Positions 1-64,000 of a DNA stretch of 64,000 nt are shown here, piece after piece (position 1 is the stretch's first letter; every line of letters starts with the position of its first letter). The stretch is from the NCBI GenBank assembly GCA_903927615.1, contig CAIYNU010000012.1, positions 1 to 64,000 of the forward strand, read 5' to 3'. The position numbers and the translations under genes are program-made. Below the pieces are notes generated by a model. That model was not told the DNA's origin. It searched no databases and worked only from the letters and a program-made list of their open reading frames with translations. The DNA comes from an uncultured Rhodospirillales bacterium (GTDB lineage: Bacteria; Pseudomonadota; Alphaproteobacteria; Azospirillales; Azospirillaceae).

Positions 1-195
1 CACGACCGGCTTGGGCGGTTCTGGAACGGCGGGGGCGACCACGACCGGCTTGGGCGGTTCTGGAACGGCGGGGGCGACCACGACCGGCTTGGGCGGTTCG
101 GGCACGGCGGGGGCGACCACGACCGGCTTGGGCGGTTCGGGCACGGCGGGGGCGACCACGACCGGTTTGGGCGGTTCGGGGACGACGGGGGCGAC
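1..195 (-). repeat. 39-bp tandem repeats encoding 13-residue Pro/Val units of the kinase tail
   Basis: Five consecutive 39-bp units cover 1-195. Units 1 and 2 are identical to each other, units 3 and 4 are identical to each other, and unit 5 differs by a few bases. Each encodes VAPAVPEPPKPVV or a close variant on the minus strand, in frame with the kinase. The array continues past the window edge, so the copy number is unknown. Confidence 0.95.
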
Positions 196-2037
196 CGGGA
201 CCGGCACGGTTGGGGCGAGCGGGACCACCGTGACCGCCACCGACGGCGCCGCGGCCACGGGTTGCAAATCGCCGGCGGCGCTCGGCGGACGAGGGGTTTC
301 GGGGACGGTGGGCTTGTGCAGCGGCAGGTAAGGCAGCGCGCTCGGTGGGATGTCGACCGGGGCGGGCAATTCCGGGTGCGCTGCCTCGACGATCCCGGGT
401 TCCGGTTTCGCGTCGGGCGGGGCGCCCTCGGGTGGCGGCCCGGCGGGTTGAGGGGCGGGGGACGGCGCTTCGGCAGGGGTGGCGGCCACCGGAGGCGCTG
501 CCGGCGGGACCGGAGCCGGTTCGGGGGGAGGCTGCTGGAGCGGCGGTACGGTCGGCCCGGGCGCCTTGGGCGGGGCCGGCGTGTCCTGGGGCTTCGGTTC
601 CTCCGGCGTCCGGGTTGCTTCAACCGGGGGTGGCGGTGTTGCCGGAACCGGGTCGGTACTGGGGGCCGGCACCAGGGCGGTGGATGGGCTGGCGGCGACC
701 ATGACCGGCGCCGGCGGCGAAGGGCTTGCCAGGCGGGGCGGGGCGACGATGGCGTGCCGCGACATCAGCGCGGCGCCTCCGGCGATCGCAATTCCGATCG
801 CGAGTGCGCTTGCCCCCACCGCGATGAGCGGCCAGGCCTTGACACCCGAACCTCGGCGCGGCCTTGGCAGGGGCCCGGCGTTGTCGGGTGCCGGGGCTTC
901 GGATTCCAAAGTCGGCTGGACGGTCGGAACCGGCTCGGGGGCGGCAACCGGTTCGGGCACCGGGACCGGCTTCGGCGCCGGGGTCACCTGTTCCAGGATG
1001 CGGCGGAGCGGTGCGGTGGCGAGTTCCGCCGGCTCCTCGGCCGGTTCCTGGAGGTCGGTGTCGGTTCGGTTGGTGTTCCAGAGCGGCGCCGCAACGCCGG
1101 TGGTGTCGTTGGCGGCGGCCACCGCCTCGGCCCAGCGGACGTCGCCGATCACGGCGCGGATGGCGTCGGCGAACGCCGCAGCCGAGGCGAACCGGTCCTC
1201 CGGGGCTTTGGCCAGGGCCCGGGCCACCACCGCATCCAGCGCCTTGGGCACCTCCCGGGTGCGAACCGAGGGCGCCACGGGATGGTCGTTCAGGATGAGA
1301 TGGGCGACGGCCGCCGCCAGACCGGGAAAGGCTTGACGACCGGTCAGGGCTTCGTAAAACACCGCACCGGCCGCGAACAGATCGCTGCGGCGGTCGCCCG
1401 GCTGGTTGCGCAGTTGCTCCGGCGCGACGTAGGACAGGGTGCCGAAGGGCACGCCGTCGTCAAGATTGGGCAATCCCTCAATGTGAGCGATGCCGAAATC
1501 GGCCAGCTTGACCTTGCCGGTGATGCTGAGCAGGATGTTGCCGGGCTTCACGTCCCGATGGATGATGCCGTGGTTGTGGGCATGGTCCAGCGCCGGCAGC
1601 AGGCCGGCCATGACCTGGACCGCGAAATCCAGGCCGACTCGATCCTTGAGCTGAAAGTGGCGGGCCAGCGAGCGCCCCGAGACCAATTCCATGACGATGT
1701 AACCCAGCACATCATCACCGGTGGTGGTGGCAGGCGGCTGGATCCGGTAATCATAGACGGCGACGATGTTGGCATGACGAAGGGAACTGGCAGCCTGGGC
1801 CTCGATGACCATCCGTTTGATGGCCGCTTTGCGGTCGCCCTTGCCGAAGGCCTCGGCCCGCAGCACCTTGAACGCCACCGAGCGATGCGCCTCGGTGTCC
1901 CGGGCGCGGTAAACCGTTCCGGTCGCGCCCCGGCCCAAAAGCGAATAGACGCGGTACTTGCCAAGCTTGCGCCCGTTCCGGTTATTCACCGTCACCCCCT
2001 CGTCCACCGACACCGCCCGCCCTACGACCGGCGACAT
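1..2037 (-). CDS. Membrane-anchored Ser/Thr protein kinase, C-terminus beyond window
   Basis: This Hanks-type protein kinase phosphorylates Ser or Thr in target proteins. Reading the minus strand from ATG 2037 gives 679 codons with no stop before the window edge. The kinase domain starts near residue 25 with the P-loop LLGRGATGTVY, followed by the VAFKVL lysine, HRDVKPGN near residue 158, DFG near 178 and APEQ near 205, so all catalytic motifs are present. A single hydrophobic segment (about residues 399-421, LIAVGASALAIGIAIAGG) would anchor the cytoplasmic kinase in the membrane. Everything after it is a long Pro/Ala/Val-rich tail that ends in 13-residue tandem repeats. Start sites are ATG 2037 or GTG about 16 codons later. 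No cognate phosphatase is visible. Family assignment is secure; targets are unknown. Confidence 0.92.
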   Translation of the reverse strand, partial: MSPVVGRAVSVDEGVTVNNRNGRKLGKYRVYSLLGRGATGTVYRARDTEAHRSVAFKVLRAEAFGKGDRKAAIKRMVIEAQAASSLRHANIVAVYDYRIQPPATTTGDDVLGYIVMELVSGRSLARHFQLKDRVGLDFAVQVMAGLLPALDHAHNHGIIHRDVKPGNILLSITGKVKLADFGIAHIEGLPNLDDGVPFGTLSYVAPEQLRNQPGDRRSDLFAAGAVFYEALTGRQAFPGLAAAVAHLILNDHPVAPSVRTREVPKALDAVVARALAKAPEDRFASAAAFADAIRAVIGDVRWAEAVAAANDTTGVAAPLWNTNRTDTDLQEPAEEPAELATAPLRRILEQVTPAPKPVPVPEPVAAPEPVPTVQPTLESEAPAPDNAGPLPRPRRGSGVKAWPLIAVGASALAIGIAIAGGAALMSRHAIVAPPRLASPSPPAPVMVAASPSTALVPAPSTDPVPATPPPPVEATRTPEEPKPQDTPAPPKAPGPTVPPLQQPPPEPAPVPPAAPPVAATPAEAPSPAPQPAGPPPEGAPPDAKPEPGIVEAAHPELPAPVDIPPSALPYLPLHKPTVPETPRPPSAAGDLQPVAAAPSVAVTVVPLAPTVPVPVAPVVPEPPKPVVVAPAVPEPPKPVVVAPAVPEPPKPVVVAPAVPEPPKPVVVAPAVPEPPKPVV

Positions 2038-2164
2038 ATTACCGGTGACGGCTCCGGAGTAAAGGGCGCCGGGAGCGAAAGAGGGTGTCGCAGGGCTTCG
2101 GCAGCGACACAAAACATACACGATCCGTCCAAATTTGCGTCACCGATTCGCTCCTATCATGACG

Positions 2165-2207
2165 TCGCTCGGGCCAGTGTCTCGCTCGGGCCAGTGTCTC
2201 GTTCGGG
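2165..2207. repeat. 17-bp direct repeat upstream of ppk
   Basis: The unit TCGCTCGGGCCAGTGTC occurs at 2165-2181 and 2182-2198, and a third, truncated copy (TCGTTCGGG) follows at 2199-2207. It lies in the 260-bp gap between the divergent kinase and ppk genes. It could be a binding site or a replication slippage product; nothing else in the gap stands out. Confidence 0.8.
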
Positions 2208-2297
2208 CGCCGCCCGGCGTCGCGCGTACCGGAGCGCGCCGTGCCGACCTCAAGAGCCGTCGTCTGACCAATCCAACCACCAGATCAGGAACATCCC

Positions 2298-4409
2298 ATG
2301 ACCGCGGTTGCCGTGCCGAGTCCCGAGCGTTTCATCAATCGTGAACTGTCATGGTTGGATTTCAACCAGCGGGTTCTCGATGAGGCCAACAACCCGGTGC
2401 ATCCGCTGCTGGAGCGGTTGCGCTTCCTGTCCATTTCGGCCAGCAATCTGGACGAATTCTTCATGGTCCGCGTGGCCGGCATCAAGGTTCAGGTCACCTC
2501 CGGCGTGCAGGCCACGTCACCCGAGGGTCTGACGCCGACCCAGCAGTTGCAGGCCATCAACCGCCGGGTGGCGGAGTTGATGGCGGATCAGCAGGTCTGC
2601 TGGCACCGCCTGCGCGGCGAGTTGCGCGCGGCCGGGATTGCCGTGCTTGACCCCGACGAGTTGAGCGCCCATGAACGGGACTGGCTGGAAGCCAAATTCC
2701 GCAATGACATTTATCCGATTCTGACGCCGCTGGCCATCGACCCCGCCCATCCGTTTCCGTTCATCCCGAATCTGGGCTTTGCGCTGGCGCTCCGGTTGTT
2801 CGATGCCTCGAAAAACCGGGAGATCGACGCCCTGGTGCCGCTCCCGGCGCAACTGGAGCGCGTCATCCGGCTGCCGGGCGAAGAGATGCGCTTCGTCCTG
2901 TTGGAACAGGTCGCGTTGATGTTCTATCAAAAGCTGTTCCCGCCCTTTTCGCTGATGGACCACGGATTGTTCCGAATCCTTCGGGACAGCGAATTGGAAA
3001 TAGACGAAGAGGCCGAGGATCTGGTTCTGACCTTCGAAAGCGCCCTGAAGCGGCGTCGTCGCGGCGGTGTGATCCGGCTGGCGGTCGATGCCGGCATGAA
3101 ACCCGAGATGCGCGATTTATTGCGCCACAGCCTCAAGGCGTTGCCTGACGATGTGTTCGTGTTCGACGGTTTGATCGGATTGGCCGACACCAAGCAGTTG
3201 ATCGTGGACCAGCGTCCCGACCTGTTATTCCAGCCCTACAACGCCCGTTTCCCCGAGCGCATCCGCGATTTCGGCGGGGATTGCTTTGCCGCGATCAGCC
3301 ACAAGGACATCGTGGTTCACCACCCATACGAGAGTTTCGACGTGGTGGTGCAGTTTTTGCGCCAGGCGGCCCGGGATCCGGCGGTGGTGGCGATCAAGCA
3401 GACCCTCTACCGGACGTCCAAGAATTCGCCCATCGTCCAGGCCCTGGTCGAGGCCGCCGAGGCGGGTAAGAGCGTGACCGCCATGGTCGAACTCAAGGCC
3501 CGCTTTGACGAAGAAGCCAACATTCAGTGGGCGCGGAACCTGGAGCGGGCCGGGGCCCAAGTCGTCTATGGCTTCGTCGATCTCAAGACTCATGCCAAGG
3601 TTTCGCTGGTGGTCCGGCGCGAGAATGGCGCCCTGCGTTCCTATGTCCATTTCGGCACCGGCAACTATCACCCGGTGACGGCGCGCGTTTACACCGATCT
3701 GTCGTTCTTTACCTGCGATCCGGCCTTGACCCGGGACGCTTCGGCGATTTTCAATTACATGACCGGCTACGCCACGCCCGAGGCCCTGGAAAAGCTGGCC
3801 ATCGCCCCGATCAGCCTGCGCGAGCAACTGTACCGCCACATTGACACCGAAATCGCCCATGCCCGGGACGGCAAGCCGGCGGCGATCTGGGTCAAACTCA
3901 ATTCACTGGTCGATGACCGGATGATCGACAGGCTTTACGAGGCCTCCCAAGCCGGGGTACGGATCGACATGGTGATCCGGGGCATCTGTTGCCTGCGACC
4001 GGGCGTCCCCGGGCTGTCGGAAAACATCCGGGTGAAGAGCGTCGTCGGCCGTTTCCTGGAACATGCCCGCATCATCTGCTTTGCCAACGGCCACCGCCTG
4101 CCGTCAAAGCACGCCCTGGTCTTCATCTCGTCCGCGGACTGGATGCCCCGCAACCTCGACCGCCGCATCGAAAGCCTGGTGCCCATCGAAAACCCCACCG
4201 TCCATCAGCAGATTCTGGAACAGGTGATGGTGGCCAATCTCAAAGATGCGGCGTCCAGTTGGCAGCTTGACCCGTCCGGGCGGTTTCACCGGATCGAGGG
4301 CGGCAGCGATCCGTTCTCGGCCCACCAATACTTTATGACCAATCCCAGTCTGTCCGGACGGGGTGACGCCAAAGGCAAATCCCAGGTGCCGCCGCGCCTG
4401 GAATTGTGA
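2298..4409 (+). CDS. ppk: Polyphosphate kinase 1
   Basis: Transfers the gamma phosphate of ATP to a growing polyphosphate chain, reversibly. The 703-residue length matches PPK1. The N-terminal domain begins with the typical [17 protein letters not shown]. The two catalytic-domain histidines are visible: H451 in [11 protein letters not shown], the usual autophosphorylation site, and H589 in [10 protein letters not shown]. The ATG is preceded by AGGA at a suitable distance. The gene stands alone: ppx, which often follows ppk, is absent and the downstream gene is convergent. Confidence 0.97.
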
Positions 4410-4424
4410 TCGTCCGGGAGGATG

Positions 4425-4448
4425 AAAAGTGGGCAGGGCACTGCCCAC
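4425..4448 (-). terminator. Hairpin terminator between ppk and the radical SAM gene
   Basis: GTGGGCAG (4429-4436) and CTGCCCAC (4441-4448) form a perfect 8-bp stem with a 4-nt loop. Read on the minus strand, the stem is followed by TTTT (4425-4428), so it fits an intrinsic terminator for the radical SAM gene that ends at 4457. It could also slow transcription from ppk. Confidence 0.7.
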
Positions 4449-4456
4449 AAGAATCG

Positions 4457-5347
4457 TTACAGACCCCGCCGCCACCACGGCCGTAGCGTTTCCTCGCCGG
4501 CTTCGGTGGCGGCATCGATCTCCGCCAGCAAACGGTCCCGGTCCCGGGGCAAGGTGCCCGCCAGGGGCAGTGCGTTGCTGGCGTGGTTGGAGCGGAAGAT
4601 GACCGGCGTCGGGGGCGCCAGACGCTCGATCAGCCAGCGCAGTTCGGTCAGCAGATGCCGGTCGCTGGCGGGTTCGAACGGTTGTCCCATCCGCTCGGCA
4701 TGACGCGCGAGGAAGTCGGTCACAATCTCGGGCGCCAGCATCAGGTGCAGCGTCGACAGATAGGTCGGCGGCTGGCGGTTGATCAGATCGGCGGTGGCCG
4801 CCATGTGTTCCTGGCCGTGGGCGCGCCCGCCCAGGCCCAGGATGACGGTGGCCGACACCTTGAGGCCGCTTTCCCGGCACCGGGCCAGCGCCGCTTCCAT
4901 AGGCCGGGCCGAGCCCTTGCCCACCGCCTGGAGCACCCGCTCGGACCCGCTTTCCAGTCCCAGGTAAACCAGCGTCAGCCGGGCCCGGCGCAAGGCCTCG
5001 ATGTCGTCCGGGGTCTTGGACAGCACGTTGAACGGTGTGGCATAGGCCGTGATCCGCTGGAGTGCGGGAAACCGCTCCCGCAGGCGGGCGGCCAGGGCCA
5101 GCAGCGTCTCGGTCGGCAGTCCATAAGCGTCGCCATCGGCCAGAAACACCCGGTGAGCCTGGGGCCACAGCCGCGCCGCCCGGTCGATGTCGGCGAACAC
5201 CGCCTCCAGCGGACGCGCGGTGTAGGTCTTGGACTTATACATTGAGCAAAAGGTGCAGCGATTGAACCGGCAACCTAGGGTCGCCTGAATAATCAGGTTG
5301 TCGCCCTCGGATGGTGGGCGCCATAGGGGCATGTCATAGTCAAGCAT
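4457..5347 (-). CDS. Radical SAM protein
   Basis: A 296-residue radical SAM enzyme of unknown substrate. The [4Fe-4S] motif CRFNRCTFC (CxxxxCxxC spacing as read) lies near residue 26, at the start of a TIM-barrel-like domain. Further barrel motifs include YLGLESGSERVL and VSATVILGLGG, as in the Elp3/HemN-type branch. There is no separate cobalamin-binding or TRAM domain, which argues against MiaB-like methylthiolases. ATG 5347 reads MLDYDMPLWRPPSEGDNLIIQA, cited here only as the N-terminal context. The gene is convergent with ppk and followed upstream by the tyrA group on the same strand with a 74-bp gap. The substrate cannot be read from the sequence. Confidence 0.85.
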   Translation of the reverse strand: MLDYDMPLWRPPSEGDNLIIQATLGCRFNRCTFCSMYKSKTYTARPLEAVFADIDRAARLWPQAHRVFLADGDAYGLPTETLLALAARLRERFPALQRITAYATPFNVLSKTPDDIEALRRARLTLVYLGLESGSERVLQAVGKGSARPMEAALARCRESGLKVSATVILGLGGRAHGQEHMAATADLINRQPPTYLSTLHLMLAPEIVTDFLARHAERMGQPFEPASDRHLLTELRWLIERLAPPTPVIFRSNHASNALPLAGTLPRDRDRLLAEIDAATEAGEETLRPWWRRGL

Positions 5348-5421
5348 GGGCTATAGTCCCAACGAGCAGTCCGGCGGCGCGACGGGGGCCGTGAACCGGT
5401 TGCGTCCCCAGGCCGGGGCCG

Positions 5422-6438
5422 TCAAGCCTGCCGTGCATCGATGATGCTGCGGCGGATGCGGCGGGTGCGGGTGAATACGTCCTGAAGGGTATCGCCTTCG
5501 CCGCGACGGATCGCGCGTTGCAGGGCGGTCAGGTCTTCGGTGAAGCGTTGCAGGATATCCAGCACCGCTTCCCGGTTGTTCAGGAAGATATCGCGCCACA
5601 TGATCGGATCCGAGGCGGCGATGCGGGTAAAATCGCGAAAACCGCTGGCCGAGAACTTGATCACCTCGGACTGGGTGGATTCCTCGAGTCCGACCGCGGT
5701 ATCGACGATGGTATAGGCGATCAGATGCGGCAGATGGGAGGTGATGGCCAGCACCCGGTCGTGATGCTCGGCGGTCATGATTTCAACCATGGAGCCCACC
5801 TGCCGCCACAGGCTTTCGATTCGCGCCACCGCTTCGGGGTCGGCGTCGGCCGTCGGCGTCAGGATGCACCAGCGGCCTTCGAACAATTCGGCAAAGCCGG
5901 CGGTGGGGCCGGAATGCTCGGTGCCGGCGATGGGATGGGCCGGGACCAGATGGACCCCGGGCAACAGCCGGCTGCCGACCTCGCGCACCACCAGTTCCTT
6001 GACCGAGCCTACGTCGGTGACGATGGCGCCGGGCGCGCACTGAGGGGCGATGAGCGCGGCCAGATCGGCGAAGGTGCCGACCGGTGTGGCCAGCACGATC
6101 AGGTCGCAGTCCCGCACCGCCGCCGCCAGATCGCTGCTGGCCTCGTCCACCAGGCCCAACGCCCGCGCCTGGGCCACATGATCAGGGTTATGGTCGCCCC
6201 CGACCAGCCGGCCGGCGAGCCCGTGCCGGCGCATGGCCAGCGCCAGCGACCCGCCGATCAGCCCCATGCCGATCACCGCCACGCGCCGAAACAACGGGGG
6301 ATTCGCCACCAGGGGCCCGGTCCGGGGCGCGTCACCGTTGCCGGGACTCGAGTCCCGGCCACTCGAGGGCGCCTGGGTTGGGTCCCCGACATCGGGGGCG
6401 ATGTCGGGACATTCGGGCCGGAGGATGGGGGAGGGCAT
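5422..6438 (-). CDS. tyrA: Prephenate/arogenate dehydrogenase
   Basis: Oxidatively decarboxylates prephenate or arogenate in tyrosine synthesis, using NAD(P). The dinucleotide-binding motif VIGMGLIGGSLALAM follows an unusual N-terminal extension of about 50 residues, and GVHLVPAHPIAGTEHSG marks the substrate region. Length is 338 residues with ATG 6438, which lies 2 bp past the stop codon of the upstream chorismate mutase-like gene, so the two are translationally close. The extension is low-complexity and its DNA carries two perfect inverted repeats (6341-6358 and 6385-6408), suggesting a palindromic insertion in the coding sequence. There is no ACT domain at the C-terminus. The start could lie further downstream, because the core begins at about residue 52. 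Confidence 0.94.
   Translation of the reverse strand: MPSPILRPECPDIAPDVGDPTQAPSSGRDSSPGNGDAPRTGPLVANPPLFRRVAVIGMGLIGGSLALAMRRHGLAGRLVGGDHNPDHVAQARALGLVDEASSDLAAAVRDCDLIVLATPVGTFADLAALIAPQCAPGAIVTDVGSVKELVVREVGSRLLPGVHLVPAHPIAGTEHSGPTAGFAELFEGRWCILTPTADADPEAVARIESLWRQVGSMVEIMTAEHHDRVLAITSHLPHLIAYTIVDTAVGLEESTQSEVIKFSASGFRDFTRIAASDPIMWRDIFLNNREAVLDILQRFTEDLTALQRAIRRGEGDTLQDVFTRTRRIRRSIIDARQA
6341..6408. repeat. Palindromic element inside the tyrA 5' end
   Basis: CCGGGACTCGAGTCCCGG at 6341-6358 is a perfect 18-bp palindrome. A second inverted repeat has 10-bp arms at 6385-6394 and 6399-6408 around GGGG. Both are translated within TyrA residues 11-33, a stretch absent from the conserved dehydrogenase core. 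Confidence 0.85.
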
Positions 6439-6440
6439 GG

Positions 6441-7352
6441 TCAGGGCGTCTCGTACCGCACAGCCTTGCGGCCGTCGGGTCCCAACGCCAGCGGCACCGC
6501 GTAGCCGCCCATGGTGTTGGTGCGGATCGGCAGCGGCGCCATCCGGTCGGCGCAGGCGATCAGACGGCGATCGCCGGTGCCGACGAAGCCTGCGATTTCC
6601 ACCAGATGCACCGGCCCGGCGCCCGCCCGGCCCAGCCAACTGCAAAAGCTGATGGGCGGCAACCCCACCGTTTCCAGGACGTCCTTCAGGCGGCCCCGGC
6701 TGACATCTTCGCCCAACTCGATGCGGATCAGCGAGCGGTCGGCATAATACGACTCCGTGCCGAACGCCGTGGGCTCGTGGGCGATCAGCGCGATGGCCAG
6801 GGCGTCCCGATCCTCGCCGCGCCCGTTGCCGCGGCTGAAATAGGGCAGGCGAGCCACCACATGGGGCGTCCGGTCGTCATCGCCATTGATGAAACGCCAC
6901 CAGGGGTCGGTATCGTCCTCGGCCGGGAACGGCACCACGCCGACCCCGGCGGTGCCTTCGGCCACCGCCCGCACCGCCGCCACCGGCGAATTGACCACGG
7001 TCATCGGGGTCTGACTGCCGAAATGGTCGCGCGCCACGTCCCAGAACCCGCGCCGCTCCTCGGGGGCATACACCGCCACCCCGAATCGGCCCTGGAGTTG
7101 GGTCAGGCCTGAAATCAGCTCCCGCCACATGCGCAGGATCACCGCGACCGGCAAGTCGCCTTGGTGTCGGGCCAGCAACCGGCGCAAGATCACCGCTTCC
7201 CGGGCCGGCCGCAGCATGGGATACCCGGCACCTTTCAGGGCGACGACCTCCTTCACCACTTCGGCACGCGCCATCAACAGGTCGTGGAGCGCATCGTCGA
7301 TGCGGTCGATCCGGGAGCGCAGGTCCTCGAGGGACGGAAGGGGCATGGTCAT
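6441..7352 (-). CDS. Chorismate mutase with prephenate dehydratase-like C-terminal region
   Basis: Residues 4-90 form an AroQ-type chorismate mutase (LEDLRSRIDRIDDALHDLLM, KGAGYPMLRPAREAVILRR), which rearranges chorismate to prephenate. The remaining 200 residues follow the layout of prephenate dehydratase in bifunctional P-proteins, but the TRF catalytic motif and the ESRP motif of the ACT regulatory domain are not visible. So I expect mutase activity and doubt dehydratase activity. Length is 303 residues from ATG 7352; ATG 7346 is an alternative. The gene is followed directly by tyrA, and together they would carry chorismate to tyrosine's precursor. In several Rhodospirillales a hisC-type aminotransferase sits between these two genes; none does here. 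Confidence 0.85.
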   Translation of the reverse strand: MTMPLPSLEDLRSRIDRIDDALHDLLMARAEVVKEVVALKGAGYPMLRPAREAVILRRLLARHQGDLPVAVILRMWRELISGLTQLQGRFGVAVYAPEERRGFWDVARDHFGSQTPMTVVNSPVAAVRAVAEGTAGVGVVPFPAEDDTDPWWRFINGDDDRTPHVVARLPYFSRGNGRGEDRDALAIALIAHEPTAFGTESYYADRSLIRIELGEDVSRGRLKDVLETVGLPPISFCSWLGRAGAGPVHLVEIAGFVGTGDRRLIACADRMAPLPIRTNTMGGYAVPLALGPDGRKAVRYETP

Positions 7353-7422
7353 GGCGGTGCGAACCGATGCGGATGAAGCCGCCTAGTAGTAGTCCGCACG
7401 CCGGCTAAAATCAAAGAAAACG

Positions 7423-7451
7423 TTGACACCTCCAAGGCTTGGTTCATAGCT
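7423..7451 (+). promoter_or_regulatory. Possible promoter and small inverted repeat ahead of metX
   Basis: A perfect -35 box TTGACA (7423-7428) is followed at the usual distance by a weak -10 (CATAGC or TAGCTA, about 7445-7452). The spacer contains CCAAG-G-CTTGG (7432-7442), a 5-bp inverted repeat that could be an operator. If this promoter is used, the ATG at 7452 falls in or beside the -10 region and translation would start at 7488. Confidence 0.45.
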
Positions 7452-7487
7452 ATGGGGCTTGTGACATTAACCCTCGGCACGACCCCT

Positions 7488-8684
7488 ATGGCCACAGAGC
7501 CGTTCGCCCCCGAGTCCGTCGCCGATCACGGACATCTGCCCCGCATCCGGCTGGCCGTCAGCCGACCGATGCCGCTCGATTGCGGCGTCATGTTGAGTGA
7601 CTTTCCGGTGGCGTACCAGACTTACGGCACCCTGAATGCCGACCGTTCCAACGCCATTCTGCTGTGCCATGCGCTGACCGGCGACCAGTATGTCATCGGC
7701 GGCAACCCGGTGACGGGCAAGCCGGGGTGGTGGGAGATCATGGTCGGGCCAGGCCGGCCCATCGACACCGACCGCTTTTTCGTGATCTGCTCCAATGTCC
7801 TGGGCGGTTGCATGGGCACCGTCGGCCCGATGGACCCGGACCCCGCCACCGGCCGTCCCTATGGCATCAATTTTCCGGTCATCACCATCGGCGACATGGT
7901 GCGTGCCCAGAAGCTGCTGGTCGAGTCCCTGGGCATCGAGCAGTTGTTTTGCGTCATCGGCGGCTCCATGGGTGGCATGCAGGTGCTGCAATGGGCCTCG
8001 AGCTACCCCGAGGCGGTGTTCGCCGCGGTCCCCATCGCCACCGCGCCCCGCCATTCCGCCCAGAACATCGCGTTCGGGGAGGTGGGCCGGCAGGCGATCA
8101 TGGCCGACCCGGAATGGTGCGGCGGCGCCTATCTGCTGTCCGGCCGGCGGCCCGAGGCCGGACTGGCGGTGGCGCGCATGGCCGCGCACATCACCTATCT
8201 GTCCGAGACCGCGCTGCACCGCAAGTTCGGCCGGAACCTCCAGGATCGCCCCGCCTTTACCTACGGTTTCGACGCCGACTTTCAGGTCGAAAGCTATCTG
8301 CGCTACCAGGGCAGCGCCTTCGTCGATCGTTTCGACGCCAACTCGTATCTGTACATCACCCGGGCGATGGATTATTTCGACCTGGCGGCCGAGCATGGCG
8401 GTGTGTTGCCGCGGGCCTTTCTCCATGACGGTCGGGCCACGCCGGTGCGCTTCTGCGTGATCAGCTTCTCCAGCGACTGGCTGTTCCCGACCACCGTATC
8501 CCGCGAGATCGTCCACGGCCTCAATGCCGTTGCGGCCAATGTCAGTTTCGTTGAAGTGACCACCGACAAGGGCCATGATGCCTTCCTGCTTGACGAACCG
8601 GAGTTGCATCAGGTGATGCACGGCTTTCTTGACGGGTGCGCCGCGCACCGGGGCTTGCCCCGGCGGCGATGGGCGCCCCGATGA
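7488..8684 (+). CDS. metX: Homoserine O-acyltransferase
   Basis: Transfers an acetyl (or succinyl) group from acyl-CoA to homoserine, the first committed step to methionine. It is an alpha/beta hydrolase-fold protein of the MetX family: the nucleophile elbow is GGSMGGMQ, the acid lies in FSSDWLFPT and the base in DKGHDAF. Acyl preference cannot be read safely. ATG 7488 ([10 protein letters not shown]) gives 398 residues; ATG 7452 would add 12 residues but overlaps the likely promoter. The stop overlaps the metW start as ATGA, the standard metXW arrangement. Confidence 0.94.
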
Positions 8685-9352
8685 TCGGGCGGCTGGACCC
8701 CACCGGGCCGTCGGCCGCCGTTCCGCACCGACCGCCCCACCGCAGCGACCCGCCGATCCGCACCGACCTTAAGCTGATCGCCGACATGATCGAGCCGGGG
8801 GCGCGGGTGCTGGATGTCGGCTGCGGCGACGGTACCCTGCTGGCCTATCTGGTCCACACCAAGGGCGTGGACGGCCGCGGCCTCGAGTTGTCCATGGACG
8901 GCGTGAAGTTTTGCGTCAATCACGGCCTGTCGGTGATTCAGGGGGATGCCGACACCGACCTTAAGGACTATCCCAGCGACGCCTTCGATTATGTCATTCT
9001 GAGCCAGACACTTCAGGCCATGCGGGCGCCGCGCGAGGTGCTGCTGGATCTGGTGCGGATCGGCCGGCGCGCCGTGGTCTCGCTGCCCAACTTCGGCAAT
9101 TGGCGCATCCGGCTGTGGCTGCTGGCCATGGGACGGATGCCGATCACCCAGCGGTTGGGCTATCAGTGGTGGAACACCCCCAATATCCACCTTTGCACCA
9201 TCACCGACTTTGTGACGCTGTGCCGGGAAGTCGGCATCCGCATCGAAGATACCGTGATCCTCGACCGCTCGGACCGCATCCGCGGCCATGGCGCCGGCGC
9301 CTTGTCCAACCTGATCGCGGAACAGGCGGTGTTCTTGTTGCGGCGCTGTTGA
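8681..9352 (+). CDS. metW: Methionine biosynthesis protein MetW
   Basis: MetW is a methyltransferase-fold protein that partners MetX in many Proteobacteria and is needed for efficient homoserine acylation. The SAM-binding motif [15 protein letters not shown] and the family's [12 protein letters not shown] and QWWNTPNIH are visible. ATG 8681 overlaps the metX stop and gives 223 residues, against about 200 usual; the first 25 residues are Pro-rich and poorly conserved in look. Operon with metX is near certain. Confidence 0.95.
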
Positions 9353-9374
9353 TCGGCCCGACCCGGGATTTTGC

Positions 9375-10127
9375 TCAGGCGTCGGGCTGATGGCGCCGGG
9401 CCTGGGCCGCGCCGCCGGGGACCGGCAGGATCAGGCGGCGGGTTTCCCGGGTGGTGGCGCGGCGGCTCACCCCGGCGAACAGTTGTTTGCTCGCCTCGAT
9501 CATCGTCACGCCGGCCAAGGCCTTGAACCAGCGGACGCCGATCTGTTCCCAGGCCGGCGCCCAGGCCAGGGCGAAGCGCGAGCGCAGCGGCGGAATGAAC
9601 AGGGCGTGGGCGGTGCGTTCCGGCACGAACAGCGTGTCGCGCAACACCTGTTTCAATTGGCTGACCGAATAGGGGTAGCCATGGCCGAACGGCGTCCATT
9701 CCGCCCGAGCCCACAAGCCCCGACGGTTGGGGACCACCGCCAGCAGCCGTCCGCCGCCCGCCAGCACGCGCCAGATTTCCCGCAGCATCGGCCGCAACTG
9801 CTCGGTGCCTTCCAGGCCGTGAATCAGCAGCACCCGGTCCACCGACAGGTCGGCCAGGGGCAATTCGGTCTCGTCGGTCAGCGCCACCAGCCCCGGTCCT
9901 TCGGTCGGCCAGTAGCTGACCCCCAGCGCCGCCGGCATCAGCGCGAACACCCGGTCGGCCTCGTCGCGGTAGGGCCGCAGATACGGGCTGGCATAGCCGA
10001 TGCCGGCTATGGTCAGGCCGTTGCCGTTTGGCCATACCTCCCGCAGCCGGCGCCGAATCAGCCGTCTTGCGACCTGCCCCAGGCTGGTTTGGTAGAATTC
10101 GCGAAGGGCGACGATGTCGGTATACAT
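9375..10127 (-). CDS. Class I SAM-dependent methyltransferase
   Basis: A 250-residue methyltransferase of the type 11 family, identified by LREIWRVLAGGGRLLAVVPNRRG (strand 4/5 region, shown in part) and a glycine-containing motif I variant IAGIGYASPYL near residue 42. Such genes often sit beside gloB in alphaproteobacteria, as here where the two are divergent. Motif I is less canonical than usual, so binding of SAM is likely but not certain. The substrate is unknown. It converges with metW, with a 22-bp gap. Confidence 0.8.
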   Translation of the reverse strand: MYTDIVALREFYQTSLGQVARRLIRRRLREVWPNGNGLTIAGIGYASPYLRPYRDEADRVFALMPAALGVSYWPTEGPGLVALTDETELPLADLSVDRVLLIHGLEGTEQLRPMLREIWRVLAGGGRLLAVVPNRRGLWARAEWTPFGHGYPYSVSQLKQVLRDTLFVPERTAHALFIPPLRSRFALAWAPAWEQIGVRWFKALAGVTMIEASKQLFAGVSRRATTRETRRLILPVPGGAAQARRHQPDA

Positions 10128-10445
10128 GCGGGCGCGGCGACTCCCTGGAGATGGGGTCCGGGGGGGAGGGATCGGGTCCGGGCGTCCCCGGCCATAGGAT
10201 CCGACACGGCCGGAAAATCAAGCCAATCCGGCGGGGCCGGGCGGGAAAAACGGTCCGGACCCCCGCACGCCGGCCGTGGCGGTGATCACCCGTCTGGGGG
10301 ATGTCCTGAACCCGGCCGATGTGTCATGATCGGGACACGCCGGTATGAACCGCAAGACTCCGGCCCGGGCTTCAGAAACGGGCAGGGGGGGCTTCAACCA
10401 CGCTCCGGACCGGGCGTCCGGGTCTGTCACGGAGATCGTGCCGTC
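10128..10445. other. Gap between the methyltransferase and gloB, promoter region
   Basis: This 318-bp region separates two divergent genes and should hold both promoters. I see no convincing sigma-70 boxes, RNA gene or repeat in it, only a short GTGTC/GACAC inverted repeat near 10321-10338. Confidence 0.4.
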
Positions 10446-11207
10446 ATGGAACTGCTGATCGTCCCCGCGCTCAAGGACAATTACGTCTACGCCCTGCGCG
10501 ATCCCGAGAGCGATGTCGTGGCCGTGGTCGACCCGGCCGAGGCCGGGCCGGTGATTCGGGAGATCGAAGGCCGCGGCTGGCGGGTCGGGGCCGTCTTCAA
10601 TACCCACCACCACGACGATCATATCGCCGGTGATCTCCAGATCAAGAGCCGCTACCGCTGCCCGGTCATCGGCCCCCTGTCGGAAACCGGCCGCATTGCC
10701 GAGATCACGCACGGCGTCGAACCCGGCGGCCAGTATCAGTTCGGAAGCGAAATGGTTCAGGTGATCGGCACCCCCGGTCACACCCGGGGCCATCTGGCCT
10801 TTCATTTTCCCAAAGCCGGGGTGGTGTTCTGCGGTGATACCCTGTTTTCTCTGGGCTGCGGCCGGCTGTTCGAAGGGACGCCGGAGCAGATGTGGGAGTC
10901 GTTGTGCCGGTTGCGGGCGCTGCCCGCCGACACCCAGGTTTGTTGCGCTCACGAATACACCCTGGCAAATGCTCGCTTTGCCCTGAGCGTCGAGCCTGAC
11001 AACCCGGCGCTGCGGGCGCGGGTCGAGCAAGCCCGGGGCCAGCGCGACCAAGGCCTGCCGACCATCCCCACCACCATTGCCCAGGAACGCGCGACCAACC
11101 CGTTCCTGCGGGCCGACGAGCCGTCGGTGGCCCGGACCCTGTACATGGACGGGGCGGCGCCGGCCCTGGTGTTCGGTGAATTACGACGTCGCAAGGATCG
11201 TTTCTGA
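10446..11207 (+). CDS. gloB: Hydroxyacylglutathione hydrolase (glyoxalase II)
   Basis: Hydrolyses S-D-lactoylglutathione to D-lactate and glutathione, the second step of methylglyoxal detoxification. The binuclear metal motif THHHDDHIAG (near residue 51), GHTRGHLAFH, CGDTLFSLGCGRLFEG and CAHEYTLAN are all present. Length is 253 residues from ATG 10446, the family norm; the open frame extends far upstream, but those codons cover the gap and the opposite-strand methyltransferase. A GST-fold gene follows on the same strand, which fits a glutathione-based detoxification group. Confidence 0.96.
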   Translation: MELLIVPALKDNYVYALRDPESDVVAVVDPAEAGPVIREIEGRGWRVGAVFNTHHHDDHIAGDLQIKSRYRCPVIGPLSETGRIAEITHGVEPGGQYQFGSEMVQVIGTPGHTRGHLAFHFPKAGVVFCGDTLFSLGCGRLFEGTPEQMWESLCRLRALPADTQVCCAHEYTLANARFALSVEPDNPALRARVEQARGQRDQGLPTIPTTIAQERATNPFLRADEPSVARTLYMDGAAPALVFGELRRRKDRF

Positions 11208-11299
11208 GCCGTATCGATTACCAGGCGGGATCGCCGATCAGGGCGTGACGCCGCCCCGCCAAGACCAAATCCACCAAGACCGAGAAGGAACGCACGGTG

Positions 11300-11902
11300 A
11301 TGAAGCTTTATTACAGCCTGGCCTCGCCTTATGTCCGCAAGGTTCGGATGGCCGCCCTGGAACTGGGGCTGGCCGATCGCCTGGATCTGGTTCTGACCGA
11401 TGCCTGGACCGTGTCCGAGGGTCTGCCCGACGACAATCCGCTGTGCAAGGTCCCGACGCTGATTCTGGACGACGGCACGTCGCTGTTCGACAGCCCGGTG
11501 ATTTGCGAGTATCTGGACAGCCTGGCCAACGGTTCGTTGTTTCCGCCCGCCGGTCCCGGGCGTTGGCGGGCGTTGCGGCTTCAGGCGCTGGGCGATGGTC
11601 TGTGCGACACGGCGGTGATTCTTCGTTTGGAGTTGTTGCGGCCGGAACCGATCCGCTCGCTCGTCACCATGGACCGGCAGAGGCGGGCGATCGCCCGGAC
11701 CTTGACGGTGCTGGAGCGCGAAGTCGAAGACCTTTCCGGACCCGTAACGATCGGCACCCTGGCTGTGGCGGCAGGGTTGGGCTATCTCGACCTCCGCTTT
11801 GACGACCTTCAATGGCGCGCTGCCGCGCCGCGGCTGGCGGCTTGGTTCGCCGAGATCAGCCGTCGCCCCAGTGTCCAGACAACCCGGCCGCCGGCGTCAT
11901 GA
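11300..11902 (+). CDS. Glutathione S-transferase family protein
   Basis: The N-terminal thioredoxin fold is visible as LYYSLASPYVRKVRMAALE and KVPTLILDDGTSLFDSPVIC, including the cis-proline of KVPTL and the glutathione-binding S of DSPVI. The helical C-terminal domain follows to residue 200. GAAGGA (11284-11289) is a good ribosome site for ATG 11300; the GTG directly before it is less likely. Its stop overlaps the next start as ATGA, so it is co-translated with the cupin gene. The substrate is unknown. Confidence 0.9.
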   Translation: MKLYYSLASPYVRKVRMAALELGLADRLDLVLTDAWTVSEGLPDDNPLCKVPTLILDDGTSLFDSPVICEYLDSLANGSLFPPAGPGRWRALRLQALGDGLCDTAVILRLELLRPEPIRSLVTMDRQRRAIARTLTVLEREVEDLSGPVTIGTLAVAAGLGYLDLRFDDLQWRAAAPRLAAWFAEISRRPSVQTTRPPAS

Positions 11903-12333
11903 CCGGCGCCCTGACCGCCGCCGACATCATGACGCGACTCGGGATGCGTCCGCATCCCGAGGGCGGATACTATGTCGAGACCTACCGTCACCCGGGCGCC
12001 CATGGCGGCCGGGGCGCCTGTACCGCCATCTATTTCCTGTTGCCTGCGGGTCAGCGGTCCCACTGGCATCGGATTGATGCCGTGGAAATCTGGCACTGGT
12101 ACGCTGGCGGGCCGCTGGCCCTGACCGTGGCCGAACCCGGACGACCCGTTCACCCTGTGACGCTGGGCAACGACCTGATGGCGGGGCAGAAGCCCCAGGC
12201 GGTGGTGCCGCCGGGGGCCTGGCAGACCGCGGAGTCGCTGGGCCATTGGACCCTGGTCGGGTGTACGGTGGCCCCGGCGTTCGAGTTCGCCAGCTTTGAA
12301 CTGGCGCCGTTGGGGTGGCAACCGCCGGACTGA
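11899..12333 (+). CDS. DUF985 cupin-domain protein
   Basis: A 144-residue cupin_5/DUF985 protein: GMRPHPEGGYYVETYR, IYFLLPAGQRSHWHRIDA and EIWHWYAGG are the family's signature blocks. The cupin barrel can bind a metal or sugar-like ligand; activity is not established for this family. ATG 11899 overlaps the GST stop. It is the last gene of the gloB run and converges with the large unknown gene. Confidence 0.9.
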   Translation: MTGALTAADIMTRLGMRPHPEGGYYVETYRHPGAHGGRGACTAIYFLLPAGQRSHWHRIDAVEIWHWYAGGPLALTVAEPGRPVHPVTLGNDLMAGQKPQAVVPPGAWQTAESLGHWTLVGCTVAPAFEFASFELAPLGWQPPD

Positions 12334-12371
12334 GGCCAGGTCGCGATGCCGGCGCCCGAGCTTGAGGCCGC

Positions 12372-15356
12372 CTACCGGTTCAGGGCGGTCCCGAGGTGAC
12401 AGGATACGGCGTGGAGGGCTTCGCCATGACTTGGCGCCTGGGCAATGATGCCGTTCAGGATGTCTCGGGGAATCGGCTTTTCGAAAATCAGTTCAATGTA
12501 TCCTTCGGTTTCCGGCGCCCCTTCCAGCTCCCAGAAGTCTTTGGTTTTGTAGCCGTTATAGGTCAGGCCCTTGGCGACATAGTCGAGCATGGTTGCCAGC
12601 AAGGCGTCGGTTAAATTACCCTGGCGCATGGCATTGTGGAATTCATCCCGCTGTTCGTGGGAAACGACGCAGCGGTAGAGCAGGCGGGCCACCGTATCGG
12701 CAAGCAGAAAGATGCTGTTGCGGGTATCACGGAGCACCGCGATCCCCTTCTTCGCGCCATATTTACACCGCTCTCTGGCGGCACTGACGTCGGCAAAGGC
12801 ATAACTGACCATGCTATCGGCGATTGTGAAGAAGGCGATGGTGTCGATATTGTCCTGAAGCAGCGCCGCCCGCGCCTGGATGACCGTGTCATCACCATCC
12901 GCAGCCGTCCGTTTGACCGCTTCTCCCCGTTCCAACTCCCGAATCCCGATGATTTGGGTGATGTGGTCTCTCAGAATCTTGTTTTGCGGCAGACCTGCGG
13001 CATCCAGCAGCGCGTTGAACCCCTTGTCGGTCCGAAGTGGCCGCAAGACCTGTTCGACGCGCCGGTAATACAGGAAGCCGTGCTCCCGGTCCTGATGACG
13101 GCGTCGGACCTTGTCCATCTCGGCGTCGGCATAGGCCAGCGCCCGGTGCGCCGCGGGGTCGGTCTCGGCATCGGCCAGCGCGGTGACCACCGCGCGAAAG
13201 TCGATGCCGTTATTGTTGCAGTGTTCCCGAACGTAATACAGCCGATAGAGACCATCGATTGCCCCCAAATGGGTCTCGTACATGATCTCGGTCTTCATAA
13301 TCTGGTTAATACCGCTAATGAAGTCTCGTTCGCCCTGCTGTCGCAGGTAGCGGATACTATAGTGATGGGCGCGCTTGTCGCGCTGAAACAGTACGTCTTC
13401 GCCCCCCATCTTTTGCACGACCCATTTCCTGCCGCCGACCTCGACGATTTCAAAGCGCGCGTTGGCTTCTGCCAACAGTTTGAACGGGCCCAGCAGGGTC
13501 TCGAAGGCCGGCACCGTCATCAGGGGCTTGTAGACCGGCATCGGCCGAATCATGGTTTCACGGATTTCACGCCCGTCTTTGCGGGATAGCTTGATGGTGG
13601 TGGTGCGGGGACACAAGGTCCGCTTGTGCAGGCCGGATTTCTTGGAATGCCGGGCCGAACGGGCAAAGCAGGCGACAAAGTATTCCAGATAATTCTTGAC
13701 CGCTTGGTCGAGATCTTCCAGCCGGGCATGCCGGCCCAGGGCGTAATTCAAGGCGCCGGGCTCGCACTCGAACGGAATGTTGCGCCATTTCAGATTGGAA
13801 AAATACTCCGAGAGGCCAAACAATTCATTCAACCGGCCGAGCAAGGCCTGGCGCTCGTCCTCTCGGGTCAGCGCCGGAAACGCCGCGGCGATATCGAACA
13901 CCGCGCCCCACCACGTGTTCAGCGCCTGCTCGGCGACGGCAAAGACATCTTTGCCATACAGTGACCAAACGTCCGGGGCGGCGGTGAAGCGAATCTGCGG
14001 GGTGAGATGGTTGCCGCCGAAGGACCGGAGATCCGAGATGATTTCGACGTTGATCTTGATATCCTCGGGAATATTCCGGCTTTCGCGCAGCGCGGTCTTG
14101 ATTTGTTGTTCAAGACCCTGTTGCCGCAACCGCGCCAGCAACGCTCCGGAGAAAATCTCGGCCGCCGGCGACAGCGTCACGTCCCGCTTGTGCCGTTCCC
14201 ACCAGGCCAGCTTCCGGACATAGGTGGTGACGTGCCGGCAGAACAGGCCCTTGCGCTCCAGCAGGGTCAAGCCGTCGTTCTTCTTTTTCGCGATGGTTTG
14301 CAGCGAGGGCACCGGATACAGGTAATCGCTTTCGCTGGATTTCAGGAAATCGAGGACGCTGATGACGGCCGGCGTCGTCCCGAAGGGATTGCGGATATCC
14401 CGCTTGGATAATTTGGCCAGAATACGACTGAAATCGGAATCCACGTCGGGACTCGCCAGTTCTTGGGCCAGATGACGGATTCTGGCGACAAACGGACCGT
14501 GTCCTTTGGGAACATCGCTCTTGGGCAGGTTGGCGCCAAGATGGAGGAAATTTTCGGTGGCCACGTCGCACAAAAAGTCTTGCACCAACTCGCCGTCAAG
14601 CCGTCGGCGCCGCAATCGGGCAAAATCATCCTGGGTGATCAGGTGCTGGTCACCGCTCTTGGGCAAGGATTTAATATAAGATTCGTTCAGTTTTTCCAGG
14701 AGATGGGCATGCCAGGACGCGGTGGTGGCGCCGCCAAGTTCACCACCGTTAATAAATACGACAACATCTTCGAAAATATGGCCATAAACATGGCGGCAGA
14801 CCCGCAAGGCACTGTCCAACAGCAGGTTGCTTTCCAGCCATGATTTTTCCGACATTTCAGAAAAAGCACTATTGACGGCGTTGGCCAGCATGAACATGAC
14901 CAGCCAGCCGTAATAATCGGTCTTTTCGACCATCCGCAGTCCGGGCGACGCGCCATGGACGCCCTGGATGATGGCCCGAATGCGGGCGATATCGGCCAGG
15001 ATGTCGCCGTAGGCATCCTCGGAGATTTCGGTCCCGGGCTTGGTATTCAGGAAATACAAGGCGGTCAGGAGTTGCGTGGTAATCTTGGTGTCAACCGTCT
15101 CGTTGCGACCCAGCATGTTGACGGCATCCTGGCGCATGGCAAGGGCCAGTTCGACCGCGGTTCGGGTTTCCGGAAATAAATCGGCGACGTCGGCGATGTC
15201 TTTCAGTTCCTGGAGAAAGAACTCCCACATCTGCGAAGTGTGCCCGAGAATCGGGCTCTCCATCAACTTATGGGTTTTCCGGGCGCGATCGGGCATGGCC
15301 GCCGTCCGCATGACCTCCACGACGATTCGATCGGCAGACCGCACGGTCAACTCCAT
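12372..15356 (-). CDS. Large protein of unknown function (994 residues)
   Basis: I do not recognise this gene. It is an uninterrupted frame of 994 codons from ATG 15356 (MELTVRSADRIVVEV); an upstream GTG at 15407 would add 17 residues. There is no signal peptide, clear membrane segment, P-loop, nuclease, kinase or radical SAM motif, so it is probably a soluble cytoplasmic protein, mainly helical by appearance. It has many charged, Tyr- and His-rich stretches such as AHHYSIRYLRQQGERDF and IDGLYRLYYVREHCNNNG. Its wobble positions are less GC-rich than those of metX or gloB. It is divergent from the 131-residue gene at 15569, with a gap of about 210 bp that would hold both promoters. Real coding status is supported by length and by composition across the whole frame. 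Confidence 0.85.
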   Translation of the reverse strand: MELTVRSADRIVVEVMRTAAMPDRARKTHKLMESPILGHTSQMWEFFLQELKDIADVADLFPETRTAVELALAMRQDAVNMLGRNETVDTKITTQLLTALYFLNTKPGTEISEDAYGDILADIARIRAIIQGVHGASPGLRMVEKTDYYGWLVMFMLANAVNSAFSEMSEKSWLESNLLLDSALRVCRHVYGHIFEDVVVFINGGELGGATTASWHAHLLEKLNESYIKSLPKSGDQHLITQDDFARLRRRRLDGELVQDFLCDVATENFLHLGANLPKSDVPKGHGPFVARIRHLAQELASPDVDSDFSRILAKLSKRDIRNPFGTTPAVISVLDFLKSSESDYLYPVPSLQTIAKKKNDGLTLLERKGLFCRHVTTYVRKLAWWERHKRDVTLSPAAEIFSGALLARLRQQGLEQQIKTALRESRNIPEDIKINVEIISDLRSFGGNHLTPQIRFTAAPDVWSLYGKDVFAVAEQALNTWWGAVFDIAAAFPALTREDERQALLGRLNELFGLSEYFSNLKWRNIPFECEPGALNYALGRHARLEDLDQAVKNYLEYFVACFARSARHSKKSGLHKRTLCPRTTTIKLSRKDGREIRETMIRPMPVYKPLMTVPAFETLLGPFKLLAEANARFEIVEVGGRKWVVQKMGGEDVLFQRDKRAHHYSIRYLRQQGERDFISGINQIMKTEIMYETHLGAIDGLYRLYYVREHCNNNGIDFRAVVTALADAETDPAAHRALAYADAEMDKVRRRHQDREHGFLYYRRVEQVLRPLRTDKGFNALLDAAGLPQNKILRDHITQIIGIRELERGEAVKRTAADGDDTVIQARAALLQDNIDTIAFFTIADSMVSYAFADVSAARERCKYGAKKGIAVLRDTRNSIFLLADTVARLLYRCVVSHEQRDEFHNAMRQGNLTDALLATMLDYVAKGLTYNGYKTKDFWELEGAPETEGYIELIFEKPIPRDILNGIIAQAPSHGEALHAVSCHLGTALNR

Positions 15357-15568
15357 GGTTGGGGCGGCGCACTCCGGCTGGTGGATTGACCCTGGCGTCC
15401 GCGTCACGGGGCCGGTGTCGCATCATAACGGGTGGGAAAGCACCATTCAAGGTGTTGGCCGGGGTCGATACTGGCTTGGGCCTTGCTCGCCGGCGACCGA
15501 ACCGCGTAATATTGCAGTGCGACCGTCGGCCGGACGCCGGGGGTTTTCTTCGTTCGACGGTGTTTTCC

Positions 15569-15964
15569 ATGAAAGAACTTCGCTGTTTAGCCTTCAGCGA
15601 ACAGGAGGTTGCTGCGGCGGTGATCGAACGGCGGCGCAAGTTGCGCGAGCTGTTGCCGGAGGGAGCCATCCAAAAGGTTTCCTATCACGTCGAGAACGGC
15701 GTCAACGTGACCATTCGGACCATGACCGGCAGCGGCAGGGAAAATGTGCTGGTGGTGCAGGAGAGCGAAGCTTCGGCCGCCCTGGTGAATTACTGCATGT
15801 CCCGGGGCATTCCCATGCCGGCGGTTTCCGAGAAATACCTCCATCTGGTCAATGAGGGGTTGACGCTGATCATTACGGTGCGCTTCAACAAGGCGCACCG
15901 GGGGGCTTACGTCGGCATCGAGGATCCGGGCGGGCCGCTGCCCGGACGGACGCGGGTGCTGTGA
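15569..15964 (+). CDS. Small conserved-looking protein of unknown function (131 residues)
   Basis: ATG 15569 reads MKELRCLAFSEQEV. The protein has a charged N-terminal helix (IERRRKLRELLPEG), a beta-rich middle (SYHVENGVNVTIRTM, ENVLVVQESEAS) and YLHLVNEGLTLIITVRF. No signal peptide, membrane segment or named domain is visible. The compact alternating pattern suggests a folded alpha/beta domain. It is divergent from the large unknown gene and is followed 10 bp later by the TPR glycosyltransferase on the same strand, so it may be co-transcribed with it. Confidence 0.75.
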   Translation: MKELRCLAFSEQEVAAAVIERRRKLRELLPEGAIQKVSYHVENGVNVTIRTMTGSGRENVLVVQESEASAALVNYCMSRGIPMPAVSEKYLHLVNEGLTLIITVRFNKAHRGAYVGIEDPGGPLPGRTRVL

Positions 15965-15974
15965 CGCGGCCGGC

Positions 15975-18347
15975 ATGGATCCGTCGTCTGGAGTGTTGGA
16001 GATGGGGCGCGCCGAGAGACCCGGTCAGCAACAGGGTGGGGCCGATGCGGTGCGCGCCTTTTCCATGGCCCTCGCCCACTATCAGGCGGGACGTTTCGGG
16101 GAGGCCGAAGCCTGTTGCGGTGAGGTGCTGGCGCTGGACCCGGATCACGTCGACGCCCTGCATCTGTCCGGCGTTATGGCGGGGCTGACCGGTCGGCTGA
16201 ACGACGCGGTCGAACGGCTGCAACGGGCCTTGCGCGTCCGGCCGGATTCGCCGGATCTGCTGAATACCCTCGGTCAGGCGTTCAAAGAACAAGGCCAGGT
16301 TGATCGGGCCATCGGCTGTTATCGGGATGCCCTGGGCCTCCGGCCGGACTGCCCGCAAACTCTGTACAACCTGGGTACCACCTTGATGGAACAGGGGCGA
16401 TTCCCGGAGGCCGTCCAGGCGTTCGAACAGGCCCTCCGCGTCCAACCCCAGTTTCCGGAAGTTCTGTACAACCTGGGCAATCTGTACCGGGCGACCGGGG
16501 CTCTGACCGAGGCGGTGGCCCGGTACACCGCAGCGGTCAGCATCAAGCCCGATTATCCCCAGGCGCTCAATAACCTGGGGACTGTGCTTCAGGAGCTGGG
16601 CAGGCTTGACGAGGCCATCGCCCGCTATACCGAAGCGGTGCGATGGCAGCCGGACGGTGCGGACGCCCTCAATAATCTGGGCACGGCGTTGAAAGACCAG
16701 GGCCGGCCGCAAGACGCGATCGGATGCTACCGGCAGGTGCTGCGTCTCGCCCCAACGCATCCCAATGCCCTCTATAACCTTGGAATTCTGGTGGCGGGGC
16801 AAGGTCAGATCGAAGCGGCGGCCACCCATTTCCGACAGGCGCTGGCGGTCAACCCCGACGCTGCGGAACTCCGCCTGGCCCTGGCGATGGACGGAACGCT
16901 GCCCCAGGTGGTCGACGGGGCAACCGGGGATGCCGCCGCGGTGGCCGCCTTTTCCCGGGCGCTGGACGACCTCGCCGCCTGGACCGCCCGCCGGCCCGCG
17001 GCCCTCGGCCGGGTCATCGGCTGGTGTCAGCCGTTCAATCTGGCCTATCGCTCCGGGAATCTCCGCGGGCTGCTGTCGCGCTACGGCGACCTGGCCTGCC
17101 GGGCGGCTTCGGCGTTCTGGCGGACGGACGCCGGCCCGGCCCGACCCCCGGACATCCGACCCCCGGACCACTCTTCGTCGGGTGCGCGCATCCGCCTGAT
17201 CATCATCAGCGGCCACATCAGAAGCCACTCGGTGTGGACCGTGGTCCTGCGCGGGATCGTCGCTCATCTGGATCGCCGACGATTCGATCTGATCCTGTAT
17301 CACACCTCCGGACAGGCCGACGAGGAAACCCGGTGGGCGCGGACCCAGGTCGGGTCGTTTATCCAGGGGCCGCGGCCCATGGCGGCCTGGCTGGAGCAAA
17401 TCCGCCTCGACCGGCCCGATGTGCTGTTTTATCCCGAACTGGGCATGGACCCGGTGACGGGGTGTCTGGCCGCCCTGCGGCTGGCCCCGGTTCAGCTTGC
17501 CGGCTGGGGTCATCCGGTCACCACCGGGTTGCCCACCATCGATGCCTACCTGTCCGGCGCGTTACTGGAAGGGCCGGGCGCCGACGGCCACTACCGGGAA
17601 CGGCTGATCCGCCTGCCCGGGACCGGCGTCTGTACCGACCCGCCGTCGGGGGCCGCCGCGCCGGTTGACGCGGTTGGGCTGGCCCTGCCGGCGGACCGGC
17701 GGATCGTGCGCTTTGCGCTGTGTCACACCCCATACAAGTTCGATCCCCGGGACGACGACCTGTATGTTCGTATCGCCAAGGCGGTTGGCCCCTGTCGGTT
17801 CTGGTTGCCGGCAGCCGCACCGAAGGATTCGCCCTGGGCCGCGGCCCAGGTGCGGAACCGGTTGGCGACGGCCTTCCGCGCCGCGGGCTTGGACCCGGAT
17901 GCGTTGATCACCGTGTTTCCCTGGCTTTCGCGCGCGCAGTTTCTGGGATTCCTTGACGAGATGGATGTCTATCTCGATTGTCCGGCCTTTTCCGGCTACA
18001 CCACGGCGTGGCAAGCCGTCCACCGGGGCCTGCCGGTGGTGACGTTGGAAGGGACCTTTCTGCGCCAGCGACTGGCCGCGGGGTTGCTCCGGCAGATCGG
18101 TCAGACCGGTTCCCTTGCCACCACCCGAGAGGCGTACATTGCTCATGCCCTTCGGCTGGCGGAAGAAGGTCGCGATCCTCAACGACGCGAGGCGATCCGC
18201 GCGACCTGGCGCGCCGCCGCCCGGCAAGCGGATGGTCAGGTCGAGGTGATTCGCGCGTTGGAGCGATCGATCCTGGCATTGGTCGGGAACCCGGCGACGG
18301 GGTGGCGTGGCTGGTGGCGACGCCGGTCGGCCCGACTCGGTTTTTAG
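15975..18347 (+). CDS. TPR protein with O-GlcNAc transferase-like (GT41) C-terminal domain
   Basis: The N-terminal 330 residues hold about eight tetratricopeptide repeats (for example ALHLSGVMAGLTGRLNDAV, TLYNLGTTLMEQGRFPEAV). Residues from about 400 match the SPINDLY/OGT-type GT-B fold: RLIIISGHIRSHSV, a WGHPVTTGLPTIDAYL block, FALCHTPYKFDPRDDD, and YLDCPAFSGYTTAWQAVHRG before LPVVTLEG, the usual nucleotide-sugar binding region. Such bacterial proteins are predicted to glycosylate proteins. The acceptor is unknown; in alphaproteobacteria relatives are often near flagellar or surface polysaccharide genes, which are not seen here. Start ATG 15975 or ATG 16002. Confidence 0.85.
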   Translation: MDPSSGVLEMGRAERPGQQQGGADAVRAFSMALAHYQAGRFGEAEACCGEVLALDPDHVDALHLSGVMAGLTGRLNDAVERLQRALRVRPDSPDLLNTLGQAFKEQGQVDRAIGCYRDALGLRPDCPQTLYNLGTTLMEQGRFPEAVQAFEQALRVQPQFPEVLYNLGNLYRATGALTEAVARYTAAVSIKPDYPQALNNLGTVLQELGRLDEAIARYTEAVRWQPDGADALNNLGTALKDQGRPQDAIGCYRQVLRLAPTHPNALYNLGILVAGQGQIEAAATHFRQALAVNPDAAELRLALAMDGTLPQVVDGATGDAAAVAAFSRALDDLAAWTARRPAALGRVIGWCQPFNLAYRSGNLRGLLSRYGDLACRAASAFWRTDAGPARPPDIRPPDHSSSGARIRLIIISGHIRSHSVWTVVLRGIVAHLDRRRFDLILYHTSGQADEETRWARTQVGSFIQGPRPMAAWLEQIRLDRPDVLFYPELGMDPVTGCLAALRLAPVQLAGWGHPVTTGLPTIDAYLSGALLEGPGADGHYRERLIRLPGTGVCTDPPSGAAAPVDAVGLALPADRRIVRFALCHTPYKFDPRDDDLYVRIAKAVGPCRFWLPAAAPKDSPWAAAQVRNRLATAFRAAGLDPDALITVFPWLSRAQFLGFLDEMDVYLDCPAFSGYTTAWQAVHRGLPVVTLEGTFLRQRLAAGLLRQIGQTGSLATTREAYIAHALRLAEEGRDPQRREAIRATWRAAARQADGQVEVIRALERSILALVGNPATGWRGWWRRRSARLGF

Positions 18348-18412
18348 GTTTAGGAACGTTTCCGGTTTAGCATCCCTTCTCCGGCCCCCGGCCGGGACGA
18401 CGGGCGGGCCGA

Positions 18413-19369
18413 TCAGCGAAGGGTTTCGTTGTGGACGACCATTTCCACCGCCAGTTCCGCGGCGGCCAAGTCTTCGACGGCGACCCCCGCCGACTTGAAC
18501 AGGGTGATCTGGTCGTAATAGCGCCGGCCGCCCCGATCGCCACGGGTCAGTTCGAACAGATCGGCGGCAACGTCATCGGGCGTCAGAAGGCCGGTCGCCA
18601 AGGGATGTGCCAGGTCGCCCGCCTGCCAACAGGCGCCGTCCCGGGAATCCACGAAGAGTCGACTGCGCCGGATCACGTCGTCGTCGGCCTCCCGCATTTC
18701 GGGCGTCAGGCTTCCCACCAGATCCACATGGGTTCCCGGCATCAGCCAGGCGCCCTGGAGCACCGGTTCGGTGGCGGCGGTGGCGCACGAGACCACATGA
18801 GCCCCGGCCACCGCCCCCTTCAGGTCCGTGGTGGCCGTCACCCGAAAGGCACCGCGCCGGAAACGCGCGGCGATCTTTTCGGCCTTGGTCCGGTCGCGTC
18901 CCCACACCAGCACCTCGCGCAGCGGCAGGACCACCGCATAGGCCTCGATCAGGTGCGGCACCAGGGCGCCGGTCCCGACCATCAGCAGCCGTTCGGCGTC
19001 CGGCCGGGCGACATAGCTGGCGGCCAGCGCCGAGGCCGCAGCGGTACGATAGGTGGTGAGTGCCCGGCCATCGAGCACCGCCTGCAACACCCCGGTGGTG
19101 CCGTCGTGCAGCAGATAACTGGCATGGTCCGCGGGAAGATGGCGCTTGAGGTTATCGGGGAAGGTGGTCGCGACGCTGACGCCGATGCGGCGGCCGGTCT
19201 GCCAGGCCGGATTGAGCGCGAGTGCCGCGTCGTGGGTCCCGTAGGTGGGAATGACGTAGCGGGGACCGGGCGGCGCCGAACAGCCGGCCCGAAACGCCTG
19301 ACGCAGGCGCTCGATCAGCATCCGGTAATGCAGGACGGTCCGTAACTCGCCGGCGGTGATCAGGTGCAT
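18413..19369 (-). CDS. Ornithine cyclodeaminase/mu-crystallin family protein
   Basis: A 318-residue member of the OCD/mu-crystallin family of NAD(P)-dependent enzymes, which includes ornithine and lysine cyclodeaminases, alanine dehydrogenase and ketimine reductases. The Rossmann motif LLMVGTGALVPHLIEAYA is at about residue 127, and the family's DHASYLLHDGTTGVLQAVLDG and LVGSLTPEMREADDD are present. The GTGALV replaces the commoner GTGxQA. The exact substrate cannot be assigned. It lies 18 bp after ihfB on the same strand. Confidence 0.88.
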   Translation of the reverse strand: MHLITAGELRTVLHYRMLIERLRQAFRAGCSAPPGPRYVIPTYGTHDAALALNPAWQTGRRIGVSVATTFPDNLKRHLPADHASYLLHDGTTGVLQAVLDGRALTTYRTAAASALAASYVARPDAERLLMVGTGALVPHLIEAYAVVLPLREVLVWGRDRTKAEKIAARFRRGAFRVTATTDLKGAVAGAHVVSCATAATEPVLQGAWLMPGTHVDLVGSLTPEMREADDDVIRRSRLFVDSRDGACWQAGDLAHPLATGLLTPDDVAADLFELTRGDRGGRRYYDQITLFKSAGVAVEDLAAAELAVEMVVHNETLR

Positions 19370-19387
19370 CGTGTCGCCGTTTCCGGA

Positions 19388-19669
19388 TCAGTCGACGTTG
19401 ATCCGCTCCCGAAGCTGTTTGCCGGTCTTAAAGAACGGAATATACTTTTCGGTCACGGTCACCGCTTCCCCGGTTCGCGGGTTGCGGCCGGTGCGGGCGT
19501 CGCGACGCTTGATCGAGAACGCCCCAAAGCCACGCAATTCAACGCGATCGCCCCGCGCCAGCGCCTCGGTGATTTCGTCAAAAATGGTGCCGACGATTTT
19601 TTCAATATCGCGCTGGTAAAGGTGCGGATTGCGCTCCGATAACCGCAGGATCAACTCCGACTTGGTCAT
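19388..19669 (-). CDS. ihfB: Integration host factor subunit beta
   Basis: IHF beta pairs with IHF alpha to bind and sharply bend DNA. The 93-residue product from ATG 19669 has the DNABII arm [10 protein letters not shown], the body motif [14 protein letters not shown] and the C-terminal [13 protein letters not shown]. An upstream ATG at 19693 would add eight residues not found in the family. In many Proteobacteria rpsA precedes ihfB; it does not here. Confidence 0.95.
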
Positions 19670-19976
19670 GGCCGTGATGGCTCCCTGCTGCAAGGCGTTC
19701 GGTAAAGTTCAGCCTGCCAAAAGGGCGCAGCGCCGTCAAGGATAACCCTTTATGCCGTAAACCTTTTTTCGGCATAGGGCGGGGTCCCGGGGGTTCGGGC
19801 GAAGGTGGCCGGGTGTTCACGCGGGACCCCACCATTCCGCGATCATCTCTTGGATCCCCGAGGATTCGCTCTTAAGATCCGACGTGGGACTGGTATCGCT
19901 TCCGCGATCGCCAGGCTGCATGGGAACGCGAAATACGCGCGATCGGGGATGATGACCGTCGAGGAGTTGGGACTAG
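19670..19976. other. Gap between ihfB and the FHA gene, divergent promoter region
   Basis: 307 bp with no ORF of coding character. It should contain the promoters of both divergent genes; I could not identify boxes with confidence. A CCTTTATGCCG...CGGCATAGGG partial inverted repeat around 19745-19785 is the only structure seen. Confidence 0.4.
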
Positions 19977-21824
19977 ATGATTAGAGCCAGCACCTTCGAA
20001 ATTATTGTTGAGATTTCAGGTAAACCCGAGATCGAAGGCATCTATCAGGATGAAAAAATCGCCCTCGATCGGGCCTTGGACTTGTTAAAGCTGGCAAGAT
20101 ATACTGCGGTTCGGGTTTATCGAGTTGGTTCCAATGACAGCCATAAGCTCATATTCGAAAAATTACATACAGGCGGAGGTGGGTCCGTCTCGAAGATCGC
20201 ATCAATTGATCACGCTTACGTCTGTAGCACCGTATATGATGTCTACAGTTTTGATAGCCGGCTGACCTTACTTCATTTGCTGCGCAGTTATTTTGATCAG
20301 CAACTTATTCTTCCCCTGGAGTTGCTGCATAATACCATGGCTCTGCGATATTTGGAGCGGGATAGTCTTCTGTTCAGCCAAGCCGGGCACCGTCTGGCGG
20401 CGTTGCAGGGCCAGCAGCTCAAGATCAAGCCGACCGAGCGGCACGACGTGCTCAGCCGGCTGTTCCGGGAAGTCCTGGATTTATCCAAGACACCCGACCG
20501 GTTGACGCCCTACGCCGAAGAGCTGAGGGTTCAGGGACTGACCGGTGTGATTGCCCGGATCATCGCGGATTTGCCGGACCCTGAACAGAGCCGCGCCATC
20601 ACCTTTGTGATGGCGCGTTATCTGCATGAGGCGCGCGACTGGGCGCTCAAGCTTGATGCGGTCTGCGACCTGTTCGACCATGATCAGAGCCCGGCCGCCG
20701 CCGCCTGGATTGATGAAGTTCTGGCCGAAATCATTGATGGCAATGCCGCCGTCAAGGCCGTGTTGGGGTATGCTCCGGACCTTGCCACCGCGCTTATGGC
20801 GTTGGTCGCCGTTCTTGACGGCGCCTGGGACGATCGCTTGCCGGGCACCCGGTCCTTGCAGAGGCTCAACGACATCCTGGCCCGCCAATCCGCGCCGCGC
20901 GTGCGGGCGGCGTTGCTCCATCGCGTTTCCACGGCGCTGGCCGGTCAGGCGCCGCTGACCAAGGGCGATCGGGCCAGCAACGGCGCGGCGCTGCGGCAAC
21001 TGGTGCCGAAGCTCCGACAGTTCGGCGGCTTCATGGGCGGGGTGGCCATGAGCGCCGCGTTGACCCGTCGGGCCAAGGTTGATTTCAGCAAACGCCACGA
21101 AGATCTCACCTTTGAGGAAACACTCACCGCCCTTTGCGACTTTTTTCCTATGCCTGCGGGCAAAATCGGCTATTTGCTCGACCTGCTGCCCTCGGAAATG
21201 GGGCGCAAGAAGGCGACTTACATTACCCGGCTGATTGCCGATCTGTTCTCTGAATTGCGTGGCATCCATGATTTCGCCCCGAACATGGACGGCAGTTGGT
21301 CCCAGACCATGGTTCGCGAAGACTTCCGGCGTCGTCTGTATCAGGCCGGTATTCCCCGACGGCTGGCCGACGGTCTGTTGGAAAAGCTGGAGCTGATGCA
21401 GGACTGTGGGAGTCCGCCCGTGGCCAGAAGTTTGCCGGTGACCGGCAGTCTGCCGGGACCGGTGTCGACCCGGACCGGCGATATCGGGAAGTTAGTGCTG
21501 ACCTACCGGGGAATTCGCCATGTGGTGGCGGCCAGCGAGACGCCCTTTACCATCGGCCGTAGCCCTGACTGTCGGCTGACCGTTGATTGGGTTACCGCTT
21601 CGCGCGCCCACGCCGTGGTGCAGGTGGAGGGCAATGACTTCATCCTGCTTGATCAGAGCAAGAATGGAACCTTCGTCCGGGGGCATGATCGCAAGATCAT
21701 CGCGCTCGCGAAAAACTCGACGGTGCTGTCAGGCCAGGGAACCATCACCATCGGCCTCATCGGCGACGGGCCCGATGCTGCCGAAAGCGCCGTCATCGGC
21801 TATCAGCGCGTGACCGCGTCTTGA
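19977..21824 (+). CDS. FHA-domain protein, N-terminal region unrecognised
   Basis: The C-terminal 110 residues (about 503-600) form a forkhead-associated domain, which binds phosphothreonine peptides: FTIGRSPDCRL, SRAHAVVQVEGN and LLDQSKNGTFVRG contain the conserved GR, SRxH and NG residues. The preceding 500 residues are helical without a recognised domain. The first 130 residues are encoded by DNA of clearly lower GC than the rest, with a visible change near 20390. The Ser/Thr kinase at the left edge of the window could create its ligand, but the genes are 18 kb apart and this is only inference. Start ATG 19977. Confidence 0.85.
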   Translation: MIRASTFEIIVEISGKPEIEGIYQDEKIALDRALDLLKLARYTAVRVYRVGSNDSHKLIFEKLHTGGGGSVSKIASIDHAYVCSTVYDVYSFDSRLTLLHLLRSYFDQQLILPLELLHNTMALRYLERDSLLFSQAGHRLAALQGQQLKIKPTERHDVLSRLFREVLDLSKTPDRLTPYAEELRVQGLTGVIARIIADLPDPEQSRAITFVMARYLHEARDWALKLDAVCDLFDHDQSPAAAAWIDEVLAEIIDGNAAVKAVLGYAPDLATALMALVAVLDGAWDDRLPGTRSLQRLNDILARQSAPRVRAALLHRVSTALAGQAPLTKGDRASNGAALRQLVPKLRQFGGFMGGVAMSAALTRRAKVDFSKRHEDLTFEETLTALCDFFPMPAGKIGYLLDLLPSEMGRKKATYITRLIADLFSELRGIHDFAPNMDGSWSQTMVREDFRRRLYQAGIPRRLADGLLEKLELMQDCGSPPVARSLPVTGSLPGPVSTRTGDIGKLVLTYRGIRHVVAASETPFTIGRSPDCRLTVDWVTASRAHAVVQVEGNDFILLDQSKNGTFVRGHDRKIIALAKNSTVLSGQGTITIGLIGDGPDAAESAVIGYQRVTAS

Positions 21825-22006
21825 CAATCGAGCAAGGGAAAATTGATACTATACAATCGTTTGAAATGGTCGTCGGGCGCTTGCAGGCGGTCACCTGGCG
21901 GCTCTCTAAAGGCGGCCGTCGTGAAAGGTGATCGTAGAATGATAAACCCGACGATCCTGGACCCGACGATCATGGCGCTGTGCGGCTAACGACTGAATGC
22001 GGCTGA

Positions 22007-24154
22007 ATGTCCCAGGACGATCCCCAATCATCGGTTCGGCAAGACCTCCACCTGATCCGGAACGGTTTGGACCGGTTGGAGCAGGGCCTGGGTTTTTTTG
22101 ATGGCGACCGGATGCTGGTGCATGGCAATCAGGCCTTTGGCGCCCTGCTGGGGATGGCCCCGGGGGTGACCGGTGTCCGCTTCGACGACCTGTTTCTGCG
22201 CGAGGCGGATGGACGGCTGTTGGTGCCGGCCAGCGGTTGGCGGCCGGTTGGGATCAGGGAATACCCGGCCGGAGACGGCGGCGCGGTGGTGGTGGTCACC
22301 AACCTCGCCCCGTCCAGGAACAGCCCGGTTGAAGACCCGCTCCATCAGGCTCACGACGCTTTGCGCCTTGCCCATGACGCTTTGCGGTGCGCTCATGACG
22401 AGCTGGAACAGCGGGTCCAGGAGCGAACCCGGGAATTGCGCGCAGAAATTGCAGAACGACAGCGGGTCGAGGCCACACTGCGCAAGCTGTCCATGGCGGT
22501 GGAGCAGAGCCCGGCCTCGGTGCTGATCACCGACGCCGTCGGCGTCATCGAGTACGCCAATCCCAAGTTTCTTCAGGTCACCGGCTATACCGCCGACGAG
22601 GTGCGGGGCCGCAATCCCCGCTTCCTGCGCACCGGCTACACCAGCCGGGAGGAGTATCAGGAGCTGTGGAACACCATTCTCTCGGGCCGGGTCTGGCAAG
22701 GGGAATTCCACAATCTGCGCAAGGATGGCACCAGTTACTGGGAATTCGCCTCGATTTCACCCATCACCGCGTCGTCCGGGATCATCACCCACTTTGTGGC
22801 GGTGAAAGAGGACATCACCGCCCGCAAGGGCTATGAGGAGCGATTGCTGCGTCAGGCGCATTACGACCAGTTGACCGGTTTGCCCAACCGGTTGCTGGCG
22901 CTTGATCGCCTGACCCAGGCGCTGGCCCGCATGCGGCGCGAGAACACCCTGGTTGCGGTCCTGTTCATCGACCTGGATCAGTTCAAGAGCGTGAATGACA
23001 CCCTGGGCCACCATGCCGGCGATCAATTGCTGCGGGAGACCGCCCGGCGTCTGGAAGGCTGCGTGCGGGACGAAGACTCGGTTGCCCGGTTCGGGGGGGA
23101 CGAATTCATCATCATGCTCACTGACCTTCGCTCCCCACTGCAATCGGAGGTGGTGATCGAAAAGGTTCTGGCCGCCCTCGCCGAGCCGTTCCACCTCGAA
23201 GGGCAAGAGGTCTTCAGTTCGGCGAGCATCGGCATCACCGTGGCGCCGCTCGACGGCAGCGATCCCCATGTCCTGATGCGCAACGCCGACGTGGCCATGT
23301 ATCAGGCCAAGGCCGACGGCCGCAGCACTTCGCGCTTTTTCACCCGGCAGCTGAACGAAAAGGCGCGGGTGCGGATGTCCATGGATACCCGACTCCGGCG
23401 AGCCCTCGAACACGATGAGTTTCATCTGTGTTACCAGCCGTTGATGGCGGTTGGCTCGGGCCAGATCGTCGGGGCCGAGGCGCTGCTGCGCTGGACCAAC
23501 CGCGACCTCGGCGAGGTTCAACCGGTGCAGTTCATCCCGCTGGCGGAAGAAAGCGGGCTGATCGTGCCGATCGGCGAATGGGTGCTGCACCAGGCCTGTC
23601 GGGAAATGCGCGGTTGGCTGGACAGCGGCCTGACGCTGACGCACATCGCGGTCAATGTTTCGAGCCGCCAGTTCCGGGCCGGTGATCTGGCCGGGATCGT
23701 CGCCACGGCCCTGGATGATAACGGACTGTCGTGTGATCAACTGCATCTCGAGATCACCGAAAGCTTACTGCTCGAGGATGTGCCGCGAGTGGTCAACATT
23801 CTGCGCCAATTGGTGGATATGGGGGTTTGCCTGTCGGTAGACGACTTCGGGACCGGCTATTCCTCGCTCAGTTATCTGCGCCGGTTCGCGCTGAAAACGC
23901 TCAAGATCGATCGCTCGTTCATTCGTGATGTGACCACCAACGCCGATGCCGGGGCGCTGACCGAGGCCATCGTGGCCATGGCGCACCGGCTGGGGCTGCT
24001 GGTGGTGGCCGAAGGCGTCGAAAGCGCCGATCAACTGGCGTTTCTGGAGGCGTGCGGCTGTGACCTGGCGCAGGGCTTCCTGTTGGGGCGGCCGGTCCCG
24101 GGCAAGGCGTTTGCGACCAATCTGCGACGGAAGGACTGCGACCGGAGGGCATAA
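22007..24154 (+). CDS. PAS-GGDEF-EAL cyclic di-GMP signalling protein
   Basis: A 715-residue cytoplasmic protein with an N-terminal PAS-like region (residues 20-110), a coiled coil containing the repeat [19 protein letters not shown], a PAS domain with PAC (about 160-275), then GGDEF and EAL domains. The cyclase motif RFGGDEF (near residue 362) and the inhibitory site RDED four positions ahead are intact. The phosphodiesterase motifs are also intact: [28 protein letters not shown] and AEGVE. Both activities are therefore possible, with net output depending on the PAS input. It follows the FHA gene in the same direction with a 182-bp gap. Start ATG 22007. Confidence 0.95.
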
Positions 24155-24228
24155 CGGGCGACAGATGAAGGGGGCAGAGTCCACAAAGTCGTTTTGGTGC
24201 CAATGCAGTCCCCTATCCCAGCGCCGTT

Positions 24229-24241
24229 GGGGCAGAGCCCC
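24229..24241. repeat. GGGGC-AGA-GCCCC hairpin, copy 1
   Basis: The 13-mer GGGGCAGAGCCCC forms a 5-bp stem with an AGA loop, 20 bp before the helicase start. The identical 13-mer recurs at 41077-41089, also between genes, so it is probably part of a dispersed repeat and not a terminator (no T tract follows). Confidence 0.6.
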
Positions 24242-24260
24242 TTAAAGGTTGAGCCGAGCC

Positions 24261-27062
24261 ATGCCCCTGCTGATTCCTGACGCCCCCGCCGTGGTGGCCG
24301 GTCCACGACAGTTCGTTCTGGTCAGTCCCGACGGCGAGGTCGAGACGCTGGACGTCGTGGCGGCCCGCCATCGGCTCGCCGGTTTGCCCGTGGTGGTTTG
24401 CCACGCTCCCAACTTCGCGCGCCGCCTGGGCACGGACCGGTTCGAGGCGTTCGATGTTCTTGAACTGTTTGCTTTCATTTGTCCCGCTCAATTCTGTCTG
24501 CCGACTCCGCGCGGCCTGGCCGGCGTCTTTGGTCTGCCGGCCCCCTCGGACCCGACCGCAGCGGCGGTGACGTTGCTGCGGGTCGTGGAAAAACTGCTCG
24601 GGCGTCTCGCTGGCCCCCGGGGCGACGAGCGCACGGATCCGGTGGCCCTGGCCTGGACGCTGGGCATTGCCGGCTGGCGCTGGGCGCCGGCGGTGCTCTC
24701 GGCCTTGGCGGCGCCCGGCGGCCCCAGTCAGAAGGTTGCCGATGCCGGGCTGGCGGTGTGGCGCCGGCTGCCCGAATGGGCCATCGAGGCCCCCGAACCG
24801 GCGCCGGCCCAACGGGCATTGGAGCCGGGGGAAGCCCGGCGGCGGCTGGCCGAACTGGTGGCGGCGCCCCGGCGGGGCGGCCTCGGGTCGGGGGGCGGTC
24901 GCCCGGCCGAAGCCCGACCCCAGCAATCGGACTATGCCGATGCGCTGTCCAATGCCTTCGTGCCGCGAACCGAGGCCGGCGCGCCCAATCTGGTCCTGGC
25001 CGAGGCCGGCACCGGGGTCGGCAAAACCCTTGGCTATCTGGCGCCGGCCAGCCTGTGGGCCGAGAAGAATCGGGGCACGGTGTGGATCTCCACCTATACC
25101 CGCAATCTTCAGCACCAGATTGACGCCGAACTCGACCGGCTTTACCCCGACCCGCAGGTCAAGGCGCGCCGGGTGGTGCTGCGCAAGGGGCGCGAAAATT
25201 ATCTTTGTCTGCTGAATTATGAGGAGGCGATCCGCTCCAGCGGCCTGGACCCGCGCTTCCGGATTGCGCTTGGCCTGCTGGCGCGCTGGATCGCCGCCAC
25301 CCGGGACGGTGATCTTCAGGGCTCTGATTTTCCCGGCTGGCTGGTGGATGTGCTGGGGCGTGCCGCCACCCTGGGGCTGGCCGACCGCCGCGGCGAGTGC
25401 ATCTATTCCGGTTGCGAGCACTACAACCGGTGTTTCATCGAAAAGAGCATCCGCCGTGCCCGTCGCGCCGACATTGTGATCGCCAACCATGCGCTGGTGA
25501 TGATCCAGGCGGCCCAGGGCGGCGGCGAGGACAGCGGGTTGCCCACCCGCTATGTCTTCGACGAGGGCCATCATGTTTTCGAGGCTGCCGACGGTGCCTT
25601 CTCGGCCCATCTCACCGGCCTTGAGACGCGGGAGCTGCGGCGCTGGCTGCTCGGCGATGTCGACGGCCGGAGCGGCGGTGGCAGCGGCAGCCGGGCGCGC
25701 GGTTTACGCCGCCGGTTGGACGAGCTGGTGGCCGACGACGACGAGGCGGCCCGGTCCCTGGACGAGGTGTTGCAGGCGGCCCGGACGCTGCCCGCCGACG
25801 GCTGGCGGCTGCGACTGACCGCCGAGACTCCCACCGGTCCCACCGAACGGTTCCTGGATCAGGTGCGCCGGCAGGTGTTGGCCCGAACCGCCGGGCACGA
25901 CTCGCCCTACAGCCTCGAAGCCGAAACCAGGCCGCCTGCCGACGGGCTGGTGGCGGCGGGCGCCAGTTTGCGGGTGGCGCTCGGCGCCCTGGCGGAGCCG
26001 ATCGCGGCGCTTGCCAAGGCGCTGGCGACGCGACTCGAGGACCAGGCGGCGGTGCTGGAGCCCGATCAACGGCGGCGGATCGATGCCCTGTCCCGGGGGT
26101 TGACCCGGCGGGTTCAGCAGACCCTGCACCCCTGGCAGGACATGCTGGCATCCCTGTCCGGCCCGCCCCTGACCGGCTCCGCCCTGTTCGGTCTTCCCGG
26201 GCCGAAGTTCGTCGACTGGCTGGCGCTGGAGCGCCACGAGGGACGGGAGCTTGATGTCGGGATGTTCCGGCACTTCGTCGACCCGACGCTGCCGTTCAGT
26301 CAGGCGGTCCTGGGGCCGGCCCATGGTCTGGCCATCACCTCGGCGACGCTGACCGACGGCAGCGGCGATCCCGAGCGCGACTGGCTGGCCGCCGAGTCGC
26401 GCACCGGTGCCGTGCATCTGCCGATCCCCGCCTGGCGGGTGGCGGTGCCGTCCCCCTTCGACTATTCCGCCCAGACCCGGGTGCTGGTGGTCACCGATGT
26501 GCGCAAGGACGATCTCGGCCAGGTGGCGGCGGCCTATCGCGAACTGTTCCTGGCGGCGCGCGGCGGCGCGCTGGGACTGTTCACCGCCATCACCCGGCTT
26601 CGCGCGGTCCAGGCCCGGATCGCCGAGACTCTGGAGGCGGCCGGGCTGCCGCTGTACGCCCAGCATGTGGACGGGATGGACGTGGCGACGCTGATCGACA
26701 TCTTCCGGGCCGAGGAGTCCGCCTGCCTGCTGGGGACCGACGCGGTGCGTGACGGCGTCGATGTGCCCGGCCGGTCGCTGCATCTGATCGTGTTCGACCG
26801 GGTGCCGTGGCCGCGCCCGGACATTCTGCACAAGGCCCGGCGGCAGCATTTCGGCGGCCGGCGCTACGACGACATGCTGGCCCGCCTGCGTCTGAAACAG
26901 GCTTTCGGCCGTCTGATCCGCCGCGCCGACGACAAGGGCGTGTTCGTGCTGCTTGACCCGCTAATGCCGAGTCGGCTTTACGGGGCTTTTCCCGGCAAGG
27001 TCTCGATCCGGCGCGTGGGGCTCGCCGAAGCCGTTCGCATCACCGGGGACTTCCTGACCTGA
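24261..27062 (+). CDS. DinG-family ATP-dependent DNA helicase
   Basis: A 933-residue superfamily 2 helicase of the XPD/DinG type, 5'-3' in known members. Walker A is EAGTGVGKTLGYL near residue 252. The Fe-S cluster cysteines appear as NYLCLLNYE and ECIYSGCEHYNRC (four cysteines). Motif II is FDEGHHVF, and motif VI is LKQAFGRLIRRADDKG. The first 240 residues precede the helicase core and match no exonuclease motif I can see. ATG 24261 is preferred; a TTG four codons earlier is less likely. Its end overlaps the convergent TPR gene by about 100 bp. Confidence 0.93.
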   Translation: MPLLIPDAPAVVAGPRQFVLVSPDGEVETLDVVAARHRLAGLPVVVCHAPNFARRLGTDRFEAFDVLELFAFICPAQFCLPTPRGLAGVFGLPAPSDPTAAAVTLLRVVEKLLGRLAGPRGDERTDPVALAWTLGIAGWRWAPAVLSALAAPGGPSQKVADAGLAVWRRLPEWAIEAPEPAPAQRALEPGEARRRLAELVAAPRRGGLGSGGGRPAEARPQQSDYADALSNAFVPRTEAGAPNLVLAEAGTGVGKTLGYLAPASLWAEKNRGTVWISTYTRNLQHQIDAELDRLYPDPQVKARRVVLRKGRENYLCLLNYEEAIRSSGLDPRFRIALGLLARWIAATRDGDLQGSDFPGWLVDVLGRAATLGLADRRGECIYSGCEHYNRCFIEKSIRRARRADIVIANHALVMIQAAQGGGEDSGLPTRYVFDEGHHVFEAADGAFSAHLTGLETRELRRWLLGDVDGRSGGGSGSRARGLRRRLDELVADDDEAARSLDEVLQAARTLPADGWRLRLTAETPTGPTERFLDQVRRQVLARTAGHDSPYSLEAETRPPADGLVAAGASLRVALGALAEPIAALAKALATRLEDQAAVLEPDQRRRIDALSRGLTRRVQQTLHPWQDMLASLSGPPLTGSALFGLPGPKFVDWLALERHEGRELDVGMFRHFVDPTLPFSQAVLGPAHGLAITSATLTDGSGDPERDWLAAESRTGAVHLPIPAWRVAVPSPFDYSAQTRVLVVTDVRKDDLGQVAAAYRELFLAARGGALGLFTAITRLRAVQARIAETLEAAGLPLYAQHVDGMDVATLIDIFRAEESACLLGTDAVRDGVDVPGRSLHLIVFDRVPWPRPDILHKARRQHFGGRRYDDMLARLRLKQAFGRLIRRADDKGVFVLLDPLMPSRLYGAFPGKVSIRRVGLAEAVRITGDFLT

Positions 27063-28061
27063 GTCCGGCTCTTGCCAGGCCGCCGCCACATCGCGACACC
27101 AGAGCGGCCGGTCCAGCGGATCGCCCGCGCCCCGTCCGCCTTCGAAGGCAAAGCGGCGGAAACGTTTCAGGATCATCTCGGGGGTGGGGGCGCCCAGGAA
27201 CGCCCGCCCGACCTGCTGATCGGCGGCAAACAACCGCCGGGCAAAGTCGGCCAGCCATGGGCGCAACGTCGGGCGCAGGCCCGCGGCGCCGTAGCATTCG
27301 GCCAGGGCCGAAAAGCGGTCATGGTGGCGGGTCAGCAGCGCCAGGGTCCGGTCGCGCCAGTGGTCGGCCGCGGCCTGGTCGCCGAGGCCGAAGGCGTGAA
27401 TGGCCAGGGTCACCGCCGCTTCCACCGGTCGGGCCGGCGTGTCGGCGATGGCCACCACGGTGTCGACAATGGCCGGCAGCACCGGCCGTTTCAGGGCGAT
27501 GGCCAGGGAGAGCGACAGCACCGCCGCCTGGGGATCGGTGCATGACACCATGGCCGCGGCGGCGCGGTCGAGTCGGGTCAGCGCCGTGCTGCGGTCGCCC
27601 AGAATCAGGGCCAACTCGCCGTAGCCGAGCCACAGAAACGGCTCGTCGGGCGCGAACTTCAGCGCCACGCGATAGGCCTTGGCGGCTCCGGCGACATCGG
27701 CCTGCCACAGGCGCAGCAGTCCGGCCAGATTGTACCAGGGCGTAAAATCCAGCGGATCGCGGTCGATGGCGGCCAGAAACGAGGCCTCGGCCAGGTCCGG
27801 GCGACAAAGCTGTTCTTGCTGATAGATTCCCAATCCGTTCCAAGGCGCGGCGAAGTCGGGCGCCAGCGCAATCGCCCGCTGAAACGCCAACGCCGCTTCG
27901 TCGTAGCGTCCCAGCCGGTCGGACAGCAAAATTCCCAATCCGTTCCACGGACGGGCGTCCGTGGGGGTCTCGGCAATGGCCCGGCGATAGGCCTCTTCGG
28001 CCTCGACCGGGCGGTTGTCGTCAAGCTGTAACCGGTTACCGAGTTCGTTCCAATCGGTCAC
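26961..28061 (-). CDS. Tetratricopeptide repeat protein
   Basis: A 366-residue protein with at least five TPR units in its first 180 residues (ELGNRLQLDDNRPVEAEEAY, GLGILLSDRLGRYDEAALAF, NLAGLLRLWQADVAGAAKAY), two of which share the phrase PWNGLGI. No signal peptide is seen. The rest is helical and unassigned, and the last 35 residues are encoded by DNA that also encodes the end of the helicase on the other strand. It lies downstream of methylmalonyl-CoA mutase, separated by two strong hairpins. Confidence 0.8.
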   Translation of the reverse strand: MTDWNELGNRLQLDDNRPVEAEEAYRRAIAETPTDARPWNGLGILLSDRLGRYDEAALAFQRAIALAPDFAAPWNGLGIYQQEQLCRPDLAEASFLAAIDRDPLDFTPWYNLAGLLRLWQADVAGAAKAYRVALKFAPDEPFLWLGYGELALILGDRSTALTRLDRAAAAMVSCTDPQAAVLSLSLAIALKRPVLPAIVDTVVAIADTPARPVEAAVTLAIHAFGLGDQAAADHWRDRTLALLTRHHDRFSALAECYGAAGLRPTLRPWLADFARRLFAADQQVGRAFLGAPTPEMILKRFRRFAFEGGRGAGDPLDRPLWCRDVAAAWQEPDSGQEVPGDANGFGEPHAPDRDLAGKSPVKPTRH

Positions 28062-28079
28062 AGCACCTCTCCTGCCTTC

Positions 28080-28129
28080 GGGGGTCCGGGGCGCGGCCCC
28101 CGGACCCCCTCCTGGGGCGTTGGCCCCAG
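28080..28129. repeat. Two strong adjacent hairpins between the mutase and the TPR gene
   Basis: The first has perfect 12-bp arms GGGGGTCCGGGG (28080-28091) and CCCCGGACCCCC (28098-28109) with a 6-nt loop. The second has 7-bp arms CTGGGGC (28112-28118) and GCCCCAG (28123-28129) around GTTG. No T tract follows on either strand, so this looks like a dispersed palindromic element that may protect or attenuate the transcript, not a classical terminator. Confidence 0.85.
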
Positions 28130-28135
28130 ACCCGG

Positions 28136-30289
28136 TTACGCCTGGCGTTTTCGTAACAAACCCAGCACCGTTTCCGCCGCCTGGGGAATGTTGGTGCCGG
28201 GACCGAAAATTGCCGCAACCCCAGCTTGGTACAAAGTGTCATAGTCCTGAGGCGGGATCACCCCGCCGCACACCACGAGTATGTCGTCAGCGCCAGCCTT
28301 GCGCAACTCTTCGATGAGCTGAGGCACTAAAGTCTTATGGCCGGCCGCCTGGCTGGAGACCCCGACGATGTGGACGTCGTTCTCCACCGCCTGACGGGCC
28401 GCCTCTTCCGGAGTCTGGAACAGCGGCCCGACATCCACGTCAAAGCCGATATCGGCAAAGCTGGTGGCGATGACCTTGGCGCCGCGGTCGTGGCCGTCCT
28501 GGCCCATCTTGACCACCAACAGGCGCGGCCGGCGCCCTTCGACCTCGGCAAAGGCCGCCACGTCGGCCTGGATGCGCTTGAAGCCGTCATCGCCGGCGTA
28601 AGCGGCGCCATAGACCCCGGAAACCGAGCGAATCACCGCGCTGTGACGGCCATAAACCGTCTCCAGGGCATCGGAGATTTCCCCGACCGTGGCGCGCGCC
28701 CGGGTGGCGACGATGGCCAGTTCCAGCAGATTTCCCGACTGGTCGGCGGCGGCTTTGGTCAGTGCCGCCAGCGCCGCGGTGCAGGCGTCGGTGTCGCGGC
28801 TGGCCCGGATGCGTTTCAGGCGGTCGACCTGGGCGGTCCGCACGGCGCTGTTGTCGATGTCGAGCACATCCACCGCGGCGGTATCGGCTTCGGAGACTTT
28901 GTACTTGTTAACCCCGACCACCACCTCTTCGCCGCGGTCGATGGCGGCCTGCCGGCGGGCCGCCGCCTCCTCGATCAACAATTTGGGCATGCCCGACTCG
29001 ACGGCGCGGGTCATGCCGCCCAGGCCTTCGACCTTGCCGATCAGTTCGTCGGCGGCGGTGGCCAGGCTGTGGGTCAGCGCCTCCACATAATACGAGCCGC
29101 CGAGCGGATCCACCACGTGGGGGATGCCGCTTTCCTCGGCAATGATCAACTGGGTGTTGCGGGCGACCCGGGCCGAAAAGGTGGTCGGCAACCCCAGCGC
29201 CTCGTCATAGGCGTTGGTATGGAGGGATTGGGTGCCGCCCAGCACGGCGGCCATGGCCTCGATGGTGGTGCGGATGACGTTGTTGAAGGGGTCCTGCTCG
29301 GTCAGGGAGACCCCCGAGGTTTGACAATGGGTGCGCAAGGCCAGCGAGCGACTGTCCGTGGGCGCAAACAACCGCTTCATGTGCCGCGCCCACAGCAGCC
29401 GGGCGGCGCGCAGCTTGGCGATCTCCATGAAGAAATTCATGCCGATGGAGAAGAAGAACGACAGCCGGGGGGCGAATTCGTCGACGCGAAGTCCTTTGTT
29501 CTGGGCCGCCCGGACGTATTCCAGCCCGTCGGCCAGGGTAAACGCCAGTTCTTGAACCGCGGTGGCGCCCGCCTCCTGCATGTGGTAGCCGCTGATCGAG
29601 ATCGAGTTGAATTTCGGCATATGGCGTGCCGTGTACTCGATGATGTCGGCGATGATCCGCATGGATGGCTCGGGCGGGTAAATATAGGTGTTCCGAACCA
29701 TGAACTCTTTAAGAATATCATTCTGGATGGTGCCGGCCAACAGCTCCTGACGCACTCCCTGTTCCTCGGCCGCGACCACGTAGCCGGCCAGCACCGGCAA
29801 CACCGCGCCGTTCATGGTCATCGACACGCTCATCTTGTCCAGCGGAATGCCGTCGAACAGGGTCTTCATGTCTTCGACGCTGTCGATGGCCACCCCCGCC
29901 TTGCCGACATCGCCCACCACCCGGGGGTGATCGCTGTCGTAGCCCCGATGGGTGGCGAGGTCGAAGGCCACCGAAAGACCCATCTGCCCGGCCGCCAGAT
30001 TCTTGCGGTAAAAGGTGTTGGACTCCTCGGCGGTGGAGAAACCGGCATACTGGCGGATGGTCCAGGGCCGGTGGGCATACATGGTGGCGCGCGGTCCCCG
30101 GGCAAACGGCGGAAACCCGGGCAGCCCGTCCAGCTCCAGCCCTTCCAAATCAGCAGCGGTATAAAGCGGCTTGACCGTCAGGCCTTCCGGCGTCCGCCAC
30201 AGTAACTGGTCAACCGAACCGCCCTTGCCAATGTCCTTACCGGCCAGCGCCGTCCAGTCGGCCAGGCTCTTTTTGGGAAAATCCGTCAT
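28136..30289 (-). CDS. scpA: Methylmalonyl-CoA mutase
   Basis: Interconverts succinyl-CoA and (R)-methylmalonyl-CoA with adenosylcobalamin, linking propionate and the TCA cycle. ATG 30289 ([19 protein letters not shown]) gives 717 residues, the length of the single-chain or catalytic subunit. The substrate barrel shows [20 protein letters not shown] and the C-terminal cobalamin domain [20 protein letters not shown], with the lower-axial-ligand His in DxHxxG. An epimerase, the MeaB chaperone and a second mutase subunit are not adjacent. An upstream in-frame start (30583) would run through the promoter region. Confidence 0.97.
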
Positions 30290-30369
30290 CGCCGTTACCC
30301 CCCGGTCAATCTTGAGCATGCCCGTCATCGCCGGTGCCGGTCCCCGACGCGACGACGGCTGCGCACTAT

Positions 30370-30448
30370 AAACCAAGCCGCCCTCACCCTGTGATAGTGA
30401 AATCAGGATGATCGTGTCTGCGGGTGACGGTGGCGGCGTCACCCGCAG
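30370..30448. promoter_or_regulatory. Mutase promoter region with a 12-bp stem hairpin
   Basis: On the minus strand a -10-like TATAGT lies just before the mutase leader, without a clear -35. Upstream of it, arms CTGCGGGTGACG (30418-30429) and CGTCACCCGCAG (30437-30448) form a perfect 12-bp inverted repeat with a 7-nt loop, a possible operator or upstream hairpin. Confidence 0.45.
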
Positions 30449-30481
30449 GCGGTGCCTGAGTCCGGCCGGCGCACAACCCTG

Positions 30482-30511
30482 TTGATCCGTACATGCGATC
30501 GCATGTATAGC
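30482..30511 (+). promoter_or_regulatory. RHH gene promoter with an 18-bp perfect palindrome in its spacer
   Basis: TTGATC (30482-30487) and TATAGC (30506-30511) are separated by 18 bp and each match the sigma-70 consensus at four of six positions. Between them lies TACATGCGATCGCATGTA (30490-30507), a perfect palindrome that reaches into the -10 box. A repressor there would block RNA polymerase. The predicted start near 30518 leaves a leader of about 75 nt before ATG 30595. Confidence 0.55.
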
Positions 30512-30594
30512 TGTTTCGCCCGAATGTTTCTGGTGGTCGACGACGGACCGGTTGTTCGGGGTGAAAATCTGGCCGGCAACCACCGGAAAACCTC

Positions 30595-30966
30595 ATGGAC
30601 GACCTTGAAAACACCAAATTTAACCCGCCGCCCGGTTTGGTGCGGATCGACAGGACGTTGACGATCAGCGGCCGGCCCCGATCGGTTCGCCTGGAACCGT
30701 CGGTTTGGCAGGCGTTGGACGAGGTCTGTCAACGTCAGCAACAGACCCCCGACGAGGTGGTGACGGCGATCGATCGCCAGCGCGGCCAGACCGGCCTGGT
30801 GACGGCGATTCGGAGTTCTCTGACCCGTTACTTTAAGGAGGCCGCCGACCGCGACCGACCGTACCGGGGCCTGTCGGAGGCCGCGGTTGGCGACCCGCCG
30901 ACCCTCAGCCCGGCCATGTCCCGTGCCCTGGACAGCATCGGCCCCCCGCCCAAGCGCCCGAAGTAG
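30595..30966 (+). CDS. Ribbon-helix-helix domain protein, probable regulator
   Basis: A 123-residue protein with an RHH_4-type domain at about residues 18-85: the strand LTISGRPRSVRLEPSVW and helices ALDEVCQRQQQTPDEVVTAI and TGLVTAIRSSLTRYFKEAA. RHH proteins bind DNA as dimers through the beta ribbon, here the SVRL strand. The C-terminal tail is Pro-rich. The gene is divergent from methylmalonyl-CoA mutase, and its own promoter carries a long palindrome, so autoregulation, and perhaps control of the mutase, is a reasonable inference. Gene class is well supported; targets are not known. Confidence 0.85.
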   Translation: MDDLENTKFNPPPGLVRIDRTLTISGRPRSVRLEPSVWQALDEVCQRQQQTPDEVVTAIDRQRGQTGLVTAIRSSLTRYFKEAADRDRPYRGLSEAAVGDPPTLSPAMSRALDSIGPPPKRPK

Positions 30967-31122
30967 CCGGCCCCGGTTCCTGTTTCGTTGTGGGCTGGTT
31001 GGCAGCTCTGTTCCGGGTGTTCCGGGAATGGCCGCACGATGGGGGCTTGGCCCGTCGCATCGGCCATGGACCAAGCTTGCCGGTCGGGACCGTGGCCCAC
31101 GCCCGGGTGCCGTCGGTGATGT

Positions 31123-31436
31123 TGGCGTCCGCGGAGGGACTCGAACCCCCGGCCCCAAGTTTCATACCACTTCGGCTTTCGCCGCCGCCCTTCGGCGTTC
31201 GTGGTCTGGACTGTCCCTTCACCGTGGGCCGTAGCCGTTAGGTGTCGCCCATCCAGTCTCTACACCTTCCTCAATCGGGGCTTGACCCCAACAAGGCTTG
31301 GCTCGGGATTGGCAACGGGCACGTTGCGCCGTAGCGTTCCCCGACTTTGAGCGAATCCATTGCGCCGTTTCCAAACGCAACGCCCAGTTTTTACCAACAA
31401 GGAAACTTGTGCTCTATCCTGCTGAGCTACGCGGAC
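31123..31436 (-). tRNA. tRNA-Arg(CCU) interrupted by a group I intron
   Basis: The 5' exon is 31436-31400 (acceptor GTCCGCG, D arm GCTC/GAGC, anticodon arm CAAGTTTCCT) and the 3' exon is 31162-31123 (AAACTTG, then the T arm, CGCGGAC, G and an encoded CCA). Joined, they give a 77-nt cloverleaf with all four stems and the anticodon loop TTCCTAA, so the anticodon is CCU, which reads AGG. The acceptor stem pairs perfectly over 7 bp. The break lies between positions 36 and 37, inside the anticodon loop. Confidence 0.95.
31163..31399 (-). mobile_element. Group I intron in tRNA-Arg(CCU), 237 nt
   Basis: A self-splicing RNA that removes itself from the tRNA precursor. It follows a U at the 5' site, ends in G at the 3' site, and carries core segments that I recall as closely matching the Azoarcus tRNA-Ile intron: GAAGGTGTAGAGACT (31269-31255 reversed) and GGTGAAGGGACAGTCC (31223-31208 reversed), with GAGCCAAGC before them and a GGCGAAAGCC tetraloop hairpin near the 3' end. 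There is no homing endonuclease ORF. The internal guide sequence pairing with the exon was not settled: GGAAAC near the intron start and GGGGAAC further in are both candidates. Confidence 0.92.
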
Positions 31437-31453
31437 CTTCTGCCAACCGGCTC

Positions 31454-31482
31454 ACCCTACCGGCTTCCGGCCGGGTTGGCAA
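31454..31482 (-). promoter_or_regulatory. Promoter of tRNA-Arg(CCU)
   Basis: On the minus strand TTGCCA (31482-31477, five of six consensus positions) and TAGGGT (31459-31454) are separated by exactly 17 bp, placing the transcription start near 31447, about 11 nt before the mature tRNA. Confidence 0.6.
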
Positions 31483-31511
31483 CCCCAGCGAACAGGGACA
31501 GCCTTCATCGG

Positions 31512-32225
31512 TCACGCCGGCAGGTCGAGCCAGGAGCGGATGCAGCGTTCCACCACCCGGGCCAGGAAGCTGATCAGCTCGGTGCTGTGGCCCTGCTGGA
31601 ACAGGGCCGACTCGCGGCTGCCGAAGGCGAGCATGCCGGGAGGGGCGTCACCGCTGATATGGAGGCGAATCAGCGCCTCCGAGCGCACCAGCCCGGCGGC
31701 GGCGCCGAAGATCGACGAGTCGCCGTAAACATTGCCGGCCAGCACCACTTCGCGTCGGCCCAGCCAGGCGTCGATGGAGCCGGCTTTGACCACGCGCACC
31801 CCGGAAGTCTCGGTTCCGGGCAGGTCGCAATCGCCCGACTCGACGATCAGGCACGCCACGTCCAGGTCCAGCAACACCGCAAGGTCGGTGGTGATGGTCT
31901 GGATCAGTTGCTCGAAGCTTTGGGCATCCAGCAACAGCAGGATCGCCGCGTGAATGCGCCCCTGGCTGTTGAGGTTGGTTCTTGAGGTCTCGATCAGCTC
32001 CCGTTGCTGGTCGCGCATCCGGCCGACCTCGGCCTGAAGCCGCTCGACCATATAGTATTGCAAGTCGAGGATATTGCTGCCCCGTCGGAGCATCGGCGGC
32101 TTCAAATGCTGGATCAGATAGGCGTGGCGGATCAGGAAATCCGGATTGTCTCGCAAATACGCCGAAACCACTTCGGCGTTGACTGCCCCGCTGATCCGTT
32201 GGCTATGCCCGTGCTCGCGAACCAT
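31512..32225 (-). CDS. DUF484 family protein
   Basis: A 237-residue DUF484 protein, a GAF-like family widespread in Proteobacteria and commonly encoded next to xerC. The signature SAYLRDNPDFLIRHAYLIQHL is at the N-terminus (shown in part in the family), followed by an LQAEVGRMRDQQRELIETSR coiled coil and a GAF-like domain. ATG 32225 (MVREHGHSQR) is chosen because upstream codons to 32369 look noncoding. xerC is not next to it: the neighbours are the tRNA and an aldolase. Its function is unknown in the family. Confidence 0.9.
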   Translation of the reverse strand: MVREHGHSQRISGAVNAEVVSAYLRDNPDFLIRHAYLIQHLKPPMLRRGSNILDLQYYMVERLQAEVGRMRDQQRELIETSRTNLNSQGRIHAAILLLLDAQSFEQLIQTITTDLAVLLDLDVACLIVESGDCDLPGTETSGVRVVKAGSIDAWLGRREVVLAGNVYGDSSIFGAAAGLVRSEALIRLHISGDAPPGMLAFGSRESALFQQGHSTELISFLARVVERCIRSWLDLPA

Positions 32226-32375
32226 GTGTTGCCTGCCTTCCGTCACCACGCCCCCGACCGCCCCCGCTGCCCCGGACCGGTGCCGTCGGGTGACATCCGG
32301 CCGGGAAGGGGAGGGGAGAGATCGTTCCCAATTGCTAATATCTAGGATCAACAGTCTCACGCAACCCAATGATTG

Positions 32376-33035
32376 TCAAGACAATATAGCCTGACCGGTC
32401 TTTTGCCAGTCGGCCACGAACTGCGCCAGTCCCTTGTCGGTCAGGGGATGCCCGAACAGCAGGCGGATCACGCTGGGCGGCATTGTGGCCACATGGGCGC
32501 CGAGCTTGGCGGCGGCCACCAGATGCATGGGGTGGCGGACCGAAGCCACCAGGACCTCGGTGGTGAAGCTGGGATACCGGCTGTAGATCTGGCAAATGTC
32601 GGCGATCAGCGCCATGCCGTCGGTGCCGACATCGTCGAGTCGGCCGACGAACGGCGAGACGAACGCGGCACCGGCCTTGGCCGCCAGAATCGCCTGTGCC
32701 GCCGAGAAACACAGGGTAACGTTGACCATGGTGCCATTGGCGGACAGGTGCTTGCACACCTTGAGCCCCGCCGGGGTCAGGGGTACCTTCACCGCAATTC
32801 GCGGCGAAATCGCGGCCAGCTTCTGTCCTTCGGCCAGCATCGTGGGGAAATCGGTGGCGGCCACTTCGGCGCTGACCGGCCCGTCGACCACCTGGCAGAT
32901 CTCGGCGACCAGTTCCAGGAAGTTGCGCCCGGCTTTGGCAACCAACGATGGGTTGGTGGTGACGCCGTCCAGCAGGCCGGTGGCGGCGAGGTCCCGAATC
33001 TCCTGGAGGTCGGCAGTGTCAACAAAGAATTTCAT
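32376..33035 (-). CDS. Fructose-6-phosphate aldolase / transaldolase-family protein
   Basis: A 219-residue class I aldolase of the small transaldolase group (TalC/FSA). [16 protein letters not shown] and [11 protein letters not shown] are the opening motifs, and the Schiff-base lysine is in [13 protein letters not shown]. Members act either as transaldolases of the pentose phosphate pathway or as fructose-6-phosphate aldolases; the two cannot be separated by eye. ATG 33035 gives the standard length. It is divergent from priA with a 135-bp gap, a neighbourhood seen in other alphaproteobacteria. Confidence 0.94.
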
Positions 33036-33170
33036 GTCAGGCGGGTTCCCGTGGTTGAGGTTATGGTGTCGGGGATGGGGTGTCGCCGGTTGGGGCGACG
33101 CTCCGGCCATCACCGGGTAGGTTAGTCCATGGTCAGCGGCGGCGCCAGTTTCCCGCAGAAAGGAGCCCCT

Positions 33171-35351
33171 GTGCCGAACGCTGAAACGCGGGTCGGCGTG
33201 TTGCTGCCGCTGCCCTTGACCGGTCCTTACGACTATCGGGGTCTGGACGGGGTCGCGTTGCAACCGGGCGACTATGTGGAGGTGCCGTTCGGGCCGCGCC
33301 GGCTTGCGGGCGTGGTGTGGAATGAGGGGTCCGGTGTGCTCGAGTTCGGCCGGCTTCGCCCGGTGGTGCGGCGCTTTCCGCTGCCGCCCATGGCCGACGT
33401 GACCCGCCGTTTCATCGATTGGGTGGCGAGCTATACCCTGGCGCCGCCGGGGCAGGTGTTGCGGATGGCCATCAGCGTGCCGGCGGCGTTGGAGCCGCCG
33501 CGGGTTTCGGTGGTTTGTCGCCCTAGCGGCGCTCCGGTGCCGGCCGGGTTCAAGTGGACGCCGGCGCGTCGGACCGTGCTGGAGCGGGCGGCGGCGGGCG
33601 CACCGCGCGCCGCCGCCGAGCTGGCGGCGGCGGCCGGTTGCGGACCGGCGGTGGTGCGCGGCCTGATCGAGGCCGGGTTGCTGGTGGCGGTGCCCCAGGC
33701 GGCGGACGCGGAACCGGTCCAACCCGACTGGAACCGGCCCGGGCCGGTTCTGTCCCCCGATCAGCAGGGGGCGGCCGACACGCTCCGGGCCGCGCTGGGG
33801 GCCGGCGGCTACGGGGTGACGTTGCTGGACGGCGTGACCGGCTCGGGCAAGACCGAGGTCTATTTCGAGGCCATCGCGGCCTGCCTGGCCGCCGGGCGGC
33901 AGGCGGTGGTGCTGTTGCCCGAGATTGCCTTGTCCAGCCAGTGGCTGGACCGGTTTACCGGCCGGTTCGGTGCGGCGCCGGCGTTGTGGCACTCGGAGCT
34001 GACCGGCGGTCAGCGTCGCGCCACCTGGCGGGCGGTGGCCGAGGGCCGCGCGAAGATCGTCGTGGGCGCCCGCTCGGCCCTGTTCCTGCCCTATGCCGAT
34101 CTTGGGCTGGTGGTGGTGGACGAGGAGCACGATCCCGCCTTCAAACAGGAGGAAGGCGTGATTTACCACGCCCGCGACATGGCGGTGGCGCGGGCATGGC
34201 TCGGGGGCATCCCGATTATCCTGGCATCGGCGACGCCGTCCCTGGAGACCCAGGTCAACATCGAAACGGGTCGCTATGGCCGGCTGCATCTGCCGGCGCG
34301 CCACGGCGGCGCGGTGCTGCCCGAGATTCAGGTGATCGATCTGCGCCGCTGCAAGATGGAGCCGCGCTCCTGGCTGGCGCCGCCGTTGCGTCGGGCGCTG
34401 GCGGCGACTCTGGAGGCCGGCGAGCAGGCTATGGTGTTTCTCAATCGGCGCGGCTACGCGCCGCTGACGCTCTGTCGCGGCTGCGGCTTCCGGCTGCAAT
34501 GCCCCAACTGTTCGGCCTGGCTGGTGGAACATCGGGCCGCCGGTCGTCTGCAATGCCACCATTGCGGCCACGCCATGCCGGTGCCCGAGGTCTGTCCCCA
34601 TTGCGAAAAGGGGGACTCGTTCACCGCCTGCGGTCCCGGAGTCGAACGCATTGCCGAGGAAGTCACCGGGCTGTTTCCCCAGGCGCGGGTGGCGGTGATG
34701 GCCTCGGATACCCTGGCCGGTCCCAGCGCCATCGATGCGTTGGTGCGTCGGGTGACCGACCATGACCTGGATCTGTTGATCGGCACCCAGATCATGGCCA
34801 AAGGCCACCATTTCCCGATGCTGACCCTGGTGGGTGTGGTGGATGCCGATCTGGGGCTTGCGGGAGGAGATATGCGCGCCGCGGAACGCACCTATCAGTT
34901 GTTGCATCAGGTCTCGGGGCGCGCCGGCCGGGCCGAGCGGCCGGGGCGGGTCCTGCTGCAATCCTACATGCCCGAGCATCCGGTGATCATGGCCCTGGCC
35001 TCGGGCGACCGCGACCGCTTCCTGGAGGCCGAGGCGGTTGAACGGCGCTATGGCCTTCTGCCCCCCTTCGGCCGGTTGGCGGCGCTGGTGGTGTCCGGAA
35101 CCGAGATGGAGGCGGTGGACAGCGCCGCCATCCTGCTTGGCCGCAACGCCCCGCGGAGCGATCTGGTCGAAGTGTTGGGGCCCGCTCCGGCGCCCCTGGC
35201 TTTACTGCGCGGGCGGCACCGTCGCCGGCTGCTGGTCAGGGCGCCGCGCTCGGTGGTGCTTCAACCGGTGATCCGGTCGTGGCTGGCCGCAACGCCGTTG
35301 CCGTCGGCGATCCGGGTGCAGGTGGATATCGATCCCTACAGCTTTCTGTGA
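33171..35351 (+). CDS. priA: Primosomal protein N' (PriA helicase)
   Basis: Restarts stalled replication forks by loading the replisome. The helicase core shows [16 protein letters not shown] (Walker A), [14 protein letters not shown] (motif II) and [14 protein letters not shown] (motif VI). The zinc-binding region is complete: [26 protein letters not shown] and a final C in FTACGPG. GTG 33171 has a strong ribosome site (AGGAG at 33161) and gives 726 residues; ATG 33129 would add 14 residues without a comparable site. Confidence 0.96.
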
Positions 35352-35366
35352 CCGGCGTTCCGGGGG

Positions 35367-35801
35367 CTACGACTTTTTGTCGTGGCAACCGGTGACCCAG
35401 ACATCGTAAATGGGATGTTCCAGGGCCGACAGTGCCGGCGACGAGGCAAACATCCAGCCACTGAACAGCGCCGCTGCGGCCTCGTCGGGCTTGACCTCGC
35501 TGATTTCCAGAAAGGCGGCGGCTTCGGGCGGGTCGATGGGGGGCGCTTCCCGGCAGGCGCGCAACGTGATCAGCAGGGTTCCGAACCGTGCGGTCTCGCC
35601 CACCGCGACCTCGAAGGTCGAGACCCGGGCGGTGATTTTGTCCAGTCCCTGGAGCACCGCCACGCTTCTGTCGGTCATCTCGGAGCCGGTCGCGGCGGGC
35701 TGGTCCGAGGCGGCCCGGGCCGGCGGCGTGGCGAACAGGAGCGCGGCCATCACCAGGAACGGGACGAGACGACAGGGGCGCGGGCGGTCGGAAGGGAGCA
35801 C
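35367..35801 (-). CDS. DUF2155 exported protein
   Basis: A DUF2155 protein, an alphaproteobacterial family of unknown function. GTG 35801 opens a signal peptide with a hydrophobic core (LVPFLVMAALLFATPPARA) and a cleavage site near ARA-A, giving 144 residues; CAGGAT upstream of this GTG is a plausible ribosome site. The conserved block KITARVSTFEVAVGETARFG precedes LLITLRACREAPP, and WMFASSPALSALEHPIYDVW ends the domain. In relatives it commonly lies near NDUFA12, accBC and aat; here it sits alone behind priA. Confidence 0.88.
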   Translation of the reverse strand: MLPSDRPRPCRLVPFLVMAALLFATPPARAASDQPAATGSEMTDRSVAVLQGLDKITARVSTFEVAVGETARFGTLLITLRACREAPPIDPPEAAAFLEISEVKPDEAAAALFSGWMFASSPALSALEHPIYDVWVTGCHDKKS

Positions 35802-35872
35802 GGGCGATCCTGCGCTGGAAAGGGGAGACTTCGGGCGATCCCGGTCTGCCGCCCATCCGCGGACGACGCCGG

Positions 35873-38125
35873 TCACCCGAGCGGCTCATCTATAGGACGG
35901 CTGCCCTCCTGCGTCCAGAGTTGCGCGGCACGACGACCCGATGCCGGCGTCGGCGTGGTGGCGGGCAGGGTGACGACGAAGGAACTGCCCTGTCCCGGCG
36001 TCGAGTCCACGGTGATGCGCCCGCCCAGAACGCTGGAGACGATGTTGAACATCATGTGCAGGCCCAGACCAACCCCGCCCTGGCCGCGCCGGGTGGTGAA
36101 GAACGGCTCGAACAAATGGGGCATGTCTTCGGGCCGGATGCCGACGCCGTTGTCGGCAATGGTCAGGGTGATGGTGTTTCCGGTCGCGCTGGCCGTGACG
36201 GAAATGGTGCCGGCCGTGTCCCGGGAAAAGGCGTGGGTGAGGGCGTTGTCCAGCAAGACGTCAAGGACCTGACGCAAGGCTTCGGGAAAACCGTTCATGG
36301 TCAGGTCGGCCGGGCAGTGCAGGTTCAGCCGGTGACCCGCCAGCCGCAGGCGTTCGGTCATCAACCCCGTGACCAGATCGATGTGCTCGCGGACCCGGAA
36401 AATCTGGCGTTCCCCCTCGGCCGGAGCGATGGCGACTTGTTTGAAGACCCGGACCAGATCGCCCGCACGTTCCAAATTAGACCGAATCAGCACCGAAACC
36501 TCGCCAGCCAGGTCGACATAGTCCTGGACCTTGGATTTTCGCAACTGTCCCGTGTTGAAGGACCGCCCGAACTCCTCGGTCCGCTCGGTGAGCAAGGAAG
36601 CGGCGGTCAGGCAGACGCCGATCGGGGTATTGAGTTCGTGGGCCACGCCGGCCACCAGACCGCCCAGCGCCGCCATCTTTTCGGTTTGGACCAGGCTTTC
36701 CTGAAGCTCGGTCAGTTCCCGAACCGCGTCCTCGGCGCGTTCCTTGGCGGCGCGCAACTCCGCTTCGGCCTGTTTGCGCCGGTTGACGAAGTGTCCAAGC
36801 GCCGCCGCCATGTCGCTGATCTCGTCGTCGCCATGGGCCGGGATGACGATTTCCCGGCCGGCGGCCTCCGCCTCCATGGCCCGTTGCAAAGCCAGAATAC
36901 GGCCGATGATCTGGCGGCCGACGGTGCGCCAGCCAATGCCCAGGGCCACCAGCACCGCCAGGATGGCGGCCAGGGTTTGAAGCGCCCGGGCGGTGGCGAC
37001 GGTGTGCAGGACGTCCCGCGCCGACTCGTCGGCGTTGGTCCGGGCGGTGGCCTGCAACTGGCTGACCGAGTCGGTGAGGGCGTCGGACAGCCGCTGATTT
37101 TCGGTGACCACCGCATCCGTCGCCTGGCCAAGCTTCAGCGCCAGCAGATGCCGGTCGAACAGGTTGTCGGCCCCCAGCCCGTACTGAAGCATCGGTGTGG
37201 TCAACCCCAGCAACACTTGGTTTTCAGGGGTGGTGGCCAGGTTCAGGCGGATGGTGCCCATAGAAATGGTGACGTCGCCAAACCGGCTGCGCAACTGATG
37301 GACCCGGGCCGGATCCGACACCAGTATGGCCTCGTTCAGCAGGCCTGCGGCGAGGTTGCCGGCGGCGGCCAGTTCCAACAGCGCCAGCATTTCCCCGACA
37401 TTGTGGTTGAACAGGTGGCCGATGCGGTGTTGCAGCAGCTCCATGTCCCGGTGGGTGGGGGCGGCGGTTGCCTTGGCCTGGTCCCCGGTCGGACCGTCGC
37501 TGCCGGGGCGGGGACCCAGGTCATCCACCAGGGTTTTGATCCCGGCAAACAGGGATCGATAGGTGTTGTCGATCCGCGGCGTGACCGCGGCGAGGAACTG
37601 CTTGTGGCCGTCCGCCAGTTGTGTTGCGTCGTTATACAACAGGGTATTGAGCGCGATGCGTTGGGCCACAAGGTCGCTCTGCCGGTTCAGGTTGACCGCC
37701 AGCGAGGCGACGCGGTCGCGCAGGTCCCCCAGAATCCGGCTGTCGATTTCCAACCGTTGCAGTTCGTCAAGCTGGCGGTTGAGGCCGGCGATCCGTCCGG
37801 CCAGCTTGGTCATGGCGGTGGTCCGTTGGTCCTCGGTGGATGCTGCGGTCAGAGTCCCCGAGGCGTGGGCGATGGCCGCGGCCTCGACCACCAGGGTCTC
37901 GGCGGTGGCCATCGCCGGCACCGAATGTTGAACCACCACCGTTAACTGGGTTTCGATGTGCCGTAGGGAGACCCACGCAACCATCTCGGAGGTGACCGCC
38001 ATGCCCGCGACGACGGCGAAGGCGATGGTCATTGTGACCAGGATGCCCCACCGTCGACGCGGCACCGTCGCGCCAGCGGCATGGACATCGCCCGTCAGGA
38101 CCGTGTCGGCGCGTTGATCGACCAT
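35873..38125 (-). CDS. Membrane-bound sensor histidine kinase
   Basis: 750 residues from ATG 38125. One membrane segment at about 26-50 and a second at about 384-402 enclose a large helical periplasmic region; a HAMP-like linker, a coiled coil (RKQAEAELRAAKERAEDAV), the H-box ALGGLVAGVAHELNTPIG and an ATPase domain (DNGVGIRPEDMPHLFEPFF, GQGGVGLGLHM) follow. The HELNTPIG box marks the HPK4-like group. There is no receiver domain and no response regulator gene adjacent. The upstream gene, 19 bp away on the same strand, encodes a periplasmic solute-binding protein, which probably supplies its signal. Confidence 0.94.
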   Translation of the reverse strand: MVDQRADTVLTGDVHAAGATVPRRRWGILVTMTIAFAVVAGMAVTSEMVAWVSLRHIETQLTVVVQHSVPAMATAETLVVEAAAIAHASGTLTAASTEDQRTTAMTKLAGRIAGLNRQLDELQRLEIDSRILGDLRDRVASLAVNLNRQSDLVAQRIALNTLLYNDATQLADGHKQFLAAVTPRIDNTYRSLFAGIKTLVDDLGPRPGSDGPTGDQAKATAAPTHRDMELLQHRIGHLFNHNVGEMLALLELAAAGNLAAGLLNEAILVSDPARVHQLRSRFGDVTISMGTIRLNLATTPENQVLLGLTTPMLQYGLGADNLFDRHLLALKLGQATDAVVTENQRLSDALTDSVSQLQATARTNADESARDVLHTVATARALQTLAAILAVLVALGIGWRTVGRQIIGRILALQRAMEAEAAGREIVIPAHGDDEISDMAAALGHFVNRRKQAEAELRAAKERAEDAVRELTELQESLVQTEKMAALGGLVAGVAHELNTPIGVCLTAASLLTERTEEFGRSFNTGQLRKSKVQDYVDLAGEVSVLIRSNLERAGDLVRVFKQVAIAPAEGERQIFRVREHIDLVTGLMTERLRLAGHRLNLHCPADLTMNGFPEALRQVLDVLLDNALTHAFSRDTAGTISVTASATGNTITLTIADNGVGIRPEDMPHLFEPFFTTRRGQGGVGLGLHMMFNIVSSVLGGRITVDSTPGQGSSFVVTLPATTPTPASGRRAAQLWTQEGSRPIDEPLG

Positions 38126-38144
38126 CGTTTCGGCGTGGTCCTTA

Positions 38145-39044
38145 TTAATTGGCCGCGGCGTTGTAGCCGAACCAGGTGAGGGCCAGCCGGGCGAGTGTGC
38201 CATCTGCCTTGGCGGCGCTAATGGCGTCATCAAGCCGGGTCCGCAAGCCGTCGGCGTCCCGGCGCAACGCCGCCCCGACGCCATGGCCGAACGGGCCGCC
38301 GAGCAGCGCCGGCCCGAACAGGGTCAATTCCGAGCCGCCGCCGTCCTTGGCCAGGATGAATTCGTGAAGGGCCGCGCCGCCGTCGAGGATGGCGTCGAGC
38401 TTGCCATGGATCATGTCGGCGTACTGATCAACTTCGGAGTGATAGATGCGGATTTCTGCGACCCCTTTGAGGTATTGTTGGGCAAAAGTCTCATAGACGG
38501 TCTCACTATGGATTCCGATCCGCTTGCCGCGCAGCGCCTGGATGAGTGACGTGAAGCTGGCCTGATCGTCCGCGTCCAGGTGATCAAGGTCGAGTCGATT
38601 GAGGGTGAGCAGGGTGGTTAGATCGCTGCCCACCGCTGTGGCAAAGTACTCGGGCGTCAGCGCATAGGGTTGACTGAAGCTGGCCCGCAGCGCGCGTTCC
38701 GGGGTGATGGTCATGCAGCCGATATAGACGTCGAATTCCCGGGCGTCGAGGGCATCGAAAATATGCTCCCAATTGACCGCGGTAACCTCACAACGGGTGC
38801 CCAACCGCCGGCACAGGTCGTGGATCAGGTCGATTTCAAAGCCGGTAATGGTCCCGGTGGGGCTGCTGATGGTCCAGGGCGGATAATGGCGGTAGGTGCC
38901 GATACGGATCAGTTCATCGGCGCGGGCGGTTCCGCCGACCAGAACCGTCAACGCCAACAGGACGGCCAGGCTGGCCACCAGCCTGTTTCTGACGGTCTTT
39001 CCGCGTCTTACGGTCTTTCCGCGTGGCGCGATCCGCTCGGCCAT
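38145..39044 (-). CDS. Periplasmic solute-binding protein, family 3
   Basis: 299 residues from ATG 39044 (MAERIAPRGKTVRR), with a basic N-region and the signal core LVASLAVLLALTVLVGGTARA-D. The family 3 fold is shown by LIRIGTYRHYPPWTI, GFEIDLIHDLCRRLGTRCEV, FDVYIGCMTITPERA and LRGKRIGIHSETVYETF. These proteins bind amino acids or similar small polar ligands. No ABC permease or ATPase gene is near; a histidine kinase follows 19 bp later, suggesting a sensing and not a transport role. An 18-bp tandem duplication (38992-39027) gives GKTVRRGKTVRN in the signal n-region. Confidence 0.9.
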   Translation of the reverse strand: MAERIAPRGKTVRRGKTVRNRLVASLAVLLALTVLVGGTARADELIRIGTYRHYPPWTISSPTGTITGFEIDLIHDLCRRLGTRCEVTAVNWEHIFDALDAREFDVYIGCMTITPERALRASFSQPYALTPEYFATAVGSDLTTLLTLNRLDLDHLDADDQASFTSLIQALRGKRIGIHSETVYETFAQQYLKGVAEIRIYHSEVDQYADMIHGKLDAILDGGAALHEFILAKDGGGSELTLFGPALLGGPFGHGVGAALRRDADGLRTRLDDAISAAKADGTLARLALTWFGYNAAAN

Positions 39045-39314
39045 TCCGGCGCTCCCGGCTGTTTGTTCCTGCCGCCTGTCGGTGGCAGCGACGCGACAGC
39101 GTACTCCAGACACGCTGCCTGGCCAAGCCGGTACCGAATGCTTGCAACGATAATAATCGTTCGACGATCACCAGGGCCGGTCAGGGCGTCGGCAGCGGTG
39201 TCATTCGGTTTGATTGAAGCCTGACCCGTTGGGATTTTCGCGCATAGGGCGCGCCGGCGCCGTCGCGGCGGGATTGCGGCCGACCCGATAAGGCATCGAG
39301 TCGGCGACGCGGGA

Positions 39315-40115
39315 TCAGCCCGGCTTGACCGCGGCGAATCGCAATCGGACATAATCGGCCCACCACCCGCCGCGACCGTCCCGCAAGGCCGGTTCGACCG
39401 TGTCGGCCACTTCGGCCAGATAGGCCTCATGCTCGGCGGCGGGCAGGTGGCGCAGAAATGGGCCGGCGAAGGTGGCGAGCCATCCCGCAAGGCCGGTGGG
39501 CAGCGGCGTCGGCCGTTCGAATCCCTCGAGTCCGACCACGATGAAGCCGCCGGTGGTCAGGCGGGTGCGGTAATCCTCGGGCTCGGGAAAGTACCAGGGC
39601 CAGGCGGCCTGGCCATCGAGGCCGCGCCGGTCGAGGCCGGCGACCAGAGCCCGGCCGATGCGGGCGACGTTGCCGGCCCCGCCGAACTCGCCGACGAACC
39701 GGCCGCCCGGGCGAAGGAGGCGGGCGACACCGGCAATCACCGCGTCGGGTCGGAGCATCCAATGCAGGGCGGCATTGGAGAACACGGCGTCAAAGGGCCG
39801 ACGGTCCTCCCCGGCGGTGAACAGGACGTCCCAATCGAGGGCCTGTCCGTCGAGAACCCGGGCATCCACGCCACGCGCCCGGGCCGCCGCCACCATGGCG
39901 GGACTGGCATCGACGCCGATCACCTCGGCACCCTGAGCCGCCAGTTGCGCGGTCAGCACGCCATCGCCGCAGCCAAGGTCGAGAATCCGCTCGCCCGGAC
40001 GCGGCGCCAGGGTCTCCAGCACCGGGGCCGCCAAATCGGCCACGAATCCGGCATGGCGCCGATAGCCTTCGGCGTTCCAGTCGGCCAGGGACAAGGAGGC
40101 GGCGGCGGACGGCAT
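39315..40115 (-). CDS. Class I SAM-dependent methyltransferase, trans-aconitate-type
   Basis: 266 residues from ATG 40115 (MPSAAASLSLADWNAEGYRR). Motif I is ILDLGCGDGVLTAQLAAQGA, and DAVFSNAALHWMLRPDAVI, RLLRPGGRFVGEFGG follow, the pattern of Tam-like small-molecule methyltransferases. The substrate is not known. It lies 4 bp after the mlaD-like gene on the same strand, probably in one transcript with it. Confidence 0.88.
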   Translation of the reverse strand: MPSAAASLSLADWNAEGYRRHAGFVADLAAPVLETLAPRPGERILDLGCGDGVLTAQLAAQGAEVIGVDASPAMVAAARARGVDARVLDGQALDWDVLFTAGEDRRPFDAVFSNAALHWMLRPDAVIAGVARLLRPGGRFVGEFGGAGNVARIGRALVAGLDRRGLDGQAAWPWYFPEPEDYRTRLTTGGFIVVGLEGFERPTPLPTGLAGWLATFAGPFLRHLPAAEHEAYLAEVADTVEPALRDGRGGWWADYVRLRFAAVKPG

Positions 40116-40119
40116 CACG

Positions 40120-40620
40120 CTATTTGCCCGGCTTGGCCGGGGTTCCGTCGCTTCCTGGGCTACTCTGCTGTTTGCCGATGCTCTGTAGACTGAAGATGAC
40201 CTGACCCAGCAGTTGCTCGAATCCCGGCGTGGACTGGGTGTACTCGATGCGGCCATTCTCGGGAATGTGGTCGGCGTCGCCGCCGGGTTCCAGGGACAGG
40301 AACTTGCCGCCGAGCAGGCTTTCGCTGGCCACCAGCGCGACGGTGTCGCGTGGAAGCTGGATGGACGGGTCGATTGACAGGTGAACCACCGCCAGATAGC
40401 TCGCGGGATCCAGGGTCAGTCCGACCACGCTGCCGACTTTGACGCCGCTGATGCGGACATCAGCGCCGTTCTGAAGGCCGCTGATGCTCGAGAACTGGGC
40501 GGTGAGGGCGTAGCCCTTGACCTTGCGGAGATCGGCGCTGGCGTAAGCGAAGGCAAGGAAAAAGCCCGCGACCACCAGCACCACCGCACCCAGCACGGTC
40601 TCAATGACGTTTTTTTTCAT
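40120..40620 (-). CDS. mlaD: MlaD-like MCE-domain protein
   Basis: 166 residues from ATG 40620 (MKKNVIETVLGAVVLVVAG). One N-terminal membrane anchor is followed by an MCE domain: GLQNGADVRISGVKVGSVVGL and SLLGGKFLSLEPGGD, with the C-terminal FEQLLGQVIFSLQSIG. MlaD is the periplasmic lipid-binding component of the Mla phospholipid transport system. The other mla genes are absent here, but a lone mlaD downstream of the NDUFA12 gene is a familiar alphaproteobacterial arrangement. Confidence 0.93.
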   Translation of the reverse strand: MKKNVIETVLGAVVLVVAGFFLAFAYASADLRKVKGYALTAQFSSISGLQNGADVRISGVKVGSVVGLTLDPASYLAVVHLSIDPSIQLPRDTVALVASESLLGGKFLSLEPGGDADHIPENGRIEYTQSTPGFEQLLGQVIFSLQSIGKQQSSPGSDGTPAKPGK

Positions 40621-40673
40621 GATCCGTATCAGTGGCTGGTGCCGTTTCGAGTGAAAAGGCACTCCGTGGCCGG

Positions 40674-41063
40674 TCAGTTTGGTTGCCAGGGCTCGTAGTC
40701 GCCGGTGGCCTTGTCCCGCTGCCCGCCCTTCAACGGATGGCCGGGCGGCTGATAGGCCGCCTCGGTGCCGGTTGGATTGGCCCGGTGGGGCTGGATCCAC
40801 GGCTTGTGAAAGGCGCTGTCGGCGGCTAGGGGCTCATCGGAGGTGTGGTGCAGCCAACCGAACCACTCGGGCGGCACCTTGCTGGGGTCGAAGGCCCCCT
40901 CGTACATGACCCAGCGGCGCTCGCGTCCATCGGTCCGCTTTCGGCTGCCCCGAAAGTAGCGGTTCCCGAGGGAGTCGGTGCCAACCAGGGTGCCCCGGCG
41001 CCAGGTGAAAAGCTTGATCTGGAGGCTGTCTAACGAAGTCAGCAGGGATGTCAGGTCGAACAT
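40674..41063 (-). CDS. NADH:ubiquinone oxidoreductase assembly protein NDUFA12 family
   Basis: 129 residues matching the NDUFA12/B17.2 accessory subunit of complex I: FTWRRGTLVGTDSLGNRYF, RRWVMYEGAFDPSKVPPEW, FGWLHHTSDEPL and KPWIQPHRANPTGTEAAYQP. The family in bacteria is limited largely to Alphaproteobacteria, which supports the taxonomic placement. It is the first gene of a minus-strand group with mlaD and the methyltransferase. Confidence 0.96.
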   Translation of the reverse strand: MFDLTSLLTSLDSLQIKLFTWRRGTLVGTDSLGNRYFRGSRKRTDGRERRWVMYEGAFDPSKVPPEWFGWLHHTSDEPLAADSAFHKPWIQPHRANPTGTEAAYQPPGHPLKGGQRDKATGDYEPWQPN

Positions 41064-41518
41064 GGCCGCTCGCGCTGGGGCAGAGCCCCGAAAACAATTA
41101 TCGAATGCGGCGCACTATGACACCGCGAAACCGGGGCGTCCAGACCCCAGCGTTGAAAAAGCCGGGAGCTGCGCCAAAGCCGGCGCGTGGCGTTCGGGTC
41201 CCGGCTGGGGGCGCGACCGAGCAGGGGGGCAAATCCAGCATTTGATTTAAGGGCTGGGGTATAGAGCCGGTAGCGGTGGACTATTTCATGGCCAGGCCGG
41301 CGAAGGCGTTGCGTTCCGGTTGGACTCGAGGATAGACTCGGACCAGCCGTGGGCCGGCTTTGACTGGAGACCGTTAGAAACTCTGGAGACCGAGGCCACG
41401 GGTCTCGTCGGGGACCCGTTGGCAAGGGTTGCGAGGCGATGGCTGTCGTTTCCGGAAGACGGGTGGCGAAACCGAATTATACCAAACGACACCCCGAGTT
41501 ACCAGTGACACCCCGATC
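41064..41518. other. 455-bp gap between NDUFA12 and the hemerythrin gene
   Basis: No gene of coding character is visible, and the short ORFs in it overlap on both strands. It carries the second copy of GGGGCAGAGCCCC (41077-41089), close to the NDUFA12 start on its upstream side, and should hold the divergent promoters. No RNA gene was seen. Confidence 0.5.
41077..41089. repeat. GGGGC-AGA-GCCCC hairpin, copy 2
   Basis: Identical to the 13-mer at 24229-24241. It lies just upstream of the NDUFA12 start and so in its leader region, where a 5-bp stem could form in the transcript. Confidence 0.6.
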
Positions 41519-41974
41519 ATGAGTTTGCCGATGGACTGCGAAGGCCGCTGGGAACTGATTGCCTGGACTGATAATTACATCACCGGCAATCCTGGTATCG
41601 ATTCCGATCATCGGCGGCTGCTGGCGCTGTTCAACGAGTTCTCGACGGCGGTTAATGCCGGGCAAGGCGATGGCGCCGTGCGCAGAATACTTGACGATTT
41701 GATCGAGTATACCCAATACCATTTTTCTCGGGAGGAACGGCTGATGCAGGAAAGCCATTATCCCGATTATGAACGCCATAAGAAGATGCACGACACCTTC
41801 ACGCGCCAGATTGCCGATGCCGGGTATCATCTGGCGGTGGGGAGCGATCTCAGCGCCTTTTTGTTGAGTCTGCTGGCGAAATGGCTGGGTGGTCATATCC
41901 TCAGCGCCGATCGTAAATTTGGGATTTTTCTGGTCGGCGAGGGGACCCCGGGGTCATCGGTCCCCGGCCCCTGA
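41519..41974 (+). CDS. Bacteriohemerythrin
   Basis: A single-domain hemerythrin of 151 residues from ATG 41519 (MSLPMDCEGRWELIAW), likely to bind O2 at a di-iron centre. The ligands are visible: H in GIDSDHRRL, H and E in YHFSREERLM, H and H in HKKMH, and H with D in GHILSADR. The chain ends in a short Gly/Pro tail. It stands beside a large hybrid kinase on the opposite strand, convergent; roles in O2 storage or aerotaxis are known in the family, none is assigned here. Confidence 0.93.
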   Translation: MSLPMDCEGRWELIAWTDNYITGNPGIDSDHRRLLALFNEFSTAVNAGQGDGAVRRILDDLIEYTQYHFSREERLMQESHYPDYERHKKMHDTFTRQIADAGYHLAVGSDLSAFLLSLLAKWLGGHILSADRKFGIFLVGEGTPGSSVPGP

Positions 41975-42016
41975 CGATCGCCTCCCAAACGACCGCCTCC
42001 TCTGACGAACGGTCCG

Positions 42017-45000
42017 TTACGGCTTGGGTTCGGTGCGCAAATCGGCAAAGCGCGTTTCCATCATGTCGATCAGGGCGCGGGTGGCCCTGGCCAGCACCGG
42101 ATAGTGGGCCAGTCCTCCGGCCAGATCGTTTTCGCGTCCCATCACCTCCAACTGGATGGCCAGTTGCATCACCACGGTGGCGCCGAAGCTGCCGGCGGTG
42201 CTGGACAGGTCATGGGCTTCGGCGGTCATGGCGCGCAGATCCTGACGGGCCACGGCCTGGTCCAAGCGGTTGATGCGTAAGGCGATGTCGTTGAGGAAAC
42301 AGGTGATGATGGCGCGGACTTCGGTGGGACGCACCGCGGTCAGCAATTCGGTGAGTTGCTGTTCGTCGATCACCACCGTATCGGGAGACGGGGGTTCGGG
42401 GGCCGGGACCACCGGCGGCGCGACATCCCGACCCCCGGCTTGGGCGTCGGCCGGGTTCGTCACCCAATGGGCCATCATCGCGGTCAACTCCGCCTTGTTG
42501 ATCGGCTTCGCAAGATAGTCGTTCATGCCGGCGTCCAGGCATTCCGCGCGCGCCTGGGGCATGGCGTGGGCGGTCAGCGCGATGATCGGCACCCTGGCCC
42601 GCGGTCCATCCAGAGCGCGGATGCGCTGAGCCGCCTCCAAACCATCCATGGTCGGCATTTGCAAATCCATCAGCACCGCAGCGTAATCTTGCGCTGCGGC
42701 CGACGCAACCGCCTGGACTCCGTCTTCGGCCAGATCAACCCGATAACCGGCACTTTGCAACAGGGTCATGGCGAACAATTGATTCGTACGGTTGTCTTCG
42801 GCCAGCAGCAGACGCGGTCCGGTGGGCGGTACCGAAGCCTTGGCCGCGACCGGTGCCGCCATGGGGGCCGCTGCGGCCAGGGCCGGGCACGAGGGGGCCG
42901 GTTCGGCGGCAAGGGCGCCGTCGAGCAAGCGGGCGATGCAGGCCGTCAGGCCCGCGCGCCGAACCGGCTTGACCAGAAAGATCGATTGGCACGGCTGGTT
43001 GCAGGTCTCGCAGGGGCTGGGGGCGCGTTGGCCGAAGCTGTTGGTCAGGCTCAGTACCGGCAATCCCGGCCGCACCGCCTCGATGGCGGCCTGGGTGTGG
43101 TCGGTGGCGTCGTCGTCGGTATCGACGACGACGGCATCGATGGTCGACCGGGGGCCGGCGGCGTCGGCCTGAAGCCGCGCCGCGGCCTCGCCCAGGGTGC
43201 CGACGGCCACCACCGATAGCCCCAGGGCCTCCAGGTGATGGATCAGAATCCGGCGGCGCAAAGGCTGCCGGTCCATGGCCAGGATCGTGCGCCCGGCCAG
43301 CAGCGCCGGTGGCGGGCTCGCCGGCACCGGGTCCGGGGCGGCGGGCTGGAGGGGCAGGGTGACGCTGAAGTGGCTGCCCTCGCCAACCACACTGTCGACG
43401 GTGATTGTTCCGCCCATCAGGGCCGCCAGTTGCTGGGAGATGGCCAGGCCCAGTCCGGTGCCGCCGTACCGGCGGGTGATCGAGCCGTCGACTTGCTCGA
43501 ATTTGCCGAACAGGCGGTCGAGCGCGGCCTGGGGAATCCCGATGCCGGTGTCGCAAACCTCGAAGCGAACGGCTTGGCTGGTTTCGTCGGGGGCGTCGTC
43601 CGCGGCCGGCACCACCGAGACCTCGATGGCGACGTGCCCCTGTTCGGTGAACTTGACCGCGTTGGCGGCCAGGTTGACCAGAATCTGGCGGAGCCGGGTC
43701 GGGTCGCCGATCAGCGGCCGGTCGAGCGCGGGCGCGACGAAGGCGCTGATCTCGATTCCTTTTTCCCGCGCCCGGGGCATCAGCAGATCAACCACGTCCG
43801 CGACCAGCCGGGTGACCTCGACCGGAACCGCTTCGACGTTCATGCGGCCGGCTTCGAGTTTCGAAATATCCAGGATATCGTTGATAATGGTCAGCAGGGC
43901 GGTGGCCGAGGTGCTCACCGCCTGGGCGAACTGGTGCTGTTCTGCGGTCAGCGGCGTGTCGAGCAGCAACTCGGTCATGCCGATGATACCGTTCATGGGC
44001 GTGCGAACCTCATGGCTCATGGCCGCCAGGAACTCGGATTTGGCGCGTGCCGCGGCCTCGGCCTCGGATTTGGCCCGGCGCAGGTCGGCCTCCTGCTGCT
44101 TTTTGTCCTCAATGTTGGTGATGGTGCCGACCAGCCGGTACGGGTGCCCCTCGGCATTCTTGACCGCTTTGCCCTTGGCTTCGATCCAGATGAAATGTCC
44201 GTGCTTGTGACGCAGCCGATGCGGGTGGATATACAGGTCGGTTTTGCCGTCGAGATGATCCTGGATGCGCCGATAGGCGATCATCAGGTCATCGGGATGG
44301 ATGTTGTCGGTCCAGGTGGTGGCGGCGAACGGCAACTCATGGGCGTCGTAGCCGAGGATGCGGAACCACACCGGCGAGAAATAGATGGTGTCGGTGCGTA
44401 GGTCCCAATCCCAAATGCCGTCATTGGTCCCCGATACCGCGAGGTCGAAGCGTTCGCGGGAACGGTCCAGGTCTTCGGCCAGCGCCAGTGTCGCCGCGGC
44501 CTGCCGCGCCAGTTGTTCCTGGGCGGCGCGGAGTTCCTGTTCATAGCGCACACGCTCGGTCACATCCCGTGACGACGCCACCAACGCGGTGCCGGCAAAC
44601 AGGTGTTCGGCGTCGATCGCGGCAACGGTGGTTTCCAGCCACACCGGCGATCCGTCTTTGTGGGCGATCAGGTACGACACCGACTGGACCCGGCGGTGGG
44701 CCAGCGCCTCGCCGTGGGCGCGGCGGACCCGCGCCACGTCACCGGCATCCACCAGCGCGTAGAGGGTTCGCCCCAGCAGCTCTTCGGGGCGGTAGCCGAG
44801 GATGCGTTGGCAGGATGGCGACAGGTAAAGCAGGTCCCCGGTGGCTGACTGGAGCGAGACCAGATCGGCGGCGTTGTCGGCGAGCAGGCGGAACCGCTGT
44901 TCACTTTCGGCCAGCGCCGCCATGGCTTGCTTCTGGGCGGTGATGTCGGTCCGGATGCCGACGATGCCGCCGTCGCGGGTGGGGCGGTCGCTGACCAGCA

Positions 45001-46534
45001 ACCACCGGCCGTCGCCCAGCCGCAATTCGACCATCCGGTCGTCCGGTCGCCGGGCTCCCGGCCGGGGATCCCCGGATTCCTCCAGGGTTCGGCCATGGGC
45101 GCGCCGCAAGGCCAGTTGGTGGGTCACCCACGCCTCGGTCCGGCCGATGGCGTCGGCGTATTGGCCACGTTCGGCGCCGATCCGGATGATGTCCTCGAAC
45201 CGGGCGCCCGGCACCATCAAGTCGCTGCTCAGGGCGTAAAGCTGGCGGTATTTTTCGTTGCACAGCACCAGACGGTCGTCGCTGTCGTACAGGGTGAAGC
45301 CTTCCGAGATCGCTTCCACGGCATCGCGCAGCAACTGCCGGCTGCGGGACTCCTCGTCGGCCACCTGCCGGCGCTGGGTGATGTCGGTGACCATGGTCAA
45401 GGCACCGGCGTACAGTCCGCGGTCACAGACCAGCGGCACGGTGGAAACCAGCGTCCACAGCTCGGCGCCGTCCTTGCGCCGGAGGCGGAAGTCGAAGCGT
45501 TCGGCGATGCCCAGCCGACGGCGGGCGAGAACCCGGCCGGCATCGACCCGGGCGTCGCTGTCCACGAAGTCGAGCAGCGAGCGGCCGAGCATTTCCTCCG
45601 GGGTGTAGCCGAGCATCTCGGCCATGGAGCGGTTGGCGAAGGTGGTGCGGCCTTCGGCGTCGAGGGTCCAAATGCCTTCGAGGGCGGTTTCGGCGATGCT
45701 CCGGTATCGGCGCTCGGTGGCCCGCTGTTCGGCCTCGGCGCGTTTGCGCCCGGTGATGTCGCGGAGGATGGCGGTGAACAGGCGGTCGTTGCCGATCTCC
45801 ACCACGCTGACCGACAGGTCCAGGTCAACCAACGCGCCGTTTCGTCGCCGACCCTGGACCTCGCGGCCGGCGCCGATGATGCGCGGAACGCCGGTGGCCA
45901 GGTAGCGGTCAATATGCGCCTGGTGCTGCGACCGTAGCGGCTCGGGCATCAGCGTTTCCACCGGGCTGCCGATGGCCTCGGCGGCCGGGAGGCCGAAGAT
46001 GACTTCGGCGGCCTTGTTGAAGGCCCGGATCACGCCGCCGTGGTCGATGGTGATGATGGCGTCAACCACGGTGTCGAGGATCACCCTCAACCGGTTTTCG
46101 CTCTCGGCCAGCGCCGATTCGACCGCCTGATCGTCGGGCGGGGGCATGAACGCTGGACTGCCGGTCGGGCTCGGCGCCGCCACCATGACCCGGGTGATGG
46201 TGGCCGAAAGGTCAAACAGCGGCGTCGCCACCAGGACCAGGGGGGCGTCCGGTCCCCGGCCGGCGGTCCGGTGGGACACCACCGCCGGTGCCCGGGTGGT
46301 CAGACAGCGCCGGCAGATGGTGGCAAAGGTCGCGGACAGGTCGTCGGGTACCTGAAACGCCTCGGCGGCCTCGGCGATCAGGCGGAAGGCCGTTCGGGCC
46401 GCCGGGTTGGCGGCCAGCGTCGGCAGGGGCCGGTCTGACGGCTCGGCGATGGCGGTTGCATCGAACACCAGGGTCGGTGTCGGGATGGCGGCAAGCACAC
46501 GGCGCAGGTCGCCGGGTGGGCAGATGGCCAGCAT
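42017..46534 (-). CDS. Multi-PAS hybrid sensor histidine kinase with receiver and Hpt domains
   Basis: 1505 residues, no membrane segment, so a cytoplasmic sensor. After an N-terminal 140-residue region come about five PAS domains (beginning near residues 145, 270, 400, 550 and 680), several with PAC motifs, one ending [19 protein letters not shown]. The kinase core has [19 protein letters not shown] and [33 protein letters not shown]. Then a degenerate receiver-like domain lacks the acidic pair, and contains CETCNQPC. A complete receiver follows ([23 protein letters not shown]), and last an Hpt-like domain with [15 protein letters not shown]. This is a full phosphorelay in one chain. Input ligand and output are unknown. 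Confidence 0.94.
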
Positions 46535-46709
46535 GGGGTCTCGTTTCGTGCGAAAGGAAGTCGTGCCGAACCGGCCGGCCCCGGGACCAAGCCGGAAACC
46601 ACAGCCGCCGGGAGCACGCTACCACACCCGAAGGCCGGCTTCAGATTCTTTGCCGTCTCCGGCGGCATGGTCAGGCGTAGACAAATTGATCTTTATTGCG
46701 CTGCGGCCA

Positions 46710-46737
46710 TTGCCGTTGCCGCGGCGTGTGATATAAA
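46710..46737 (+). promoter_or_regulatory. Promoter of the aroQ-accBC group
   Basis: TTGCCG (46710-46715) and TATAAA (46732-46737, five of six consensus positions) are separated by 16 bp, predicting a transcript start near 46744 and a leader of about 25-30 nt. Confidence 0.6.
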
Positions 46738-46767
46738 CGCGCGTTTCGGAGATGCAGTGGTACGAGG

Positions 46768-47223
46768 TTGAGTTTGCCCATCGACGCTTCGGTTCTGATC
46801 CTCAATGGCCCCAACCTGAACATGCTGGGTGTGCGCGAGCCGGCGGTCTACGGTTCGCAGACCCTTGACGAGCTGGAGGCGGCGTGTCAGGAACGCGCCG
46901 AGGCTCTGGGGTTGGTCATTGACTTTCGCCAGTCCAACAGCGAGGGTGAACTGGTCGGCTGGGTTCAGCAGGCGCGGACCGCTAATGATGGCATTATCGT
47001 GAATGCCGGGGCTTATAGCCATACCTCGATCGCCCTCTTGGATGCCTTGACGCTGGCGGAATTGCCGGTGATCGAAGTTCATTTGTCAAACATCTTCCGA
47101 CGGGAATCATTTCGTCACCACTCGTACGTGTCCACAGTGGCCAAGGGTGTGATTTGTGGCCTCGGTGCTCACGGGTATTTGTTGGCGTTGGACGCCATGG
47201 CGTCGATTCTCGATCAGGTTTAG
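46768..47223 (+). CDS. aroQ: 3-dehydroquinate dehydratase, type II
   Basis: Dehydrates 3-dehydroquinate to 3-dehydroshikimate in the shikimate pathway. The 151-residue product carries ILNGPNLNMLGVREPAVYG (with the catalytic Tyr), the FRQSNSEGELVGWVQQA loop, IVNAGAYSHTSIAL and EVHLSNIFRRESFRHHS. The start must be TTG: either 46768 or 46774, the latter better spaced from GAGG at 46764. The aroQ-accB-accC order is typical of many Proteobacteria. Confidence 0.96.
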   Translation: MSLPIDASVLILNGPNLNMLGVREPAVYGSQTLDELEAACQERAEALGLVIDFRQSNSEGELVGWVQQARTANDGIIVNAGAYSHTSIALLDALTLAELPVIEVHLSNIFRRESFRHHSYVSTVAKGVICGLGAHGYLLALDAMASILDQV

Positions 47224-47239
47224 GCAACAGGATTAAAGT

Positions 47240-47686
47240 ATGGTGAGTTTTGATATAGATGGCGACTTGATCCGCAAGCTTGCGGACCTGTTGCGCGAGA
47301 CTGGATTAACCGAAGTGGAATTTGCCGACGGGGATCGGCGGATTCGCGTCACCCGGCAGGCCGCGGTGGCGACGGTCAGCGTGGCGCCCCCGCCGCTGCC
47401 AGTGGTTGCGGCGGGTGCGGCGGCGCGTCCCGGCCAGGGACCCCAGGTTCCGCCCGGCGCGGTAACGTCGCCGATGGTCGGCACCGCTTATGTGGCGGCG
47501 GAGCCTGGCGCATCGCCCTTCGTCAAGCCCGGCGATTCGGTCAAGGCAGGCCAGACGGTGATGATCATCGAAGCGATGAAGGTCATGAATCCGATCAAGG
47601 CGCCCAGAAGTGGTACCGTCGGCCAGGTTCTGGTTGCCGATGCCCAGCCGGTCGAGTTCGGCGAAGTTCTGTTGATCATCGAATAA
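47240..47686 (+). CDS. accB: Biotin carboxyl carrier protein of acetyl-CoA carboxylase
   Basis: Carries the biotin that moves CO2 between the two half-reactions of acetyl-CoA carboxylase. The 148-residue protein has an N-terminal region with LIRKLADLLRETGLTEVEF, a Pro/Ala linker, and a biotinyl domain where K114 of EAMKVMN is the biotin site. ATG 47240 lies 16 bp after aroQ, and accC follows, forming an operon. Confidence 0.97.
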   Translation: MVSFDIDGDLIRKLADLLRETGLTEVEFADGDRRIRVTRQAAVATVSVAPPPLPVVAAGAAARPGQGPQVPPGAVTSPMVGTAYVAAEPGASPFVKPGDSVKAGQTVMIIEAMKVMNPIKAPRSGTVGQVLVADAQPVEFGEVLLIIE

Positions 47687-47702
47687 TATATTGGTCGATC
47701 CC

Positions 47703-49058
47703 ATGGCCGCTGGCTTGTTTGAAAAGGTGCTGATCGCCAATCGCGGCGAGATCGCGTTACGCATTCATCGTGCGTGTCGCGAAATGGGCATCCACACCGT
47801 GGCGGTGCATTCCACCGCCGACGCCGACGCGATGCATGTCCGGCTGGCCGACGAAAGCGTCTGCATCGGACCGCCATCGGCTCGGGAAAGCTATCTCAAC
47901 ATTCCGGCCATTCTGTCGGCGGCCACCATCACCGGGGCCGACGCGATCCATCCCGGGATCGGGTTCCTGTCGGAAAACGCCCAGTTCGCGGAGATGGTGG
48001 AGGAGCACGGCTTCACCTTCATCGGCCCGACCCCGGAGCATATCCGGATCATGGGCGACAAGGTGATGGCCAAGAAGACGGTGCTGGAGTTGGGGCTGCC
48101 GGTGGTTCCGGGTTCCGACGGCGCCGTCACCAGCTTGGAGGAAGCCGACGAGGTCGCGCGCCAGATCGGGTACCCGATTCTGATCAAGGCCGCCGCCGGC
48201 GGCGGCGGGCGCGGGATGAAGGTGGCCCGCAATCCCGAGTCTCTGCGCGAGGCCTATCAACTGGCCCGGGGCGAAGCGCGGGCCGCGTTCGGCAACGACG
48301 AAGTGTATATGGAGCGGTATCTGGTCCGGCCGCGCCATATCGAGATTCAGTTGCTGGCCGACATGCATGGCAACGTCGTTCATTTCGGGGAGCGCGACTG
48401 TTCGGTGCAGCGGCGCCACCAGAAGGTGATCGAAGAGGCGCCGTCGCCGGCGCTCAACGCCAGCCAGCGCGACCGCATCGGTCGTCTGGCCGCCCGCACC
48501 GTTCAGCAGTTCGGCTATCGCGGCGTCGGGACCATGGAGTTTCTGTTCGAGGACGGACAATTCTTCTTCATCGAGATGAACACCCGACTCCAGGTCGAGC
48601 ACACCATCTCGGAGATGATCACCGGCATTGATCTGGTGCGCGAGCAGATTCGCGTCGCCACCGGCGCACCGCTGGGCTACGACCAGACGGATATCCGCAT
48701 CCAGGGCCACGCCATCGAATGCCGGATCAATGCCGAGCATCCCGAGACCTTCGCGCCGTCACCGGGCCGGATCGATGGCTACCACGCGCCGGGGGGGTTG
48801 GGCGTCCGAGTCGATAGCGCGCTGTATGACGGTTATCGGGTGCCGTCCCATTACGACAGCCTGATCGCCAAGCTGGTGGTTCACGGCGCCTCGCGCAATG
48901 AATGCCTGATGCGGCTTCGCCGGGCCCTTGAGGAATTCGTGATCGGCGGCGTGGAAACCACCATCTCGTTGCACAACCGCCTGATCATTCAGCGGGACTT
49001 CATCAACGGCGATTACGACATCCATTGGCTGGAGAATCTGCTGGCCGGCAAGCGGTAG
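47703..49058 (+). CDS. accC: Biotin carboxylase of acetyl-CoA carboxylase
   Basis: ATP-dependent carboxylation of the biotin on AccB. ATG 47703 (MAAGLFEKVLIANRGEIALR) gives 451 residues; a TTG 12 bp earlier is also open. ATP-grasp motifs KAAAGGGGRGMKVA, FGERDCSVQRRHQKVIEEAP and EMNTRLQVEHTISEMITG are intact. It follows accB by 16 bp. aat, often the next gene in related genomes, is missing. Confidence 0.97.
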   Translation: MAAGLFEKVLIANRGEIALRIHRACREMGIHTVAVHSTADADAMHVRLADESVCIGPPSARESYLNIPAILSAATITGADAIHPGIGFLSENAQFAEMVEEHGFTFIGPTPEHIRIMGDKVMAKKTVLELGLPVVPGSDGAVTSLEEADEVARQIGYPILIKAAAGGGGRGMKVARNPESLREAYQLARGEARAAFGNDEVYMERYLVRPRHIEIQLLADMHGNVVHFGERDCSVQRRHQKVIEEAPSPALNASQRDRIGRLAARTVQQFGYRGVGTMEFLFEDGQFFFIEMNTRLQVEHTISEMITGIDLVREQIRVATGAPLGYDQTDIRIQGHAIECRINAEHPETFAPSPGRIDGYHAPGGLGVRVDSALYDGYRVPSHYDSLIAKLVVHGASRNECLMRLRRALEEFVIGGVETTISLHNRLIIQRDFINGDYDIHWLENLLAGKR

Positions 49059-49062
49059 GCAC

Positions 49063-49088
49063 GCGTCGCCCCCAAAAAAAGGCGACGC
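49063..49088. terminator. Hairpin after accC
   Basis: GCGTCGCC (49063-49070) and GGCGACGC (49081-49088) make a perfect 8-bp stem with a 10-nt A-rich loop, 5 bp after the accC stop. No T tract follows, so termination is plausible but unproven. Confidence 0.5.
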
Positions 49089-49177
49089 CGCGGTTCGGGC
49101 GGCAACACTGCTGCAAGGGTGGGGGGCCACAGTGGTCTTCATCGCGCCAGAAGGCGCTTCTTGACAGGAGAAGACCG

Positions 49178-49363
49178 ATGTCGATCGGAGCCATCAGCAG
49201 CAGCGTTCAGTCCGTGTCCGTTCCGTCGGTTCGTTCTGCCGGTCGGGACAACGATGGCGATGAAGCCACCGAGTCCGCCACCGCCAAGGCTAAGGAAGCC
49301 CAGAACGCCACGGCGCTGGCCACCAGCGGCAGTCGCGGGACCAAGCTGAACGCCTTGGTCTGA
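49178..49363 (+). CDS. Small Ser/Ala-rich protein (61 residues)
   Basis: ATG 49178 has a well placed AGGAG (49166-49170). The product begins MSIGAISSSVQSVSV and contains the charged, Ala-rich middle EATESATAKAKEAQNATAL, ending GTKLNALV. It has no hydrophobic segment and looks disordered or helical. A GGCGC-AA-GCGCC hairpin (49369-49380) follows the stop. I recognise no family and infer a real gene from the ribosome site and following hairpin. Confidence 0.65.
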   Translation: MSIGAISSSVQSVSVPSVRSAGRDNDGDEATESATAKAKEAQNATALATSGSRGTKLNALV

Positions 49364-49655
49364 AAGGGGGCGCAAGCGCCGTTTCGCATCCGGGGGCGCG
49401 GGCGACCTGGACGCTGGAGCGGGCACCGATCATGTTGCACACGCGGCCCCCTGCGGGCGAGACGCCCGGGTTGCCGGCGGCGGTTCAACCTGATCGGAAA
49501 ACGCCGTCATAGTGACAATAACAGCCTTTCGGCGAGAATGCGACTGACGGTGGTGTTGCCGAATGGCTATCGCCGCCCGCCGTCATGCCGGTATGGCCGG
49601 CGTTGTCCGGAATGGATAACGCCCGTCGTCCCTCTCTGACGGTCGCGCGCGCGCC

Positions 49656-50075
49656 TCACTCCGGGCTGAGCGAAAAGCGCACTGTGACTTGCGGCCGGCC
49701 GGCGGCGTCGGGGTGGGTGGGGTGGATGTCCAGGTGCAGCGCCTCGCCGTCGCGCAGGTACCGGTCTTCGCCCGGGCCGCGGCGCCAGCCCAGTTGGGGC
49801 ACGGTTTCGCGATAGAATTTGCGGACGGCGTCGACGGTGACGGCGCCCCGCGCCACGGCCTGGACGATGCGGCCGGCGGGCTTGTCGAAGGTCAGGCTTT
49901 CCTCCTTGACCGCGGCGAGTCCGGGCATCAACGGCAATTCGGCAAAGCCGTCGACGAAGACATCGGCGGCGCGGGCCGAGCCCGCGAACGGCGCCGACCC
50001 CAGCAGCAGCACTCCCAGCAGCACAGCCAGGATCATGGCGGGACGGACGGCGGGAAGAACGGATCGGGCGGTCAT
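49656..50075 (-). CDS. Exported protein of unknown function downstream of mutM
   Basis: 139 residues from ATG 50075 with a signal peptide (MILAVLLGVLLLGSAPFAG core, likely cleavage after ARA). The mature part includes LPLMPGLAAVKEESLTFDKPAGRIV and FYRETVPQLGWRRGPGEDRYLR (shown in part), a pattern seen in small periplasmic proteins encoded with mutM in alphaproteobacteria. The function is unknown. It begins 48 bp after mutM, likely in the same transcript. Confidence 0.8.
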   Translation of the reverse strand: MTARSVLPAVRPAMILAVLLGVLLLGSAPFAGSARAADVFVDGFAELPLMPGLAAVKEESLTFDKPAGRIVQAVARGAVTVDAVRKFYRETVPQLGWRRGPGEDRYLRDGEALHLDIHPTHPDAAGRPQVTVRFSLSPE

Positions 50076-50123
50076 AAGTGTCCTTCTACAACAAAGCCGA
50101 CGGCGACTCAATCCTGGCGACAC

Positions 50124-50966
50124 TCAGTCCTGGCGGCGAGGGCAATAGTAGGTGGAGCGGTTGGCCTGGGTCAGGCGTTGGATGCCGCCGGTCTCGGCGA
50201 CGGCGCAGTGACAGCCCGGGCAGGGCAGGCCGGCGCGGTCATAGACCGCGAACTGGTGCTGAAAATAGCCAAGCTCGCCCGACGTTTGAACGTAATCGCG
50301 CAAGGACGAGCCGCCGGCGGCGATGGCCGCCTTCAGGACCCGGCGGATGGCCGGCACCAGCCGGGCCGCCGGCGGCCCGGCGACGCTCGCCGCGGGGCGG
50401 AGCGGGCTGATCCCGGCGTGGAACAGCGCCTCGGCCACGTAAATGTTGCCCAATCCCGCCACCACGGTCTGGTCGAGCAAGGCGGTCTTGATCGGGGTGG
50501 CGCGCCCGGCCAGCCGCGCCGACAGGGCCTTTGGGGTGAACCCGGGCGCCAGCGGCTCCGGTCCCAGCCCGGCCAGCAGCGGGTGGGCCGCCAGTCCGGT
50601 CTCCAGGGACAGGGTCATCAGGCCGAATCGGCGGGCATCGTTGAACATCACCACCGCGCCGTCGTCGGTCTCGAGAATCACATGATCATGCCGGCCGGGC
50701 GGCGCCCCCGGCGCGTCCGAGATCACCAGGCGGCCCGACATGCCCAAATGAAGAATCACCGCCCAGCCATCGTCCAGGGACATCAGGAGATACTTGGCCC
50801 GCCGGCGGATCGCGGTCACCCGCCGGCCGGTCAGCCGGGCGGGCATGTCCTCGGGAAACGGCTGTCGCAGTCCCGGGCGCCGCTGGTCCACCCGCACCAG
50901 CCGCCGCCCCACCAGACGGACCCCCAGGCCACGGCATACGGTTTCGACTTCGGGCAGTTCGGGCAT
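50124..50966 (-). CDS. mutM: Formamidopyrimidine-DNA glycosylase
   Basis: Removes 8-oxoguanine and formamidopyrimidines from DNA with associated lyase activity. 280 residues starting [10 protein letters not shown], so the catalytic Pro2 and Glu3 are present. The lysine in [11 protein letters not shown], the [17 protein letters not shown] helix-two-turn-helix and the zinc finger CPGCHCAV...TYYCPRRQ are intact. A gene for an exported protein follows on the same strand. Confidence 0.96.
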
Positions 50967-51142
50967 GAGCCGGCGACCTCGGGAGCAAGAGCCGCCGCCA
51001 TCATGGTCCGGTCAAGGCCCGCGACTCAACAACAACCGGGGGGAACACCCCGGGGGGTGGCGAAGCCATTGACGCCCGGTCGCCCGCCGCATTAACTGAC
51101 GGCCGCGTCTCCGCCCACCGGCTGAATGGCCTCCACGGTAAT

Positions 51143-51418
51143 ATGGGTATCCCGATGAAATGGCTTGCGTCCGTCACCACCTTGCCGCCGTTGCGAATCC
51201 GCCAGTTGGTCTGGATGGGTCTCGGCGCCGCGCTGATCATCTCCGGTCTGCTGATCGCCCTGACGCCGGTGGTGATGGGGACCACCTTGTTCCTGGTGGG
51301 AGCCGTCGTGCTGTTGCGGAATTCCCGGGACGCCCGCCGGATGTTCGTTCGGATCAAGCGCCGCTACCCCGAGACCTTCCGTCCCTTCGACGCCTGGCGT
51401 CACCGACGCCAGCGGTGA
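51143..51418 (+). CDS. Small membrane protein, two transmembrane segments
   Basis: 91 residues from ATG 51143 (or 87 from ATG 51155). The middle holds two hydrophobic stretches, LVWMGLGAALIISGLLIALT and GTTLFLVGAVVLL, followed by a basic tail RIKRRYPETFRPFDAWRHRRQR (shown in part), so the C-terminus is probably cytoplasmic. I cannot name the family. It lies before the aminotransferase on the same strand, with a 61-bp gap. Confidence 0.7.
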   Translation: MGIPMKWLASVTTLPPLRIRQLVWMGLGAALIISGLLIALTPVVMGTTLFLVGAVVLLRNSRDARRMFVRIKRRYPETFRPFDAWRHRRQR

Positions 51419-51479
51419 CGGTGTGTCGCGGCGGACCGTGTGACGGCGCGACGGCCTGACCGAACGAGTGGGTGACAGG

Positions 51480-52643
51480 ATGAAACCGGCCAACGAGACG
51501 TTCTCGAGTTGCGGCACCACCGTCTTTGAGGTGTTTTCGCGCTTGGCGGTGGAGGCCGGCGCGATCAATCTTGGCCAGGGTTTTCCCGACGACCGCGGTC
51601 CGCCGGACGTCCTGGCCGAGGCGGTGCGGGCGCTCCGGGACGACTCGAACCAGTACCCCTCCATGATGGGCCTGCCGGCTCTGCGTCAGGCGGTGGCCCG
51701 GCACGGGCAACGGTTTTACGGCCTTGAGGTGGACTGGCAAACCGAGGTGATGGTGACCTCCGGCGCCACCGAGGCGCTGGCGGCCTGTCTGTTGGGGTTG
51801 ATTCGGCCCGGCGACGAAGTGGTGCTGTTCGAGCCGCTCTACGACAGCTATTGGCCGATCATCCGGCTGGCCGGCGGCATTCCGCGGCTGGTGACGTTGC
51901 GGCCGCCGGACTGGGGGTTCGACCGCGCCGGACTGGCCGCGGCGTTTTCGCCGCGCACCAAGCTGGTGCTGGTCAACGACCCGCTCAACCCCGCGGCCAA
52001 GGTGTTTACGGCGGACGAACTGGGGCTGATTGCCGAATTCGTGCTGGCTCACGATGCTTATGTGGTGTGTGACGAGGTTTACGAGCATCTGGTGTTCGAC
52101 GGCCGGCGGCACATCCCCTTGATCACCTGGCCGGGCCTGCGTGACCGTTGTCTCAAAATCGGCTCGGCGGGCAAGACCTTTTCCCTGACCGGCTGGAAGG
52201 TCGGCTACGTCACCGGTGCTCCGGCCCTGCTCCAACCGGTGGCCCGGGCGCATCAATTCCTGACCTTCACCACCCCGCCCAATCTGCAAAGCGCGGTGGC
52301 GTTCGGTCTGGCCAAGGACGACTCCTATTTTACGGGCCTTGCCGCAGGCATGCAGGCCAAACGCGACCGGCTGGCGGCGGGTCTGGTCGCCGCCGGGCTG
52401 ACGGTGTTGCCCAGCGCCGGCAGCTATTTCCTCATTGCCGACACCCGGGCCACCGGCTTTACCGGCGACGATGTCGCCTTCTGCCGGTCGCTGACCGTCG
52501 AGGCCAGAGTCGCGGCCATTCCGGTGAGCGCCTTTTATGCCAGTGCGCCGCTATCGGGTTGCATCCGGTTCTGTTTCTGCAAGAGCGATGCCGTGTTGGA
52601 CGAGGCGGTGGCCCGCCTGATCCGCCACTTCACCGGCCGATGA
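51480..52643 (+). CDS. PLP-dependent aminotransferase, class I/II
   Basis: 387 residues from ATG 51480 (MKPANETFSSCGTTVFEVF). The fold-type I pattern includes INLGQGFPDD, TSGATEALAACLLGL, CDEVYEHLVFDG and the PLP lysine in GSAGKTFSLTGWKVGY. The region NDPLNPAAKVF replaces the usual NNPxNPTG. The GQGFPD motif and length resemble the YbdL/kynurenine aminotransferase group, which use methionine or kynurenine; the specific substrate is not decided. A GTG four codons earlier is also in frame. Confidence 0.92.
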   Translation: MKPANETFSSCGTTVFEVFSRLAVEAGAINLGQGFPDDRGPPDVLAEAVRALRDDSNQYPSMMGLPALRQAVARHGQRFYGLEVDWQTEVMVTSGATEALAACLLGLIRPGDEVVLFEPLYDSYWPIIRLAGGIPRLVTLRPPDWGFDRAGLAAAFSPRTKLVLVNDPLNPAAKVFTADELGLIAEFVLAHDAYVVCDEVYEHLVFDGRRHIPLITWPGLRDRCLKIGSAGKTFSLTGWKVGYVTGAPALLQPVARAHQFLTFTTPPNLQSAVAFGLAKDDSYFTGLAAGMQAKRDRLAAGLVAAGLTVLPSAGSYFLIADTRATGFTGDDVAFCRSLTVEARVAAIPVSAFYASAPLSGCIRFCFCKSDAVLDEAVARLIRHFTGR

Positions 52644-52814
52644 CCGGTCCCGGGACGCCCGGCCACAGCATTTCCGATCGGTGCTACCAATACCGTGGCG
52701 ATTACGTCGACGGCACGGCATAATCGCTCTTGCGCCGGTGTTCATGGGTGCCGGCCGGCCGTCGCCCTGATGCGGCGGCATGGTGGGCACCGGTTCGGGG
52801 AGCGTTCCAGTCAC

Positions 52815-55800
52815 ATGTCGCGTTTGCTTGGTTTTGCCGCCGCCATCACGGTTGCCGTAGCCGCCCTTTGTGTTCCGTCATGGCCGTCGCGGGCCGAGGC
52901 CCCGCCGGCTGCGTCGGCCTTGCCCGCCACCGGCCTGCCTTCGGACGTTCCGGCGGCGGAGGCGCCTCCCCCGAACCCACCGCCCCCCAATTCCCCGCCG
53001 GCGGCGCCCGCGTCGGCCGCCCCTACCGACACCGAGGCAACCCCGCCGTCGGGGGCGCCCGCCGCGGAAACACCCGCCGGATTCCGGGTCACGGCGGTGG
53101 AGGTGGCGGCCGAACGCGACCAGCCGGAGGCCTGTTTTACCTTCGGAGACCGGCTGGACAAGGCCCAGGGCGCGGGGTATGCCCGCTTCGTTGAGGTTGT
53201 GCCGGCCCTACCGCAATTCACGGTGGTGGCCAGGGACTCCACCCTCTGTGTCGAGGGCTTGGTCCATGGGGCCGCGTATGGAATCACGCTCCGGGAAGGA
53301 TTGCCCGGCGCCGGCGGCAAGCGGTTGGAGGCGGCGGAACTTCATGACATAGCGGTGCCGAATCGCGTGCCCAGCCTGGCCTTCCGCGGCGCCGGTTACA
53401 TTCTGCCGCGCATCGGCGCCGATGGGTTGCCGCTTCGCACCATCAATGTCGACCGCGCCCATCTGCGGGTGCTCCGCATCACCGACCGCAATCTGGTCGA
53501 GAAAATTTACGCGGGCAAGGTCAGCCAGACCCTCAGCGATTGGGACATCGGCGAGACCGTCGAAAAGGCCGGCTTGTCGGTGTGGCAGGGGCAGTTGCCG
53601 ATCACCGCGCCCCGAAATGTGCCGGTGGTGACGGCGTTTCCCATCGAGACGGTGCTGGGTGGGTTGGAGCCTGGGGTCTACCTGGCCATCGCCGAGCCGG
53701 ATGTCGGCGACGGGCCGTCGGCCGCGTCTCCCGACGGCGCCGGGAAAGCCGATACCGGCAAGTCCGATACGGGCAAGTCCGATACCGGCAAGTCTGCGGC
53801 AACGCCCGCTCCGGCGCCCCGGGCCGGCAAAGCCAGCCAATGGTTCGTGGTCTCGGACCTGGGGCTCACCAGTTTTGTGGGCGATGACGGGCTGATGGTG
53901 TTTGCCCGTTCCCTGACCAGTGCTCAGCCCGTTGCCGGGGTGGAACTGCATCTGCTGGCCCGCAACGGCAAGGTGTTGGCGGGTCGGGTCACGGGGAGCG
54001 ACGGCATCGCCCGCTTCGAGGCGGATATCGCCCGCAAGAGCGGCGATGATGCGGCGCAGGCGCTGTTTGCCTACGGTTCCGGCGGCGATTTCAGTTTCCT
54101 GGACCTGGCGGCGCCCGGTTTCGACCTGACCGACCGGGGGGCTGGCGGCCGGGCGACCCCGGGCCCGCTCGATGCCTTTCTTTATACCGAACGGAGCATC
54201 TATCGGCCGGGCGAGGCGGTCGCGGTGACGGCGTTGTTGCGCACCGCCGATGTGGTGGCGGTTTCGGGACGAACCCTGAGCCTGAAGTTGTGGCGACCCG
54301 ACGGCTTCGAGGCCGGGCGCCGGACCGCGGCGGATGCCGGGGCCGGCAGTGCCGCCGCCGGCTTTGTTCTGCCCGATACCGCGGTGCATGGTGTTTGGAG
54401 CATCACCGCGCATCTGGACGCCGACGCGCCGGCCATCGGCCGGGTTGAGTTCATGGTGCATAATTTCCTGCGCCCGCGTCTTGATTTCACCCTGTCGTCG
54501 AACCGTCCGGCCCTGGCCACGGTCGCCCCCGCGGCCCCGGCGTCCAATGCTGCGGCCGGCTCCGGGGCGTCCGCCCCCGTGACGCCCACACCGGCCCCAA
54601 CCACCGTGAGCCTTGAGGGTCGCTACCTGTTCGGGGCTGTCGCGTCGGGGTTGCCCGGCGAGTTGTCGTTGACCCTGCGTCCGGCGGAGGCGCCGTTCCC
54701 GGGTCATGACGGCTTCCGCTTCGGTCTGGCCCAAGAGAAGTTCGTTCCGGTGCGCACCGAGTTGCCGGGGTTCACCACCAACCGCGCCGGCAAGGCCACG
54801 GTGGAGTTGCCGGCGACCACGCCGCCCGACTCGAGCCACCCCCTCGAGGCGGTGATTCGCGGCACCATCTTTGACATCGGCGGCCGGCCGGTCAGCCGGG
54901 AACTGGTGCTGCCGGTCCAGCACCAGCCCTTCGCCATCGGTCTCAAGCCGCGCTTTGAGAACGAGGCGGTGCCCGAGGGGGCGACCGCCGGCGTCGAAGT
55001 GATCGCGGTGGGCGCCGACGGCGCCAGCCTCGACATGCCCGGCCTGTCCTATGAGCTTTATGAAGAGGACTACGATTACCGCTGGTTCGAGGCCAATGGC
55101 CGTTGGGACTACGAAACCGTGGTGCGCGATCATCGGGTGACCGGCGGCACGCTGGCGGTTGCGGCGGCGACGCCGGCGGTCATCGAAGAGCCGGTCGCCA
55201 CCGGTCGCTACCGGCTGGAAGTGTTCGACCCGAAAAGCGGCGTGGCTTCCAGCGTTCGCTTCTCGGCGGGCTGGTGGGTGACGCCGGCGGCCGGCGATCG
55301 GCCCGACAAGGTCGAGGTCTCGGTGATGCTGCCGCGCTATCGCGGCGGCGAGGTGGCGCGGGTTTACGTCCGCCCACCCTACGACAGCCAGGTTCTGATC
55401 GCGGTCGCCGACCGCACCGTGCGCAAGACCTTTACCCAGCAGATCAGCGCCAAGGGCGCGTTCCTGGACATTCCGGTGGACGCCGCCTGGACGGCCGGGG
55501 TGACGATCATCGCCACGGCCTATGGCGCCGTGGATGCCGCCAAGAAGGCGCCGCCGCCCCGGGCCATCGGCGTGGGTTGGCTGGCGGTGGATCCGGCGCC
55601 CCATACCCTGGCCGTCAAACTCGAGGCCCCGGCGGGGGACGAACCGGGCCGGACGCTGACGGTCGGCGTGACCGTCCGGGACGCGGGGGGGGCGCCGCTG
55701 CCCGCCGACGACGCGGCCTATGTCACTCTGGCCGCGGTGGATGAGTCGGTGTTGCAACTCGCCGATCAGGCTCCGCCGGATCCGGTTGACTACTATCTGG

Positions 55801-57989
55801 GCCAGCGGCGGCTGGGGGTGGAGTTGCGCGACGTTTACGGCCGGTTGCTGGAGCCTGCCGGCGCCGATAAGGCGGCGGCGGCCCGGGTCGGGCTGCCCGA
55901 CAAGCGGCGACTGCGCCAGAGTCCGAGTCTGCCCGACCGGGACGCGCCGGTGGCCTCGCTGTTTTCCGGCATCGTGCGGGTTGGTGCCGACGGCACCGCC
56001 CAGGTGCCGCTCGTGCTGCCGGCGTTTGATGGCCGGCTGCGACTGATGGCGGTGGTCTGGACCGGTACCCGCCTCGGCCATGCCGAAACCACGGTCACGG
56101 TGCGGGACCGGGTCGCCGCCGAATTGATACTGCCCCGCTTCCTGGCCCCTGGCGACCGCGCCGGGATCAGTCTCACGCTCGTCAACCAGACCGGGGCGCC
56201 CGGCGACTATCAGGTGACGTTGACCGCCGACGGTGTGCTGGCGCTGGCCGAAGCGGATGTCGCGACCCTGGGGCTGAAGCGGGGCCGGCAGGCGACGTTG
56301 GCCCGGCACCTGATCGCCGACCGGCCCGGAACCGGCAGTGTCCAACTGGACGTGAATGGTCCCGACGGGTTCCATCTGGTTCGTACCCGGACGCTGACCG
56401 TTCGTTCGCCCGATCCGATGATCTGGCGCCATCGCGCCCTCCTGTTGCCGGCGGCCCAGGCCGTGACCCAACCCGCCGACCTTTGGGACGGGCTCCGGCC
56501 CGACTCGGTGACGGCGGCGCTGGCGTTGGGCGTGCGACCGGATCTGGACCGGGCGGGTTTGGCCATGACCATCGACCGGCCGCTCCCGAACGAGACCGGC
56601 GACCTGGCCGCCGGGGTCGCCCGTTTGCTGGCCGGCGAGGATGTCTCGGTGGCACTGGGTCTCGACCCGGCCACGGCGCTCCATGAGCGGGTCCAGCAGG
56701 CCCTCGACCGGTTGGCGGCCTTGCAACGGGCCGATGGTGGTTTCGGCCGGTGGTCGTCTGCCGAGGATGCCGATCCGTGGCTGACGGCGTTCGTGGTCGA
56801 TATGCTCGGTCGCGCCCATGATGCCGGCTACCCGCTCGCCGAAGCCACCCTTCGGGGCGGTCTCGACTGGCTGAAGCGGTCGCTCAACAATGGCTGGTTC
56901 GAGGAGCGGGAGTTGCCGGCCCGGGCCTATGCCCTGGCGGTGCTGGCCCGGGCCAGGCTGGTCGATGCGGGGACGGTGGATTATTTCCAGCAAACCTACG
57001 GGGCCAAGCTTCAGACGGATCTGGCGCGCGCGCAACTGGGCGCGGCCCAAGCTGCGCTCGGCAATACCCGGGCGGCTGCCGTCGCCTTTAACCGGACCTT
57101 GGATCGCACCGCCGAACGGACGGCGGCGGCGGCGGTCGATTTTGGCGATTACGGCTCGGCCTTGCGCGATTGGGCCGGCGTGGTCGCCCTGGCGGCCGAA
57201 AGCGGTGCCGTTGCCCGGGACCGGCTGGGGGAACTGGCCGACCGGCTGGCCAGCCGGATCACCACGCCCGATCTGTCATCCAGTACCCCTCAGTTCAGTA
57301 CCCCGCTGTTGAGTACCCAGGAGCAGGCTTGGCTGGCTCTGGCCGCACGCGCTCTGACCGGCGGCACGGCGCCGCCGGTCCCGGCGAAGCTCGCGGTCTT
57401 GGATAAGGTGGTCGAGCTGACCGGGACCCGGTATCAGCGACTGGACATGGGGACGCCCCCCGCCATTCGGAATGCCGGCACGGCGACCCTGGCCGGGACC
57501 GTCAGCGTGGTGGGCCTGCCCGGTGATCCGCCACCGGCGATTGATCAGGGCTTCGTCCTGACCCGCGCCATGTTCGATATGGCGGGCAAGCCGGTCAAGC
57601 CCGAGGCGATTCGCCTGAACGATCTGCTGGTGGTCATTTTGGAGGGGCACGGGGTGGAGCCCCAGCGCCAGCAGGTGGTGGTCACCGACCCGCTGCCGGC
57701 CGGGCTTGACATCGAAAATGTCCGTCTGGCCGACAGTGCCCAACTGGGCGACCTGTCCTGGTTGGGCGAACTCAGTCCGGCCCGCCATGTTGACTACCGC
57801 CGGGACCGGTTCACCGCCGTGCTCGATCTAGATGACGCGCATCCGGGCTTTCGGGTGGTCTATCTGGCGCGGGCGGTGGTCCCCGGGGATTTTGCCCAGC
57901 CGGGCGCCACCGTCGAGGCGGCCAACGCGCCCACGCAATTTGCCCGCATGGCGGCGGGGCGGTTGCAAATCAATGCCGTGAAGGAATAA
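52815..57989 (+). CDS. Alpha-2-macroglobulin family protein without a visible thioester motif
   Basis: 1724 residues from ATG 52815 (MSRLLGFAAAITVAVAALCV), a signal peptide. After a Pro/Ala-rich leader, macroglobulin-like domains include FLYTERSIYRPGEAV, the central block YVRPPYDSQVLIAVADRTV, DAAYVTLAAVDESVLQLADQ and DRVAAELILPRFLAPGDRAG, a thioester-domain-like alpha/alpha fold (LQRADGGFGRWSSAEDADPW) and a C-terminal receptor-binding-like domain. The reactive CxEQ sequence, expected before that alpha/alpha region, is not seen; a Cys-less variant is inferred. Bacterial members trap proteases in the periplasm. pbpC, a frequent partner, is absent. A 15-bp tandem repeat encodes DTGKSDTGKSDTGKS near 53750-53800. 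Confidence 0.93.
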   Translation: MSRLLGFAAAITVAVAALCVPSWPSRAEAPPAASALPATGLPSDVPAAEAPPPNPPPPNSPPAAPASAAPTDTEATPPSGAPAAETPAGFRVTAVEVAAERDQPEACFTFGDRLDKAQGAGYARFVEVVPALPQFTVVARDSTLCVEGLVHGAAYGITLREGLPGAGGKRLEAAELHDIAVPNRVPSLAFRGAGYILPRIGADGLPLRTINVDRAHLRVLRITDRNLVEKIYAGKVSQTLSDWDIGETVEKAGLSVWQGQLPITAPRNVPVVTAFPIETVLGGLEPGVYLAIAEPDVGDGPSAASPDGAGKADTGKSDTGKSDTGKSAATPAPAPRAGKASQWFVVSDLGLTSFVGDDGLMVFARSLTSAQPVAGVELHLLARNGKVLAGRVTGSDGIARFEADIARKSGDDAAQALFAYGSGGDFSFLDLAAPGFDLTDRGAGGRATPGPLDAFLYTERSIYRPGEAVAVTALLRTADVVAVSGRTLSLKLWRPDGFEAGRRTAADAGAGSAAAGFVLPDTAVHGVWSITAHLDADAPAIGRVEFMVHNFLRPRLDFTLSSNRPALATVAPAAPASNAAAGSGASAPVTPTPAPTTVSLEGRYLFGAVASGLPGELSLTLRPAEAPFPGHDGFRFGLAQEKFVPVRTELPGFTTNRAGKATVELPATTPPDSSHPLEAVIRGTIFDIGGRPVSRELVLPVQHQPFAIGLKPRFENEAVPEGATAGVEVIAVGADGASLDMPGLSYELYEEDYDYRWFEANGRWDYETVVRDHRVTGGTLAVAAATPAVIEEPVATGRYRLEVFDPKSGVASSVRFSAGWWVTPAAGDRPDKVEVSVMLPRYRGGEVARVYVRPPYDSQVLIAVADRTVRKTFTQQISAKGAFLDIPVDAAWTAGVTIIATAYGAVDAAKKAPPPRAIGVGWLAVDPAPHTLAVKLEAPAGDEPGRTLTVGVTVRDAGGAPLPADDAAYVTLAAVDESVLQLADQAPPDPVDYYLGQRRLGVELRDVYGRLLEPAGADKAAAARVGLPDKRRLRQSPSLPDRDAPVASLFSGIVRVGADGTAQVPLVLPAFDGRLRLMAVVWTGTRLGHAETTVTVRDRVAAELILPRFLAPGDRAGISLTLVNQTGAPGDYQVTLTADGVLALAEADVATLGLKRGRQATLARHLIADRPGTGSVQLDVNGPDGFHLVRTRTLTVRSPDPMIWRHRALLLPAAQAVTQPADLWDGLRPDSVTAALALGVRPDLDRAGLAMTIDRPLPNETGDLAAGVARLLAGEDVSVALGLDPATALHERVQQALDRLAALQRADGGFGRWSSAEDADPWLTAFVVDMLGRAHDAGYPLAEATLRGGLDWLKRSLNNGWFEERELPARAYALAVLARARLVDAGTVDYFQQTYGAKLQTDLARAQLGAAQAALGNTRAAAVAFNRTLDRTAERTAAAAVDFGDYGSALRDWAGVVALAAESGAVARDRLGELADRLASRITTPDLSSSTPQFSTPLLSTQEQAWLALAARALTGGTAPPVPAKLAVLDKVVELTGTRYQRLDMGTPPAIRNAGTATLAGTVSVVGLPGDPPPAIDQGFVLTRAMFDMAGKPVKPEAIRLNDLLVVILEGHGVEPQRQQVVVTDPLPAGLDIENVRLADSAQLGDLSWLGELSPARHVDYRRDRFTAVLDLDDAHPGFRVVYLARAVVPGDFAQPGATVEAANAPTQFARMAAGRLQINAVKE
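53746..53800 (+). repeat. 15-bp tandem repeat inside the macroglobulin gene
   Basis: About three units of GATACCGGCAAGTCC or close variants give repeated DTGKS in a flexible segment just ahead of a TPAPAPRAGK linker. The copies differ by one base, as expected of expansion by slippage. Confidence 0.8.
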
Positions 57990-58040
57990 CGCCGGCGGGC
58001 GTTAAGCGGTTTGCCATCACGTCGGATGGCCGCTGGGAGC

Positions 58041-58080
58041 GCGGGCGTCTCGCCCGCCCCCTTGCGGCCGGGACGGCCGC
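58041..58080. repeat. GC-rich dispersed repeat, copy 1
   Basis: A GCGGGCG/CGCCCGC hairpin (58041-58057) is followed by GCCGGGACGGCCGC (58067-58080). The same pair of elements, with the identical 14-mer, recurs at 62015-62060, and a related CGGGCGTCCTGCCCG hairpin lies at about 58140-58155. Confidence 0.75.
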
Positions 58081-58183
58081 GGTCCGGCCTTCGCCCCCTG
58101 TTTGAAAATCGCTAAAGCCCCATCGGCGCGAGGCCATCCCGGGCGTCCTGCCCGCGTGTGGGCCTCTGGTCAATGACCGCGGA

Positions 58184-58657
58184 TCAGGATGGGGCATCCG
58201 GGATGTGGTAGGCGGCCACCATCAGCATGGCCACGGTTCGGCCGCCATTGGCCAGGGGCAGCACCAACCGTTCCCAGGTTTCCAACCGTTGGGAATCCAG
58301 ACGCCGATTCAGATCGATGATGTCGAAGCTGCTGGTGTACCGCCGGCAAAGCGGCCACGCCCGCTCAACCACGGCGTCGTAGTCCTGACGAATCGTCGCC
58401 GATTGCTCGGGCGGCAGGTCATCGAGAGTCCGGCCGGTCATCTCGACGCCGAAGCGAAACACGAAGTTGGTGCCGTAAAGCCGGTAGCGGTATTGCCCGC
58501 CGTCACCGACCTCAATCAGCGCCAAATTGCCGAGCCAGGGCTTCAACCGCACCGGGTCGAAGTCACTTCGTTCCGGCAGTGGCCGCGTTCCACGCTTTTC
58601 CACCCAAAAATCAAGAAGTCGGGACAATCTTTTGTCGGTGATGTCCGGTTGATTCAT
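58184..58657 (-). CDS. Single PAS-domain protein
   Basis: 157 residues from ATG 58657 (MNQPDITDKRLSRLLDFW). The layout LPERSDFDPVRLKPWLGNLALIEV, YRYRLYGTNFVFRFGVEMTG and TWERLVLPLANGGRTV matches the PAS_5-type proteins common and often multi-copy in alphaproteobacteria (motifs shown in short pieces). There is no output domain, so it probably senses or binds a partner. The ligand is unknown. Confidence 0.85.
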   Translation of the reverse strand: MNQPDITDKRLSRLLDFWVEKRGTRPLPERSDFDPVRLKPWLGNLALIEVGDGGQYRYRLYGTNFVFRFGVEMTGRTLDDLPPEQSATIRQDYDAVVERAWPLCRRYTSSFDIIDLNRRLDSQRLETWERLVLPLANGGRTVAMLMVAAYHIPDAPS

Positions 58658-59016
58658 CGCTCGACTCACGCTGCAACGGGGACCAACCCTGCCTCAACCC
58701 GATCCTCTTGTCGAGGTCCCGACTCGCGAGGCCCACCGCCTCATGAGCCGCATCGCCCTGGGTCGCATCGCCGCCTGAGCGGCGGGATAGCGTCCCCCGT
58801 GTCCTTATCATTGCTCGCCGGGACCTCGGGACAATTCCAAAGGGATGACGCCCGTGGTCATTTGATTTTGCGGGTGGTGTGCCTTTTGCGGTACGGATGT
58901 TGCCTTGATGGCCATGACCGGCTCCGAATCGGGGGTCTTGAGGCGTCCCGGTTCCCGTCCGGCCCGTAGCCTGTCATACTCGCCGGAGCGACCGCTCACA
59001 AAGGGGGAACCCGGTG
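58658..59016. other. 359-bp gap between the PAS gene and a small exported protein gene
   Basis: Divergent spacing with no convincing ORF, RNA gene or repeat. A purine-rich AAGGGGG (59001-59007) serves as the ribosome site of the next gene. Confidence 0.5.
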
Positions 59017-59433
59017 ATGGTGATGATGTTGGGGATGGCGATGGTGCGGCGGGCTTGGTTATGGGGGGGCCTGGCGGCGGCCGGTCTGGTCCCAACCTCG
59101 GCCCACGCCCAGCTTTTTGATCCGTACATCATCGGCATGATGGCCGGGCCGGTGAGTGACGGCCCGTCGGTGCTGGTGCTCAAGAAGCGTCAGGACAAGT
59201 TCATGAGCACCGACACCCTGGTCATCGCCTGTGTGGCGGGCGCGGCGTCCAGCCTGGTCGCCCATGCGCTGCCGGTGCTGGCGGCGGCCGTGTCGGGAGT
59301 CGGCCTGCCGGTGGGGGTGGCGTCGTTGATGGGGACCTCGGTGTTCGGTTGCCTGGTCGGCACCGGCGGCGGTGCCGTGGCCATGGGGACCCAGGCCACG
59401 CTCAACACGGCGCGGCACCTGATGGACCCATAG
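59017..59433 (+). CDS. Small exported hydrophobic protein of unknown function
   Basis: 138 residues from ATG 59017, with AAGGGGG 10 bp upstream. A signal peptide (WLWGGLAAAGLVPTSAHAQ) is followed by FDPYIIGMMAGPV, then a Gly/Ala/Val-rich hydrophobic stretch with SSLVAHALPVLAAAVSG and GCLVGTGGGAVAMG, where glycine zippers could let it insert in a membrane. Two lone Cys residues remain. No family recognised. Confidence 0.65.
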   Translation: MVMMLGMAMVRRAWLWGGLAAAGLVPTSAHAQLFDPYIIGMMAGPVSDGPSVLVLKKRQDKFMSTDTLVIACVAGAASSLVAHALPVLAAAVSGVGLPVGVASLMGTSVFGCLVGTGGGAVAMGTQATLNTARHLMDP

Positions 59434-59475
59434 GGTGCCATCAGGCCCGGCCGCCGTTAGGGGGGGCGCCGCCGG

Positions 59476-61536
59476 TCAGGCCATCCGAACCTGGCTGATG
59501 AAGGCGTCGACCACACTGTGCAGGGTCTTGGCCTGGGTTGACAGCAGCTCGGCCGCATCCAGAACCTGACTCGCCGCCGCGCCGGTCTCGGACGCGGCAT
59601 TTTTGACATGAGAGATGGTCTCTGTCACGAGGCGTGTGCCGTGGGAGGCTTGCAGGATGTTGCGGGAGATTTCGCCGGTGGCGGCGCCCTGCTCTTCGGC
59701 CGCCGAGGCGATCGCGGTCGAGATTTCATTGGTCCGGCGGATGGTCACGGTGATGCCGGCGATGGCTTCGATCGCCTTCCGGGTCTGGCTCTGGACATCG
59801 GTGATCTGCTTGGTAATGTCCTGTGCTGCGGTCCCGGTCTGATTGGCCAGATTCTTGACTTCGTTGGCCACCACGGCGAAGCCCTTGCCGGCCTCGCCGG
59901 CCCGCGCCGCCTCGATGGTCGCATTGAGCGCCAGCAGATTGACCTGGCTGGCAATGCCTTCGATCAGCTTGACCACGGTGCCGATGCGTTCGGCGGACTC
60001 GGCGAGGTCACCCATCACCAGACTGGTTCGTTCGGCCTCGACCACCGACGCCGCCGAGGACCGTGTCGAGTCGCTGAGCTGGCGGTTAATTTCGTTGATC
60101 GACGCCGCCAGTTCCTCGGTGGCGGCCGACACGGTTTGGACATTGGCTGATGCCTCTTCGGCCGCCGAGGCGACGGCGACGGCGCCGCGCGCCGATTCCT
60201 CGGCGATCACGGTCATGGAGCGGGAACTGGACTGCAAGGTATTGGCGGCCGTCGACACGCCCTGGACCACAGCGGTGATCTGATTGCGGAAACTTGCGAC
60301 CAGGGTTTCCAGGCGCTTGGCTTGCTGTTCCCGCACCGCCGCCGCCGCCGCCTGTTCGTCGGTCAGTCGCTGGGCCGTCCCGGCGCTGGCCCGCAACGCG
60401 TCGAGGGAGTGCGTGATGGTGCCGAACTCGTCATCGTAGCGGCTTTGGGCGACCGGTGTGGCGTAATCCTGGGCCATCAGGCGCTCGATGGTCCGCAGAA
60501 TGTTGTGGACCGGCCCGGTGAAGCGACGTCGAATGATCAGAGCCCCGGCCAGGCTGATCGCCAGGGCGGTCAGAAAGGCCGCCACATGGCTGAGCAGCGC
60601 GTATTCGGCATCGCGCTGGTGGTCCGTCGAAATGGCGACGACCTCATCAAGCGCCGTCTGACCAATGACCATGATCGGATCCAACGGGGCGAGACAGATG
60701 GGAAGGAAGACCCCCGGCGGTGGCGCCGACGTCGCGGTATCGTCGAGAGCGTTGATGATCTGATCCATCTTCAGCTCTTGGGATTGCTGACTCCGGCGCG
60801 CGGCGGCGGCGGCGGTGGTGAGCGAGGCCGGTATCCCGGGGCGACTCAGCACGTCATCGAGAGCGGCCCAGGCGGACCCGATCACGCCACGAAATTGCTC
60901 CACCTTCGCGCGTTGTTGAGCATCAAGCCGCCGGCCATGCTCGACGGTTTCCCGCAGCGGGGCACACTGGAAGCTAACCCGAATCATCGTCGCCAATTGC
61001 CGGGCCTCGATCATTTCGGCGAGGAGCGGATCCGCCGTCGCGATACTGCTGTTGACCGTTTTCGAGGCCGCGGTGATCTGGGTGACGAGGGTATCGACAC
61101 TCTTGAACCATGGCTCCGGCAGATGGCGGTCGGCCCGGGGTTTGCGGGCCTCGTCATCGATCAATCCATAATCCCGTTTGACGGATGCCCAGGCGCTTTG
61201 GATCGGCGCCATGAGCGCCTGGGTGTTGGGCAGGTTGGCCGATGCCAAAGCGGTCAGGGCACCTTCGGCAATGGCCGCCATGGCCGCCTTGACGTCCTCG
61301 ACCTTCGCGGTCGGATCGTCCTGAGTTAACAGCGCGGTTTGGACGTCGGGGCGCAGCGAGCGCAATTTCAGTGCCTTGAACAACTCTTTATCGGTTTCCG
61401 CCAGGCCTGCGATCCGCTGGCTGTCCTGGTATCGAAGGCCCGCGTGCCACATTCCCGATCCGGTCAGGATTAACACCCAAAGGGCCAACACGGTCATCAA
61501 GAGATAGAGTGTTTTAGAGAAAGATAGACTCAGCAT
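59476..61536 (-). CDS. Methyl-accepting chemotaxis protein
   Basis: 686 residues. Membrane segments at about 12-30 and 315-335 enclose a large periplasmic sensor of about 280 residues, mainly helical, not a recognisable Cache or PAS domain. A HAMP domain and the signalling domain follow, with the tip sequence [25 protein letters not shown] 61536 has AAAGGA upstream. No C-terminal CheR-binding pentapeptide is present. The gene is not beside che genes. Confidence 0.95.
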
Positions 61537-62160
61537 GTATGGATAATCCTTTAGTACTCAACCGGGATCTGCGGTGGATCTGTGGCGGGGCCGATGGGTG
61601 GAGGGCGGCAAACAGGTGTGGCCATCGGAGTTGTCGATCAGCGCGAGCGCGCTATTGTCTCCCGGATTCGTCCTGACGCCCCCGGTGGCGATACAAACCC
61701 TGACAATGTGGTGTTCAGCATCTGTCGTCAAGGTTTCGAAGTCGCATTTTGCCTTAACAGTGCAAAATCGCAGATCAATTCGGACCATTATCATGTGATG
61801 TATTGGTATTGGAGAAAAAACCAGTGAAAAATGCGATTTGATAACATGGTGCGGCGGGCGATATGCCATCTATGGCGTTATTATTTGTAAATATATTACA
61901 TAAAAATTACATAATTGATCTGTATTTATTCGTTTTAGGGTGCCGTATGGCCGCCTTGTCAATGCTTAAGAGTGCGGCTGCCGCCGTTTAGCCCTCTCGC
62001 TTGGGAATCGCCGAGCACCCGGCGGGCATCCTGCCCGCCGGGTGCTGCCGGGACGGCCGCAGCCCACTGTATGCCGTAAGGGAAACTGCTGGCGGAGCGG
62101 TGGCAACCCGTCTTGGGGGCGGTCGCCAGTGACGGAAGTGTTATCGAGCCGGGACTCCGA
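61537..62160. other. 624-bp gap, AT-rich core and a dispersed repeat
   Basis: No credible gene; a 103-codon frame (61558-61869, minus) lacks coding character. The stretch 61780-61935 is strikingly AT-rich for this genome, with poly-T and TAAATATATTACATAAAAA-type runs, and probably includes promoters or bent DNA. The second dispersed repeat lies at 62015-62060. Confidence 0.55.
62015..62060. repeat. GC-rich dispersed repeat, copy 2, with a 14-bp perfect stem
   Basis: GCACCCGGCGGGCA (62015-62028) and TGCCCGCCGGGTGC (62032-62045) form a perfect 14-bp stem with a 3-nt loop. GCCGGGACGGCCGC (62047-62060) follows, as in the copy at 58041-58080. Confidence 0.85.
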
Positions 62161-63630
62161 TCAAACACCCGGTCTGGGGTCAAGCCGGCGTAGAAATTCC
62201 CGCAGGATAATGCGGTAGAGTTCATCCTTCAGCCTCAGGTCTTCACTGCCCACGTCGATATTGGGGTTGTCGTTGATCTCGATGACGAAGATGCCGCGGT
62301 CGTTCTGCTTGAGGTCGACGCCATAGAGGCCGTTGCCGATCAGGCCAGCGGCCTTGACTGCGGTGTCCACCACCTCGGGGGGGGCTTCCTCCACCAGCAG
62401 CGTCTTGCCGGCTCCTTGTTGGAAGCGGCCGTCGCTGCCGTGCTTGACGATCTGCCAGTGTTTTTTGGCCATCAGGTACTGGCAGACGAAGATCGGCTGC
62501 CGGTTGAGGACGCCCACCCGCCAGTCAAAGGCGGTATACATGAATTCCTGGGCCAGGATCACGTCGGACTCTTCAAAAAGCGTGGCGGCGGTGGCCTCCA
62601 GTTCGCTTCGGGTTTGCACCTTAAAGATGCCGCGCGAGAACGAGCCGTCGGGAACCTTCAGGACGATGGGGAAGGGGATTTCCTGATCGACGGTGGCGAG
62701 TTTGCTCCGATCGAAAATGACCGTCTTCGGGACCGGCACCTTGTGGGCCTTGAGCAGTTCGGCGAGATAAACCTTGTTCGTGCATTTCAGGATCGAGTTG
62801 GGGTCGTCGATCACCGGCATCCCCTCGTTTTCGGCTTTTTTTGCGAAACGATAGGTGTGGTGGTCAAGATTGGTGGTCTCGCGGATAAACAGCGCATCGA
62901 ATTCGGCCAGACGCAGATAGTCCTTCTTTTCGATGGTTTCCACATCGAAGCCCATCGTTTCGCCGATTTTGATGAATTTCTGGATCGTCTTGGGTGACGA
63001 GGGGGGCAGCGCCTCCTTGGGATTGTGTAGGATCGCCAATGAATAGCGAAGCGTGCTCTTGACCGTGGGCTCGCGCCAACTGCTGCGCGTATAGGCATCG
63101 AGAGCGGACTCGAAGCGCGCCTCGTCATCGGGCTTGAGGTCGTCGAGGGCCATGGCCTCGATGCCGCTGATGCTCCAATCCTCCTTCAGCCTCAGATGGA
63201 CCTTGAGCATCGGGCAGCGGAACTGGTCGAATAACCGGCGCGCAAAGTCGGGAAAGCGACGGTCGTCGGTGTGGCCGAAGAAGACCTTGAGGCTGAAGGA
63301 GGCCTCGGGCGGCTGGGTCAGCCGGCGCATGCGCCGCCGCAAGCCCTCCTCCAACTCGGGCAGGGCAAAGCGGTAGAGACTCTTCTGGCTGAGATCCAGG
63401 ATGGTCCGAACCGTCGGGATGACCTTCTGGCCCCGCGCCTCGGCCAGGAGCGAGCAATAGTATCCGAACCCCAAATAGTCATAGTTGCGGCTGAGATTGA
63501 TAACCCGGACCGCACGCCCCTTCACCATCTCGGGTTTGGTGATGTATTCTTTGGTTGTGATAAGTTGCAGACTGCCGAGGGTCCCTTTAAAATCGGTCCT
63601 TCGGTCAACGACAATCAAATGCGTGGACAT
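62161..63630 (-). CDS. RimK-like ATP-grasp protein with N-terminal RLAN-type domain
   Basis: 489 residues from ATG 63630 (MSTHLIVVDRRTDFKGTLGS). Residues 1-190 resemble the RimK-like N-terminal domain (RNYDYLGFGYYCSLLAEARG is a conserved block), and residues 250-480 the ATP-grasp fold: RLAEFDALFIRETTNLDHHTY, FPIVLKVPDGSFSRGIFKV, FDWRVGVLNRQPIFVCQY and FVIEINDNPNIDVG for metal binding. ATP-grasp ligases of this type add amino acids to proteins or peptides. The gene starts immediately after the stop of the C39-like peptidase gene, so the two are translationally coupled. The pairing is a recurring theme in predicted peptide-modification clusters. Confidence 0.9.
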   Translation of the reverse strand: MSTHLIVVDRRTDFKGTLGSLQLITTKEYITKPEMVKGRAVRVINLSRNYDYLGFGYYCSLLAEARGQKVIPTVRTILDLSQKSLYRFALPELEEGLRRRMRRLTQPPEASFSLKVFFGHTDDRRFPDFARRLFDQFRCPMLKVHLRLKEDWSISGIEAMALDDLKPDDEARFESALDAYTRSSWREPTVKSTLRYSLAILHNPKEALPPSSPKTIQKFIKIGETMGFDVETIEKKDYLRLAEFDALFIRETTNLDHHTYRFAKKAENEGMPVIDDPNSILKCTNKVYLAELLKAHKVPVPKTVIFDRSKLATVDQEIPFPIVLKVPDGSFSRGIFKVQTRSELEATAATLFEESDVILAQEFMYTAFDWRVGVLNRQPIFVCQYLMAKKHWQIVKHGSDGRFQQGAGKTLLVEEAPPEVVDTAVKAAGLIGNGLYGVDLKQNDRGIFVIEINDNPNIDVGSEDLRLKDELYRIILREFLRRLDPRPGV

Positions 63631-64000
63631 TCAGACCCTCGGTCGCGCGCGGAGGATTAAAGAGGCCCGCAACTGGGCTTTACCGTAGCGAGCCATGTGC
63701 TCAAAATCCTTTTTTGGTATCGGCATGTGGATGCGGTCGAAATCGGACTGGTGATGCGGCCCGCTGACCAGCGGGTCATGGGCGTAGATGAAGGTGTCGT
63801 CGGCGCCGGTGACAACAATCCAGTGGGGGAATTTCTCTCGATAGATGCGGTAGGAGCTGATCAGAACAATGGGAATGCCCCCGTCGTCCACCGCGCCGGC
63901 CAGATCCGCCGGTGCCAGCGGGCGATGGTTCAGGGTAATGTCGGTGCCGGCGATGATCGCGGTGAAATCCTCATGGACCAGCCGTATCACCTCTTTCTTC
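63631..64000 (-). CDS. C-terminal part of a C39-like peptidase protein
   Basis: The open frame runs off the window edge, leaving at least 122 residues of the C-terminus. PHWIVVTGADDTFIYAHDP matches the His-Asp half of the papain-like C39 peptidase site, and IPIVLISSYRIYREKFPHW is just ahead of it. The catalytic Cys and any N-terminal GNAT domain, which are commonly fused to this peptidase beside RimK-like genes, would be outside the window. The stop codon abuts the RimK-like start codon. Confidence 0.8.
   Translation of the reverse strand, partial: KKEVIRLVHEDFTAIIAGTDITLNHRPLAPADLAGAVDDGGIPIVLISSYRIYREKFPHWIVVTGADDTFIYAHDPLVSGPHHQSDFDRIHMPIPKKDFEHMARYGKAQLRASLILRARPRV

Follow-up and report, generated by a model that had tools for sequence, protein, structure and literature searches.

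The founding papers on tRNA introns of the kind considered here are reportedly those of Reinhold-Hurek and Shub 1992 and Paquin 1999, and the intron family is presumably of subclass IC3. The Azoarcus tRNA-Ile(CAU) gene has a group IC3 intron, inserted after U36, with a three-base guide directly before P2 which we take to be GUG, pairing with CAU. Introns of tRNA-Leu(UAA), judged on the copies aligned in this study, alphaproteobacterial ones among them, have the same core and a guide GAG pairing with the CUU before the splice site, but the host is another tRNA and splicing is after U34. According to PMC7717549, the alphaproteobacterial tRNA-Arg(CCU) intron family is known from Agrobacterium, and the Bartonella bacilliformis intron, located by 5' RACE beside the CCT of the same tRNA, is described as self-splicing.

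The window (the whole stretch of 64,000 nucleotides that was analysed) contains a split tRNA-Arg(CCU) gene with a compact group I intron. The gene, intron included, occupies 314 nt of the minus strand (31436-31123; Table 1), and the 77-nt cloverleaf obtained from the joined exons was identified by ARAGORN as tRNA-Arg(CCU) with a score of 122.8. The first-pass annotation had read the tRNA with its CCA, a 237-nt insert ending in G and the lack of a homing enzyme; the halves and the insert (31399-31163) proved exact, and no homing endonuclease was found in the intron, where the longest stop-free stretch on either strand is 61 codons. With introns off (the default), ARAGORN returned no tRNA gene anywhere in the window. 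The insertion lies between positions 36 and 37, and the locus shares with the intron of Agrobacterium tumefaciens and BbgpI of B. bacilliformis the tRNA, the anticodon-loop site (by anatomy) and the small size; the guide GGG and one main clade are further points of likeness, and the window's copy has no homing enzyme. Differences lie in sequence drift and loop lengths in a comparison made via other Agrobacterium and Bartonella species; over aligned positions the intron has 94% identity with its counterpart in G004, 85% with the one in Agrobacterium cavarae and 75% with the one in Bartonella rochalimae. The 3' exon begins with AAACUUG in the window and with AAUCCUG in most relatives. From these sequence comparisons, the assignment of the intron as an ordinary member of the alphaproteobacterial tRNA-Arg(CCU) family is well supported.

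Table 1. Parts of the split tRNA-Arg(CCU) gene and its intron, in window coordinates (paired cells and double changes from the 144-intron alignment)
Feature	Position	Strand	Remarks
5' exon of tRNA-Arg(CCU)	31400..31436	minus	37 nt; 3' end is the anticodon CCU (U36)
Group I intron	31163..31399	minus	237 nt; last base G
Guide (IGS) GGG	31383..31385	minus	directly 5' of P2; pairs with anticodon CCU as P1, U-G at the splice site
P2 hairpin	31358..31382 (arms 31382-31376, 31364-31358)	minus	88.9% of 1006 cells paired; double changes 7/7
P3	arms 31349..31354 (5') and 31245..31250 (3')	minus	99.0% of 864 cells; double changes 4/6
P4 enclosing P5	31303..31344 (arms 31344-31340, 31307-31303)	minus	P4 99.9% of 720 cells; double changes 2/5
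P6	31264..31302 (arms 31302-31300, 31266-31264)	minus	99.8% of 432 cells; double changes 1/3
P7	arms 31254..31258 (5') and 31209..31213 (3')	minus	720/720 cells paired; double changes 2/5
P8	31220..31244 (arms 31244-31241, 31223-31220)	minus	99.8% of 576 cells; double changes 3/4
P9 with inner hairpins	31166..31205 (arms 31205-31201, 31170-31166)	minus	95.6% of 710 cells; double changes 4/5
3' exon of tRNA-Arg(CCU)	31123..31162	minus	40 nt; first base A37; CCA encoded at the end

By DNA search of 59 genomes, matches were obtained in 46, many of them to the 5' exon alone. Within the window's family (35 genomes, the window's included), the intron was found in tRNA-Arg(CCU) in 12 genomes, 20 matched the Arg(CCU) gene over the 5' exon only and three gave no match; ten of the 20 were checked with ARAGORN, and all ten had an intact tRNA-Arg(CCU). 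A scan with the 3'-junction pattern gave at least 118 stretches from named genomes that carry the intron, and among the matches listed (80 titles, one of them no more specific than 'Proteobacteria bacterium') were Agrobacterium, Neorhizobium, Phyllobacterium, Bartonella, Methylobacterium, Azospirillum, Acetobacteraceae and Rhodobacter. The earlier remark that the class is known from alphaproteobacteria, Agrobacterium for example, holds. Four of the 118 stretches, with the match near the stretch start, were left out. Intron length was 213-318 nt over 134 Arg(CCU) introns, a number that is no count of distinct genomes because some genomes are in both the named and the unnamed set. Gene context was dropped as evidence because, within flanks of about 1.5 kb at the 12 relatives' loci, the neighbouring protein (32369-31512) was present beside the split gene at one and a methylmalonyl-CoA-mutase-like protein (name read from the sequence) at none.

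Six further matches (L135-L140) were read by eye, and four resemble Arg(CCU). One, L136 (G597:C1:899488-899696), from another class of the phylum, is by eye an Arg(CCU)-like intron with UGGG before P2; it is the second group I match of its genome and is absent from the tree described below.

The core was examined in 144 aligned introns, which represent nine tRNA kinds and were thinned from 180. Helices were drawn by hand on the window sequence and then tested against slid versions and 200 row shuffles; P1-P4, P6-P9 and two inner helices labelled by us P9a and P9b each exceeded the slid versions and the highest of the shuffles, controls to be read with the reservation that helices drawn on a single row tend to have an edge over slid ones and that row shuffles ignore relatedness. 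P1 was paired in 99.3% of cells (double changes at 1/3 pairs), P9a in 93.2% of 425 cells and P9b in 99.8% of 432 cells (double changes 3/3 in each). P5, with 61.6% of 804 cells paired, was above the controls (shuffle maximum, 56.4%) but weak, and P6a was unsupported in the 144 introns (44.5% of cells, within the shuffles and below the best slid version). P3, P4, P6, P7 and P8 were paired in 99-100% of cells with compensatory changes, the last base of the 5' exon is a U that pairs with G in P1, and the 3' base of the intron is G; the compact group I intron proposed from the first reading is borne out, with all five of these core helices present, whose absence had been named there as a ground for refutation. 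By homology, P7 would be the guanosine-binding helix.

The guide, which had been called not evident, became apparent once relatives were aligned, as GGG at 31385-31383 pairing with CCU. At the guide columns, pairing of the whole triplet with the final three bases of the intron's own 5' exon, wobble pairs counted, is possible in 141 of the 144 introns. The pairs are GGG with CCU in 99/99 aligned Arg(CCU) introns, GAG with CUU in 29/29 of Leu(UAA), GUG with CAU in 2/2 of a CAU tRNA and, at the window's guide columns, GCC with GGU in 1/3 of Thr(GGU). Exceptions are one Leu(CAA) intron (2/3 pairs) and two Thr(GGU) introns with GCC one base further on; in one Arg(UCU) row the guide pairs without a U-G. 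The motif UGGG was present in the first 60 nt of 134/134 Arg(CCU) introns. The changed guides (GAG, GUG and GCC) carry the proof because GGG can wobble-pair with several pyrimidine-rich exons. By this comparison, the guide tracks the host tRNA through GGG, GAG, GUG and GCC. The two introns with GUG and CAU (L119 and L123), for which ARAGORN prints Met, have hosts taken by analogy as tRNA-Ile(CAU); they resemble the Azoarcus intron in site and guide, lie in another tRNA than the window's intron does and share 66% of aligned positions with it.

Among the computational checks that had been proposed were a model search and folding of P1-P9. The Rfam group I intron model RF00028 was matched along its full 253 positions (E 5.6e-8), but the score of 37.7 bits falls short of the gathering score, 50, which is a detection limit and no defining trait of group I introns; at gathering scores, Rfam gave no match in the window. 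This intron is the sole RF00028 match at E 0.001 or better in its genome. Matches were found in 31/385 genomes of the class and 34/398 genomes of the phylum, in overlapping samples and with some matches outside tRNA genes, and the sensitivity of the model is limited, two intron carriers (G010 and G014) having given no match in the class survey. Folded as a lone sequence, the intron was ordinary (z -1.39; 17/200 shuffles equally stable), and this fold, without pseudoknot, had the guide region paired to the 3' arm of P7. A weak match to tmRNA (11.5 bits) that spans the tRNA's 3' half and the end of the intron was taken as a chance match to the tRNA-like end.

We consider it very probable that the locus encodes a precursor tRNA-Arg(CCU) carrying the family's group I ribozyme after U36, with core P3-P9 and guide GGG. 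In such a precursor, the anticodon loop would be interrupted after U36 by the compact ribozyme, which folds its core P3-P9, as the covariation shows, and the guide GGG forms with the anticodon CCU a P1 of three pairs with U-G at the splice site, as comparison shows. From what the family does, a guanosine bound at P7 would attack after U36, and the freed U36 would then attack after the terminal G, a step that ligates U36 with A37 and excises the intron. The likely course is, by analogy, ordinary group I splicing that restores the tRNA, and the intron, which has no protein gene, probably persists at its site as a near-neutral passenger.

If the intron were instead a decayed remnant, tRNA-Arg(CCU) would no longer be made and Arg(UCU) would read AGG. 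The RF00028 score below the gathering score and the presence of a tRNA-Arg(UCU) in the genome (L023) fit this, but none of the tested helices is broken in the window sequence, the two tRNA halves combine into a complete cloverleaf with its CCA, and the split gene is kept in 5/5 genomes of the genus examined, which suggests that selection maintains it; decay is accordingly judged very unlikely. The Rfam tRNA model gave 37 other tRNA matches in the genome, with a tRNA gene read by ARAGORN at each; Arg(UCU) and Arg(ACG) were among them and a second tRNA-Arg(CCU) was not. tRNA-Arg(UCU) can normally read AGG by wobble. The earlier warning that AGG would lose its cognate reader if splicing failed stands in that no CCU reader was found besides the split gene, but a reader for AGG would probably remain, since Arg(UCU) is present in this genome and could probably cover the codon in part.

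A junction elsewhere, giving another anticodon such as His(AUG) or Lys(CUU), is one reading of the ARAGORN output: with introns allowed, the boundary was shifted and the same cloverleaf was printed as His(AUG) or Lys(CUU), and in a brute-force splice search His(AUG) and Arg(CCU) scored equally. Such a junction is nevertheless extremely improbable, since the guide pairs with CCU and leaves the shifted exon ends unpaired, intronless relatives matching the 5' exon have Arg(CCU), and a His(GUG) is found elsewhere in the genome (L025). Because the bases flanking the two splice sites are unlike (U-U at one, G-A at the other), a product CCU-A permits one junction only. The 36/37 position, for which confirmation had been called for, is favoured by the last exon base U, the last intron base G and the pairing of the guide with the exon end, by the intact Arg(CCU) genes that ARAGORN reads in the intronless relatives, and by the mapping of the B. 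bacilliformis intron beside CCT of the same tRNA (PMC7717549). A non-group-I insertion or an assembly artefact, for which the 104-contig assembly of the genome and the same gene in the relative G002, with an N-containing repeated 3' end that is probably an assembly join, might be cited, is refuted, to the point of being scarcely conceivable, by the recurrence of the intron and its site in 12/35 family genomes and at least 118 named-genome stretches and by the covarying core. The G002 locus itself (L066, G002:C1, about 8379-8758) is a split gene whose 3' end is repeated around two N bases, probably by an assembly join of two variants.

In several other tRNAs, related introns follow U33, U34, U35 or U36, and the guide matches in almost every case; the nine tRNA kinds are Arg(CCU), Arg(UCU), Leu(UAA), Leu(CAA), Lys(CUU), Lys(UUU), Thr(UGU), Thr(GGU) and a CAU tRNA. 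Hosts were assigned by choosing among ARAGORN candidates, often tied, with the rule of U at position -1 and a terminal G, and the boundaries of L046, L093 and L110 were set by hand. The whole-genome set held 71 intron loci, L087 and L108 being omitted as second copies of L046 and L048; five had no host tRNA, L080 and L105 being cut by a contig end and L082, L113 and L126 showing no tRNA by eye. L105 resembles Thr(GGU) by eye. Lys(CUU), Thr(UGU), Leu(UAA) and Lys(UUU) are the hosts of L063 (G019), L064/L065 (G009), L048 (G045), L046 (G043) and L047 (G006), all with guides that pair with their own exons in the alignment, and in G009 the intron is present three times, once each in Arg(CCU), Thr(UGU) and Leu(UAA). 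Three introns (L103, L106 and L111 in G157, G303 and G208) lie after U36 of tRNA-Thr(GGU) with guide GCC, and two (L093 in G087, L110 in G082) lie after U33, apparently of tRNA-Leu(CAA), one of them pairing 2/3 guide bases. At L086 (G404:C155), an extra intronless 5' half of tRNA-Lys(CUU) stands just upstream of the Lys(CUU) gene that holds the intron; by eye it ends after the anticodon stem and is remnant-like. In the literature searched, in which few subscription journals were covered, hosts of the Thr, Lys or Arg(UCU) kind were nowhere described.

A tree was built from 88 of the 144 introns with exon and P1 columns omitted, and a check tree from 81 rows with seven long or odd rows omitted; the bootstrap had not settled in either. 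In the 88-row tree, one clade (support 100/99) unites 42 of the 43 Arg(CCU) introns, among them the window's. The remaining one, L109 (G245:C1:1512989-1513183; guide GGG), falls outside, where it joins an Arg(UCU) intron and an intron of a CAU tRNA (96/95); this placing is not firm, one partner having a very long branch and L109 and L118 an odd base make-up. In the 81-row tree L109 stands beside Leu(UAA) introns, and there too it lies apart from the main clade. Host labels change 14 times on the 88-row tree (minimum 8; shuffle mean 38.7). L109 may represent a second entry into the Arg(CCU) site.

Taken together, the relatives would be compatible with a clan of compact tRNA introns in the phylum, of which the Arg(CCU) intron is one branch; in this clan all possible splice U's of the anticodon loop (U33-U36) are occupied in nine tRNA kinds, the intron is re-aimed by a change of the three-base guide before P2 and Arg(CCU) was perhaps entered twice (main clade and L109), a reading that we put forward tentatively and with more doubt than confidence. 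The double entry into Arg(CCU) is its weakest part because the test allowed one common Arg(CCU) clade at 88 rows (p-AU 0.235) and rejected it at 81 (p-AU 0.009).

The find is real but ordinary, because introns of this kind were first described decades ago in related bacteria and are common there, and the window's copy is one more host for a family known since the 1990s. Its practical relevance lies in annotation: the intron-split tRNA-Arg(CCU) gene is overlooked at ARAGORN default settings, so that such genomes can seem to be without this tRNA, and the authors of tRNAscan-SE 2.0 likewise state that some bacterial tRNA genes escape their program on account of group I introns (PMC8450103). The wider comparison offers a simple, testable rule for how these introns aim at anticodon loops and for their possible moves between tRNAs.
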